Shown: one piece after another, positions 1-64,000 of the stretch
Numbering within the stretch: position 1 is the stretch's first letter
Layout of the letters: the number at the start of each line of letters is the position of its first letter
Source: Elephas maximus indicus
Lineage: Eukaryota; Chordata; Mammalia; Proboscidea; Elephantidae
Direction of reading: 5' to 3'
Length of the DNA: 64,000 bases
Assembly (NCBI RefSeq): GCF_024166365.1
Contig: NC_064820.1
Coordinates: 147,828,001 to 147,892,000 of the forward strand
The notes under the pieces: model-generated
Seen by the model: only the letters and a program-made list of their open reading frames with translations
Databases searched by the model: none
Told to the model about the DNA's origin: nothing
Translations under genes and position numbers: made by a program

Positions 1-599
1 TCAACCCATCATGTTAAGGGCTTTCTTCTTTTTTACTGACCCTCTACTTTACCAAGCATGATGTCCTTCTCCAGGGACTGGTCCCTCCTGATCACAGGTC
101 CAAAGTAACTGAGACAAAGTCTCGCCATCCTCACTTCTAAGGAACATTCTGGTTATACGTCTTCCAAGACAGATTTGCTTGTTCGTTTGGCAGTCCATGA
201 TATATATTCGATATTCTTCACCAACACCATAATTCAAAGGCATCAATTCTTCTTCAGTCTCATTCATTGTCCTGCTTTCACATGCATATGAGGTGATTGA
301 AAATTCCATGGCTTGGATCAGGCCCACTCTAATCCTCAAAGTGACATCCTTGCTTTTAAACACTTTAAAAAGGTCTTTTGCAGCAGATTTGCCCAATGCA
401 ATATGTCATTTTACTTCTAGACTGCTGCTTCCATAAACATTGATTGCAGATCCAAGTAAAATGAAATCCTTGACAACTTCAATATTTTTTGTTTATCATG
501 ATGTTGCTTATTGATCCACTTGTAAGGATTTTTGTTTTATGTTGAGGTATAATCCATACTGAAGGCTGTGGTCTTTGATCTTCACCAGCAAGTGCTTTA

Positions 600-1060
600 A
601 GTCCTCTTCATTTTTGGCAAGCAAAGTTGTGTCATCTGCATATCGCAGATTGTTAATGAGTCTTCTTTCACTCCTGATGCCACATTCTTCTTCACATAGT
701 CTAGCTTCTAGGATTATTTGCTCAGTATACGGGTTGAATAAATATGTTGAAAGGATATAACCCTGATGAACACCTTTCCTGATTTTAAATCACGTAGTGT
801 CCCTTGTTCTGTATGAAAGACTGTGTCTTGGTCTATGCCATGAGCACAAATAAGTGTTCTGGAATTCCCATTGTTTGCAATGTTATCCATAATGTGTTGT
901 GATCCACACAGCTAAATGCCTTTGCATAGTCAATAAAACACAGGTAAACATCTTTCTGGTATTCTCTGCTTTCAGCTAAGATCCATCTGACATGAGCAAT
1001 GATATCCCCCATTTCATGTCCTCTTCTGAATCTGGCTTGAATTTCTGGTAGTTCCCTGTC
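600..1060 (-). pseudogene. RTE reverse transcriptase fragment with intact YADD
   Basis: This is part of the minus-strand RTE. Read on that strand it encodes the palm of the reverse transcriptase: an IDYAKAF-like motif A near 905-930 and the catalytic LRYADDTTLLA motif at about 617-648. In the plus-strand RTE copy at 4660-5721 the second catalytic aspartate is replaced (YAYD). The flanking frame has stops, so no functional protein is expected; the fragment mainly fixes family and strand. Confidence 0.75.
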
Positions 1061-1183
1061 ACTGCTACGATCGTTTTTTAATTATCTTCAGCAAAATTTT
1101 ACCTGCATGTGATATTAATGATATTGTTGGATAATTTCCACATTCTGTTGGATCACATTTTTTGGAATGGGCATGTATATGGA

Positions 1184-2174
1184 TGCAGTGAGATAGATCG
1201 ATTTTGTTGGACTTTCTGTCCATGGCCTTGTAACTCCCACCCAAGTGATTGGGTGGGACTATACAAATAGGGTAGTTATGTCCCACCAAGGGGACTGGTC
1301 AGTTTTTCCCATCCTGCTGGTCTTGAAGTGAGCCATGCCAGAGGCGGGAAGAAGAGGATCCTACCGCCACCAAGGAAGAACAGGCAGGAGCAAAGAGAAT
1401 GTTCTTTGGACCCAGGATCCCTGCATTGAAAAGCTCATGGAACCTGGAGACTTGAGAGAGAGAGTGAGCTGTAACCCTGAAGATGGCGAGAAATGGTGAC
1501 AGGAGGCTTCCTGGCCCACGAAGGATAGAAAGATGAGTACCTGGGGTGTCTCTGAGGACTTACTAACCCAAACCAAACCAAAGCCAGTGCCGTCGAGTTG
1601 ATTCAGACTCATAGCGACCCTATAGTACAGAGTAGAACTGCCCCATAGAGTTTCCAAGGAGCGCCTGGCGGATTTGAACTGCCGACCCTTTGGTTAGCAG
1701 CCGTAGCGCTTAACCACTATGCCACCAGCGTTTCTGAGGACTTACTAAAAAAAAAAAACTTTTTTTTTAGCAGGGGCTAAAAGAGCTTTGTAACACTTGC
1801 CTGAGCAGGGCAGAGGCAGAGGGCCAGAGAGGTGTGCCTCTGAGCACAGCTGGGAAGAGGGTGTCCTGATGGAAGATTTGTGTCCTGAGTGTTCCTGAAC
1901 CTGAATTGTAACCTGTTACTTCCCTAATAAACCCCATAATTATGAATATTGTCTGTGAGCTATGTGTGGCCATTGCAATGAATTATTGTACCCAGCAGAG
2001 AAGTAGAGAATGTCATGGGAGGGATGGTTGGTGTCAGAATTGGTAAAAATGGCAGAGAGAGAAGGCATGTCAGAACTCTGTGTCATAGGAATCAGCCTTG
2101 AGCTGTTGATCTTGATTCTCCTTCCCCTTGTGAAATTAGAGCGGGTCAGACACCACCCCCACGCTGTTTTTACA
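1184..2174 (+). mobile_element. Solo-LTR-like ERV element inserted in the RTE
   Basis: The element starts TGCAGTG and ends TTTTTACA, so it has the TG...CA ends of an LTR. It is flanked by the 5-bp duplication ATGGA (1179-1183 and 2175-2179). RTE sequence resumes directly after the right copy. An AATAAA signal lies near 1927. Excluding the AfroSINE at 1567-1732 and one copy of its duplication, the element is about 810 bp. A segment near 2029 (TGGTGTCAGAATTGG) resembles a tRNA-Leu primer-binding site. This could mean that the interval is an LTR plus a little internal sequence rather than a pure solo LTR. The family was not identified. Confidence 0.6.
1567..1732 (-). mobile_element. AfroSINE (tRNA-derived SINE) inside the LTR
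   Basis: This minus-strand SINE reads CCACCAG.GTTTC-like at its right (5') end and ends at the left in the CCAAACCAAACC tail typical of the family. It is bounded by a perfect 16-bp target-site duplication, TCTGAGGACTTACTAA, at 1551-1566 and 1733-1748. It therefore inserted after the LTR, which had itself inserted into the RTE. Confidence 0.9.
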
Positions 2175-4035
2175 ATGGATCTCTTCCAGGTCAGGTAGCT
2201 GTCTTCCAAATTTCTTGGCATAGACAAGTATGCGCTTCGAGCGTTGTATCCGCTTGTTGAAACATCTCAATTGGTATCCTGGCAACTCCTGGAGCCTTGT
2301 TTATCACAAATGCCTTTGGTGAAGTTTGGACTTTTTCCTTCTGTACTGTTGGTTCTTGATCATATGCTATCTCCTGAAATGGTTAAGTGTCAAACAGTTC
2401 TTTTTTGTAGATAGCTCTGTGTATTCTTTCCATCTTCTTTTGATGCTTCCGGCATCATTCAAGTTTTTGCCTGTAGGATCCTTCAGTGTTGCAACTTGGG
2501 GCTTGAATTTTTTCTTCGGTTCTTTCAGCTTGAGAAATGGTAAGCGTGTTCTCCCCTTTTGGTTTTCTAACTCTGGGCCTTTGCACATTTCATTTTAATA
2601 CTTTGTCATCTTGAACCACCCTTTGAAATCTTCTGTTCAGTTTTTACTTCATCATTTCTTCCCCTCACTTTAGCTACTCTACATTCAAGAGCAAGTTTCA
2701 GTCTCCTCTGACATTCACTTTGTCTTTTCTTTCTTTCCTGTCTTTTTAATTACCTCTTGCTTTCTTTATGTATGATGTCCTTGATGTCATTCCACAACTT
2801 GTCTGATCTTTGGTCATTTATGTTCAGTGCATTGAATCTATTCTTGTGATGGTCTCTAAATTCAGGTGGGATATACTCAAGATCACACTTTGGCTCTCAT
2901 GGACTTGTTTTAATTTTCTTCAGCTTCAACTTGAACTTGCATATGAGCAATTGATGGTTTGTTCCGTAGTCGGCCCCTGACCTTGTCCTGACTGATGATA
3001 TTGAACATCTCCATTGACTCTTTCCACAAATGTAGTCAATTTAATTCATGTGTATTCCATCTGGCAAGGTCCACATGTATTGTCATTTACGTTGTTGAAA
3101 AACGGTATTTCCAATGAGTAAGTCATTGGTCTTGTAAAATTCTGTCATGCAATCTCCATTGTCATTTCTGTCACTAAGGCCATATTTCCCAACTACTGAT
3201 CCTTCACTTTGTTTCCAACTTTCTCGTTCCAATCACCAGTGATTATCAATGCATCTTGACTGCATGTTTGATCTATTTCAGACTGCAGTAGTTGGTAAAA
3301 TTCTTTAATTTATTCATCTTTTCCCTTAGTGGCTAGTGTGTAACTTTTAATAATAGTTGTATTTACTATTATTATATAAGATATGCAGGAAGCATATGGA
3401 TATTATCCTATTACTGACAGTGTTGTACTTCAGGATAGATCTTGAAATGTTCTTTTTGATAGTGAATGTGATGCCATTCCTCTTTAATTTTTCATTCCCA
3501 GCATAGACAATTCAAAGTGGCCAATACCAGTCCATTTCAGTTCACTAATGCCTGGGGTATCGATCATTATGAGTTCCATTTCATTTTTGACAACTTCCAA
3601 TTTTCCTTGATTCATACTTTGTACATTCTGTGTTTCAGTTACTAATGGACATTTGCAACTGTTTCTTCCCATTTTAAATCATGCAAATCAGTAAATGAAG
3701 GTCCTAATACTTTACTCCATCAACCTTATTAAGGTTGACTTTACTTTGAGGTGGTAGCTCTTCTCCAGGTACATTTTGAGTGCCTTCCAACCTGAGAGGC
3801 TCATCTTCTAACACTATTGATATAGTTCTGCTGCTATCACTAAGGTTTTCACTGGCCAATCTTTTTCAGAAGTAGACTGCCAGGTTCTTCTACCTATTCC
3901 GTCTTATTCTGAAACCTCAACTGAAACCTGTCCACCAGGGTGACCCTGCTGGTATTTGAAATATTGGTGGCATAGCTTCGAGCATCACAGCAACATGCAA
4001 ACCACCACACTACAACAAACTGACAGACAAGTGGT

Positions 4036-4385
4036 GGAACTACTGATATGCGGTACAAATGAATGAACCTCAAAAACTTTATGTTAAGTGAAAGAAGCCA
4101 GATGCAAAAGATGTATGAGTCCACTTACATGGAATTTTCAGAAGAGGCAAATATATAGAAAAAGAAAGAAAATCAGTGGTTGCCTGGAGGTGGAGAGTGG
4201 GGATTGACTGCAAATGGTCACTGGAGAGTTTTCTGGAATGATGTAAGTATTTTAAAACCAAATTGTGGTGATAGTAACACAACTCCATAAATATATTTAA
4301 AAATATATTGCATTGTGTACTTAAAGTGGTTAATTTTATGGTAGTAAAACTATACTTAACTAAAACTGTCTTTTAAAAAAAAGTG
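4036..4385 (+). mobile_element. L1M-type LINE 3' fragment
   Basis: The sequence has the ancient mammalian L1 3'-end wording: AACCTCAAAAAC, GAAAGAAGCCAGA, TCAGTGGTTGCC and a late AATTTTATGG block. It is a diverged plus-strand remnant. The RTE ends exactly where this begins, so the RTE probably inserted into this older L1. Confidence 0.65.
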
Positions 4386-4651
4386 TTTATGCAGGTGCAA
4401 ATAGGGGAAGTTGTCTGGCAGGGGTAGAAGGCCATGTGAGGAAGGTGGCTGAGTGGGGTGGCAGCACAGTGGGTTTAAGACTTTGGTTTCATACAGGGGG
4501 ATTGAGTAGATAAGTAAATACATTGAGGATAGTGGGGGCTAGTTTTCTCATTGTTGAAGACAGGTATAGATATGGAAAGGGAAAAAGCTAGGATGAACCC
4601 AATATTGTTGAATTGGAATTGGAGGTGTGTGAATTTGTGGTTTTCAATATA
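4386..4651. other. Unassigned noncoding spacer
   Basis: This is a G-rich, repeat-poor stretch between the L1M fragment and the truncated RTE. I see no open frame or recognised repeat here. Confidence 0.4.
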
Positions 4652-4659
4652 GGTTGATA

Positions 4660-5721
4660 TTGACTATGCAAAGACATTTGACTTTGTGGATCATAACAAG
4701 TTATGGGTAACATTGCAAAGAATGGGAATTCTGAAACACTTAATTATGCTCATGAGGAAGACCAAGAAGCAGTTGTCTGAACAGAACAAGGGGATACTGC
4801 ATAGTTTAAAATCAGGAAAGGTATGCATCAGGGTTGTATCCTTTCACCATACTTATTATATCTGTGTGCTGAGCAAATAATCCAAGAAGCTAGACTATAT
4901 GAAGAAGAATGTGGTATCAGGATCTAAGGAAAACTCACTAACAACCTGCGATATGCATATGATACAACCTTGCTTGCTGAAAGTGAAGAGGGCTTGAAGC
5001 ACTTACTGATGAAGGTCAAAGACTTTAGTATGGATTGCACCTCAACATAAAGAAAAAAAAAACCCCTCACAGCTGGACCAATAAGCAACATCATGATAAA
5101 TGGTGAAAATATTGAAATCATCAAGATTTCATTTTATGTGGATCTACAATCAACCCCCATGAAAGCAGTGGTCAAGAAATTGAATGATGTATTGCACTGG
5201 GAAAATCTGCTGCAAAAGGCTTCATTAAAGTATTAACAAGCAAAGATGTCACTTTGAGGACTAAGGTGCACCATGGTATTTTAAATTGCCTCAGATGCAT
5301 GCAAAAGCTGGACAATGAATAAGGAAGACTGAAGAAGAACTGATGCCTTTGAATTGTCGTGTTGGCAAAGAATATTGAATATACCACAGACTGCCAGAAG
5401 AATGAATGAATCTGTCTTGAGAGAAGTATAGCCAGAATGTGCCTTAGAAGCAAGGATGATGCTACTTTATCTCACATACTTTGGACATGTTATCAGGAGG
5501 GACCAGTCTCTGGAGAAGGACATCATACTTGGTAAAGTAGAGGGTCAGCAAAAAAGAGGAAGACTCTCAACAAGATGGACTGACAGGGCAGCTGCAACAA
5601 TGGAGTTAAGCATAACAATTGTGAGGATGGTGCAGGACCAGGCAGTATTTGGTCTGTTTTACATAGGGTCGCTATGAGTCAGAACCAACTCAACAGCACC
5701 TAAAAACAAAATAACAACATG
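4660..5721 (+). mobile_element. 5'-truncated RTE copy
   Basis: This is a plus-strand RTE copy truncated within the reverse transcriptase and running to the 3' end (GGGTCGCTATGAGTC followed by an ACC-TAA-rich tail near 5690-5715). An 8-bp duplication, GGTTGATA, flanks it (4652-4659 and 5722-5729). The YADD motif is mutated to YAYD near 4950-4965. The 3' tail shares GGTCGCTATGAGTC with the AfroSINEs in this window, which supports RTE as the partner that moves the SINE. Confidence 0.8.
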
Positions 5722-5794
5722 GGTTGATAAATATAGACATAAATATGTTACATATATGGTAAGTGGTATGTATGTGTATATATATATACATATG

Positions 5795-5956
5795 AAACCA
5801 AACCCATTGCCATAGAGGCGATTCCAACTCATAGTGACCCTGTAGGGCAGAGTAGAACTGCCCCCCATAGGGTTTTCAAAGGAGTGGTTGGTAGATTTGA
5901 ACTGATGACCTTTTGGTTAGCAGCTGAGCTCTTAACCACCGTGCCACCAGGGCTCC
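5795..5956 (-). mobile_element. AfroSINE in a TA/TG-rich tract
   Basis: This is a minus-strand AfroSINE from the CCAAACCCATTGCC tail at the left to CCACCAGGGCTCC at the right. Microsatellite sequence on both sides hides any target-site duplication. Confidence 0.9.
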
Positions 5957-6070
5957 ATATATATATGTGTGCGTGTGTGTGTGTGTATATATATATATGT
6001 ATGTATGTATAATCACATTTACGTATATTTTATGCACACACACACGTCTTTGTGTAGACACACACATTCA
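5957..6070. repeat. (TA)n/(TG)n/(CA)n microsatellite cluster
   Basis: Alternating AT, GTGTGT, GTATGTAT and CACACA runs adjoin the AfroSINE. The cluster is low-complexity DNA and has no coding value. Confidence 0.85.
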
Positions 6071-6086
6071 TTGATCTTAGGTATTG

Positions 6087-6220
6087 TGGTAGGCAGAATA
6101 ATGGCCACCAAAGATGTCCATGTCCTAATGCCCAGAACCTGTGAACATGTTATATCACCATATGCTTTAACCTCGAAGGAGAATTAACATTGCTGATGGG
6201 ATTAAGGTTGCACATATACA
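6087..6220 (+). mobile_element. MaLR-like LTR fragment
   Basis: The segment starts TGGTAGGCAGAATAATGG and contains ATGTCCATGTCCTAAT, wording shared with the longer LTR at 37418-37907. Only the first 130 bp or so is recognisable. Confidence 0.55.
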
Positions 6221-7620
6221 TATATACATCTATTTCTGAGCTCTTTCTCTGGGAGAGCCTAGAAACAATGGTACCTAAGTAGCAAATAGCACACCTAGTT
6301 GCTCAGTTAATGATTTCTAATACAATTTTCTCCAAAAAGGGACCAGAGTCCTTGGAGAAATGGTTGATTCTAGGACTAGAGTAGGAAAATTACAAGATGA
6401 GCCAGAAACATCTGCCAGAAAGTAAGGGAGTGATCAAAAAATGGTTGGGACATGTTAAAATGGCATGGAAGTCAATTTGAAGGGGTTCTCACTGGCCCAG
6501 TCTGGGATATTTGAGTATAAAAATATATAGTGATAATAATAGATTCACCAAAACCAAACCCACTACTATTGAGTCAATTCTAACTCATAATGATCCTATA
6601 GAGTAGAACTGCTCCATAGGGTTTCCAAGGCTATAAATCTTTATGGAAGCAGGCTACCACATCTTTCTCTCACAGAGCAGCTGGTAGGTTTAGACTGCCG
6701 ACGTTTCTGTTATCAGCCAAGCTCTTTAACCACTGCACCACCAGGGCTCCACGGTAGTAGATTAAAACCCATTAAATAAAATAAGAATCCGTGAGCCCAC
6801 AATAGTATTAATAAGTAAATGGGAGTGAAGAAAAATCACCTCATTACAGTAGAAAACCAACTAATAAATGTAGAATGAATAATGAGGTTAGAAGATCTCT
6901 ATTTGGTGATAATCATAATGATAATTCAGGCAAAAAAAATCAGTGGATACTAAAACTCGCAGACAAAATTTAATGAGAAAGAAGACATTTACATAGTAGG
7001 TAAACTACACTTGACTAAAATTTTCTTTAAAAAGAAAAAAAAAGAAGAAGCATTTAGGCAGGTCCAAACAGGAAAGTGGCCTACAAAACATTTCCCCACA
7101 ATATTTCCTCACAAATTTTTCAACTATTTCCCACAAAACATCTATCAATTTCAAAGAGAAAAAGAGTGACTTCATAGTGAAGAAGCTTGGAAGACACCAC
7201 CATAACCAAGTGATGAAGGTATAGATCACCAGTAATAGGACAAATGGAAATGATTTAACACCTGATAGGATGCAATGAGAACATGATATCACTTCCGTGA
7301 TATTTCTGCCGAAGTTACACGGCCTGAACCTAATCACGAAGAAACATCCAGCAAAGCCAAATTTAAGGCCTGATCCACTTATAAAATGTCAAGATCATGA
7401 AGGCCAAGATAAGATTGAGGAAGTCTTCCAAGCTGAAGAAACATGACAGCTAAATGCAATGTATGATCCTGGATTGGATCCTTTTACTATAAAGGACATT
7501 ATTAGGATGCTTGGCAAAACTTGAATAGGGTTGCTGGGTGAAGAGTATATGGGATTTATTTGTATAGTTCTCACAACTTTTCTGTAGGTTTAAGATTGTT
7601 TTGAAATTTAAAAAGGTAAA
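6221..7620 (+). mobile_element. Old L1M/HAL1-like 3' region, heavily diverged
   Basis: The interval reads like an ancient LINE 3' region. Around 6470-6540 it has a TTCTCACTGGCC / GAGTATAAAA block, and near 7540-7615 it has a terminal ATGGGATTTATTTGTA...GAAATTTAAAAAGGT block. It is interrupted by the AfroSINE at 6549-6750. The assignment is by remembered family wording only, so the subfamily is uncertain. Confidence 0.4.
6549..6750 (-). mobile_element. Long-form AfroSINE
   Basis: This minus-strand SINE contains the extra central block (ATAAATCTTTATGGAAGCAG) that the short copies lack, so it belongs to a longer subfamily. A likely duplication is TAATAGATT (6537-6545) versus TAGTAGATT (6755-6763), with one mismatch. 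Confidence 0.85.
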
Positions 7621-7799
7621 TATATTTTAGTGCTCTGATGTGCCAGGCCTTGTTCTGTAAAGTAATTCAGAGCCTAATCAGATATATACCACTGTTTGTC
7701 CTGCAGCGAATGATCTAGGCTACATCAAGTTCTTTAGTTTTGTTTCATGTGTTTTTATGGTTCTGTGTTCTGTTTCTCTATTTTTGCTCTCACATTAGT
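7621..7799. other. Unassigned noncoding DNA
   Basis: No repeat family or open frame can be supported here. Confidence 0.3.
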
Positions 7800-9000
7800 A
7801 GCTACCATTGTTTGCTGTCGTCAGTATTCCCTCCTGTAGGAGGTCCTGCATCTTCTTCTAAATAGCTGCTCCTGCCTGTAACTTCTGGTCTGTCATGGGC
7901 TGGGATCCGATATGAACAAGCTCGTGAGGGTCAGTGCCACTGGCTTTGACAGTGTTGTTCTGTGAGGAAAAGGGCATGGGTTTTAGTGCATAGAAGGGGT
8001 GACATCTCTCGTGGCTGCTCACAGACCTTGTGGTCTATCTCTTGGCTCCTGACAGCATTCTGAAGATGTAAGATTGCTTTAGAGTTGGATTCTGTGTTAT
8101 AAGTTGTGACTGCATTTGGCTTGGAGGGGACATCCAGTTTCTCTTCGTAAAGCAGCGTTTCTTCTGTGTCATACTTGACAGGTTAATGTGAGAATGAGCA
8201 TCCTCTGGTCACCATTGGAGCCCAGAGGTTTTCAAGTGTTAACAGATTAGCCAAGGTTGTCCACAGAGTGAACTTTCCACAGTCAGCAATTTGTGAGGCA
8301 ACTCCAGAGCTACCATCGAAGGAAACACCAGCCAGATGATTCTTTTAATGAAACTAAGCAAACACTTGCGCGTTAACAAGCACAATAATTGCCTCAGTCA
8401 CACCTCCAGGCATAGATGCTGTTGCTCGGAGACAAACACTGTCTTTTCATTGCCAGTCTGCACATTCCACAAAGCCTCTTCATTTGCATGTTGGCCAGGC
8501 CATTGTAAAACCTTCTGTCTCAGGACTGGGGAAAAAGGTATTTGTGGGGGCACAACCCGAAGACAGTTATTGTCTGTGGCAACCACATTGCCAGTGACAC
8601 CTCTGGGCTTGGGGGCATGGGACAGCATAGATGGTCTTGACCTCTGGGAAGCTGTCCCAGGAAGCTTGTCCTGCCACCCACAAATAGACATTCATCATCT
8701 TGGAACTGGAAATTTGGTTTCTGGATGCATTTTTATATGCTGTTTATGTTGGCCACTTTCCTCAGAACAAACTTGGCCAGCTGGGGACCAAGAAGGAGAT
8801 TATTCTGTGTCCACTTTGAGAGGGTCATTTCAAGAGGAGTTAGCTGACCAGGGACTTTTCTGATAGGGTTGGGGATGTGCCTTCTTGGCAGGGTTTGGTT
8901 TTGATTCGGGCTGAGTGTTCTCTTTGGAGTGGTAGTTGGGTATATGCAGTGCCAGGAGAGGCTCCAGAAGCCAGAAGGCATCATGTGGAAGGCAGTTTCT
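7800..9000 (-). pseudogene. Unidentified coding-like tract, possible processed pseudogene
   Basis: Read on the minus strand, several adjacent frames join into a protein-like, low-repeat sequence with no introns visible. One frame is open from 8691 down to 8398. Further protein-like stretches lie in other frames toward 8180-7950 and 8970-8735, separated by stops and shifts. The composition (mixed hydrophobic and charged residues, ordinary codon use) is unlike the A-rich LINE frames nearby. I do not recognise the protein. It could be a decayed retrocopy of a host mRNA or chance; the plus strand also has a 175-codon frame at 8336-8863, which weakens the case. Confidence 0.3.
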
Positions 9001-9479
9001 TGCAAGGCACAGCCATCATGAGCCAGGGGAATCTGTTTATGTGGCCATGCCTCCTGGCCCTCAGGATTGCTCCTTGCTGCCTTCTTAGGCCCTGTCACAT
9101 GGGTTTGAGGAGCACCTGCTCTCAGTGTGCCTACCTGTCCCAGGCCCAGGAATGTTCACCTCAGCCCTCTGCGATACGAAGCACAGGCTGGGAGGTGGGA
9201 TCTCTGGCCTCAAGTCTTAGGTCTGTCAAGAGAAAGAAGCAACACCCCCACCGCCCCGCCCCTTTGGAGCCCAGTGTCCTAACTGGTCATTGGGCCAGAT
9301 TAAGTTCCTTCCGAATAGTATAATACCCACAAAACCATTTGCCTGGCAACTCCTCTAAATAAAGGATGTAAGTATCTATCCCGATATGTAGCCTCCAAGG
9401 CAGGAGCTTCTGAGGGCAGGGGATAGGTTGCATCTTCCCAGGCAACTTTTAAGATATTCTGTTTGTCTTTGGAGTTGTA

Positions 9480-9645
9480 CAGTTTCACTGCAGTGTGTCT
9501 ATTTCTTTTTATTTATCCTACTGGGGATCCACTGGGCTTCCTAAATCTGAGAGTTAACATCTTTTGCCAATTCTGGAAATGTATCTGACATTATCTTTAA
9601 ATATTTTCTCTATCTTCCATTAAATTTTCTTTTTGGAGGGGGGTA
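9480..9645 (-). mobile_element. Old L1 fragment
   Basis: T-rich wording (CACTGGGCTTCCTAAATCTG, TTATCTTTAAATATTTTC) resembles the antisense of an ancient L1. A similar antisense L1 tract appears at 27395-27700, so both may be pieces of one element split by later insertions. The evidence is weak. Confidence 0.35.
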
Positions 9646-9659
9646 CCTACCACATAAAA

Positions 9660-9970
9660 CATTTATTTTTTTACTCATAGATTTACAGGTTGGCTCTGGT
9701 GCTGTGTTCCATGCTAAGGGTCAGGTTCAGGTCTGATCCACAGGGCTCTTATTCCAGGACCCTGGCTGAAGGGGCAATAATTACCTGGGCAAAGTCTTGG
9801 GCATTTGAGAGGTCAAGACAAATCAGAGGCATTTTTAATCTTTGCACATATCATTGCACTTACATTCCATTGGCTAAAGCAGGTCACATGGCTAAACCCA
9901 AAATCAGTAGAGTGGGAAATCTACTTCATCTATGGAGGAGGGTTAAAGGAAGAAAATTATTGCTGAGCAA
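9660..9970. repeat. Ancient dispersed repeat, copy 1
   Basis: The tract includes a GGCTGAAGGGGCA segment and a CATTGGCTAAAGCAGGTCACATGG-like segment, and partly matches 27190-27370 (CTCCGGGCTGAAGGGGCAGTGG). This suggests two copies of one old interspersed repeat that I cannot name. Confidence 0.35.
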
Positions 9971-10054
9971 TAATATAATCGACCACAATCTGTTCTCTTA
10001 ACCACAAATATTTACTTCCTTCATTCAAGAAAAGTGCAATTTACTCCCTCCACA

Positions 10055-10559
10055 TGTGAAAGGGCACCTTAAAACTGAGGTGCCTGGCATGACTAAGTGA
10101 CTGACACAGGTCTGAATAAAACTCTCCTTTTGCCTTAAATCCATGTTTCTGCTTTCAAAATATGTATACCAACCTTGAATGCACAACTATATGGTTATGC
10201 TTATTTATGATTGAAAAAAAGTTCTGTTCTCAAAAACAATGTATGCCAAAGTTATGGTTTATTAAACAAGTGGTAAGAATGTTCTGGAAAGAAAATGACA
10301 AAAATGTCCCCCCAAAATATGTTTATGTAAAATTGTTCTCAGGAAATTGCTTACACAAAGTCTGTGTAACCAATATTGTGAAGGGTTTACTTGTGATTCA
10401 TGTGTGATCCCCAGCCTTCCCTATAAAAACCTCGCTCTCCTTTCAGACTCCACAGCATTTGGAATTTACCAAGTGTTTGCCCAGCTTTGGCTGTAACAAA
10501 TCCAACAGTAAAACTGCCACTTCCCTCCTTACAGAGTTCTTGTTTTTTACACTTTGACA
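10055..10559 (+). repeat. 5' LTR of the ERV
   Basis: This 505-bp LTR begins TGTGAAAGGGCACC and ends CTTTGACA. A CTATAAAA box lies at about 10421-10428. It aligns along its length with the 3' LTR at 24201-25225, with many scattered substitutions that indicate an old insertion. Confidence 0.88.
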
Positions 10560-10563
10560 TATT

Positions 10564-10582
10564 TGGTATCAGAAGTGGGATT
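10564..10582 (+). promoter_or_regulatory. Retroviral primer-binding site, tRNA-Leu-like
   Basis: TGGTATCAGAAGTGGGATT starts four bases after the 5' LTR end. It resembles the complement of a tRNA-Leu 3' end (known PBS form TGGTGTCAGAAGTGGGAT, one difference). The position and sequence together support the provirus call. Confidence 0.7.
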
Positions 10583-11156
10583 TTAAAGGTGCATTATCTT
10601 TCACAATCCTGAGATGTCAAGGACTCAGGCCTTAGTCTCCGCTTCCATGATTTCTCAGATTTGTCCTAAGGTAAATAACCTCTCAACATTCTAGCTCTGC
10701 TTTCTTAAGTCAAAGTTTTTTTAGTTTTGCTATAGAATTTGTTCTTTCTCCTAGAATTTTGTCTTTCTTTCTTGTTGTAATTCTTCCAGGTGATCACTGG
10801 CAAGGTATCTCAGAGTCTCTTGCTAAGCACTTGGTTCTGGGAAACTGCAAGTTTTGTTTCTGTTTCTGTACACACATTAAAGACCCCAAACGTGGTGAAC
10901 TGAGCTCAGTGATCCTCAGGTATCTCAAAGGAGATAATGGGTAACGAATTTTTGTTTTGGTCCATTACCAGGGACAGTTTAGAAATCGGTGGCCACTAGC
11001 ACTATGGCAGATCTTTTAAACTTTTAAGTTAGTCTTTCTCTGAAAATATTATTTCTGAATTTTTTTTTTTCCTAAAGAGCCTACTGAAGATCAACTATCT
11101 AAACCAGTTGGTGTAGATTTTTCTGAAATGCCTAATTTCATTAGTTTGTTTGTGAG

Positions 11157-11677
11157 TGTTATGGACTGAATTGCATCCCCCAAAAATGTGTGTCAACTTG
11201 GCTAGGCCGTGATTTCCAGTATTGTGTGATTGCTCACCATTCTGTCATCTAATATGATTTTCCTATGTGCTGTAAATCCTACCTCTATGATGTTAATGAG
11301 GAAGAATTAGAGGCAGTTATGTCAATGGGGAAGGACTCAATCTACAAGATTAGGTTGTATCTTAAGTCAATCTCTTATGAGATACAAAAGAGAGAAGCAA
11401 GCAGAGAGACGTGGGGACCTCATACCACCAAAAAACAAGAGCCAGGAGAATAGCATGTCCTTTGGACCCGGGGTCCCTGTGCTGAGAAGCTCCTAGACCA
11501 GGGAAGATTGATGACAAGGACTTCCCTCAGAGCTGACAGTGAAAGAAAACCATCCCCTGGAGCTGGCACCCTGAATTCAGACTTCTAGCTTCCTAGACTC
11601 TGAGAGAATAAATTTATCTTTGTTAAAGCCATCCACTTGTGGTATCTCTGTTATAGCAGCACTAGATGACTAAGACA
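11157..11677 (+). mobile_element. Solo LTR (MaLR-like) inserted in the ERV
   Basis: This 521-bp LTR runs TGTTATGGACTG to GACTAAGACA. It has a perfect 5-bp duplication GTGAG (11152-11156 and 11678-11682). AATAAA lies near 11607. The same family occurs inverted at 24645-25163. The intact ends and duplication show that the internal part was lost by LTR-LTR recombination. Confidence 0.85.
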
Positions 11678-11794
11678 GTGAGCAGTTTAAAGCTGGTTAA
11701 ACAGAAATGCCAACTATCATGAAGAATTTAAGATCCTTAAATTTTAAAATTTACTAGCCTGGATCCCTGATTTATACCAACTAGTCTCTATGAT

Positions 11795-11945
11795 GGAGCC
11801 CTGATGGTGCAGTAGTTAAGTGATATGGCTGCTAACCAAAAGGGTGGCATTCAAATCCACCAGCCACTCCTTGGAAACCCTGTGGGGTAGTTCTACTCTG
11901 TCCTCTAGGGCCGCTATGGGTCGGAATTGACTCAACGGCAGTGGG
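11795..11945 (+). mobile_element. AfroSINE in ERV internal sequence
   Basis: The SINE runs from GGAGCCCTGATGGTGCAG to CAACGGCAGTGGG. The flanking duplication is TAGTCTCTATGAT (11782-11794) versus TAGTCTATATGAT (11946-11958), with one mismatch. Confidence 0.9.
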
Positions 11946-11999
11946 TAGTCTATATGATATTCAGGCAAAGGGTTGTCCTTCTAATTTGAGAATGAGAGA

Positions 12000-12460
12000 T
12001 TTGATTCAAGACACAAAGAAAAAAGAAATGGAAGGCTTATGGGACTGGGAAAATTTAGACTCCCATATAACACCTTTTTGAGTCCCCAGCACAGAGAACA
12101 CTCAGTGCAAAGAAGAGAAACAAAAATAAAAAGCCCTTCAAGATTGTTGTGTTAAAATAGCCTTGAAGAGACCTCAGAGGCCCTCTCTGGAATTCTCTGA
12201 TAATACTCCCACCAAAATAATCGAACAACTGTAATAATAATGGGAAAATTAAAATAGGAAGGGCCTCCTCTGTGTTACCAGGCAACTGGGCTGATCCTGT
12301 GCTGCCTGTACTTGATTAAGACTGAAGAAATTAAGAGGAACAACCTTGCAGACAAGGCAGCTAAACAAGCTGCTTCTCAAATTCCTCTTGCCCTTATAGT
12401 GAATAAGGAAAAAATTTCCCAAATTTATTTATTGATGACTCCAATTTTTATGAATTAATC
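12000..12460 (+). pseudogene. ERV pol remnant with RNase H tail
   Basis: The plus strand near 12320-12380 encodes the short motif NNLADKAAKQAA, which matches the end of retroviral RNase H (GN-x-LAD-x-AAK pattern). A stop follows about 27 codons later. Upstream sequence to about 12000 looks like decayed pol but has multiple stops. It is the only clearly retroviral protein motif I can see inside the provirus. Confidence 0.55.
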
Positions 12461-13004
12461 TTAGAAAGGCTTTTAAAATATCCTTGATAAATGAGTCTGG
12501 ACCTCCCCCCCCCAACCCCAGTCCTCCTAAAGGGATGCTGGTTTAGAATTCATGTTCAAAAACATTGTAAGTTAAGTGTACTAAAAGTAATTTGGAATTT
12601 CAATGATCACTTTAAGAAAATGAGTTTCCATCTGCTCATTTTCCTTCCACTTCAAGAAAATACGTTTATATTATGTGGTATTGTATAATCTTGTTTTCAA
12701 GCTGGCCTCACAGAACAATGAATTTATATATTTTTTTTCTTTCACTTTGTTCTGAGAGCTTGCTGTGTCTAAGCTTCTGTTTTGTTATCAAGTTGAAGGT
12801 CATGGCTGGTATATTTTCATAAGGCTGTCTAAAATTTTCAATTTTTTTTCAAGAAAAACTGCTCCTTGTTCTGAAAAACTTTAATATAAATCGGTCTATT
12901 TGAAAGATGCAGTGAAAAAGAATAGTTTCTTTTAATTGGTATAACAAGACCTTAAAGACAAATTATTCTAAATTGTTTCTTTAAAGGATCCTATAAAGTA
13001 TGCA

Positions 13005-13176
13005 GGAAACCCTGGCAGCGTAGTGGTTAAGTGCTACGGCTGCTAACCGAAGGCTCAGCAGTTCGAATCTGCCAGGCACTCCTTGGAAACTGTATGGGGC
13101 AGTTCTACTCTGTCCTATAGGGTCGCTATGAGTCGGAATCGACTTGACAGCACTGGGTTTGGTTTGGTTTTTGGTT
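13005..13176 (+). mobile_element. AfroSINE with perfect duplication
   Basis: This complete SINE has a B-box-like GTTCGAATCTGCC and a GGTTTGGTTTGG tail. The 13-bp duplication TATAAAGTATGCA is perfect at 12992-13004 and 13177-13189. Confidence 0.93.
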
Positions 13177-13231
13177 TATAAAGTATGCAAAAGACAGGGT
13201 TATGAAAATATAATAGTTTCCAACCTCTGGA

Positions 13232-14917
13232 AGTTGTTGTTGTTGTTAGGTGCCGTTGAGTTGGTTCTGACTCATAGCCACCCTATGTACAACGGAACAA
13301 AACACTGCCCAGTCCCGTGCCATCCTCACAATCATTGTTATGCTTGAGCCCATTGTTGCGGCCACTGTGTCATTCCATCTCATTGAGGGTCTTCCTTGTT
13401 TTCACTGGCCCTCTACTTTACCAAGCATGATGTCCTTCTCCAGGGACTGACCCCTCCTGATAACATGTCCAAAGTATGTGAGATGTAGTCTCACCATCCT
13501 TGCTTCTAAGGAACATTCTGGTTGTACTTCTTCCAAGACAGATTAGTTCATTCTTTTGGCAGTCCATGGTATATTTAATATCCTTCCCCAACACCAAAAT
13601 TAAAAAATGTCAATTCTTCTTTGGTCTTCCTTATTCATTGTCCAGCTTTCATATGCCTATCAGGCTATTGAAAACACAATGGCCTGGGTCAGGCGTACAT
13701 TAGTTTTTTTTTTTTTTTTTTTTTTTTATAATAACTTTTATTAAGCTTCAAGTGAACGTTTACAAATCCAATCAGTCTGTCACATATAAGTTTACATACA
13801 TCTCACTCCCTACTCCCACTTACTCTCCCCGTCTTGAGTCAGCCCTTTCAGTCTCTCCTTTCTTGACAATTTTGCCGGCTTCCCTCTCTCTCTATCCTCC
13901 CATCCCCCCTCCAGACAAGAGTTGCCAACACAATCTCAAGTGTACACCTGATATAATTAGCTCACTCTTCATCAGCGTCTCTCTCCCACCCGCTGACCAG
14001 TCCCTTTCATGTCTGATGAGTTGTCTTCAGGGATGGTTCCTGTCCTGTGTCAACAGAAGGTCTGGAGAGCATGACCGCCGGGATTCCTCCAGTCTCAGTC
14101 AGACCATTAAGTTTGGTCTTCTTATGAGAATTTGGGGTCTGCATCCCACTGCTCTCCTGCTCCCTCAGGGGTCCTCTGCTGAGCTCCCTGTCAGGGCAGT
14201 CATCGATTGTGGCCGGGCACCAACTAGTTCTTCTGGTCTCAGGATGATGTAGGTCTCTGGTTCATGTGGCCCTTTCTGTCTCTTGGGCTCTTAGTTGTCA
14301 TGTGGGCTTGGTGTTCTTCATTTTCCTTTGCTCCAGGTGGGTTGAGACCAATTGCTGCATCTTAGATGGCTGCTTGTTAGCATTTAAGACCCCAGACGCC
14401 ACATTTCAAAGTGGGATGCAGAATGATTTCATAATAGAATTATTTTGCCAATTGACTTAGAAGTCCCCGCAAACCATGTTCCCCAGACCCCCGTGCTTGC
14501 TCCGCTGAGCTTTGAAGCATTCATTTTATGCCGGAAACTTCTTTGCTTTTGGTCCAGTCCAATTGAGCTGACCTTCCATGTATTGAGTGTTGTCTTTCCC
14601 TTCACCTAAAGCAGTTCTTATCTACTGATTAATCAATAAAAAAACCCTCTCCCACCCTCCCTCCCTCCCCCCCTCGTAACCACAAAAGTATGTGTTGTAC
14701 ATTAGTTTTTAAAGTGACATTTTTGCTTTTCAACACTTTAAAGAGGCCTTCTGCAGCAGATCTGCCTAATGCAATGCATCATTTGATTTCTTGACTGCTG
14801 CTTCCATGGGTGTTGATTGCAGATCCAAGTAAAATGAAATCCTTGACAACATCAGTCTTTTCTCCATTTATGATGATGTTGCTTATTGGTCTAGTTGTAA
14901 GGATTTTTGTTTTCTTT
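13232..14917 (-). mobile_element. 5'-truncated RTE inserted in the ERV and split by an L1
   Basis: This minus-strand RTE starts with the 3' end at the left (GTTGTTGTTGTTAGGTGCC) and ends truncated at 14917. A perfect 10-bp duplication AACCTCTGGA bounds it (13222-13231 and 14918-14927). Removing the nested L1 leaves about 684 bp. Confidence 0.88.
13709..14696 (-). mobile_element. 5'-truncated L1 (3'UTR only) inside the RTE
   Basis: The poly(A) appears as T's at 13704-13727 and is followed by the antisense L1 3'UTR, ending in the C-rich complement of the L1 G-tract at 14645-14675. The duplication GTACATTAGTTTTT is perfect (13695-13708 and 14697-14710). No ORF2 remains. It closely matches the 3'UTR of the full-length L1 at 15583-22250. 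Confidence 0.92.
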
Positions 14918-14927
14918 AACCTCTGGA

Positions 14928-15377
14928 TAGTATTACTAAATTAGATTATAATATTTCTTCAAAGGACTACTCTGATTAGTTGAATAATAAATAAGCACTT
15001 ATATAAATTGAATAGTCCTATTATTCCCAGAAATTATTGAAAATAAATTTGTTCTGATAAAGTTTTTGTTTTGTAATTGTTAACTTAAAAGCAGTTTATT
15101 GTTTTAAGTAACTTAAGCTAAATTAAGTATATGAAATATGTTTTGTTAAAGAAAAGATAATAATTTTGTCTAAAAAGAAAAATACTTGTGCCAAGATAAG
15201 AAAGAGAAAAGCATAGGACATAGATGAGAAAGAGAAAAGAATTTAGATGAATATGGAAAGTCATCCAAGGTCAGAGTAAGTTGTAGATGGTCAGAGGAAA
15301 GTTGAAGAGAAAGTTAAAAATTTTAATAAGAGAAAAAAAGAGTTGTTCTGTCTTAATATAGAATGTCTAGTTATGCT
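14928..15377 (+). other. ERV internal sequence, A-rich, no readable gene
   Basis: Retroviral internal DNA between the RTE and the next SINE. It is A/T-rich with no open frame of note. Confidence 0.5.
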
Positions 15378-15544
15378 GGAGCCCTGGTGGTGCAGTGGTT
15401 AAGAGCTACAGCTGCTAACCAAAAGGTTGGCAGTTCAAACCCACCAGTCACTCTTTGGAAACTCTATGGGGCAGTTCTAATCTGTCCTATAGGTTTGCTA
15501 TCAGTCCGAATTAACCCGAGGGCAGTGGGTTTGATTTTGGTTGT
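15378..15544 (+). mobile_element. AfroSINE upstream of the full-length L1
   Basis: GGAGCCCTGGTGGTGCAG at the left runs to GGCAGTGGGTTTGATTTTGG at the right. A duplication is not clear (GTTATGC versus TTTATGC). It ends about 25 bp before the L1 target duplication. Confidence 0.9.
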
Positions 15545-15582
15545 TTATGCCAGAATATAAAAGATAATAAAAGTTAAACTTG

Positions 15583-15844
15583 GCCAAGATGGCTGACTAG
15601 GTAGATGCTACCTCGGATCCCTCTTGCAACAAAGACTCGGAAAAACCAGTGAATTGATCACATACATAACAATCTACGAACCCTGAATAACAAACACAGA
15701 TTTAAAGAGTTGACCTGAATGACAGAGACGGAGAACGAACAAATACGGGGAAGCAGTGACTGTTTTCGGAGCCTGGAGCCAGCGTCCCAGTCAGTGATGG
15801 TTCAGAGACAGCAGTCAATATAAAACCACATAAAGAAGCAGACC
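15583..15844 (+). promoter_or_regulatory. L1 5'UTR / internal promoter region
   Basis: The element begins with an AAGATGGC YY1-type core at about 15586-15593, known in L1s to set the transcription start. The leader is only about 260 bp if ORF1 starts at 15845, shorter than the 900-bp human L1 leader. No CpG-island character is evident. Confidence 0.6.
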
Positions 15845-16808
15845 ATGACAGCTTCTACAACCCCCCCCAAACAGAAGAATCAAAATCTTTCCCAAATGAA
15901 GATACAATCCTGGAATTATCAGATACAGAATATAAAAAACTAATTTACAGAATGCTTCAAGACATCAGGGATGACCTCAGAAATGAAATAAGGCAAACTG
16001 CAGAAAAAACGAAGGAACACACTGATAAAACAGTTGAAGAACTCAAAAAGATTATTCAAGAACATAGTGGAAAAATTAATAAGTTGCAAGAATCCATAGA
16101 GAGACAGCATGCAGACATCCAAAAGATTAACAATAAAATTACAGAATTAGACAATGCAATAGGAAGTCAGAGGAGCAGACTCAAGCAATTAGAATGCAGA
16201 CTGGGAAATCTGGAGGACCAGGGAATTAACACCACCATAGCTGAAAAAAAAAATCAGATAAAAGAATTTAAAAAAATGAAGAAACCCTAAGAATCATGTG
16301 GGACTCTATCAAGAAGGATAACTTGCGTGTGATTGGAGTCCCAGAACAGGGAGGGAGGACAGAAAACACAGAGAAAATAGTTGAAGATCTGCTGACAGAA
16401 AACTTCCCTGACATCATGAAAGATGAAAGGATATCTATCCAAGATGCTCATCGAACCCCATTTACGACTGATCCAAAAAGAAAAACACCACGACATATTA
16501 TCATCAAACTTGCCAAAACCAAAGATAAAGAGAAAATTTTAAAAGCAGCCAGGGAGAAACAAAAGGTCTCCTTCAAGGGAGAATCAATAAGAATAAGTTC
16601 AGACTACTCAGCAGAAACCATGCAGGCAAGAAGGCAATGGGATGACATATACAGAGCACTGAAGGAGAAAAACTGCCAGCCAAGGATCATATATCCAGCA
16701 AAACTCTCTCTGAAATATGAAGGCAAAATTAAGATATTTACAGATAAACACAAAAACACAAGCTTAGAGAATTTGCAAAAACCAAACCAAAGCTACAAGA
16801 AATACTAA
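15845..16808 (+). pseudogene. L1 ORF1 (RNA-binding chaperone), frameshifted
   Basis: ORF1p is a trimeric nucleic-acid chaperone that binds L1 RNA. An open frame from 15952 to 16290 encodes a charged coiled coil (heptads from about residue 20 to 95). A second frame, 16296-16808, encodes the RRM-like region beginning LRVIGVPE and the C-terminal domain (SAETMQARRQW, YPAKLSL). The frame changes near 16250-16295 in an A-run. A likely native ATG at 15845 is in another frame and is separated from the coiled coil by a C8 tract near 15860-15867, so a second slip is likely. Not functional as it stands. Confidence 0.85.
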
Positions 16809-17290
16809 AGGAAATTGTTTGGTCAGAAAACCAATAACATCAGATACCAGCACAACACAAGGTCACAAAACAGAACATCCTGGTATCAACTCAAATAGGG
16901 AAATCACAAAAACAAATTAAGATTAAAAAAAAGAAAAAGCTCATAACAGGGAATCATTGAAGTCAATACATAAAAGTTCACAACAATCAAAAAGAGGGAC
17001 TAAATACAGGTGGCATATAACTGCCATATGGAGAGTGATACAAGGCGATATAGGACAATACAAGTTAGGTTTTTACTTAGAAAAATAGGGGTAAATATTA
17101 AGGTAACCACAAAGAGGTATAACAACTCCATAACTCAAGATAAAAGCCAAGAAAAACGTAACGACTCAACAAACATAAAGTCAAATACTATGAAAATGAG
17201 GATCTCACAATTTACAAAGAAAAACATCTCAGCACAAAAAAGTAAGTGGAAAAATGAAATTGTCAACAACACACATAAAAAGGCATCAAA
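16809..17290 (+). other. L1 inter-ORF spacer with a 94-codon frame
   Basis: The ORF1-ORF2 gap is about 480 bp, long compared with the human L1 spacer of about 60 bp. It holds an open frame, 17010-17294, whose stop TGA overlaps the ORF2 ATG as ATGA (17291-17294). The frame is Lys/Asn-rich, matching the A-rich strand, so chance is likely. I recognise no domain. Confidence 0.5.
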
Positions 17291-20200
17291 ATGACAACAC
17301 TAAACACTTATTTATCTATAATTACGCTGAATGTAAATGGACTAAATGCACCAATAAAGAGATAGAGAGTCTCGGACTGGATAAATAAACACGATCCGTC
17401 TATATGCTGCCTACAAGAGACACACCTTAGACTTAGAGACACAAACAAACGAAAACTCAAAGGATGGAAAAAAATATATCAAACAAACAATAAGCAAAAA
17501 AGAAGAGGAGTAGCAATATTAATTTCTGACAAAATAGATTTTAAACTTAAATCCACCACAAAGGATAAAGAAGGACACTACATAATGATAAAAGGGACAA
17601 TTGATCAGGAAGATATAACCATATTAAATATTTATGCACCCAATGACAGGGCTGCAAGATACATAAATCAAATTTTAACAGAACTGAAAAGTGAGATAGA
17701 CACCTCCACAATTATAGTAGGAGACTTCAACACACCACTTTCAGAGAAGGACAGGACATCCAGTAAGAAGCTCAATAGAGACATGGAAGACCTACTTACA
17801 ACAATCAACCAACTTGACCTCATTGACTTATACAGAACTCTCCACCCAACTGCTGCAAAGTATACTTTTTTTTCTAGCACACATGGAACATTCTCTAGAA
17901 TAGACCACATATTAGGTCATAAAACAAACCTTTGCAGAATCCAAAACATCGAAATGTTACAAAGCATCTTCTCAGACCACAAGGCAATAAAACTAGAAAT
18001 TAATAACAGAAAAACTAGGGAAAAGAAATCAAATACTTGGAAACTGAACAATAAAAAAAAACCCTCCTGAAAAAAGACTGGGTTATAGAAGACATCAAGG
18101 AGGGAATAAGGAAATTCATAGAATGCAACGAGAATGAAAACACTTTCTATCAAAACCTCTGGGACACAGCAAAAGCAGTGCTCAGAGGCCAATTTATATC
18201 CGTAAATGCACACATACAAAAAGAAGAAAGAGCCAAAATCAGAGAACTGTCCCTACCACTTGAACAAATAGAAAGTGAGCAACAAAAGAATCCATCAGGC
18301 ACCAGAAGAAAACAAATAATAAAAATTAGAGCTGAACTAAATGAATCAGAGAACAGAAAAACAATTGAAACAATTAACAAAGCCAAAAGCTGGTTCTTTG
18401 AAAAAATTAACAAAATTGATAAACCATTGGCCAGACTGACTAAAGAAATACAGGAAAGGAAACAAATAACCCAAATAAGAAACGAGAAGGGCCACATCAC
18501 AACAGACCCAACTGAAATTAAAAGAATCATATCAGATTATTACGAAAAATTGTACTCTAACAAATTTGCAAACCTAGAAGAAATGGATGAATTCCTGGAA
18601 AAACACTACCTACCTAAACTAACACATTCAGAAGTAGAACAACTAAATAGACCCATAACAAAAAAAGAGATTGAATCGGTAATCAAAAAACTCCCAACAA
18701 AAAAAAGCCCTGGCCCGGACAGCTTCACTGCAGAGTTCTACCAAACTTTCAGAGAAGAGTTAACACCACTACTACTAAAGGTACTTCAAAGCATAGAAAA
18801 TGACAGAATACTACCCAACTCATTCTATGAAGCCACCATCTCCCTGATACCAAAACCAGGTAAAGACATCACAAAAAAAGAAAATTAGAGACCTATATCC
18901 CTCATGAGCATAGTTGCAAAAATCCTCAACAAAATTCTAGCCAATAGAATTCAACAACATATCAAAAAAATAATTCACCACGACCAAGTGGGATTTATAC
19001 CAGGTATGAAAGGCTGGTTTAATATTAGAAAAACCATTAATGTAAGCCACCATATTAATAAAACAAAAGACAAAAACCACATGATCTTATCAATTGATGC
19101 AGAAAAGGCATTTGACAAAGTCCAACACCCATTTATGATAAAAACTCTCAGCAAAATAGGAATGGAAGGAAAATTCCTCAACATAATAAAGGGCATCTAT
19201 GCAAAGCCAACAGCCAACATCACTCTAAATGGAGAGAACCTGAAAGCATTTCCCTTGAGAACGGGAACCAGACAAGGATGCCCTTTATCACCGCTCTTAT
19301 TTTTTTATTCAACATTGTGCTAGAAGTCCTAGCCAGAGCAATTAGGCTAGACAAAGAAATAAAGGGCATCCGGATTGGCAAAGAGGAAGTAAAATTATCT
19401 CTATTTGCAGATGACATGATCTTATACACAGAAAACCCTAAGGAATCCTCCAGAAAACTACTGAAACTAATAGAAGAGTTTGGCAGAGTCTCAGGTTATA
19501 AGATAAACATACAAAAATCACTTGGATTCCTCTACATCAACAAAAAGAACATCGAAGAGGAAATAACCAAATCAATACCATTCACAGTAACCCCCAAGAA
19601 GATAAAATACTTAGGAATAAATCTTACCAAGAATGTAAAAGACCTATTCAAAGAAAACTACAAAGCTCTACTACAAGAAATTCAAAAGGACATACTTAAG
19701 TGGAAAAACATACCTTGCTCATGGATAGGAAGACTTAACATAGTAAAAATGTCTATTCTACCAAAAGCCATCTATACATACAATGCACTTCCGATCCAAA
19801 TTCCAATGTCATTTTTTAAGGTGATAGAGAAACAAATCACCAACTTCATATGGAAGGGAAAGAAGCCTCGGATAAGCAAAGCATTACTGAAAAAGAAGAA
19901 GAAAGTGGGAGGCCTCACTCTACCTGATTTCAGAACCTATTATACAGCCACAGTAGTCAAAACAGCCTGGTACTGGTACAACAACAGACACATAGACCAA
20001 TGGAACAGAATTGAGAACCCAGATATAAATCCATTCACATATAAGCAGCTGATATTTGACAAAGGCCCAGTGTCAGTTAATTGGGGAAAAGATAGTCTTT
20101 TTAACAAATGGTGCTGGCATAACTGGATATCCATTTGCAAAAAAATGAAACAGGACCCATACCTCACACCATGCACAAAAACTAACTCCAAGTGGATCAA

Positions 20201-21038
20201 AGACCTAAACATAAAGACTAAAACGATAAAGATCATGGAAGAAAAAATAGGGACAACCTTAGGAGCCCTAATGCAAGGCATAAACAGAATACAAAACATT
20301 ACCAAAAATGACGAAGAGAAACCAGATAACTGGGAGCTCCTAAAAATCAAACACCTATGCTCATCTAAAGACTTCACCAGAAGAGTAAAAAGACCACCTA
20401 CAGACTGGGAAAGAATTTTCAGCTACGACATCTCCGACCAGCCCCTGATCTCTAAAATCTATATGATTCTGTCAAAACTCAACCACAAAAAGACAAACAA
20501 CCCAATCAAGAAGTGGGCCAAGGATATGAACACACACTTCACTAAAGAAGATATTCAGGCAGCTAACAGATACATGAGAAAATGCTCTCGATCATTAGCC
20601 ATTAGAGAAATGCAAATTAAAACCACGATGAGATTCCATCTCACTCCAACAAGGCTGGCATTAATCCAAAAAACACAAAATAATAAATGTTGGAGAGGCT
20701 GCAGAGAGATTGGAACTCTTATACAATGCTGGTGGGAATGTAAAATGGTACAACCACTTTGGAAATCTATCTGGCGTTATCTTAAACAGTTAGAAATAGA
20801 ACTACCATACAACCCAGAAGTCCCACTCCTCAGAATATACCCTAGAGAAATAAGAGCCTTCACACAAACAGATATATGCACACCCATGTTTATTGCAGCA
20901 TTGTTTACAATAGCAAAAAGCTGGAAGCAACCAAGGTGTCCATCAACGGATGAATGGGTAAATAAATTGTGGTATATTCACACAATGGAATACTACGCAT
21001 CAATAAAGAACAGTGACAAATCTGTGAAACATTCATAA
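17291..21038 (+). pseudogene. L1 ORF2 (endonuclease and reverse transcriptase), four lesions
   Basis: ORF2p nicks target DNA and reverse transcribes L1 RNA. The start is chosen at ATG 17291, followed by TLNVNGLNAP. The endonuclease includes CCLQETHL, IVGDFNTPL and SDHKAI. Reverse transcriptase motif A ([12 protein letters not shown]) is near 19095, and the FADD catalytic motif is near 19405. The C-terminal cysteine motif is near 20690-20740. Lesions are TAG at 17363-17365, a frameshift in an A-run near 18050-18065, TAG at 18886-18888, and a frameshift in a T-run near 19300. The cysteine motif has Gln (LIQCWW) where sibling copies at 31450 and 59060 have His. Inactive as it stands. Confidence 0.92.
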
Positions 21039-22123
21039 CATGGAGGAACCTGGAAGGCATTATGCTGAGCGAAATTAGTCAGAGGCAAAAGGACAAATAT
21101 TGTATAAGACCACTATTATAAGATCTTGAGAAATAGTATAAACTGAGAAGAACACATACTTTTGTGGTTACGAGGGGGGGAGGGAGGGGGGGAGAGGGTT
21201 TTTTACTGATTAGTTAGTAGATAAGAGCTACTTTAGGTGAAGGGAAGGACAATACTCAATACACAGAAGGTCAGCTCAAATGGACGGGACCAAAAGCAAA
21301 GAAGTTTCCGGGATAAACTGAATGCTTCAAAGGTCAGTGAAGCAAGGGCGGGGGTTTGGGGACTATGGCTTAAGGGGACTTCTAAGTCAATTGGCAAAAT
21401 AATACTATTATGAAAACATTCTGCATCCTACTTTGAAATGTGGCATCTGGAGTCTTAAATGCTAACAAGCGGCCATCTAAGATGCATCAATTGGTCTCAA
21501 CCCACTGGAATCAAAGGAGAATGAAGAACACCAAGGTCACACGACAACTATGAGCCCAAGAGACAGAAAGGGCCACATGAACCAAAGACTTACATCATCC
21601 TGAGACCAGAAGAACTAGATGGTGTCTGGCCACAACTGATGACTACCCTGACAGGGAGCACAACAGAGAACCCCTGAGGGAGCAGGAGATCAGTGGGATG
21701 CAGACCCCAAATTCTCATAAAAAGACCAGACTTAATGGTCCGACTGAGACTAGAGGAATCCCGGCGGTCATGGTCCCCAAACCTTCTGTTGCCCCAGGAC
21801 AGGAACCATTCCCGAAGACAACTCATCAGACATGGAAGGGACTGGACAATGGGTTGGAGAGAGGTGTTGATGAAGAGTGAGCTACTTGTATCAGGTGGAC
21901 ACTTGAGACTGTGTTGGCATCTCCTGTCTGGAGGGGAAATTGGAGGGTAGAGAGGGTTAGAAACTGGCAAAATTGTTACGAAAGGAGAGACCGGAAGGGC
22001 TGACTCATTAGGGGGAGAGTAAGTGGGAGTATGGAGTAAGGTGTATATAAGCTTATACGTGACAGACTGACTTGATTTGTAAACGTTCACTTAAAGCTCA
22101 ATAAAAATTATTAAAAAAAAAAA
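21039..22123 (+). other. L1 3'UTR, G-tract and first poly(A)
   Basis: The 3'UTR contains a G-rich polypurine run at 21173-21198 (several G3+ blocks, quadruplex-capable), a hallmark of mammalian L1 3'UTRs. AATAAA lies at 22100-22105 and is followed by the first A-tail at about 22112-22123. Confidence 0.85.
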
Positions 22124-22226
22124 GAGAGAGACGAGAAGTTTCAGGGAAACATCACGTATTGAGAACCAGAATTTGTAAGCTGAAAATTATGTGTCTATGG
22201 TCAGAATAAATTTTATTCTATCCACC
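22124..22226 (+). other. 3'-transduced segment
   Basis: This 103-bp non-L1 segment lies between two A-tails and inside the target duplication. It carries its own AATAAA at 22205-22210, 17 bases before the second A-tail (22227-22250). This is the pattern of read-through past the weak L1 signal and use of a downstream genomic signal at the source locus. Confidence 0.85.
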
Positions 22227-22264
22227 AAAAAAAAAAAAAAAGGAAAAAAAAAAAGTTAAACTTG

Positions 22265-24188
22265 AGGTATGTAGTAAGTTAAAGAAGGCTAGAGGAAAGT
22301 GAAATAGAAAGTTTTGATATTATGCTAAAGAAAGAAGGAATGAATGTATTCATTTTTTTGCCACTTGAAGGATTATGGTATGAGAAATACGTAACAAAGG
22401 CAAGGAATTTGGAAAGTTTTTTTTTAAGATTTTTGTTTGATATGATTGAGGTTCTTGTTTACTGCAACTGAAAATTTAATGTGTTAATTCATGAGAATTT
22501 TCAAAAGCTTTAATGCCAAATAGCATGTAAAACAAAGAATTAGGTTTCTTACTGTTAAGATAACAAAATTTTCCTTAATCACTGAGTTGAAAAGTTAATT
22601 TTATTTTCTGTGCTATTTGCCTTGAAAAGCAAGGGTTCAACAAAATAAATTCCTGAGTCAAAAACCAAGCCATATGGCTTTACAAAAAGCTAAAGTTTTT
22701 ACCTTTAAAATCTTTCGTTAAATAACTCAAGTATTGTTCCTCAGTGACCTATGATAAACTCCTGAAATTTTTGAAACTTTATAAGAAAGCTACAAAAGAT
22801 TTGTTTCTGTTTTATAAAAAGAAAAATGCTTTAAAAGCTTTATTTAGTATATTGTGAACTACATAAAACATGTTGTCAAATCAAGAGAAGTGCCAAATTT
22901 TCTTTGAGTTACTATTCAAGTGTTTAGACACTTCAAAAATGGTATACTCTTGCTATATCCTGTCTATTTAATATTATGTCTCAAGATCATTATATGTTAC
23001 ATCTGAAGCTCTTTGAATATAAGGTTAATCATTATGTTTAAACATTTTCAATGAAAGTTTTTTTTTTTTAATTGACTTTATTTGGCTTTGCATTACTCTT
23101 AGAGTTAATTACCTTCAAGCCTTTCACTTTTGAGAATTATTATTATAAGTTAACCATAGACTTTTTTAAGTTGTCTGCAAATAAGTTTTCCTTTACTGAT
23201 TCACTGGAATTGCTTGATCAAAATATTTCAACAAAAATGGACTATATCAGACTCATGAAAAGACTAAAATACCTCTATGGACTAGCCAGCCTTCTGGAGG
23301 ACTAAAGATCGTTTCAAGACGGTCTTGTGGCCAGAAGCTGACAACATCTAAAATAGGCAGCTGATCCCAAGATCACGGAACAACACTCCAAGCATCCTGT
23401 TAAAATTTTTGGACTTTGCTTTATAATGGTAGCTAATCTTATGTTACTGGCCTTACTCCATTATTATAGTCTCCTTTCTTGATAATTTTATTTATAATGA
23501 AAGCCTATTTAAGCTTTATGGTATTTCTTTCTGTGTTCACTTAAACATTTAAAGAGAAAATGTTTTTATTAAGTTAGCCCAAATTTATTTGACATTTTTA
23601 ATTAATTACCTAATGATATTGACTCTTGGTTATATTCTTTATTACAGACTAAAGCGATTATCTTGATTATTGTAACAATTATCTCTGGACTAATCAAATG
23701 TTATATAAATTATTTCTCTAACATGTAATCAAGCTATTGTTTCCCTAGCAATACATAAAAATTATGTATCTTCAAGAAGCCAAATTTGTAAGGAACCCTC
23801 GTTTCATACCTTGAGTTAGTCTTTTAGAAATGCCAAGTCATTCCTCCAAATGTGGCCTTACTGTCTACATGCCCCAATTAAAAATCACAGAAGAAGAGTG
23901 TCTGAGCTGTGGCATGGTGAAGCAGGATGTCCCTCTATGATATAATAAGTACAGAAGAAAAGGACCCATAGACTAAGTCCATGCAGAAGATCCTGAGTTA
24001 TGGCATGAAGAACCCTGAACTAGATGGTGCCTGGCTACCATTTTTATGAGTAGTGTTTGAATCTTAAAAGCTTGCACATGACAAGGAGCTATCTAAGATT
24101 AGTTTCTACTCCTATACAGCAAACAGCCCATGCAGAAGAAAGAACTCTTATAATTGTGATCAAGGACTCTGTCTAGAGATTCATGTTC
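22265..24188 (+). other. ERV internal remnant, 3' half
   Basis: A/T-rich retroviral internal sequence runs from the L1 to the polypurine tract. Short open stretches exist (for example 23072-23305), but I recognise no envelope motif. It is likely decayed pol/env. Confidence 0.45.
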
Positions 24189-24200
24189 AGAAGGGGGGAA
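24189..24200 (+). promoter_or_regulatory. Retroviral polypurine tract
   Basis: AGAAGGGGGGAA lies immediately upstream of the 3' LTR, the position used to prime plus-strand synthesis. Confidence 0.8.
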
Positions 24201-25225
24201 TGTGAAAGGGCACCTTAAAACTGATGTGCCTGGCATAACTAAATGACTGACACAGGTCTGAATAAAACTCTCCCTTTGCTGTAAATCCCTGTTTCTGCTT
24301 TCAAAATATGTGCACCCTCCTTGAATGACCAACTGTATGATTATGCTTACTTAAGACTGATAAAAATGTTCTCAGAAACAATGTATGACAAAGTTATGGT
24401 TTATTAAACAAGTGATAAGAATGTTTCAGAAAGAGAATGATGAAAATGTTCCCAAAAAAGATTTTTATGTAAAATTGTTCTCAGAAAATTGCTTGCATAA
24501 AGCCTGTGTAACCAATACTGTGAAAGGTTTACTTGTGATTCATATGTAACGTCCAGCCCTCCCTATAAAAATCCCTTTTTTCTTTCAGGTTTCACAGCAT
24601 TTGGTATTTTACCAAGCGCTTGCCCAACCTTGGCTGTAGCAAATTGTCTTAGTCATCTAGTGCTGCTATGACAGAAATACCACAAATGGATTGCTTTAAC
24701 AAACAGAGGTTTATTTTCTCACAGTAAACTAAGCTAAAAGTCCAAATTCAGGGCATCAGCTCCAGGGAAAGGCTTTATCTCTCTGTTGGCTCTGGATGAA
24801 GGTCCTTGTCCTCAATCTTCCCATGGTTGAGGAGCTTCTCAGGCACAGGGACCCCAGATCCAAAGGATACACTCTGCTCCCGGTGCTGCATTCTTGGTGG
24901 TATGAGGTCCCCAACTCTCTGCTTGCTTCCCTTTCCTTTTATCTCTTGAGAGATAAAAGGTGGTGTAGGCCATACCCCAGGGAAACTCCCTTTACATTGG
25001 GTCAGAGAGGTGACCTGAGTAAGGGTGGTGATACAATCCCACCCTAGTCCTCCTAACATAAAATTATAATCACAAAATGGAGGACAACCACACATGGCCT
25101 AACCAAGTTGATATACAGATTTTGGGGGGGATATAATTTTTTTTTATAATTCAATCCATGACACACATCCAACAGTAAAACTCACTTCTCTCCTTACAGT
25201 TATTTTTTTTTTTAGCATTATGACA
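24201..25225 (+). repeat. 3' LTR of the ERV, split by a nested LTR
   Basis: It starts TGTGAAAGGGCACC and ends TTATGACA. The CTATAAAA box is near 24563. Removing the nested element (24645-25163 plus its 5-bp duplication) leaves about 501 bp, matching the 505-bp 5' LTR. Confidence 0.88.
24645..25163 (-). mobile_element. Solo LTR (MaLR-like), inverted, inside the 3' LTR
   Basis: On the plus strand it reads TGTCTTAGTCATCTAG to CAATCCATGACA, the reverse complement of the family at 11157-11677. The duplication is CAAAT (24640-24644) versus CACAT (25164-25168), with one mismatch. The 5' LTR shows the uninterrupted site (ACAAATCCAACAG). Confidence 0.85.
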
Positions 25226-25229
25226 CACA

Positions 25230-25707
25230 GGACCGCCCAAAAGTCTCATCCAATCGCAGCATCAGGCTCAGAGTCTTGTAATCTACATCAGTTCCTATTG
25301 ACACAGAGACCTATGAACTAAAGAGACAAGAAAAGAGACAAGTCTGCCCCCCTACTCTCCCCAGCATGCACAATTTGCAAGCAAAGAGCTGGGACAAAGT
25401 ACTTATCATTCCCATTTGAAAAGGGGAAGAATGGGAGGTACACAGCAGTCGGTGGTCCATAGTGATTCTAACATCCCTCTGGGAAAATACTGTCAGGTCC
25501 TCCTACCCTGGGGTTGGGGATTATCACTTGATTAGGCTCTGGCTCTGCTCCCAGATTCATAGTTCACCATAGCTTCTGGTTTTACCCTCTGAGAGTCCCT
25601 TCCTTTCCATGATTGCCAAATCTGAGAAAATGATTAGAAAATGTGCCTTCCTTAAAGTGACCAAGTAACTGTCTCAACCTGCTCCCTACAGCTAGAAAGT
25701 TGGGGGT
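25230..25707. other. Single-copy-looking noncoding DNA
   Basis: No repeat or coding signal is supported between the ERV and the next LTR. Confidence 0.35.
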
Positions 25708-26357
25708 TGTGATAGTCACTGTTATGTGTCAACTTGGCTTGACTATGATTCTCAGTAGTTTGGCAGATACTGGACTGGTTGCTCTTCTATAATGTAATAT
25801 AGTGTAATCACTTTCTATGATGTAATCTGATGTGATTAGCCAATCAGTTAAATGCAGAGTATCTTAGGGGTGTGGCATGCCTCTAGAATATAAACAGATG
25901 TTCTAGCAAAACTTCTTCTCCTAGACCCTGTACTCTTCTTGTCACTTAACCACCGGTTCCTGGGAAATAAGCCTGCAGAAGTCTCTGGCCTGAGCCTGAC
26001 CTGCAGGTTTTGGATTTGCCAGCCCCCGGAATCACATGAGCCAGCAGAGGTCTCCAGCCTGCTACCTGATCTATGGATTTGGGACTTGCCAGCCCCCACA
26101 ATTGTGTAAGCCATTTCCTTGAAGTAAATAATAAAAAAAAAAAGTGTGTGTGTGTGTATGGAAACCCTGGTGGCATGGCTGCTAACCAAAAGGTTGGCAG
26201 TTCGAATCCACCAGGTGTTCCCTGGGGCAGTTCTGCTATGTCCTATAGGGTCGCTATGAGTCAGAAATGACTCGATGGCAAGAGGTTTAGGTTTTTTATA
26301 TACATATATATCACCCCTCTTCTGGTTTTGCTCCTCTAGAGAACCCAGACTATGACA
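25708..26357 (+). mobile_element. Solo LTR with nested AfroSINE
   Basis: It has TG...CA ends (TGTGATAGTCACTG to ACTATGACA), the ERVL/MaLR-like wording TTATGTGTCAACTTGG, and an AATAAA near 26131. The possible duplication is GGGGT (25703-25707) versus GGGAT (26358-26362). The subfamily was not assigned. Confidence 0.65.
26160..26293 (+). mobile_element. Internally deleted AfroSINE
   Basis: GGAAACCCTGGTGGCATGG joins directly to GCTGCTAACC, so part of the tRNA-like head is missing. A second gap removes the CTTGGAAACTCTAT block. It is preceded by a (TG)n run at 26145-26158. Confidence 0.85.
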
Positions 26358-27190
26358 GGGATCTAGGGAAATTTATATGTCACAGCCTCTTTTAATCCAG
26401 CCTGGCAATGCTTTTGGTAATGCTACTCTCTCAAAAGCATTTTTAAAACTGGATTTGAGTTTATTATATTTTTAATGTTTTATTAAGTAGTTTAAAAACT
26501 ATTCTTGCATCCCAACTCCTTTTGGGGTATGTCTCTCTCTCTCTTTCTCTAATGTCCACCCCTCTGGACTTAATTATAGGTATGTAAGTTTAGCAGGCTT
26601 CCATGGCAGCCATTTTGTCCTGTTAAACAGACCTAGCAGATATTACCTTAATTCAATCTGAGGTGTTAATGAATGTTGTGAGATGGCCACATCTGAGATT
26701 TGACCTTTGTTCAGAAACAATGTCTTAATGACTTTGCCCTTGGTTTGGTCTTTGACTTTGATTTGACTATGTATTAATGGCCACACCCTTAATTTGGTGA
26801 GGACTTCAGTCCATTTTGCAACTCTGCAAGTCTGGGAATTTCTGGACTCTCATTTCTGCTTGCAAACTGGCCAGCTCTTTACTGAGCTCATTTCTTTCTT
26901 GTAGCACCTTATAAAATGCAGCTAATAACAACCAGTTCACACAAATGGTCTTTTTGGTCACTCTTCACCCAAAACCATAAATACATTAGGTATATTTTCT
27001 GCTTTCCACCTTATCATAAGTGACAGTTTTATCGATACATAATGCATCTACCATTTTTCTAGCCCCCTTTAGGTTTCCTTACTACCTGCTGCCCAAAGCC
27101 AATGTCACAAATTTAAGGTTTTGTCATGATAGCACCCCACTCCTAGGTATCAATTTTTGTATTAGTTCTTGCACCAATAATATTTCCTAA
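26358..27190. other. Noncoding DNA, no feature recognised
   Basis: T-rich with a short (CT)n run near 26533-26550. No gene or clear repeat. Confidence 0.3.
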
Positions 27191-27370
27191 TAACTCCAGT
27201 GGCTTACAATAAAAAAAATACTTACATTTTGTTCAGGAGTCTGCAAGTCTGCTGTTCTGCTCCAGGTTGTAGGTCAGGTTTGGGTCTGCATCAGTCGTCT
27301 TGCACTTGGGGCTCCGGGCTGAAGGGGCAGTGGCAGCCTAGAGTATGCTCTTCTCATGCCATAACACAAG
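27190..27370. repeat. Ancient dispersed repeat, copy 2
   Basis: It shares GGCTGAAGGGGCA and the order of flanking wording with 9660-9970. The family is unknown. Confidence 0.35.
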
Positions 27371-27394
27371 AGTGCAAGAACTTTGTGCTTTAAA

Positions 27395-27700
27395 ATTTTC
27401 TTTCATTTTTTAAAATTCCATTCTATCTCTGTGCCGTTTTGAGTTGTTCGTTTAGATTTTTTTCAGTTAATTAGTTCTCATTTCAGCTGTATTAAATGTT
27501 CATTGGGCTTCCAATTTCATTTTTCATTTCCAGAATTTCTATTTGGGTCTTTTTCAAGTATGCTCAGTTAGTTTTGAAGTTTTCTTTTTCCATTCTGTTT
27601 AAGCATAGGTCTTTTTAAATATTTCAGATCTGAAAATTCTACCCAAAGTTCTTGGGGGCCAGTTTTGCTGTCATTGTTTCTGTTGACTCTCATTGTAGAT
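27395..27700 (-). mobile_element. Old L1 fragment
   Basis: Antisense wording of an ancient L1 (CATTTCCAGAATTTCTATTTGG, GTCTTTTTCAAGTATGCTC). It may be the partner of 9480-9645. Confidence 0.45.
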
Positions 27701-28553
27701 TCTTTCCTAGAGTGTTTGGTAATTTTTCCAAATTGGTGAGTTCATATTTAACTGACCATAATCTGCAGGATTCCTGAGGGCCCTGGGTTGAGCATAAATT
27801 CCTCCAAAGAGATTTTGTGAATGTTCTTCCTATTACTCAGAGATGCTACCAACCTGAAATCACTTTAAGTTAGCTTCTCCATTTGGAGCTTCCTAGACTG
27901 AGCAGGTAGTACAAACTCAAACCCAAATACACATGAGGGTAGATTTGTGACTATGAATTCCCCAGAAGTTATTTCCTGGGTATTTCTCACTCAAAGCCAA
28001 GGCTAGAGACAGGAAAGTTTCCTGGTTGTCTTCTTTTCCAGTGGGTGGATTGGAGAAGGTATAGCCCTTCCAGAGTCCTGGATCCAGGCAGAGGTCTCCA
28101 TTCAAAGACTTTGTCTCAGCTTTCCGGAATTGGCAGATGCTCCTGGGCAGCCTGTGGCTTCAGTGCTCACGTGGATTTCTGGCTCCAGCCCTCTGTTTAC
28201 TTTTAAGCACTTGTAGATTTCCTTTAGCTTTTTTTTTTTTTCCTTTTTGTTTGTTTATAGCTTAGCCTTGCATTTAAACTTATGTTCACTGTATCATACA
28301 TAGCATTTCCAGATGTTTATGGTGGGAGGATGGCCTGCCATGCTACCAGGAGCAGAAGTCTCTATAATACATTTATCTCATTCATCTCCTGGGCACACAG
28401 CAGGCACCATTTCTCAAGAAATCCTCAGGGACACAGTGCTGAACTTAACCAGGGGGTATCCAGAAGGAAAAGACCTAATTCCTGGTCATGGGGGTTCTGG
28501 TCAGAGAGAGAACAGGGCACACAGAGACACACATATAGGTAGAAGGGTAAGTA
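27700..28553. other. Noncoding DNA, no feature recognised
   Basis: A T-run and a TTTG block lie near 28228-28255. No supported gene. Confidence 0.3.
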
Positions 28554-28775
28554 GTGACCATGTATTTACTGAGCACCTACTGTGCACAAGATCCTGTGTT
28601 GGCACCTACTATCTACTCACATATATTCTTATTTAAGTCTCAAATTATGACCTGTGTGTGACATGAGGTGTATTCACAGATGAGGAAACCAAGGCTCAGA
28701 AATGTCAAGTGATGTACCCAAGGTCACACATCTAGTAGGTGCTGAGCTGAGAATCCAGATCTACCCACTCTGAAG
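28554..28775 (-). mobile_element. MIR SINE
   Basis: Antisense MIR wording: TTTACTGAGCACCTACTGTG, GATGAGGAAACCAAGGCTCAG, CAAGGTCACAC. Confidence 0.85.
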
Positions 28776-29255
28776 TTTACCTCTTTTCACTGATTGCTGG
28801 GAAAGACTGTGTGGGAACAGCATTGTGGAGCATCCCTTATAGATAATTCTACATGGCTGGGTAGGTCAGTGTGCATGTGTGAAAGCTAATGATGGTCATC
28901 AGTGAGTAGCAGATTATGAGGATTTCCTCTCTTGACTTTTCAGGGCTGTAGAAATCTAACCTATACAGAAGAGTACATCTTTTAAAATAGGGGTATGGGA
29001 TGATGTATGTGTGGGTGGGGGCTATGGGAGGAATTGGTGCAGTGTGGTTAGGACTGGAGGAGTTACTAAGGCATTGTCTTCACTGAAGTCAGCATCTGGA
29101 GCCACTGGAGAACAGTTGTGTTTGTGGAAGGGGGCTTGGGGTGAGGGTGAGTGGACGCTGCAGGTGTTCCAGACCTCTGAGGAGACACTAGTTGCCATTT
29201 TGTTGAATCACTCCCAAAATGCTTACCTGAAAGGACTTACCAGCCTAAACTCAAC
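28776..29255. other. Noncoding DNA
   Basis: No repeat or gene supported. The open frame at 29011-29316 runs into a SINE and is not credible. Confidence 0.3.
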
Positions 29256-29353
29256 AAACCAAACCAAACCCGATACCGTTGAGTCTGTTCCAACTCATGG
29301 CAACCCCATGTGTTAGAGAGTAAAACTGTCCCATAGGGTTTTCTTGGCCATAA
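29256..29353 (-). mobile_element. AfroSINE, 3' half (split by L1)
   Basis: The minus-strand long-form AfroSINE tail stops at CTTGGCCATAAT. Its other half resumes at 34166-34270 with GGGCATAATCTTTATGG. The near-duplicate GGCCATAAT/GGGCATAAT marks the L1 target site. Confidence 0.85.
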
Positions 29354-30052
29354 TTTTTTTTTTTTTACATTAAGCGAAAGTTTGTAAACCAAGTTAGTCT
29401 CTCATACAAAAGCTTATATACAACTTGCTGTATACTCCTAGTTGCTCTCCCTCTGAGACAGCACACTCCTTCCCTCCAGTCTCTATTTTCATGTCCATTT
29501 GCCCAGCTTCTGCCCCCCTCTGCCCTCTCATGTCTTCTCCAGACAGGAGCTGCCCACATAGTCTCATGTGTCTACTTGATCCAAGGAGCTGGCTGTCCAC
29601 CGGTGTCATTTTCTATCCCATAGTCCAGTCCAATCCCTGTCTGAAGGGTTGGCTTTGGGAATGGTTCCTGTCTTGGGCTAACAGAAGGTCTGGGGACCAT
29701 GGCCTCTGGGGTCCTTCTAATTCCAGACGGACCATTAAGTCTGATCTTTTTACAAGAATTTACGGTCTGCATCCCACTGCTTTCCTGCTCCCTCAGGGGC
29801 TCTTTGTTGTGTTTCCTTTCGGGGCAGTCATCAGTTGTAGCTGGGCACCATCTAGTTCTTCTGGTCTCAGGCTGATGTAGTCTCCGGTTTATGTGGCCCT
29901 TTCTGTCTCTTGGGCTCATAATGACCATGTGTCTATGGTGTTCTTCATTCTCCTTTGCTCCAGGTAGGTCGAGACAAATCGATGCATCTTAGATGGCTGC
30001 TTCCTAGTGTTGAAGAACCCAGACGCAGCTCACCAAAGTGGGGTGCAGAATG
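29354..30052 (-). mobile_element. L1 3' end, copy A
   Basis: Antisense L1 3'UTR starting with a T-run and ending at GCAGAATGTTTTC. It is about 700 bp and diverges visibly from copy B that follows, and resembles the 3' end of the L1 at 57952-60446. It lacks ORF2. Confidence 0.8.
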
Positions 30053-33000
30053 TTTTCTTTTTTTAATAATTTTTATTGTACTTTAAGTGAAAGTTTACAA
30101 ATCAAGTCAGTCTGTCACACAAAAACCCATATACACCTTGCTACACACTCCCAATTACTCTCCCAATAATGAGACAGCCTGCTCTCTCCCTCCACTCTCT
30201 CTTTTTGTGTCCATTTCGCCAGCTTCTAACCCCCTTCACCCTCTCATCTCCCCTCCAGGCAGGAGATGCCAACATCGTCTCAAGTGTCCACCTGATCCAA
30301 GAAGCTCACTCCTCACCAGCATCCCTCTCCAACGCATTGTCCAGTACAATCTATGTCTGAAGAGTTGGCTTCGGGAATGGTTCCTGTCCTGGGCCAACAG
30401 AAGGTCTGGGGGCCATGACCACCGGGGTCCTTCCAGTCTCAGTCAGACCATTAAGTCTGGTCTTATGAGAATTTGGGGTCTGTATCCCACTGCTCTCCTG
30501 CTCCCTCAGGGGTTCTCTGTCGTGTTCCCTGTCAGGGCTGTCATTGGTTATAGCCGGGCAGCATCTAGTTCTTCTGGTCTCAGGATGATGTAGTCTCTGG
30601 TTCACGTGGCCCTTTCTGTCTCTTGGGCTCGTAATCACCTTGTGTCCTTGGTGTTCTTCATTCTCCTTTGATCCAGGTGGGTTGAGACCAACTGACGCAT
30701 CTTAGATGGCTGCTTGCTAGTGTTTAAGACCCCAGACGCCACTCTTCCAAGTGGGATGCAGAATGTTTTCTTAATAGATTTTATTATGCCAATTGACTTA
30801 GATGTCCCCTGAAACCATGGTCCCCAGACCCCTGCCCCTGCTATGCTGGCCTTCAAAGCATTCAGTTTATTCAGGAAACTTCTTTGCTTTTGGTTTCGTC
30901 CAGTTATGCTGACCTCTCCTGTATTGAGTGTTGTCTTTCCCTTCACCTAAAATAGTTCTTATCTACTATCTAACTAGTGAAAACCCCTCTCCCTCTTTCC
31001 CTCCCTCCCGACTCTCGTAACCATCAAAGAATATTTTCTTCTCTGTTTGAACTATTTCTCAAGTTATTATAATAGTGGTCTTATATTTTTATACAATATT
31101 TGTCCTTTGGCAACTGACTAATTTCACTCAGCATAATGCCTTCCAGGTTCCTCCATGTTATGAAATGTTTCACAGATTCCTCACTGTTCTTTATCGATGC
31201 GTAGTATTCCATTGTGTGAATATACCATGATTTATTTATCCATTCATCCATTGATGGGCACCTTCATTGCTTCCATTCTTTTGCTATTGTAAACAGTGCT
31301 GCAATGAACATGGGTGTGCATATATCTGTTTGTGTAAAGGCTCTTATTTCTTTAGGGTATATTCTAAGGAGTGGGATTGCTGGATCGTATGGTAGTTCTA
31401 TTTCTTGCTTTTTAAGGAAGCGCCAAATCAATTTCCAAAGTGGTTGTACCATTTGACATTCCCACCAGCAGTGTATAAGTGTTCCAATCTGTCCACAACC
31501 TCTCCAACATTTATTATTTTGTGTTTTTTGGATTAATGCCAGCCTTGTTAAACAGGAGTGAGGTAGAATCTTAGGGTAGTTTTGATTTGCATTTCTCTAA
31601 TGGCTAATGCTCGTGAGCATTTCTTCATGTATGTGTTAGCTACCTAAATGTCTCCTTTAGGGAACTGACCATATCTTCTGTCCACTTTTTAATTGGGTTG
31701 TTTGTCTTTTTTTAGTTGAGTTTTTGCAGTATCATGTAGATTTTAGAGATCAGGTGCTGATCGGAAATGTCATAGCTAAAAACTTTTTCCCAATCTGTAG
31801 GTAGTCTTTTTACTCTTTTGGTGAAGTCTTTGGATGAGCATAGGTGTTTGATTTTTAGGAGCTCCCAGTTATCTAGTTTCTCTTCTGCATTGTTAGTAAT
31901 GTTTTGTATACTGTTTACGCCATGTATTAGGGCTCCTAGCATTGTTCCTATTTTTTCTTCCATGATCTTTATCATTTTAGGTTTTATATTTAGGTCTTTG
32001 ATCCATTTTGAGTTAGTTTTTGTGCATGGTGTGAGGTATGGGTCTTGTTTCATTTTTTTGCAGATGGATATCCAGTTATGCCAGCACTATTTGTTAAAGA
32101 GGCTGCCTTCCCCATTTAGCTGACTTTGGGCCTTTGTCAAATATCATCTGCTCATATGCAGATGGATTTGTATCTGGATTCTCAGTTCTGTTCCGTTGGT
32201 CTGTATATCTGTTGTTGTACCGGTGCCAGGCTGATTTGACTACTGTGGCGGTATAATAGTTTCTAAAATCAGGTAGAGTAAGGCCTCCCACTTTTTTCTT
32301 CTTTTTCAGTAATGCTTTACTTATCCGGGGCCTCTTTCCCTTGCATATGAAGTTCGTGATTTTTTTTTCCATCTCATTAAAAAATGTCGTTGGAATTTGG
32401 ATCTGAATTGCATTGTATGTATAGATGGCTTTTGGCAGAATAGACATTTTTACAATGTTAAGTCTTCCTATCCACGAGCAAGGTATATTTTTCCACTTAT
32501 GTAGGTCTCTTTTGGTTTCTTGCAGTACTGTCTTGTAGTTTTCTTTGTATAGGTCTTTTATGTCTCTGGTAAAATGTATTCCTAAGTATTTTATTTTCTC
32601 AGGGGCTACTGTAAATGGTATTGATTTGGTGATTTCCTCTTTGATGTTCTTTTTGTTGGTGTAGAGGAATACAACAGATTTTTGTATGTTTATCTTGTAT
32701 CTCGATACTCTGCTGAACTCTTCTATTAGTTTCAGTAGTTTTCTTGAGGATTTCTTAGGGTTTTCTGTGTATAAGATCATGTTAACTGCAAATAGAGATA
32801 CTTTAACTTCTTCCTTACCAATCTGGATGCCCTTTATTTCTTTATCTAGCCTAAGTGCTCTGGCTAGGAACTCTAGTACAATGTTGAATAAGAGTGGGGA
32901 GAAAGGGTATCTTTGTCTGGTTCCTGATCTCAAGGGGAATGCTTTTAGACTCTTTCCATTTAGGATGATGTTAGCTGTTGGCTTTGTATAAATGTCCTTT

Positions 33001-34174
33001 ACTATGTTGAGGAATTTTCCTTCCATTCCTATTTTGCTGAGAGTTTTTATCATAAATGGGTGTTGGACTTTGTCAAATGCCTTTTCTGCATCAATTGATA
33101 AGATCATGTGGTTTTTGTCTTTTGTTTTATTAATATGGTGGCTTACATTAATGGTTTTTCTAATATTAAACCAGCCTTGCATACCTGGTATAAATCCCAC
33201 TTGGTCGTGGTGAATTATTTTTTTGATATGTTGTTGAATTCTTTTGGCTAGAATTTTGTTGAGGATTTTTGCATCTAAGTTCATGAGGGATATAGGTCTG
33301 TAATTTTCTTTTTTTTTGGTGTCTTTACCTGGTTTTGGTATCAGGGATATGCTGGCTTCATAGAATGAGTTTGGAAGTATTCTGTCCTTTTCTATGCTCT
33401 GAAATACCTTTAGTAGCAGTGGTGTTAACTCTTCTCTGAAAGTTTGGTAGAACTCTGCAGTGAAGCTGTCTGGGCCAGGACTTTTAATTTTTGTCCGGAG
33501 TTTTTAAAGTGCCTTTTCCATCTCTTCTTTTGCTATGGGTTTATTTAGTTGTTCTACCTTTGTTTGTGTTTGTTTAGGTAGGTGGTGTGTTTATAGAAAT
33601 TCATCCATTTCTTCTAGGTTTTCAAATTTGTTTGAGTATAATTCTTCATAGTAATCTGATATGATTCTTTTAATTTCAGTTGGGTCTGTTGTAATATCGC
33701 CCATCTCATTTCTTATTCAGGTTATTTGCCTCCTCTCCTGTTTTTCTTTTTTCAGTTTGGCCAGTGGTTGTCAATTTTGTTAATTTTTTCAAAGAACCAG
33801 CTTTTGGTCTTGTTAAGTCTTTCAATTGGTTTTCGGTTCTCTATTTCATTTAATTCTGCTCTAGTTTTTATTATTTGCTTTCTTTTGGTGCCTGAGTGTT
33901 TCTTTTGTTGCTCTCTTTCTATTTGTTCAAGTTGTAGGGATAATTCTCTGATTTTTGCACTTTCTTCTTTTTGTATGTGTGCATTTATTGATATAAAGTG
34001 ACCTCTGAGCACTGCTTTCACTGTGTCCCAAACATTCTGATAGGAAGTGTTTTCATTCTCATTGGATTCTATGAATTTCTTTATTCCATCCTTGATGTCT
34101 TCTATGCCCCAGTCATTTTTGAGCAGGGTATTGTTCAGTTTCCAAGTGTTTGATTTCTTTTCCCTGCTCTTTTT
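30053..34174 (-). mobile_element. 5'-truncated L1, copy B
   Basis: It starts at its own A-tail (TTTTTTTAATAATTTTTATTG) and continues through a 3'UTR, an ORF2 remnant and the end of the endonuclease, where it is truncated (AGCAGGGAAAAGAAATC on its own strand). It is closer to the 15583-22250 L1 than copy A is. Confidence 0.88.
31264..34170 (-). pseudogene. L1 ORF2 remnant in copy B, catalytic site lost
   Basis: Frames at 34210-33752, 33284-32094, 32053-31712 and 31452-31264 together cover the late endonuclease, the reverse transcriptase and the C-terminal region. Motif A ([12 protein letters not shown]) is intact at about 33090. The FADD motif reads FAVN near 32790-32800, so both catalytic aspartates are gone. 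The cysteine motif keeps its His (LIHCWW). Inactive. Confidence 0.85.
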
Positions 34175-34270
34175 GGGCATAATCTTTATGGAAGCAGATT
34201 GCCAGGCCATTCTTCCACAGCACTGTTGGGTGGGTGTGAACCACCAATTTTAGGATAGTAGTTCAGCACC
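34175..34270 (-). mobile_element. AfroSINE, 5' half (split by L1)
   Basis: It continues the SINE broken at 29353: ATAATCTTTATGGAAGCAG, TTGCCAGGCC, GAACCACCAATTTT, then a decayed tRNA-like head. Confidence 0.75.
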
Positions 34271-34794
34271 CAATAGTTGGTTTTTACGATTGGGATTCAT
34301 TCCCAAGAAATATGGTAGCTTTATCACTCAAGTTCGGTTTTAAATCATTCCCCCCAATAGTCTTTTCTCGCACCTCTTCCTTTGAGATCATCACATTTTC
34401 ATCTCTTCTCCCCAGCATCTATTCATCTGGATCAGTCACCTCTGTTGATAACCAGGATGCCTCCTGTCAGTAAGAGGTAAGGGCCTAGCAGACGTTAGTG
34501 GTTGAACAAAAGCAAATTGCTCAGAGCAGCCAACAGACAACAGACTTCATTTTTAGCCTCAGGGAATTTGAGGGGTCCTTATACTATGTTCAGCCTCAGT
34601 TCTCCCAAGCTGGCAGGAGTAGGATGCTCTGCTCATGCATAGGGATGGCCTGGGGGAACCCCGCTGCTGGTGCAGTGGGTTGAGCTAGCTTTAGTTTCAG
34701 AAAGAATTTCTTAGCATTGAAGCTAAGGTCTCTGGGTAGAGTTTTGTGCCTGGAGGGCAGGGAGGGAAGCATGGTGATTAAGAAAGTGGACTGT
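34271..34794. other. Noncoding DNA
   Basis: No gene or repeat supported. Confidence 0.3.
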
Positions 34795-35237
34795 GGTGGA
34801 AACAATACAACTGTCCATGGAGTGATGAATAGAAAATGTATCCATACAATAGAATATTATGCAGCCATAAAACAGAATCAGGTCCTGAAACATGCTATAT
34901 CACGGATGAACCTTGAAAACTACGCTGAGTGACATAAGTCAGACACAAAAGACCACATATTCTATGATCTCATTTATATGAAATGTCCTGAATAATAGGT
35001 AAATCTATAAAGACAGAAAGCAGATTAGTGGTTGCCAGGGGTTGGGAGGGAGGGAAAGATAGAGAGGTAAGAGCTAAAGGGTACAGGATTTCTTTTTGAG
35101 GTGATGAATATATTCTGAAATTGACTGTGGCGGCTGTACCACTTTGTGAATATATTAAAATCCATTGAATTGTATGTTTTAAATGGGTGAATTGTGTGGC
35201 ATGTGAATTATATCTCAATAAAGCTGTTAAAAGAGAG
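34795..35237 (+). mobile_element. L1M-type 3' end
   Basis: Classic ancient L1 3' wording: TATTATGCAGCCATAAAAC, GATGAACCTTGAAAAC, GTGGTTGCCAGGGGTTGGG, ATATCTCAATAAAGCTGTTA. Confidence 0.85.
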
Positions 35238-35249
35238 AGAAAGAAAGTG

Positions 35250-35442
35250 ATCTCTGGGGTAAGATAGACCTGGATTCAAGTCCCAGCTCTGTCCATTGCC
35301 TGTGTGGCCTTGAGCAAGTTCTGTAAATTCTCAAAGCCTCAGTTTTCCCACCTGTGAGAATGAGGATAATAATATTTACCTTAGTGTTGTTGTAGGGCCT
35401 TTAATACAATCTGATATATAGCAAGCAATCAATAAATGCGAT
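35250..35442 (+). mobile_element. MIR SINE
   Basis: Sense MIR wording: AGTCCCAGCTCTGTCC, CTTGAGCAAGTT, GCCTCAGTTTTCCC, ending ATCAATAAATGCG. Confidence 0.85.
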
Positions 35443-36667
35443 TTTTTTTGTTGTTGTTGGTGGTGGTGCTGAAGGGACTCCTGGGGTCCATGGTCCTGTG
35501 TTCTGTTGGCTTTGGCCCAAGTGATGAGAGGAAAGTCCAGATGAAACCACCCAGTGGCTCAGAGTATTGATATACAAAATAAGTTATCAGTATTGGTCAG
35601 GTGGGGGCCCTCCAGCGTCATGAGGAGGGTGTCTGCAAAGCTGAGTGGGGTGAACAGGTGTTGGAGGTGGGAGGGCCCCTTCCCAAAGCTTCATCAAGGA
35701 CCAGGAGGAATCAGTGCCCTCCACCCCCTCAGATGGCCCCACCTGGCTCTGCATCTGTCTGGGTGGTGAGGAGGCTCTAGTTACATATGTATGCCTATCC
35801 ATGCAAGGGCCTTTCTTAAATGAAGGCTGAAGAGGAGCTTGGGGTGCTGGGGATCAGAATCCAGAGAGAAAGCAGGCATTCTAGGACCCCAGAGAGAATT
35901 AGAACACGGCCCAGCGTGATGTTTGGAAAAGAGTAGCTATTCATTCTACTGGCTGCACTGTGCCTGTTATTCGATACTTCTGGGCCCTGTGGGCTCAGCC
36001 AGGGAACAGTGCCAGTGCTCTCTGACGCACACTTGAGAAGGCTAATGAGGGCACATTAGGTCATAAGGAGGTCCCCTCACAGGAGGGCTTGGACTGTCCA
36101 CATCCCCCATCATCCCAGGCAGAGATATGTCCTGAATGGCCGCTTGACTGATGGTCAGGAATGGCCGTCCTTGTTTGGGCACATAAGGAGCAGAGTGGAG
36201 ACTAGCAGGGAGAAGCCCCAGAGGGCCGGTGGTGGGGACACCCATCCCCCTTGTGGTCTCTGTGCAGCCTGGCCAGGCATGCTGCCTGCCCCCACCTCCG
36301 TTCAGTGCAGGTCGTGAGGAAGCTGCAGAGACCTGGCATCGAGGGTCAAAAGAAAGCTATCTATGTCTGGTCAAGATGGACCCTTTGCAGGTACCGGTGC
36401 CTGCCTGTCCACTTTCCAGACAGCCCCGTCAGGCCTCTTGGGCCACCCATGCCACCGCTCTGCCAGTCGGGGCACCATAACATGAGAACAATAAAGCTTG
36501 TTCAAGTAAAATGGCCAATATTAAATAAGTATGCCCTGTGAAGCAGGCTCATGCCAAAATGCTGTTATTTAAAAAACAAAAAAAGAACCCTGATGTTCAC
36601 GATACTGTGGGCTGTACTCTTCCTCTAATTGCTCTGGGCTCCTCCCATTCCTCATCTAGTTATCACA
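35443..36667. other. Single-copy-looking intergenic DNA
   Basis: Moderately GC-rich, with no splice-flanked exon or repeat I can support. An A/T-rich block with TTAAATAAG and AATAAAG lies at 36485-36580 and may be conserved noncoding sequence. Confidence 0.35.
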
Positions 36668-36815
36668 TCAGCTCTTGGGTAGTGGACCATTAACATCCCC
36701 AGGGCATGAGGAAACAGCCCAGAGAGCTCAGGGCCCTTCCCCAAAGGCATTCAGATGCACAGTGGCAGAAGTAGGACTCCAACCCAAGCACGTGGGATCT
36801 GGATCCCAGGTTCTC
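36668..36815 (-). mobile_element. MIR fragment
   Basis: Degenerate antisense MIR: GCATGAGGAAACAGCCCAGAG, AGTGGCAGAAGTAGGACTCC. Confidence 0.55.
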
Positions 36816-37417
36816 ACCAGCACACTCGTCTGTCTCCCACAGGGAGCCCGGTGTACAATACTGACACAGGGGCTGCCTTGGCTGCTGCGGGTGAGAGAGC
36901 CCAGAGCCCCGCTCCCTGGGCATCTCTAGCTCCGCATCACCCATATTTCACCCTGCCATAGATTTGTAGTATAAAGAACTGACTCAAAATACAAGTGGCC
37001 AGAACCAACATTGGGAGTTTTGTCAGCTGGGGACTATGAAAGATGCAAATGAGTATGGCAGCCTGGTGTAGGGAGATAGGGCTTAAGTGGCAGAGAGCCC
37101 GAGTCCTAATCTCAGCAAGTGGGGAGGACCTGCTTGAACCTGGGGCCGGCCCAGCCACAGGAGAGCTTTGTGCTCTCTGACTGACAAATGCCCTCACAGT
37201 CGCATTCATACAGGGGGGTAAGGGACACTGTATCCCAGAGTGAGTGACATGGGGGTAATGAGTGCTGGTGGGGAAAGTGCTGTATTATCAACTGGATTCC
37301 CTTCCCTCGGAGAGCAGAACATAGAGATCCCACTGAACTCTCTCCTGATGACGACCTTCTATAGATCTCCATTTCTGGCGGTGCAAGGGGCACTTACAGT
37401 CCAACGGCCTATGACAC
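36816..37417. other. Intergenic DNA
   Basis: No gene seen. A short block at 36998-37025 (ACCAACATTGGGAG) recurs at 37930-37944 on the other side of the LTR, which may reflect an older local duplication. Confidence 0.3.
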
Positions 37418-37907
37418 TGGTAGGTAGAATCAAGGCCCCCAAAATGTCCATGTTCTAATCGCCAAAACTGTGGCTATGCTACCTTACATGGCGAAAGGGC
37501 CTTTGCAGATGTGATTAAGTTAAGGATCTTGAGACAGGGAGGTTATCCTGGGTTATCTGAGTTGGCCCAGTGTAATCACAAGGATCCCTCTACGAGGGAG
37601 GAGGGGCGTCAGAGTCCGAGGAGAGATGTGACCATGGAAGCTGAGTGAGAGGGACTGGAAGATGCTGCACTGCTGGCTTTGAAGATAGAGGAAGGGGCCA
37701 TGAGCCAAGGAATTGGGGCGGCCCCTAGAAGCTGGAAAAGGCAAGGAATCAGATTCTCCCCTACAGCCTCCAGAAGGAACGCAGCCCTGCCAGTACCTTG
37801 ACTTTAGGACTTCTGGCCTCCACAACTGTAAGATAATAAATCTGTGTTATTTTAAGCCACTAAGTTTGTGGTAGTATGTTACAGCAGAAATAGGAAGCTA
37901 ATATACA
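37418..37907 (+). mobile_element. MaLR-like LTR
   Basis: It starts TGGTAGGTAGAATCAAGG and contains GATGTGATTAAGTTAAGGAT, AATCACAAGGATCC, AGATAATAAATCTGTG and TTAAGCCACTAAG. This is typical of ancient mammalian MaLR LTRs; the subfamily was not assigned. Confidence 0.75.
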
Positions 37908-38974
37908 CACCAAGACCAGCACATGCTGAGACCAACATTGGGAGCTTTGGTTAAAAGAGACCATGAGTAGAAGCCTGGTTCCTGGTTCCTGCTATAGCTC
38001 TTCTTCCCTCCGTGTTCCCAGTTGTCATACCTGAAATGTCCCAGACCACTGCTCCTTTACAGTTCTTTTGTATAGATTCCTGTCTCTTCTCTTTCCTGTC
38101 TCTTCCCTTGCTATTGGCTGACACATTTGCTGGTGTGTCTTTTCTAGCATCTTCCATCCTCTCAGCCTTGATTTCTTTTGAAGCTACATCTAACAGTAGA
38201 TCAGGAGTGAACAGAGGTGGTGTCAGGTAACAGAGATAATCTTCGGCTTGTTCACAAGGATGGTGTCACTACTGTCCTATGGTCTCAGAATTATGAACTT
38301 TGTGACAACTATTTCTCTCCATTCAGCTACATTTCTTAAACTATTTCTGGCTCTATGCTGTGGAGAGCTGAAGTTCTCAGAAGCTGAATGCCAACCAAAA
38401 GATGGGCCACAGGTGATGTCAGGGAATAGCAAGGAGAATTCACTCCACTTTCATGCGTACCTGTATATACAGTCAAAACAGTGGTGGGATCTGTCAGCTT
38501 TTTTTTTTTAAATACCTTTTGGCTTTGATGGTACTCAGAGAGAGAGCATGCTAAACCAACATTTTCATCTCAGCTTAAAGAAGAGAGCTGTGTAATGGGC
38601 AACTGACTTTGTTGAGAGAGACAGTCAGAGAGCAGTGATAGACAAGGTGGGGGATGGTAGGGACGGTCAGCTTTGGTGTTTTATTGTTTTTTAAGGCCCC
38701 AGGAATCTTCCATGTATACTCTAGCCTTTCCTGACTGTGGGCCTCCTCCCGGAACCTGCTTGATCCTCACATCCCTAGACCTTTTTAACAACTTAGAAAA
38801 ACAACTCTTTCTCCAAAGAGGAATTTCACACAACTACCAGGAGATTTGGGTATTTCAAGTCTGCTAAAAAAATTTTTTTTTTTTTATCAAACAGGATGAG
38901 GCAAAGACAGAAAGTCAGACAGACCAAGACAGAGGGATAGAGACAATGAGTCTTACCTTCCTGGTACTGACATC
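37908..38974. other. Intergenic DNA
   Basis: No supported gene. Short poly(A/T) runs occur near 38498 and 38867-38886. Confidence 0.3.
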
Positions 38975-39045
38975 AGCCTGGTCTGGCTGTTGAGCAAGTC
39001 TTTTGTGCACTCTGGGCCTCAGTTTCCCTATCTGCTACCCAGATG
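38975..39045 (+). mobile_element. MIR fragment
   Basis: TTGAGCAAGTCTTTTGTGC and GGGCCTCAGTTTCCCTATC match the MIR core. Confidence 0.55.
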
Positions 39046-39576
39046 TTGCCCACAGTTCCACTCACTCCTGACTTGGACCATTAAGGGATTCCAGGCTGGA
39101 ACATTGGCATGACTTTACATCAAGTTGTTCTTAATCCATTCAAGAACAAGGAGAAAATAGTCCATGAATGATTCAAAAAAAAATCTCCTAGAAAGTAAGA
39201 ATTCCACGAAAGTAGTTAGCAGACAGTCCTTGGAATTTGCAAAGAGATGTCAATTTTCCAGAGAATTCTAGACCAGAATGTGAAACCGAGATGCCAGCTC
39301 TTGGAGGAAGACACCGGGCAGCCTTGGCTCCTGCTTGCAGCCTCTCCTCGCCCCACCCCTCCTTGAGTGCACATGCAGCCAGAGCGCTTCCACTGGCCCA
39401 GGCTTCATGAGCTGGGATACCACAGTTAACTGTCCGTAGAGTAAGGGTTTGGTCTTTTGCAGCAAGTAAAAATTTGACCCATGTACTAGACTGACTCTCC
39501 TAAGCATTAAAAACATATCACCGTTCCTCTTCCACCCCCACCATCAGCAGTGCTTAACTCGAAATAGGAACAACAC
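39046..39576. other. Intergenic DNA
   Basis: No gene or repeat supported. Confidence 0.3.
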
Positions 39577-39578
39577 TA

Positions 39579-39796
39579 CTGTATTTTTACGTAAATAACG
39601 CATGCATTCTATGTTTGTTTGCCAACCACAATCCCCCCTCAAGGTTTTTATATGAACACTGCTATGCCAATTTTTTTTTTTTTACATGTTTCTGTGAAAA
39701 AAATCAGCAGAGTGTGCTTATGAAAATATCTCGTAGGGGGAGGGCACGGTTGGCAAACAAAATTAGAAGGTGTGTGTTATTTACGTAAAAATACAG
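39579..39796. mobile_element. Palindromic MITE-like DNA transposon, TA target
   Basis: The 218-bp element is nearly palindromic over its whole length. The left end is CTGTATTTTTACGTAAATAA and the right end is its exact complement, followed inward by matching GTTTGTTTGCCAACC and degenerate inner arms. TA dinucleotides flank it (39577-39578 and 39797-39798), the target of Tc1/mariner-type elements. No transposase is encoded. The transcript would form a long imperfect hairpin. Confidence 0.75.
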
Positions 39797-39937
39797 TAAA
39801 CCATACAGGAAACTTAGTGATGCTGAAGCTAAAATAGTTCCTTTATAAACTTGTTCATTGTAAATTTCTATTCTATTGGCACTAAGTCTTTCTCATTTGT
39901 TTGGGGTGCCTGTTTTCATACCAAACCTGGAGTGTTT

Positions 39938-40090
39938 TGTGGTTAAAGTCGTGGGCTTTGGAGTCTGAGAGAGCTGGCATTCAAATCCAGTTCTATGTCT
40001 TACTCACTGTAGAACCTTGGATAAGTCACTTAACCTCCTAAGCCTCATTCCCCAATTTCAAAAACTGCATAATGGTATCTTCTCCCAGAG
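39938..40090 (+). mobile_element. MIR SINE (sense member of a pair)
   Basis: TGGTTAAAGTCGTGGGCTTTGG, CAAATCCAGTTCTATG, CTTAACCTCCTAAGCC. Confidence 0.75.
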
Positions 40091-40100
40091 ATGTTAGGCT

Positions 40101-40340
40101 CTAAACTACCATTTCTTGAGAACTTACTATAGGCCAAACGCATATATCATCTCATTTAATCTTCACAACAACCTCATGGGGTATGTGTGTTTGTGTGTTG
40201 CAGGGGGGATTACTTTTCCTATTTTATAGATAAATTATAGAGTCAGAGAAGCTAAGTGACTCATCCAGGATCACACAGCTAGTAAGTGGCAGAGCTGGGA
40301 CTTAAACCCAGAAACTGACTTGTATGTCCACTCTCTTAAC
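40101..40340 (-). mobile_element. MIR SINE (antisense member of a pair)
   Basis: CATTTAATCTTCACAACAAC, CACACAGCTAGTAAGTGGC, GGACTTAAACCCAG. It lies tail-to-tail with the MIR at 39938-40090. Confidence 0.85.
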
Positions 40341-42509
40341 TATTGAGTTGATGCATGCCAAGCTCCCAATAAGGCCTAATCAGCGGTAGCTGATATTAGC
40401 ATTATTAGTCTGGGCCCTGTACATGATGAGTGCTCAGTAAAAATGAGTGAATACATAAAAAACTGGTCACCACATCTGCAAACCCAGCCCTGAGGCGTGA
40501 GCCAGGTCTCAAGCATCAAACCCTATGCCCGTGGCCTTGATGTGATGGCAGGCAGATGGTTGTCCTTGGAGGTTGTTCCAGGTGAGGCTAGGCAGTAGAA
40601 TGCCCTCTGGGGAGCCTCTAGCATTCTCTTCCCCTTCCTCTTGGATAGGCAGCAGGCACCTTGGGCACTGGAGCCCAGCTCTAGATCCTAGAGGCAGGCA
40701 TGGGGTTGCTTAGATTTAAGGACTAAGTTCAAAGCAGAAAGGAAGCTCTTTTAAAAACGAAGGGTAACACGAGTGTCGGGGCCAAAGGAGGGATGGTTGA
40801 GAATTCCTAGTTAAACTTTATAGCTTCCTCGTTTCCCCTTCTCTAAATCTTCCCATGAAAACCATGCGTCTGGGGGGCCGTCTTGGCTGAGTGAGGGCAG
40901 GAGCCACCCATTAGCCTGGCCCAGGGGAGGCTTTCCGGCTTCATTAGTGCCCACCCGTGGCCCTGGTAGACTGACACCCACTAATTGGGGGCTGTGCCCC
41001 AGGGCCGAGAACCAAGAGGAAGCAGCTGCGGAATGCCCACAGGAGCCGGGATGGCACCAAAGGTGCCCTCTAGCTCCAGCTAAATGCATCTGGGCAGAGG
41101 AAGCTCAGCTCTTGTCGCTTTTATGCGTATTGACTTAGTGGAGTGCAAACATGTTAAAAGTTCACTTTCTCCTTTATAGGAGTCTATAAAAAGTCTCTTA
41201 AACCAGAGTCCTAGGGCTTCAGTGAGACAAATGTAGGATCATTTTGGGGAGGGCACAGGCCTTCCCTCTGCCTTCGGCACCAAGGTGTAAGTCTGTTAAG
41301 GCGTTCCTAGCCTTGGAGCCTGGGAGCCTTGGTGCCTTGAAGCCTTGGTTTGTCAAACAGGACTGAGGTCGAGTCATGTCAGCGGGCACAGGGCTCTGGC
41401 TGTGGGGCTGCCCGAGGCCTGTAGGCTGTGTCCTGTGAGTTTGTGGTGAAGGTTGGCTGGCCTGTGTGGCCCTCTGGGGTGTGAATGGTGAATGAGAGAG
41501 TTCCCCTTGCCTGGGAATATTTCCTTGTCCCTGTGAGGTACCTGGGATCCCAGGATTTCTAAATGTGCCCAGTACTCACGCCAGGTAAGCTCAACAATCA
41601 TCCTCCCTGGTGACTTGGGTCCCATGTGGCTTGTGAGTATGGGGAGAGGATGGGAGGCCCAGGATGGAGAGCCGGGGATGCCTCTGGTATCCTTGTTTGG
41701 CCCCTTGAGCCCTTATACTCCTTTTAAAGGGCGACTTAATAAGCAGATGATGAACTCTGTGGGCAGCTGGAGGGAGCAGTCTGCAGGCTTTGGGAAGCCA
41801 CATTTGCTCCTCAAGCCTTGGTTTCCCCATCTGTTGAGTTGGGAGTCAGTTCCTGTCTTGTCTGCCAGCCTCTCAGCATTGTCATGAGAGAGAGGGTTTG
41901 GGCATCGTGGGATAGGCATTTTGTGGCCCAAAGGGTCAGGCCTGGAGAAGGCCAGCAGGGCTGGCCAGGGGAACCAGCCTCCAGTCCAGTGCTTGGCACC
42001 CGTTTGTTCATAGGATAGCTAACGCTGGATGGATGAATGAGGTGCTAGGCTAAAAGCCTGGCCACAGCCACCTGCCCTGCTCTCTGTGCTTTGGTGTACA
42101 CACGGCTACTGCCTTGAGTAGACCTGAGCCTTGCAGAGGGCCATGCTCCCTGAAGGGGCTTGGCACCACTGCTGAGGCCTCAGTCCACCGTCCCCACCAT
42201 GGAGCAGGGCAGTGACCAGTTCCCAGAACGGAACTGGGGTGGTTGATGGGGCCAGGCAGCCCCACTGGCTGAGAGTAGCCCCTCACAGGCCCGTGCAGAA
42301 AATTCTACCTAGCAACCAAGGACTTACGCGACCCTGCGCCCATGTTCCAATAAGTCTGAGCTTACTTTCCTGAGGGAAGGAAACCTTCAAAGATAAATGA
42401 AAGGCAGGAAGGGAAACACGGGCACCTTTTGGAAAGAACAATCATCCCTCTGGGTGTGAATCTATTCAAAACACAGGGAAAGGTCAGACGGGTCCTGCAC
42501 CTGAAGGGC
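40341..42509. other. Intergenic DNA
   Basis: GC-moderate DNA without a repeat or splice-consistent exon I can support. Many short open frames on both strands are consistent with chance in GC-rich DNA. Confidence 0.3.
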
Positions 42510-42715
42510 AGGCTGGCTTTGAAGTCAGACAGGGCCAGTTTTGCCACTCTTTCCCCGCACCTAGTTGAATGTCAGCCTCTCTGTTTTGTTATCTGTGGAA
42601 TGGAGATATGTCACTACAATAAAGTATTTTTGGGGAGAATTAAATGTAATCATGAATGCGAGGCATCTAGCACAGTGCCTGGAACATGGAAATGTTACAT
42701 GGGTATCATTGCTTC
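42510..42715 (+). mobile_element. MIR SINE
   Basis: TTTGAAGTCAGACAGGGCC, TGTCAGCCTCTCTG, AGCACAGTGCCTGGAACATG. Confidence 0.7.
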
Positions 42716-42874
42716 CATCATCATGAGTATCACTGCATTTATTGTTATTGACAACATAGAACCATTTGCTCAGGGAAATGCCTTGGCTGTGGTTTTTGCT
42801 CCTTGCTCTAAATCGAATAGCATGAAAAACTTGGGCTGTTGCTCTGAAGGGTTCCATGGCCTCAATGTTCTAGA

Positions 42875-43065
42875 GCAGAGTTGCCCAATACAACTTTCTG
42901 CAATGCTGGAGACATTCTATAATCATGGCTGTTCAATATAGTAGCCACAAGCCACATGTGGCTACCAAGCACTTAAAATATAGCTAATGCAGCTGAAGAG
43001 CTAAATTTTAGCTTACATAGCCACATGTGGCTAGTGGCTATCATTTTAGCACAGTTCTAGAAGGT
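42875..43065. mobile_element. hAT-type nonautonomous DNA transposon (MER3-like)
   Basis: TTGCCCAATACAACTTTCTG and two copies of CCACATGTGGCTA in opposed arms (near 42953 and 43021) fit the hAT-Charlie MER3-like pattern. The exact family is from memory. Confidence 0.6.
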
Positions 43066-43320
43066 TCCCTTTCTTAGCCAAGACAGCACCTGATGGAGAG
43101 GAACTTACAGATGACTCCACTATGGTCAGCCACATACAATCATGGCTGGATCCTCATGGTACATGGTATTGATAACACCATGCTCCCTTGAACTTGGCCT
43201 GTGTGGAAGATGAGCTGGCTACTCTCAAACACTGACCATAGCCAGAGTTTGGATTTTGGCCATGGCAGGTACATGGCTTCTAACCTATATGGGGATTAAA
43301 AAAAAAAATTAGAGCCAAGG
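43066..43320. other. Intergenic DNA
   Basis: No feature recognised. Confidence 0.3.
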
Positions 43321-43670
43321 AAATTAATAGCTTACCTTTACTAAGCATTGGGAATCCCTGGGTGGTGCAAGTGGTTAGCATGCTGGGCTACTAACTGAAA
43401 GGTTGAAGGTTCAAGTCAACCCAGAGGCACCTCGGAAGAAAGGCCTGATGATCTACTTCTGAGAAATCAGCCATTAAAAACCCTATGGGGCACAGTTCTA
43501 CTCTGACACACATGGGGGTCACCATGAGTCAGAACCAACTCCATGACAACTGATTTTTATTAAGCATTTGTGATCAACATCATGCTGCCAACTCTATTTT
43601 GCGGAAGAGGAAACCACACCCAGGAGAGGTGAATTGACTTGCCCCAAGATCACTCAGTGGGGTGCCTACC
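43321..43670 (-). mobile_element. MIR split by an AfroSINE
   Basis: Antisense MIR (TTACTAAGCATT at 43338-43349, resuming TTATTAAGCATT at 43557-43568, then GAGGAAACCACACCCAG). The repeated block is the SINE target duplication (11/12 match). Confidence 0.65.
43350..43556 (+). mobile_element. AfroSINE of a second subfamily
   Basis: The head GGGAATCCCTGGGTGGTGCAA and centre GAAGAAAGGCCTGATGATCT differ from the other copies, but the tail GTCACCATGAGTCAGAACC is shared. This marks a distinct SINE subfamily with a common RTE-type tail. Confidence 0.88.
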
Positions 43671-44140
43671 TCTTCATGTCCCTGCCAGTTCCTCAGACCA
43701 CATAAACAAAAGGCCCGCCAGGCTTTGTACTGAAGAAAGCCAGAGCACAGAGGTGCCTGCTGGGCGCCTCTCTCTGTCTGCCACCTCTACAGTGCTGCCC
43801 CAAATATGGGACACCTGATCCACTGTCCTGTCCTGTCATTTTCTCCTGGCAGTGCTCACACAGTGAAGCAGCCAGTGCAGAGAGTAGCTTCCCAGTTAAC
43901 AGCAGTGGGAATGGAGGCTGAGAGGTGTCAGTGGCCAGCCCAAGATCCACAGGGAGTTGCCAGTCCACTGGGCGGGCAGGACGGTGCTCAGGGGCTTTCT
44001 GTCTCTGAGCCCACCTCTCCCACCCCACGCCCCACAAATCCACCCTGCCTTGCTTTGACCTCCTGCAGCCACTCACCGAGTGGACTGGACACAATGGGAC
44101 CACAGCCTCATGATTTGGCTTCAAGAAGCGTGGTCCTCCG
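43671..44140. other. Intergenic DNA
   Basis: No repeat recognised. A plus-strand frame of 198 codons (43806-44402) crosses into the GC-rich block. It has no recognisable domain and is matched by comparable antisense frames, so I do not call it a gene. Confidence 0.35.
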
Positions 44141-44560
44141 GAGTTTGGGCAGGGCGGAGAGTGGGGTGGTCCTGCCTCAGCGGGGCGGGGCAGCGTGGGG
44201 TGGTGGGGGGCTGACAGGCCTTAATAGGCACATTGTCCCCCGGCTGCAGAGTGCGCCGCCCGGCCACTTCCTCACACGCCGTGCTCTGGATGAGCTCATG
44301 TCTGAGGCTACGGGCAGCTCCAGCTCGGGGCAGCCGAGCCCGGCTGCAGAGAGGCCCGCCTGCCCAGCGAAGCCGCTTGGGCTGGGGCTGGCGGAGTTGT
44401 GAAGCGGAACGTTGTAATGAGCGATGCTGGCTGGATTTATGGGGCTGTGCACGTGCGCCTGGCCTTCCTGCCAGGGCCCACGCATGGGAACAAAAACAAG
44501 CCCTGGCCCGAGAACGGCGCGACTGGGTCTTAACGAGAGCCCACTAATTACTGGAAGGCC
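44141..44560. promoter_or_regulatory. GC/CpG-rich block, candidate regulatory element or lncRNA promoter
   Basis: This is the most CpG-dense stretch of the window (GCGGGGCGGGG near 44180, several GCGC and CCGG sites). It ends in ACTAATTACTGG near 44545, a homeodomain-type site. GC boxes and a homeobox site in a non-repetitive block suggest a conserved regulatory element. There is no direct evidence of transcription. Confidence 0.4.
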
Positions 44561-44669
44561 TCGGCCCAGGACCCCACTCTGTGGAGGAGCAGAGCTCAGG
44601 CAGGTTCTGTGTTAAGGCTTTGCTGGAGGCGGGTCTCTACCCAGGAGGCTCAGGAGGAAGCATGAGCCC

Positions 44670-44795
44670 TGGGGACCCCAAGGCATGCAGGCCTGGCCTC
44701 CTCCTCTTACTAACACTGTGGCCTTGAACCAGGTGCTGATCCTCTCCTCTTCTCATTTCTCCTTATCTGTAAAATGGGATAATATACCTTTCAAA
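44670..44795 (+). mobile_element. MIR fragment
   Basis: CTGTGGCCTTGAACCAGGTG and CTCCTTATCTGTAAAATGGG. Confidence 0.6.
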
Positions 44796-44804
44796 GTCAT
44801 TGGG

Positions 44805-45000
44805 AAGCAGCATTCCAGAATGAATGAGAGCATGGGCTTCAGGGTTACCCATTCACAGCTTTGCATCCTGGTTCCACCAGGTTCCTGCTGTGTAGCCTGG
44901 GCAAGTTTCTTCACTTCTCTGATCCCAGCTCCCTCACCTGGAAAGGATACCGTCCACTTTGCAGGGTTGTAGGAGGACTTGAGGGGATAATGCATGCTAG
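44805..45000 (+). mobile_element. MIR SINE
   Basis: GAGAGCATGGGCTTCAGG, TGTGTAGCCTGGGCAAGTTT, GCAGGGTTGTAGGAGGACTT. Confidence 0.75.
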
Positions 45001-46424
45001 CACTCCTTAGTCTATCGACACAGTGCTCACACCACTGCTATTCTCAGTGTGCAGGCACACCTCGGCTGTGTTGTTCTGTTGTTTTCCACCTGAGAATGGA
45101 GGTGGCAGATACCTCTGAGTCTCACTATCAGATCTTGAAGGCCCTGCTGCCATGGTGATTCTGCCTCTGGGCGTCAGGGGGCAGCACATGGCCTGTCAGG
45201 GGATTGTCAGAGACCCACAGGTCCACTGGGCCTGTGCTTGTGATCAGAAGCCCCTTTACTGGTGTAGGAGCCTGACAGTACCAGGACCCAGGCTTAGGGC
45301 CTTGGACTGAGCTGGCAGTGGGACCTGGTCCATCTATGGGGCTGTGAGGAGAAGCTTCCTGACTCCGGTGTGTGTGTAGGGTCACCAGGACATGCAGCTA
45401 GTGACCCACTAAGGACACCTGCCCTGTGGCCAATACTCGTGTCTGTAAAATATATACACCCAAGCTCACTAGCCTGCAGACAGGACCTCTCTGGCTGTAG
45501 TAGCTCATAGTCTTTCCTGCAAAGCAGTGTCAGTGCTTCCCCTGTTTATTGATAATGTGGATTTAGCATCTAGCCAGAGAGGTCCTATGTCACTCCCTTT
45601 TCAAGTCAGAAGCCAGGGAAAGTAGAAGGCCCAAATGCCATGTGACTAGGCTGTGGTTAGTGGATGTGGCAAGAGGATGCTGAGCTGGGACCTAGTGCCA
45701 ACATCAGGCTTCTCTCTAAAGCCACCATGTGCCTTGTGGTGGTGGGCAGCTCGCAGCTAACCCTGGGCTAACTTCCAAGGGCTGGAGGGTCAGGAATGTC
45801 TTCAAGGTGGGCATGAAGAGAAGCCCGTGTTCCCCTCAACCTTCTGCCTGCCTTCTCTGAGTCAGGCATTCTGCCTGGTGACTGGCCTTTGAGACCCTGG
45901 CAGGCTCAGCCTGACCAATCATTCAGGCAGTCACCGTGGCAGAACCCCTACTGGGCCCATGCCTTCTGGGCGAGGCACCAAGCAGCAGAGGGCAGGGTCA
46001 CCTGCGTCTTTCTCACCTCCATGACCCTGGAGCCCTAGTACAGGACTTGGCCAGAGGGCTCAGGGAACGAGTGTGGATGAGCAGAGCTCACAGCCATGTA
46101 AGCACATGACAAGTGTCCAGCATGCAGACTGCTGTGACTGGTGGGGGTGCAGGGCTCACGGAGAAAGCACTGAACCCAGGCCGTAGGGTCAGGGAATGCT
46201 TTCTGGAGGAGACAGAGGGGATGTCTAAGAGGAGAGACCTGCAGGATTGAGGAGGTTTACAGATACGGGAGGCAGTGCTGTGTTCTGGGCTGAGGCATGT
46301 GCAGAGATCTGAAACTGAGATCTAAGCGGCCTGTAACAGAGTGCGGTAGAGAAGGTGCTGGTGGCAAAGTATGAGGGCAGGCTGGAGGGGTGGACAGCGT
46401 CTCTCCATTCCTGGACCCAGTTAG
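45001..46424. other. Intergenic DNA
   Basis: No supported gene or repeat. Confidence 0.3.
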
Positions 46425-46545
46425 ACGTTAGATGGCAGCTTCTGAACTTCTATGGGCCTTATCTCTAAAATGCAGACACTGGTACTATCAGCCCAGAGTG
46501 CTGGGGGATTGAATCTGCACACGTGTTTTATATGCTGCAAAGGGC
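46425..46545 (+). mobile_element. MIR fragment
   Basis: Weak MIR match: CTTATCTCTAAAATGCAGAC and GGGGGATTGAATCTGCAC. Confidence 0.4.
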
Positions 46546-46869
46546 TGAGTGGGGTGGGGTGATGGTTTTGGGGGTGCTGCCCTTCGAGAAGCCCTGGGGT
46601 GACTGGGGAAATGCCTGAGGAGGCACAGGAGGGTTTTGGCCCTCAGGCCCATGGGAAGCTGTGTCCCTTGGGTGTAATCTCAGTGGAAATAGGCACCACA
46701 CTTCCAGTTGTTTGGATTTGCTGGTAATTCAATCCTGGCGAGGCTGTCCATGGTTGTTGATGAATACGTTATGAGCACTTTGGGTTAAGTGGAAGTTCCT
46801 TAAGATTAGCCCAGCCCTTGTGCAAGGTGCGTTTCCCTGTGGAAAAAAGCACTGGCCGCTCTGAGGAGG
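46546..46869. other. Intergenic DNA
   Basis: Nothing recognised. Confidence 0.3.
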
Positions 46870-47130
46870 TTCTCTCCTGGGCTTCAGGGGAACTCCTCAA
46901 GGCGGGAGTTTGCAGCCAGCACCTTCGTGGGACCTAACGAGGAGCTGCCAGGTTTCAATTATGCGTCCGGCCCTGGCTTTGCACTGTTTGACTGACAGCT
47001 CATTACCCCGCTGCCATTTTTGGGCAGTGGAATTTAATCTCCCAGATGGGAAGCAAATCAATTTGCCCATCCGCCACAGCTGAGCCTACTTGAACTCAAC
47101 TTTAATTTATTCTCTTAAGCTTAGGAAGCC
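46870..47130. promoter_or_regulatory. Candidate conserved noncoding element
   Basis: Non-repetitive block with clustered developmental-factor-type sites: CAATTATGCG, CTGACAGCTCATTA (TGACAG is a MEIS/TGIF-type site), GGAATTTAATCTC (TAATC is the bicoid-class/PITX-type core) and CAAATCAATTTGC. The call is motif-based inference. Confidence 0.35.
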
Positions 47131-47965
47131 TTGTCGTTTCAAGGTACAGAAATATCGGGTTTCCCAGATAGCCTGGCAAGGGGAGTGCACAGGCACCTGG
47201 GTCAAGAGGGTTGCGCCTGGATCTCGACCTGGGCCCACCGTGTGGTGGTCAGCAAGGGAGGCGCCATCACCTGTCTCAAAGGAAGCCAGGCTCATCCATG
47301 GGAAGGCTGGGTGGGGCTGGGGAGGCGACATAACAACCGATCAAAGTTTGGATCAAAGTCGCCTGCCCAAGGGCTCAGGGTGGGAGGGAGCTGGTGGGGA
47401 CCTGCTGCCACTGGGGCCCTTCGGGCCTCTGGTTATTCCACACTGTGATTGTCACTCTGGTTTTAGAGCTTTGGAGACAAGAAGATTTAAAGGGTGTTGC
47501 TCTTGGACTCTCTGAGGTTTTTGCCCTCCCTAAAGTGTGACCATCAACCTAAAGCTGAGGCAGTGACCTTGAACTTGTGACACTGGGCCACTTTCTGCTC
47601 TGCCCACAGGGGCAATCAGAGGGCTTATTCCACAGTGAGCACATTACCTGACACATGTACTTTGGGGACATCCTCACAGACAAGTGAGCTCTGTCCTAAT
47701 GGCACTGCGACTGCTGCTTCCGCTGAGGGCATCTGGCTCCTGGCAGACCCTGGGGGTGGGGAGGTCTAAATGCTGTCAAGGTGGCTGTGAGCAGAAGATC
47801 TGTACACAGTTCTCGTCATCTCAGGGTCAAACAGGCCAGGGAGGGCCACTTCGCAGAGAAATTCCAGTTATGTTTTGCAAGAGGCAGAGACCTCAGGGTC
47901 TCAGCATGTTTTTCTGCATGTCTCTTAGCTCTGTGCTCTGCTGACACAGAAGGTCTCTGGAGTTT
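47131..47965. other. Intergenic DNA
   Basis: Open frames on both strands overlap; none has a recognised domain. Confidence 0.3.
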
Positions 47966-48150
47966 CCCTATGTGAATGTAGGTGAGTGAGTGAATGCATA
48001 TGTGAATGTGTGTGAGTGTGCATGTGAGTAATGTGTGTGAAAATGTGCCAGCGTGTGTATGCAGGTGTACAAGTGTGAGTGTGAGAATGTTGAGTGTGTA
48101 AGCATGCAAGTCTGGGTGTGTACAACAGTGTGCGTGTACGTGTGTGCGTG
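47966..48150. repeat. TGTGAG/TGTGAA-type degenerate tandem repeat
   Basis: Imperfect 4- to 10-bp units built on GTGTGAGT and GTGTGAAT run for about 185 bp. The His/Thr-rich antisense reading frames are by-products of this repeat. Confidence 0.8.
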
Positions 48151-48329
48151 CGCACGGTCACATTGGTGTGGGATGAGGGAGTGAGGAGGGAAGTGCTTTC
48201 TATGGGGAGACTTTCTCAGACGCTCATTCTCTGAGTTTGACAAAGCAGCCAGCCTGGGTTGGGCTTTAGGGGTCAGGGAAAGGCCAATCTATTTACACAC
48301 CTTTGCCAAGCAGCATGGAGGGGCGGTGA
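48151..48329. other. Intergenic DNA
   Basis: Nothing recognised. Confidence 0.3.
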
Positions 48330-48680
48330 TGGGGGCTGGGGATTAATGGGCAGTTTTATTGCCTTGCCTGTCAGGAGGGTCATGTGATATTATTTTGATA
48401 TCAGGGCCCCCAGAAGCAAACACAACAGGCTCGGTTATAAATAGAAGAAAACCCAAAGAAAAGGTGGCCTCACCCTTGCCATTGAGCGTTTCCCTTTCTT
48501 CTTGGCTGGGAGTGGCCCGGGACCCTCCTCCCTCCCCAGCGCCTTCAGGTGGATTGCTCTAAGGCGGCACCAAGGCCAGCTCCCAAGATAACGCTGGCCT
48601 GTGGCGCCTAGCAGGGAAAATTAAACACCTCAGTTGCTAATGAAAAAAATCATCCAAGCACTCCCCACCCTCCCACACAT
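48330..48680. promoter_or_regulatory. Candidate conserved noncoding element
   Basis: A/T-rich island with GTGATATTATTTTGATATC, TTATAAATAG and TTGCTAATGAAAAAAATC in otherwise GC-rich DNA. No repeat identity. Inference only. Confidence 0.3.
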
Positions 48681-48857
48681 ACCGTTGCCCCATGAGAGGG
48701 AAGCCAGACCACTCAGGTGCCTGATGACACAGCCTCAGTGACAAACAGAAGTGAGAAGAAAGCCTGCCCAGCACTGACTGGCTCCCTCGAGGCTTCTACC
48801 CTCCTGAGAAAGGCTGGCACTGGGGAGCACCAACAGCCATGGGCACCCTGGGAGAGT

Positions 48858-48883
48858 GTGTGCATGTGTGTGTGTGTGTGTGC
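48858..48883. repeat. (TG)n microsatellite
   Basis: GTGTGCATGTGTGTGTGTGT run. Confidence 0.85.
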
Positions 48884-49079
48884 AACGGGAGGGGAGTGAC
48901 GTGACCCATGAGAAACAGAGAAGACTGCCTATCTCTCGCTCTCTTTTTGCCTTAGTGTAAGCCAGCTTTTCTGTCAGGGCTAACTGCAGCTGTGACCAAA
49001 TACAGCCACCTGACCCTGAATGTGAGGGAGGAATTCTGTCAGATAAACAAGTCCATGGATGGATAGCTCCAAATGCGGC

Positions 49080-49117
49080 GGGGGGGGGGGGGGTGGGGGT
49101 GGCGGGGGGAGGGGAGC
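49080..49117. repeat. G14 run and quadruplex-capable G tract
   Basis: A 14-base G homopolymer (49080-49093) is followed by G5, G6 and G4 blocks separated by one to four bases. It fits a plus-strand G-quadruplex and is a likely site of sequencing length error. Confidence 0.8.
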
Positions 49118-49671
49118 GGCTAGCAGCAGAGGCCAGGGCTGAAGTGGTTCTGTCCTGAGGGGCTCTCAGTAGAGGGACCATGGGTAACAACCCTCCACCC
49201 CCACTGGGGCTGGGGGGAGCAGCCCATCTGCCACCTTGCCACCTATCACCTTGTTCTTTTGGCCTAGAAAATTCTAACCCCTCCAATGAAGTCCAGCTGG
49301 AGGTTATCTGCTTCAAGAAACCTTCCCTGAGTCCTCTGAGCTGGTGAGCAGAATATTCCCTCCTCTGAGCCCCAAGCCTGTTCAGCAGGCGCTTCTCTGT
49401 GGGTTCCCCCCTCCACTGGGGAGAGGCAACGCTTTTGTCAGAGGCACCCATTCTGAGGTGTCATTCACTGTGAGCACTCAATGAATCCTTGTTGGCCACT
49501 AGATTTCCTTAAATACACATTTCTATTTGTCTATCACAACAGCTTCTGTTTAATCCTCCAGGGCTGGCCACACAGGACCTGTCTGTGAACAGGCAAGAAG
49601 CCCTTTCCAACCGGAGAACAGAATGTTGGGTGGATACCAAAGGAGGGCCCAGCTCCACGGGAGTGGGGAGA
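49118..49671. other. Intergenic DNA
   Basis: The antisense strand is open for 238 codons from 49451 to 48735, but this frame runs through the G tract and the microsatellite and has no recognisable domain. Not called a gene. Confidence 0.35.
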
Positions 49672-49845
49672 GCTCTGGTTGTAGAGTCAGACAGAGCTGG
49701 GCTCAAATCCCAGCTCCACCATTCATAGCTGTGTGACCTTGGAGAATATGCTTCACTCCTCTGTGTCCCTCATTGTAACACAGGGATGGTATTACTTACC
49801 TCATGAGGTTGTGATGAGAAGTAAATGAAATGATGTATGCAGAGG
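49672..49845 (+). mobile_element. MIR SINE
   Basis: GGGCTCAAATCCCAGCTCC, AGCTGTGTGACCTTGG, CTCATGAGGTTGTGATGAG. Confidence 0.88.
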
Positions 49846-50279
49846 GCCGATGTGTGTGTGTGCACATGTACACACACAGGCTTTGTAGTTACTATTGTCA
49901 CTTTAGTCCCAGCTGGAGCCATGGAGTTGTTAGTTCTCAGACAGTCATTTAAAAAGGCTCGTGGTGGAGAGCTGAGGAAATCATCTGGATAATTCAGGGC
50001 AGAGCCCTGCTACTAAGAGCAAGGATTGTTTCCTCAGAAACAAGGGGGAGGGGCTTTGTCTGCTTAGTGTCCCGTCCATCCCAGGGTGGCATGGACTTGG
50101 GGAGGGGGGACACTCAGGCACAGTGACAGTGGGTAATGAGGTGGCTCTGCTCCATAGCACTTGCTTCGAGTCTGGCTCCGACACAGCTTACAGTGAAGGG
50201 GAGGCCTGGGGAATACCACTTACCTCTCTAGGAACTGCTGGACTTCTCCCCTCACAAAATAATTTCATTTCTGGTAAAT
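49846..50279. other. Intergenic DNA with a short (TG)n run
   Basis: TGTGTGTGTG at 49852-49861 and ACACACAC at 49871. Otherwise nothing recognised. Confidence 0.4.
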
Positions 50280-50800
50280 TTTACTAACTGCAAACTTGTC
50301 TTTTGAATAGAGGCATGTGTGCATTTCAGGAGGCTCCTTGCAGTTGCACCAATTTTTTATAGTAATAAGCTTTTTCATCCCCCTCTAAACATGAGGCTGA
50401 CATCAGAAAACAGTTTCTGATCCCAGTTTTAAAAACTAACTGGGTGGTTTAGAGATGATGGGAATCCCAGGTGGTTTATTGGCTCCCTTTCTTTTAGTTT
50501 CATTGAAAAGTATTTCCTTCAATGAAGCCACATCTCAGGGCACGATGCACTTTGGATTATTGAAATTTTAGAAACGTTTAGGTGATTATGGTAAATAATT
50601 CATGCAAACCCTGACAAATGCAATTTATTCTTTTGTGCCATCACAAGGAAGGAGAAACTGGCTGCCCCTCCTCTATTTTCTTCCCAATCCTTTTAGCGAC
50701 ATCTAGTGGAGGATCTTTGCAAAATACAGAATTTAGTTCCGTGGTGTTCCTTCTCCAAAGTTAAGGAATTAAGATTCATTGGGAAGCCATTTAAACCTTG
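50280..50800. promoter_or_regulatory. Candidate conserved noncoding element
   Basis: An A/T-rich, non-repetitive block with GGTGATTATGGTAAATAATTC and CATGCAAACC. Its low-repeat character and its place beside the gene's 3' end are the only support. Confidence 0.3.
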
Positions 50801-50909
50801 TTTCCATTTATATTTTCATCTGTGCTTCTGCCTCCAAATTAGAAATACCATCGAGGCCAAATGGACTCTTGTTTTTTAATATTAGAGGGTGCCATCAGGT
50901 ACCCTATAT

Positions 50910-51095
50910 CACAGTGATCAGTATCTGTGGATTTGGATCTGGTCACTTATTAGCAGTGTGACCATAGGCAAGCTACTTCTCCCAGCCTCAGTGTTCTCAG
51001 CTGTAAAATGGACCTAATAGCAGAGCCTGTCCTATAGGATCATTGCAAGAATAAAGCAAAACGATGCCCATAAATGACTAAACACAGTGTATTAC
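50910..51095 (+). mobile_element. MIR SINE
   Basis: TTTGGATCTGGTCACTTATTAG, AGTGTGACCATAGGCAAG, GCTGTAAAATGGACC. Confidence 0.85.
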
Positions 51096-51103
51096 AACTA
51101 GCA

Positions 51104-51500
51104 ATGTTGTTACTTGCCATGGATTTGGCTCCAACCCATAGTGACCTTATTATAACAGAAGAAAATGCTGTTCACTCCTGTGCCATCTCCATGATCTTCG
51201 ATATGTTTGATTCCATTGTTGTGCTATTGTGTCAGTCATTTCATTGAGGTTTCCCCCCATTTTCACTGATAAAAAAAAAAAAAAAAAACGGTTGCCATTG
51301 AGTCGATTCTGACTCATAGCAACCCTACAGTGCTGAGTAGAACTGCCCCATAGGGTTTACAAGGAACAGCTGGTGGATCCGAACTGCTAACCTTTTACTA
51401 AACAGCCGAGCTCTTAACTATGGCACCACCAGGGCTCGTTTTCACTGACAGCCACTGTTTATTTCTCATCACCCTCCTTGGGTCACTGCAGATCCTACCT
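51104..51500 (-). mobile_element. RTE 3' fragment split by an AfroSINE
   Basis: The minus-strand RTE tail (TTGGCTCCAACCCATAGTGACC, GTGCCATCTCCATGATC, GTCAGTCATTTCATTGAGG) is interrupted at 51270. A short, degenerate continuation may follow the SINE. Confidence 0.75.
51270..51438 (-). mobile_element. AfroSINE in the RTE fragment
   Basis: The A-rich left flank leads into GGTTGCCATTGAGTCGATTC and the SINE ends CCACCAGGGCTC. The 10-bp duplication TTTTCACTGA is perfect (51260-51269 and 51439-51448). Confidence 0.92.
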
Positions 51501-52261
51501 ATAGACAATGCTCTTGGGAGTCTGCAGATGTCTTATATGAAGTGTTATCACTGTAAAATACATATTCTTGAAAAGACAACTGCTAAACCTTTTCTCTCTT
51601 TTTGGTCAAACTCGAATGAAGAAATAGTAATTCATAATCTAAACCCAGCAAAGATCTTGGAAAAAGAAATTTAAAAGTCTTAATAATGTATTTAGAAGAA
51701 ACTTGGAAGTTATCAGGTTTGAGTTAGTAGTCTGCCTTTTTGGTGAAAAAGAGATCAGCCACATGATAGTTTCGTACCCTGTTTCTATTTCATTAGGCAG
51801 AGTATGGAAAGGAAAAATGACCTTTGACATTCATCCATGATAAGCAGGGTACTGCTGTTTCTTCCTGGTTAGTCTGCTTTAGAAGTAGGTACTTTTCTTT
51901 TTAAGAAGTGGAAGCAGTCTTCTGTGTTTTTGGCAAAATGTCCTTTGAAGCAAAAAGTGTCTGTTTTGCTAATGTATTTTTAGCTACTCTGGTCCATCTG
52001 GGATCTTTCTAAATAAACTAGATCCCTAAACACCCTCAGCTGTGAGAAGGCATGTAGAAGTTGGTAGCACATCCTGGGGACCTGGGTGGTGGCAGCTTGC
52101 CCTTGGAAAGCTCCTGGCACCCCTCTTTTCTGGCCTGCAGGGACAATAGGCCCAACAAAGCCCCAGCAGAGGGCTCAAGGCCTCTTCAGCTTCTTCTGGC
52201 AAGCAGCCCAGAGGCACCCAGGCCCAGCCATGAAGAGACTGTCAGGAGCAGAGGGCATTAG
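51500..52261. other. Intergenic DNA 3' of the host gene
   Basis: No repeat or gene recognised apart from short A/T-rich patches. Confidence 0.3.
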
Positions 52262-52385
52262 GAGAGACCTGGGCTCAGAGTCTGAAGACCTGGGCTGGAG
52301 TACCAGCTCTGTCACTTGCCACCTGTGTGGCTTTGGGCATGTCTGCTTCATCATCTGTGAAGTGGGGATAACATGCTAACCCAAG
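52262..52385 (+). mobile_element. MIR fragment
   Basis: GACCTGGGCTGGAGTACC, CTGTGTGGCTTTGGGC, CATCTGTGAAGTGGGG. Confidence 0.75.
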
Positions 52386-52539
52386 TGGTACAAGGATGGA
52401 AGGAGGGGGTTTTTCATCAACACCTTCTACAAACCACTAGAGGACTGAAGATAACACCACCCACCCAGGCTGCAGTGGGCACCAGCCAGGCCCCTCACCC
52501 CCAGACTTAGGACTCACAGGCACAATAACTTGAAACACA

Positions 52540-53358
<819 letters not shown>

Positions 53359-54199
53359 CTAGCAGGCCACGGTAGCTGTGGGACTTACTTGCCCCGGGTC
53401 ACTCCCCCCACCCCCAGGCCTTCTGTGCGGCAGTGGCCTCATGCTGGGTCATGTTCCATGAGCTGTATTGGGCCAGTGGCTGCTCAGTACAGGCGTGAGA
53501 AAACCCAGTCCCTGCCAGGTGCAGGCACAGACAAGTGGGCAGAAAACTACAAGCTGGGGGAGAACGTGCCTTCAGAGAAAGGAGGCGCACCAGGAAATTT
53601 TCTGAAAGGTGACCAGACAGGAGGTGTGTGTTTGTGGTGTGTGGTGTGCTTGAAGCCCCACAAGGGCAGCACAGGCTCCCACATGTTTTTTCCCAACCTC
53701 ATGGACACCAGCATGGTGCCTGACACCCAGCCCAGGCTGAGACACTCCCAGGGGGTGGCTCTCCAGGAAGGCAATGACCTCCATCCATGAAAGCGGAGGG
53801 GCCTACAAATTTCATAGTGGCCTCCAGATTTCATGAGTGCAGGGGCTGATGGCCAGGAATCCACCACAACACACACCAGCTGTGCCAGCCCAAAGGCCAG
53901 GGCACTGGGGAGCCACGGTGCAGGGGAAAACTCTGGGTCAAGTGGTCTGTTCATCTCAGTGGCTGTCATCCAATTCTCCAGGCCAATTTTACTAGAGTTC
54001 CTATACATTTCTGTTTAAAGTAACTATTGCATGGCAACATTTTCAGGACTCAGAACTTAAGCAAGAATCTGAAATCAGGACAGGAAAACTGGTACTCCTT
54101 TGCCTGGGCGCCAAGGTGCTCCTGGTCCACACCATGTGTGCATGGCCAGATGACCTGGTTGAGGGAGAGGGGGATGGCCGTCAGCATGGCGACTTGCCT

Positions 54200-54290
54200 G
54201 TATGGTGGGAATAACATGGGCTTTGGAGTCAGGGCCCTGGGCTTAAATCCCTTACTGGTCCCATTTCACACTTAAGGGTACTGAGGGTAA
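54200..54290 (+). mobile_element. MIR fragment
   Basis: ACATGGGCTTTGGAGTCAGG and GGGCTTAAATCCCTTACTGG. Short. Confidence 0.45.
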
Positions 54291-54449
54291 GGGCTTGGGG
54301 CCAGCTCTCATTGGGATTTCTTTATTTGGCAGATCTATAGTTGGTCACTGAGGTGCTGGCCCACCCCACAGCTCGGGCTCCTGCTGCTGGGGAGAAGTTT
54401 TCAGACACCTGAGGTTTCTTGTGGTGCTCCTCACTCACTACAGTTTGTA

Positions 54450-55038
54450 GGTTTTTTGTTTTTTTTTTAAACTTTTATTTGAGTTTTAAGCTGAATTTAT
54501 TCCCGAGCCGTAAGTTTTGTTTCTTTAGTTTCTTCTGGGGTATCTTTTTCTTCTGTGTGACCTTCTCTTCCGGTTTAGGAACAATCTGTTCCTTCTCAGT
54601 ACGGATCATACATGGCATGGCAGGAGAGCTCACGTACGGGTTAATCTGACCATGAGCTCTGTACGTGCGACATCTCGGAGGCTTTGTTCACCTGGATGTG
54701 CTCAATGACAGAGAATCTACTTTAGGCCCTTAAATTCAGCATTACTGTCTGCATTTTGAGGCGTGTGCAGCAAAGATTCAGCACTCTTTTAGATCACCAA
54801 CCCGGTATGCAACCCCACGGTCTGGCCTGGGCACACCTACCAACTCCACCATAATGTTGGAACAGCACACGTTGCTTCTGTGAAGTGACATCTTTCAGAT
54901 ACTTGGTGGCTTTTCGGATATGCATACCCTTGATGGCCTGGGCAGTTTCATGGGTGTTCTTAAAATAGACCTGAAGATTTGAACCTCTTGATTTACATGA
55001 TTTTGTGGAGGTTTTTGGGTCTCTTACGGGAAGACCAT
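54450..55038 (-). pseudogene. RPL17: RPL17 processed pseudogene
   Basis: RPL17 is a protein of the large ribosomal subunit. The minus strand reads through an intronless copy: an ATG at 55036-55038, then stretches matching RPL17 ([16 protein letters not shown], [49 protein letters not shown]), a C-terminal lysine-rich block, and TAA at 54497-54499. A T-rich tract at 54450-54472 (poly(A) on the pseudogene strand) marks a retrocopy. Many substitutions, at least one internal stop and several frameshifts make it nonfunctional. It lies in the MACROH2A1 intron on the same strand. Confidence 0.88.
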
Positions 55039-55175
55039 GTCTGTGGGTTTTGAATGTGTCCCCGGTCCTTGGACAGCCACACTTCTCCCATTGTTGTCAA
55101 CGTAGAGCATTTCAGAGCCACAGCTGAAAACCATTCCTGTGACTTGTTTTTGATCAAACATGGCTTCACTCATCT
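55039..55175 (-). other. Unexplained 5' extension of the RPL17 retrocopy
   Basis: Directly upstream of the pseudogene ATG, the minus strand is open from an ATG at about 55160 for some 48 codons. I do not recognise the product. CTTCACTCA near 55163-55171 resembles CCTCACTCA near 54428-54436, so a target duplication may enclose this segment together with the pseudogene. Confidence 0.35.
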
Positions 55176-56394
55176 AGAAGACAGACCCCTAGTAACTTCT
55201 GGATACTTCAGAAATGGAGCTCATTTTTAGAGAACAAAGGGATGTCACCACGGGCGTTCCCTAGCCTGTGTGGAGAAGCCAGCATGTGACTAGTGCGGTG
55301 AACCGGGGTCAGGGTTCCTTCACACACAGGCTGCTCCTCCTCAGCCACACAGAGAACCCACCAAGCAGGCAGCGCACAGGACACTGTTGATGAGGAAGGC
55401 GGCTCAGGGGCTGAGCAGAGAGCTTCAGAGACATTCTGAGCAGGGTATGCACGGCTTCCTCCTGAGGAAATCCTGGTGGCTCTGCGTCCCACCGGATCGG
55501 GCAGAGTGACCAACAGGTGGGTGAGGGGCAGTACAGGAAGAAGGGTTTGCAGGGAGAGGACAGGGATGAGACTGCATGTGGCAGGCCTTTCCCCTCACAC
55601 CCATCCACATCCTTGGACCAGAAAGCTCAGTCTGGCAATAAGCTTTTCTTATCATACCTGACACAGTGGCCTTGACTATTTTTCCAGGACTGAGGAGCAC
55701 AGGGGATAGGTAACTTAGAACAAGACACACCTTAGGAACTGCTTGAAGGTGTTAACTTGGCCTTCCAGTTTTTGTGGCTGTCTCCCTGGTAGGCATGTAC
55801 CCAAGGGAGTGTGCACAGGTGAGTCCCATAGGGAGCAGAACTCATATCCACTGGGGGAAGTGTGGGGTGGCAGGGCTGCCTTCCCTCCACCTGGACCTTC
55901 CCCTGAGAGGGGGGACCAGGTCTGCTTTTGTGTGCAGGCACAAGGTCACAGGGTCACTGGAATAAGGGCCCATTTTGAGTGTCTCACAAAGAACGAATGT
56001 TCATTTTTCTGCTGTAAATACAGCTGCTGCTAGAAGGATTGATCAGATTACAATGGCCCCATTAATTTCATCCCTGATGAGAAAAGCCTGAGGAGGCAGC
56101 AAGTGGTCAGGTGGGCAGGAGTGGGGCACGTCCGGTGGCTGCGGCAGGACAGGGGCCCAGCCCACAGATGGACACAGCCCGCACTTGGGCCAAGGGAGCT
56201 CCAGGGCCTGGGAGATCGAGCAGAGCTGACGGTGGGCCTGACCTGAAGGTGGCTGAGACGGGCTGTGAGAAGCAGCGTTCTTTGCATGTGAAGCCCAAGA
56301 CCATGCCCCACTGGCTCCAAGCTCCCTCAGTGAGGGCACCCTCCTGCCTGTCTGCCTGCCTCACACCTGCACAGGAGAGCTGGGCTGAGAGCAG
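55176..56394. other. Intronic DNA
   Basis: No exon or clear repeat. Open frames occur on both strands with no known domain. Confidence 0.35.
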
Positions 56395-56409
56395 AGCTTT
56401 GAATAGGGT

Positions 56410-56520
56410 TCAAAGCCCTGTTGAGAATTTGCATTTCTAACAAGTTCCCAGGCAACGCTAATGCTGCTGGTTAAGGACCTTTTGGTGTAGGGTGGAAATG
56501 CAAATTCTCAGCAGGGATTC
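56410..56520. mobile_element. Inverted pair of MER5A-like fragments
   Basis: GAGAATTTGCATTTCTAAC and AAGTTCCCAGG match MER5A (hAT-Charlie). A reverse-complement piece follows: arms 56416-56437 and 56495-56516 pair at 21 of 22 positions with a loop of about 57 bases. Confidence 0.65.
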
Positions 56521-56915
56521 AAAGCCCTGGCTGAGGGGCGAGCCTGTGAGACTTCCCTGAGCTGCCATCTCTTATGTGGTCTGATGGCCATGGTCCCACC
56601 CACTCCTGTTTCCCCTGCCCTGCAGGAGCTGGCCCTGGTGCAGGGCTTCTTTAGCTGCTCGAATTGCCACAGGTTACTATGTCTTCAGCATTACAGATGC
56701 CAGGCTGATGCCGGGTGGGACGTGGTGTGGTGCAGTGTGCACCCTGGCCCCTTTGCCCTTGCTGACTGTAAGACCTCAAAAATGTGCCTGCCACTCCTGC
56801 CTGTGTCCACTGCTTTCTGACAGACCCTCTCCCAAAGCTCTTGGTTCTTCTATCTGGACCCCTAAAAGAGGGTGTGTGACTTTCAGTGAGGGAATGTTCT
56901 TCCCTGTTCCTCTAC
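56521..56915. other. Intronic DNA
   Basis: Nothing recognised. Confidence 0.3.
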
Positions 56916-57041
56916 ATCACTAGTGTTCAAACTTCAGCCTCTATCAGAATCACAAGGGGCTTGTCACACTGACTGCTGGCTCAGCCCTGACTCTGGTCCA
57001 GCAGTCTGGGGCCCACACTTTCAGAGCCACTGTTCTCCATG
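56916..57041 (+). mobile_element. MER5A-like fragment
   Basis: GTTCAAACTTCAGC, TATCAGAATCACAAGGGGC, ending CAGAGCCACTG, the hAT-Charlie MER5A pattern. Confidence 0.6.
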
Positions 57042-57160
57042 CAGCCAGCACTGACTTTACCATCTGAGCTTGCGGAGAGGCACTAACGGTTAAGAACCTG
57101 CAGGTGAGAGAGAAAGACAGCGATCAAAAGATTTAGACCTCAGTGCCGGTATCTGTACGT

Positions 57161-57616
57161 TGTTGGTTACTGTTGAGTTGGCTCTGACTCGTGGCAACCT
57201 TACGTGTAACAGAATGAAATGGTGCCAGGTCCTGTGCCATCCTTATGCTCCTTGATATGTTTGAGTCCATTGTTGTAGCTGTTCTGTCAGTCCACCTTAT
57301 AGAGGGTTTCCCTCATTTTTGTTGGCCCTCTACTTTATCAAACATGATGTCCTTTTCTAGAGATTGGTCTTTCCTGATGACATGTCCAAAGTAAGTGAGT
57401 TAAAGATTTGCCATCCATGCTTCCAAAGAACATTCTGGTTGTATTTCTTCTAAGAGTGATTTGTTCGTTCTTTTGGCAGTTCACAGTATATTCAATATTC
57501 TTTGCCAACACTACAGTTTGAACACATCAATTCTTTTCTGGCCATCCTTTTTTACTATCCAACTTTTGCATGCATATGAGGTGACTGAAAAGACCATGGC
57601 TTGGGTCAGATGCGCC
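57161..57616 (-). mobile_element. 5'-truncated RTE
   Basis: Minus-strand RTE 3' end: GTTGAGTTGGCTCTGACTCG, CCCTCTACTTTATCAAACATG, CATTCTGGTTGTATTTCTTC, TTCTTTTGGCAGTTCAC. Confidence 0.88.
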
Positions 57617-57951
57617 CAATGCAATTAGCCCATGAAAACCATTTGGATCACACTTGCATCCCTACTGGCAGTAGAGTGCAGGCTGTTCTGCCAGAATGTA
57701 CCTGGCCTTGTCCACCAAGGTTGCAGTTGGGTGAACATGGATCTGGATCTGTTTCCAGGAAAACCTCTTGCTGACAAGCCCATCCTCTTTCCTAGGTAAC
57801 CACAGCCTAAAGAAGAAACCAGGCCATGGGGTCTTGGTCACTCTGGACCACGCAGACTGCCAAGAAGAAAGAGGTGATGGTTTTCCTCAAGTTTTCAGGT
57901 GGGGACCCAAAATGCTTTCTAGTCTCCAAGTTAAAAAGTCTGTTTGTAGCG
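57617..57951. other. Intronic DNA
   Basis: No repeat or exon recognised between the RTE and the L1. Confidence 0.3.
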
Positions 57952-60446
57952 ATCTTTAGATTTAATGCAATTCCCATCCAAATCCCAAAGACATTTTTTA
58001 ATGAGATGGAGAAAAAAATCACCAACTTCATACAGAAGGGAAAGGGGCCTGTGATAAGTAAAGCATTACTGAAAAAGAAGAACAAAGTGGGAGGCCTCAC
58101 TCAACCTGATTTTAGAAGCTATTATACTGCCACAGTAGTCAAAACAGCCTAGTACTGGTATAACAACAGATACATAGACCAATGGAACAGAATTGAGAAT
58201 CCAGACATAAATCCATCCACATATGAGCAGTTGATATTTGACAAAGGCCCCAAATCAGTTAAATGGGGGAAAAGACAGTCTCTTTAACAAATGGTGCTGG
58301 CATAACTGGATATCCCTCTGCAAAAAAATGAAACAAGACCCATACCTCACACCATGCACAAAAACGAACTCAAAAAAGATCAAAGACCTAAATATAAAAT
58401 CTAAAATGTTAAAGATCATAGAAGAAAAAATAGGGACAACGTTAGGAGCCCTAATACATGGCATAAACAGTACACAAAACATTACTAACAATGCGGAAGA
58501 AAAACTAGATAACTGGGAGCTCCTAAAAATCAAACACCTTTGCTCATCCAGGAAACCCTGGTGGCGTAGTGGTTAAGTGCTACGGCTGCTACCAAAAGGT
58601 CGGTAGTTCGAATCCATCAGGCGCTCCTTGGAAACTCTATGGGGCAGTTCTACTCTGTCCTATAGGGTCGCTATGAGTCGAAATCGACTTGACAGCAGTG
58701 GGATGCTCGTTCAGACTTCACCCAAACAGTAAAAAGATTATGTACAGACTGAGAAAAAGTTTTTAGCTATGGTATTTCTCATCGTGCCTGATCTCTAAAA
58801 TCTACATGATACTGCAAAAACTCAACTGCAAAAAGACAACCCAATGTAAAAAATGGGCAAAAGATATGAACAGACACTTCACTAAAGAGGATTGAGGCAG
58901 CTAACAGATACATGAGGAAATGCTCACCATCTTTAGCCATTAGAGAAATGCAAATCAAAATTACTATGAGATTCCATCTCACTCCAACAAGGCTGGCATT
59001 AATCCAAAAAACACAAAATAATAAATGTTAGAGAGGTTGTGGAGAGACTGGAACACTTATGCACTGCTGGTAGGAATGTAAAATGGTACAACCACTTTGG
59101 AAATCAATGTGGCACTTCATTAAAAAGCTAGAAATGGAACTACCATACGATCCAGCAATCCCACTCCTTGGAATATACCCTAGAGAATTAAGAGCCTTTA
59201 CACGAACAGATATATGCACACACATGTTCACTGCAGCACTGTTTACAATAGCAAAAAGATGGAAGCAACCAAGGTGCCCATCAATGGATGAATGGACAAA
59301 TAAATTATGGTATATTCACACAATGGAATACTACGCATCGATAAAGAACAATGATGAATCTATAAAACATTTCCTAACATGGAGAAATCTGGAAGGCATT
59401 ATGCTGAGTGAAATTAGCCAGCTGCAAAAGGTCAAATATTGTATAAGACCACTATTATAAGAACTTGAGAAATAAACAGAGAAGAAAATATTCTTTGATG
59501 GTTATGAGAGGAGGGTGAGGGGTATTCACTAATTAGATAGTAGATAAGAACTACTTTAGGTGAAGGGAAAGACAACACAAAATACAAGCAAGGTTAGCAC
59601 AACTGGACTAAATCAAAAGCAAAGAAGCTTCCTGAATAAACTGAATGCTTCAAAGGCCAGTGTAGCAGGGGTAGGGGTTTGGAGACCATGGTTTCAGGGG
59701 ACATCTAAGTCAATTGGCATAATAAAATCTATTAAGAAAACATTCTGCATCCCACTTTGGAGAACAGCGTCTGTGGTCTTAAATGCTAGCAAGCGGCCAT
59801 CTAAAATGCATGAATTGGTCTCAAGACACCTGGAGCAAAGGAGAATGAAGAACACCAAGGACACAAGGTAATTACGAGCCCAAGTGACAGAAAGGGCCAC
59901 ATGAACCAGAGACTACATCATCCTGAGACCAGAAGAACTAGATGGTGCCCGGCTACAACCGAAGACTGCCCTGACAGGGAACACAACAGAGAACCCCTGA
60001 GGGAGCAGGAGAGCAGTGGGATGCTGACCCCAAATTTTTGTAAAAAGACCAGACTTAATGGTCTGAGACTAGAAGGACCCTGGTGGTCATGGCCCCCAGA
60101 CCTTCTGTTAGCCCAGTACAGGAACCATTCCCAAAGCCAACTCTTCGGACAGGGATTGGACTGGACAATGGGATAGGAAAAGATGCTGGTGAAGAATGAG
60201 CTTCTTGGACCAAGTAGACACTTGAGACTACATTGGCATCTCCTATCTAGAGGGGAAACGAGAGGGCAGAGGGGGTTAGAAGCTGGAGAGATGGACACAA
60301 AAAGAGAGAGTGGAGGGAAGGAGCAGGCTGTCTCATTAAGAGGAGAGCAATTAGAAGTATATAGCAAGGTGTATATAAATTTTTGTATGAGAGACTGATG
60401 ATTTGTAAACATTCACTTAAAGCATAAAAAAAAAAAAAAAAAAAAA
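57952..60446 (+). mobile_element. 5'-truncated L1 with nested AfroSINE
   Basis: It begins inside the late reverse transcriptase region of ORF2 and runs to an A-tail at 60426-60446. The ORF2 C-terminal part is in pieces (57826-58152, 58238-58576, 59083-59460), and the cysteine motif keeps its His near 59060. The 3'UTR resembles copy A at 29354-30052. No target duplication was found. Confidence 0.9.
58551..58703 (+). mobile_element. Near-consensus AfroSINE inside the L1
   Basis: GGAAACCCTGGTGGCGTAG to CTTGACAGCAGTGGGA. The duplication is TGCTCATCCA (58541-58550) versus TGCTCGTTCA (58704-58713). Few changes from the family pattern suggest it is the youngest SINE here. Confidence 0.92.
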
Positions 60447-60584
60447 CTCTAACAAAATGGAATGGATAAACAGATGCCCTTGCAAGAGTTCTTTAAACAC
60501 AGACCCCTGTGCCATCAGGACAGGGCAGCTGGGCAGATGCAGTGGCCTAGGTGGCTCCTACCCCTCCCTAGAGTGGCTAAGAGC

Positions 60585-60760
60585 TCTGGCTTATACCTAC
60601 ATCCTGGCCGTGTCTCTGTGTCTTGTCTCTTCACCCTGTGCAATGGGGTAATCAGAGTGCCTATGACACAGGATGGTGTGAGTACTGGGCAAGATAATGC
60701 ACATTAAGCACCAGGACATGGCACAGAGAGTCCTCAGTCAATGGTAGTTATCTCTAAAGT
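60585..60760 (+). mobile_element. MIR SINE, degenerate
   Basis: TAAGAGCTCTGGCTTATACC, CAATGGGGTAATCAGAGTG, TAAGCACCAGGACATGGC. Confidence 0.5.
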
Positions 60761-61317
60761 GGGCAGACTTGAAGGTTCTTTGTAACATCCTTAATAATTC
60801 ATTCAGCTTCTGGAAAGAAGGGCTCACACAGGAAAGCTGCCTCCCCACCCCAGGCCCTGTGACCCCTGTACTGGGTGACTGTTGTCACTGCCCTGTGCAG
60901 GCAGTTACACTGTACTAACAGTGTTGGCCTCAGGTCCCCAGAGGACTGCCGTCTGTGTCTGCCATGCCCAGTTCTCCTGGAGGACACTGACCACGACCAT
61001 TGGCAGGTCAGAGGCATGCATGCAGGGGCTCCAGAGGGGCTCCCTGGTGCGCCACTGACTACCTTCAAGAAACTGCTTGCTTTCTGCATCTCGCTCATCT
61101 CTTTGGCTTCTCAGTTGGCTGGGTTCCCACGATCACCGCACAACCACAGCCCCTCCAAGTGGCCATTCTACTTAGCCAAATCTTTGTCTTCCTTCCCCAT
61201 TTCAGGCCTACTGCCTCTGTGACAGTCACTCCATCCTAGAGCTGCACTGTGTCTGCCTTCTGGACCAAACCAGATGCCAGGTCCTCTAAGATGCAATCAA
61301 GCAAGAGGGGTTAAGAG
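60761..61317. other. Intronic DNA
   Basis: Nothing recognised. Confidence 0.3.
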
Positions 61318-61425
61318 TTTATACCTAGAGTCAGAGTCAGGTCTGAGTCCCAGCTATTCATGGGCAAGGTCATTAACCTAAGCACTTGTGTCCTTGACTG
61401 GAAAATAGGTACTTCAAGGGTACAC
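61318..61425 (+). mobile_element. MIR fragment
   Basis: AGTCAGGTCTGAGTCCCAGC, GGGCAAGGTCATTAACC. Confidence 0.6.
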
Positions 61426-61460
61426 ATGATGATGATGATCTTGCTGCTGCTGTTGCCATC
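61426..61460. repeat. (GAT)n/(GCT)n trinucleotide patch
   Basis: GATGATGATGATC is followed by TTGCTGCTGCTGTTG. Confidence 0.8.
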
Positions 61461-62859
61461 AGTTCCCCCAACTCTCAAGAGATGGGGTGCTCCTCATATT
61501 CCCACTCTTTTCAGCTCCTGACCTATTTTCTGCTGTGCATTGTTGTGACAGCCTGTGTCTTAAGTTCCTCTGGAGCCAAGTGCTTCCTCCCCACAGGGAG
61601 TTGATCCTAGACTTTGACCGCCCCTCCCTGCCCCTCACTTCAGGCCTTGCCTTAAGCAGACTAAGGAGACGTCTGAGCTTTCCCTGCAGCCACTCCAGTC
61701 GTGTCTTGAGCTTACCTGAGTGTCCTAAGCCTCAGTCTCCCTAGGCTGGAGTGAGGGGACCCCATGTGCTATCCATCTGGTGCTATCAGCCTGCTCAGTG
61801 ATGGCCAGGGGGCACACTGATGCTTGTCCTACTGTCCCAAATCTGGGTGTGCAGAGATTCTGGGTTCACCAAGGCCGCATTCCAGAGGAGGTTTAGGTTC
61901 TCCACCTCTTGCTGTGCCCCTCCATGTGGGGCTTTGCCAGGTGTCCCTGCTCTCAGTGAGCTCAGTCTCCAGGGTGGGTCCACAGGAGACCAGGCCAGGA
62001 GCTGAGGAGCAGACAGGTTAGGGAGGGTGGAGCTTCCAGTGGGAGAGGCTGTATCCTATGGGCAGAATCCAGGAGATTTCCTGGAGGAGGCAGGTGGGGA
62101 GCTTGCCCTTGAACACTGGGTAGGAGTAAGAGTGGAGTCTAGCTTTCTTGCTGGGCCAATCAACCTAACTAGTTGTCTGTTTGGGAGACAGGTAGGGCTG
62201 GATGTCCTGGAAGCTTGGGTGATGTGGGGAAAATGTCCATTACCCCGTCCCCGTGTGTAGACACTAATCTGCTAGGTTAGGTCTCCCTCACACTGTAGTG
62301 CTGGCTGCTCCTGGGTCTTTCTGTTTTCCATGTTCTGCCTGCTTTTGAGTAACTGCCTGGCTGTCTGAAGTTGTTCCAGCCAGAGGCCTCTCCAGCCAGG
62401 GGTAAAGAGCAAGCCTATTAGGGTCCTGATCTGAGAGCAGTGGCATGAAGATGGGGAAGCAGACATTCAGAGGGGGGTGGGTAGGGAAGGTCTGATGCCT
62501 CCTCTGGGGCTCTGCCCTGCAGCTAGAGACGGGCTGGGCAGCACAGCCCTAAAGTGGCTTCTTCTCATCTCTCCTGCCAGGGCTCACAAGCTTTGGGTTC
62601 ATAATTCTCCCCAATCCAGAGGCCTTTGAGTTTGTTTCTGTCCTTTTCTGTCTCCTCTAAGGACAATGCCTGAAAGGTAGAGAGGCCCTGTGCAGGTCAG
62701 GAAAATCCAGGGTGGTGTTTCCACAGGTTCCCTATAAAATCCATGCACACAGAAGTGCACAGGCAGTGGGCCATCCTTTGGCTGGGTGACAGGAGTTGGG
62801 AACAAGGGTCTGTCTGACCTGGGGGGACAGAAGGCAGGGGAGGGATCCATGTGCCTACT
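61461..62859. other. Intronic DNA
   Basis: GC-rich, with overlapping open frames on both strands and none recognised. Confidence 0.3.
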
Positions 62860-63060
62860 GTCAGGGGCTCTGAAGCCAAGGGCCTCAGCTCAAACTCACT
62901 CTGGCTGTACCAACACAAGCCGTGTGACCTCAGGTGAGTCACTTAGCCCCTCCAAGCGGCTGTGGCTCACCTTTGGAGTGGAGTTAATAACTGTGCTCCC
63001 CTGTTGGGGCTGTTGTGAGATAATGCAGAAAAAGGGATTAGCATGGGACTCACTGAAAAC
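62860..63060 (+). mobile_element. MIR SINE
   Basis: CTCAGCTCAAACTCACTCTG, CGTGTGACCTCAGGTGAGTC, GGGGCTGTTGTGAGATAATG. Confidence 0.75.
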
Positions 63061-63429
63061 TCACAAACGGTAGCTGGAAACAAACAAACTGGCTTTATTT
63101 TTAAGCTCATAAATCTAAGGAGATTTTAATCAAAACTCCAAACTAGCTAGTCCCTGTGTACTGCCCCTCCAGAGAGGGGTCGCCCCCTAATGTCAAACAG
63201 AGTTGAAGGAGCAGGGATATCAATAAATACCATGACCAGACTGGCTGAGGACAGGGCGTCCAGATGCCAAACGCAGTTTCCTGTGGCCGGGGTTACACTG
63301 GGGGTCCTGAGTGCCTCAGTGCGCGCCCAGGGCCAACGGGCTGAGGGAGCAGGTAAGCGGGTGCCATCACACAGGCAAGGCTCATCATCCTTCCACAGGT
63401 GCCACAGATGCTGGGCCTCGGCAAGGAGA

Positions 63430-64000
63430 AAGTGATCCCAGAGCTCTTCCCCAACATGTTTGCATTAATATCATTTTAATTCCAACATGACTTTTATGCC
63501 AGAGACACTGGATGCCACAGACAAGCCATTTTATTTCCCCTCCTAAAGCCCACCATGATTTACTGGCTGGCTCTGGTGTAATCCCATTCTTGACTCATGA
63601 AAGAGAGGGCGGCTGTTTACACGGCTCTGTGGGACGAGGTCTGCCTGACAGATGTCGGGGCCGGGCGGCTGTGCACATGTGTGCCTTTGGCATTCTGCCT
63701 TCTTAAAAGATTGCAATTTATTATTTTTTAAAACTTTTTACTCCGTGAAAAATGTAAATAAGTCTGTAATAACAGATGCTCTTTTATGGGAATTACTTTT
63801 ATGCTTCAATTAAAAATCTCCCAATAGCCATATGAAAGAACGTGAAATTATTACCTCCAATAAAGACTCCAATTGCCCCTCTCTTCGGAAGCACCTTTCA
63901 TCAGAGAAGATCAAAGTGCATCTGAAGTACTAATTAACTGAGCCTCGTAACCATCTGAGGAAGGGCAGTCCCCCACAGCCTTGCTTGCTGATAAGGAAGC
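63430..64000. promoter_or_regulatory. Candidate intronic developmental enhancer
   Basis: A/T-rich, repeat-free block with many homeodomain-like sites: TTTGCATTAATATC, TTGCAATTTATTATTT, GCTTCAATTAAAAATC, GTACTAATTAACTG. It lies in a MACROH2A1 intron; in human and mouse this interval is known to contain long-range PITX1 enhancers. Identity with any known enhancer was not tested. Confidence 0.4.

Follow-up and report, generated by a model that had tools for sequence, protein, structure and literature searches.

A spliced L1 insertion in the Elephas maximus indicus genome with a probable 3' transduction and no source L1 at the locus of the transduced sequence

Our analysis revealed an L1 insertion that carries about 105 bases of non-L1 sequence, here called the tag, behind its own 3' end and lacks an intron of its 5'UTR. 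It lies on the plus strand of a stretch of 64,000 nucleotides of the Elephas maximus indicus genome (assembly GCF_024166365.1, NC_064820.1, positions 147,828,001 to 147,892,000), referred to below as the window. The most fitting reading of the insertion is a 3' transduction that lacks a parent and found siblings, carried on a spliced integrated retrotransposed element (SpIRE), and as such it is ordinary in kind. The source L1 probably once stood at a locus on C7, from which it was later lost or where it is absent from the haplotype, and gave a spliced read-through RNA that was inserted on C2, in the window.

The insertion is bounded by perfect copies of AAAAGTTAAACTTG, a 14-bp target site duplication (15569-15582 and 22251-22264) with just two occurrences across the window. 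Between the two copies lie, in order, the first exon of the L1 5'UTR (15583-15794; megablast against 13 sibling stretches and a comparison of 5' ends), the splice junction CCCAGTCAG/TGATGG (15794/15795; sibling comparison and exact junction counts), and the rest of the L1 (15795-22112), comprising the 3'UTR and several short frames with what is left of ORF1 and ORF2, as assigned from the list of open reading frames and Pfam. Pfam placed L1 RNA-binding domains in 16296-16805, an endonuclease domain in 17585-18067, and reverse transcriptase in 18904-19320 and 19278-21035; it gave no match above the cut-off for 15952-16287 and no match whatever for 18178-18885. The AATAAA of the L1 itself (22100-22105), which was bypassed, is followed by a first poly(A) tract of 11 A (22113-22123), by the tag (22124-22228, delimited by genome searches and alignment), and by a second poly(A) tail with a GG interruption (22227-22250). 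The 3' limit of the tag falls at 22226-22228: its last two A may be templated, and the C7 locus likewise reads CCACCAA there. The tag has an AATAAA of its own (22205-22210), which precedes the A run at 22227 by 16 bases and is shared with C7; this is the likely downstream polyadenylation signal. Unique non-L1 sequence thus stands between two poly(A) tracts inside one target site duplication, with a polyadenylation signal shortly upstream of the second tail, and in its duplication and poly(A) the insertion is otherwise canonical. The original prediction had described just this arrangement, namely two poly(A) tracts around a non-L1 segment, a second AATAAA ahead of the second tail and a single perfect 14-bp duplication enclosing everything, and it was borne out in the window sequence.

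The tag is not a regular part of the L1 3' end. For the 3' end of the window L1 (21800-22120) there were 2535 candidate places in the assembly, and the best 40, which were scored, comprised the window and 39 others at 98-99%. Sibling 3' ends were inspected by eye at 29 of these 39 loci (17, plus 12 on the reverse strand). All 29 end in the same AATAAAAATTATT and an A tract, after which their flanks differ from the tag, and in none of the 29 ends read was the tag present. We therefore dropped the reading of the tag as a 3'UTR variant of an L1 subfamily, the outcome that the original prediction had named as fatal to itself: the tag is absent from these siblings and occurs at just two places in the genome, no point in favor of such a variant was found, and we count it as refuted, with a negligible chance of being right. 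We likewise dropped the idea that the tag belongs to a known RNA family, the stretch L002 being without an Rfam match at gathering score. In one sibling (L017), a segment of about 22 bases lies between two A tracts just past the L1 3' end, and is perhaps another very short 3' transduction.

A search of the 3.4-Gb assembly with the tag (E<=10) returned two places, the window and C7:46936983-46937084 (92%); scoring was limited to the best candidates, and the tag had two, both of which were scored. With its flanks, the tag aligns to C7:46936977-46937086 (91%) over window positions 22119-22228, beginning within the first A tract and ending where the second tail begins. Past the end of the alignment, C7 continues with other sequence and has no poly(A) tail. 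We regard C7 as the likely origin of the tag because the single other copy lies there, without such a tail. The tag search found no third copy and no tagged sibling L1 in the assembly, contrary to the expectation that the tag would reveal sibling copies.

We then compared 20 kb of C7 with the window L1 and its flanks, and the statements that follow hold among the 80 of 94 matches listed. The 5.3 kb upstream of the C7 tag contained no match to the window L1, and the nearest L1 remains were three opposite-strand pieces, 67-77% alike, of which the nearest ended 5.3 kb upstream of the tag. Besides the tag, the other matches were short repeats common to the window 5' flank, A/T tracts, and longer repeats, for example stretches of about 1 kb ending some 500 bases upstream of the tag, which match window 1-1184 and 4658-5724, outside the L1 of the insertion. 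In this assembly, C7 is an empty site with no adjacent L1. The tag had been expected as ordinary flanking DNA directly downstream of a parent L1, and the genome search led instead to a locus with no L1 directly upstream. This missing source lowers, without excluding, membership among 3' transductions, because known parentless cases likewise show none in a single assembly. The 3' transduction itself stands as the best reading of a non-L1 segment that is in sense orientation, has its own poly(A), lies inside the duplication and has an untailed counterpart at C7, whereas the accompanying predictions of a parent and of siblings failed.

The alignment at C7 starts at TTCTT/AATAAAAG, where TT/AATA...AAAAG forms an endonuclease-like site. 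The L1 endonuclease prefers TT/AAAA, from which TTCTT/AATAAAAG departs by one mismatch. This coincidence is weak evidence, since equally good sites are common at C7 (5.4% of positions lie within 6 bases of one, and 14% within 17) and the alignment start in the A tract is ill-defined. At the presumed poly(A)/flank boundary of the parent L1, C7 reads AATAAAAGAGTAACG. Where exactly the L1 gives way to the tag is uncertain, since the dozen or so bases that follow the first A tract, GAGAGAGACGAG, agree poorly with C7.

The state of this junction bears on the main alternative, in which C7 never had an L1. Reverse transcription would have begun on the poly(A) of an unrelated putative C7 RNA, proceeded for about 105 bases and switched templates to the poly(A) of a spliced L1 RNA; the tag would then never have been part of any L1 flank, and would be a foreign RNA end 3' of an L1. 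Such a switch agrees with the poor match of the junction bases, with the lack of an L1 directly upstream at C7 and with the A-rich C7 junction, which could anneal with the L1 tail. To our knowledge, there is no common class with foreign RNA 3' of an L1 that has its 5' end, and the junction coincides, if weakly, with an endonuclease-type site. L1/RNA chimeras are known, and template switching is among the mechanisms proposed (PMC13174262); however, the cases in the available text of that paper mainly have the foreign RNA 5' of the L1 part, and one phrase there, '3'-LINE-1 chimeras', we take to mean that the L1 is the 3' part. We consider a template switch unlikely. If it were true, catalogues based on structure only would count such L1/RNA products as transductions.

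The age of the window copy offers a measure for the divergence between tag and C7. In the 3' part of the L1, 26 of 1780 comparable columns show a difference private to the window copy, and the 14 usable siblings have 20-39 such differences; the other 15 of the 29 siblings were excluded as at least 6% different or with at most 1500 comparable columns. Judged from the private changes in the window copy and its siblings, the L1 family was active. Over the 110 aligned bases, the tag and its C7 counterpart show 10 differences. Past the junction, 93 bases contain 5 mismatches versus 2.7 expected if both branches are as old as the window copy (P 0.14); once the junction is counted in, there are 9 in 105 versus 3.1 expected (P 0.004). 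Apart from the messy junction, a direct single transfer from C7 to the window is compatible with these sequences, because the mismatches beyond the junction fit the age of the copy. For the same reason, serial transduction through older tagged copies, which the 91% identity had first suggested, is unneeded.

The differences between tag and C7, above the expectation from the L1 body when the junction is included, would also suit a true parent at a diverged C7 duplicate missing from the assembly, or a parent L1 that recombination between its flanking duplications excised from C7. We hold both to be highly improbable, however, as no third copy of the tag was found in the assembly and the divergence beyond the junction is as expected. 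With a source L1 at C7 itself, loss of that source would be more likely than continued segregation, because the window copy has about 1.5% private changes.

The 5' end of the insertion also departs from a complete L1. In the megablast comparison with 13 sibling stretches, seven match from the 5' end of the window L1 (15581 or 15582), one (L037) matches from 15796 (88%), and in the remaining five the match begins no earlier than 17036-20264. Relative to most of the seven that reach the 5' end, the window L1 starts some ten bases short. In L038, L042, L045, L048 and L049, a segment of 1294-1530 bases, GTAACC...TTAG, stands exactly at the window CCCAGTCAG/TGATGG junction, and the deletion in the window 5'UTR thus falls exactly between the GT and AG of five unspliced siblings. 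L043 is also unspliced, yet rearranged near the donor, and L047 is spliced in the same way as the window. On this sequence comparison, we classify the window L1 as a SpIRE, whose junction would have arisen by RNA splicing. The L1 had been called full-length, which proved wrong because the 5'UTR is incomplete, both the intron and some ten 5' bases being absent. The stretch ahead of the acceptor varies strongly in L038, L042, L043, L045, L048 and L049, with T tracts in L043 and L049 and AT-rich sequence in others; such a variable stretch might alter splicing.

Spliced copies form a small share of the L1s in this assembly. Exact 19-base junctions numbered 41 spliced (window included) and 1309 unspliced, a spliced share of 41/1350 or 3.0%, these being bare counts of exact matches; reversed-sequence controls gave 0. 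With 15700-15890 as the query, the best 40 of 2622 candidates (window included) each aligned over a single span of 165-191 bases that crosses the junction. Trees were built from three pieces of the L1 body; in them the window and L047, both spliced, are not sisters, with low support. By raw distance, L047 is the nearest of seven to the window in one piece (2.51%, the runner-up being at 2.53%) but in neither of the remaining pieces. Of the 40 scored matches to 15700-15890, 13 start no earlier than base 25 of the query (window 15724), which may mark a 5'UTR variant among spliced copies. Two same-strand spliced junctions lie 75 kb apart on C6 (18850930-18850948 and 18926235-18926253), and perhaps reflect a segmental duplication and not two insertions.

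A single RNA that had the L1 5' start, lacked the intron, read through at the 3' end, was cut at the AATAAA of the flank and was inserted at C2 would account for all of these features. The source L1 would have stood at about C7:46936977, where an A-rich endonuclease-type site had received it. Its transcript would have passed the L1 AATAAA and poly(A) tract, with cleavage about 105 bases further on, at the AATAAA of the C7 flank. Ordinary splicing would have taken out the 5'UTR intron of about 1.5 kb, in this transcript or at an earlier stage in one from the ancestor of the source. Insertion of the RNA at C2 by target-primed reverse transcription would have produced the 14-bp duplication. The source insertion, being unfixed, may have been lost by drift or may be missing from the haplotype, which would leave the empty C7 site in the assembly. 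New insertions are usually rare in their population, so loss of the parent with fixation of the offspring is expected under drift. Taken together, a source L1 at C7 is the best explanation: the single other place of the tag is untailed, the AATAAA is common to both places, and GT-AG is exact in five siblings. Set against it are the lack of an L1 at C7 in this assembly, the weak endonuclease match, the poor junction match and the finding of one tagged copy. The tag with its two tails, the duplication, the splice-type junction and the L1-less C7 site are directly seen, and from them we infer the former presence of an L1 at C7, the manner of its disappearance and the origin of the junction in RNA splicing.

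The insertion provides a datable trace of a source L1 that is absent from the assembly and has a defined locus at C7. It is a new example of known, ordinary L1 events and overturns nothing. Our literature searches, judged by title, found no paper on L1 transduction or splicing in elephants; near in subject are a placental L1 phylogeny (PMC1764860) and a study of mammalian retrotransposon activity (PMC12424770). Our results suggest that splicing within the 5'UTR leaves fossils in the L1 of another mammal, at a share like that in humans and at other splice sites.

With human L1 3' transductions, the insertion shares the order of L1, first poly(A), unique flank and second poly(A) within one duplication; unlike them, it comes from a different mammal and its source was not recovered (PMC9311842, PMC3024322). 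In humans, 51 of 268 high-confidence transductions have a non-reference source, on our reading of Table 4 (PMC9311842). Close as well are the canine 'parentless' 3' transductions, which likewise have a tag at a single locus without an adjacent L1 and a source read as absent from the genome; those insertions are dimorphic, in contrast to the window copy with its private changes of about 1.5% (PMC13103737, PMC12458276). Of 27 canine transductions, 3 were placed at most 50 bp downstream of a reference L1 (PMC12458276); for one parentless transduction, the 'empty' locus turned out to carry the L1 in another dog, which settled the case (PMC13103737). Human SpIREs account for 131 of the 6609 L1s that had earlier been annotated as full-length, about 2%, and the 41 of 1350 exact junctions (3.0%) counted here are a different kind of count (PMC5860796). 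As in human SpIREs, intra-5'UTR splicing is fixed in a genomic copy and affects a minor share of copies; unlike them, the window L1 has its donor about 212 bases from the start, an intron of about 1.5 kb and other splice sites, in the L1 of another mammal (PMC5860796).
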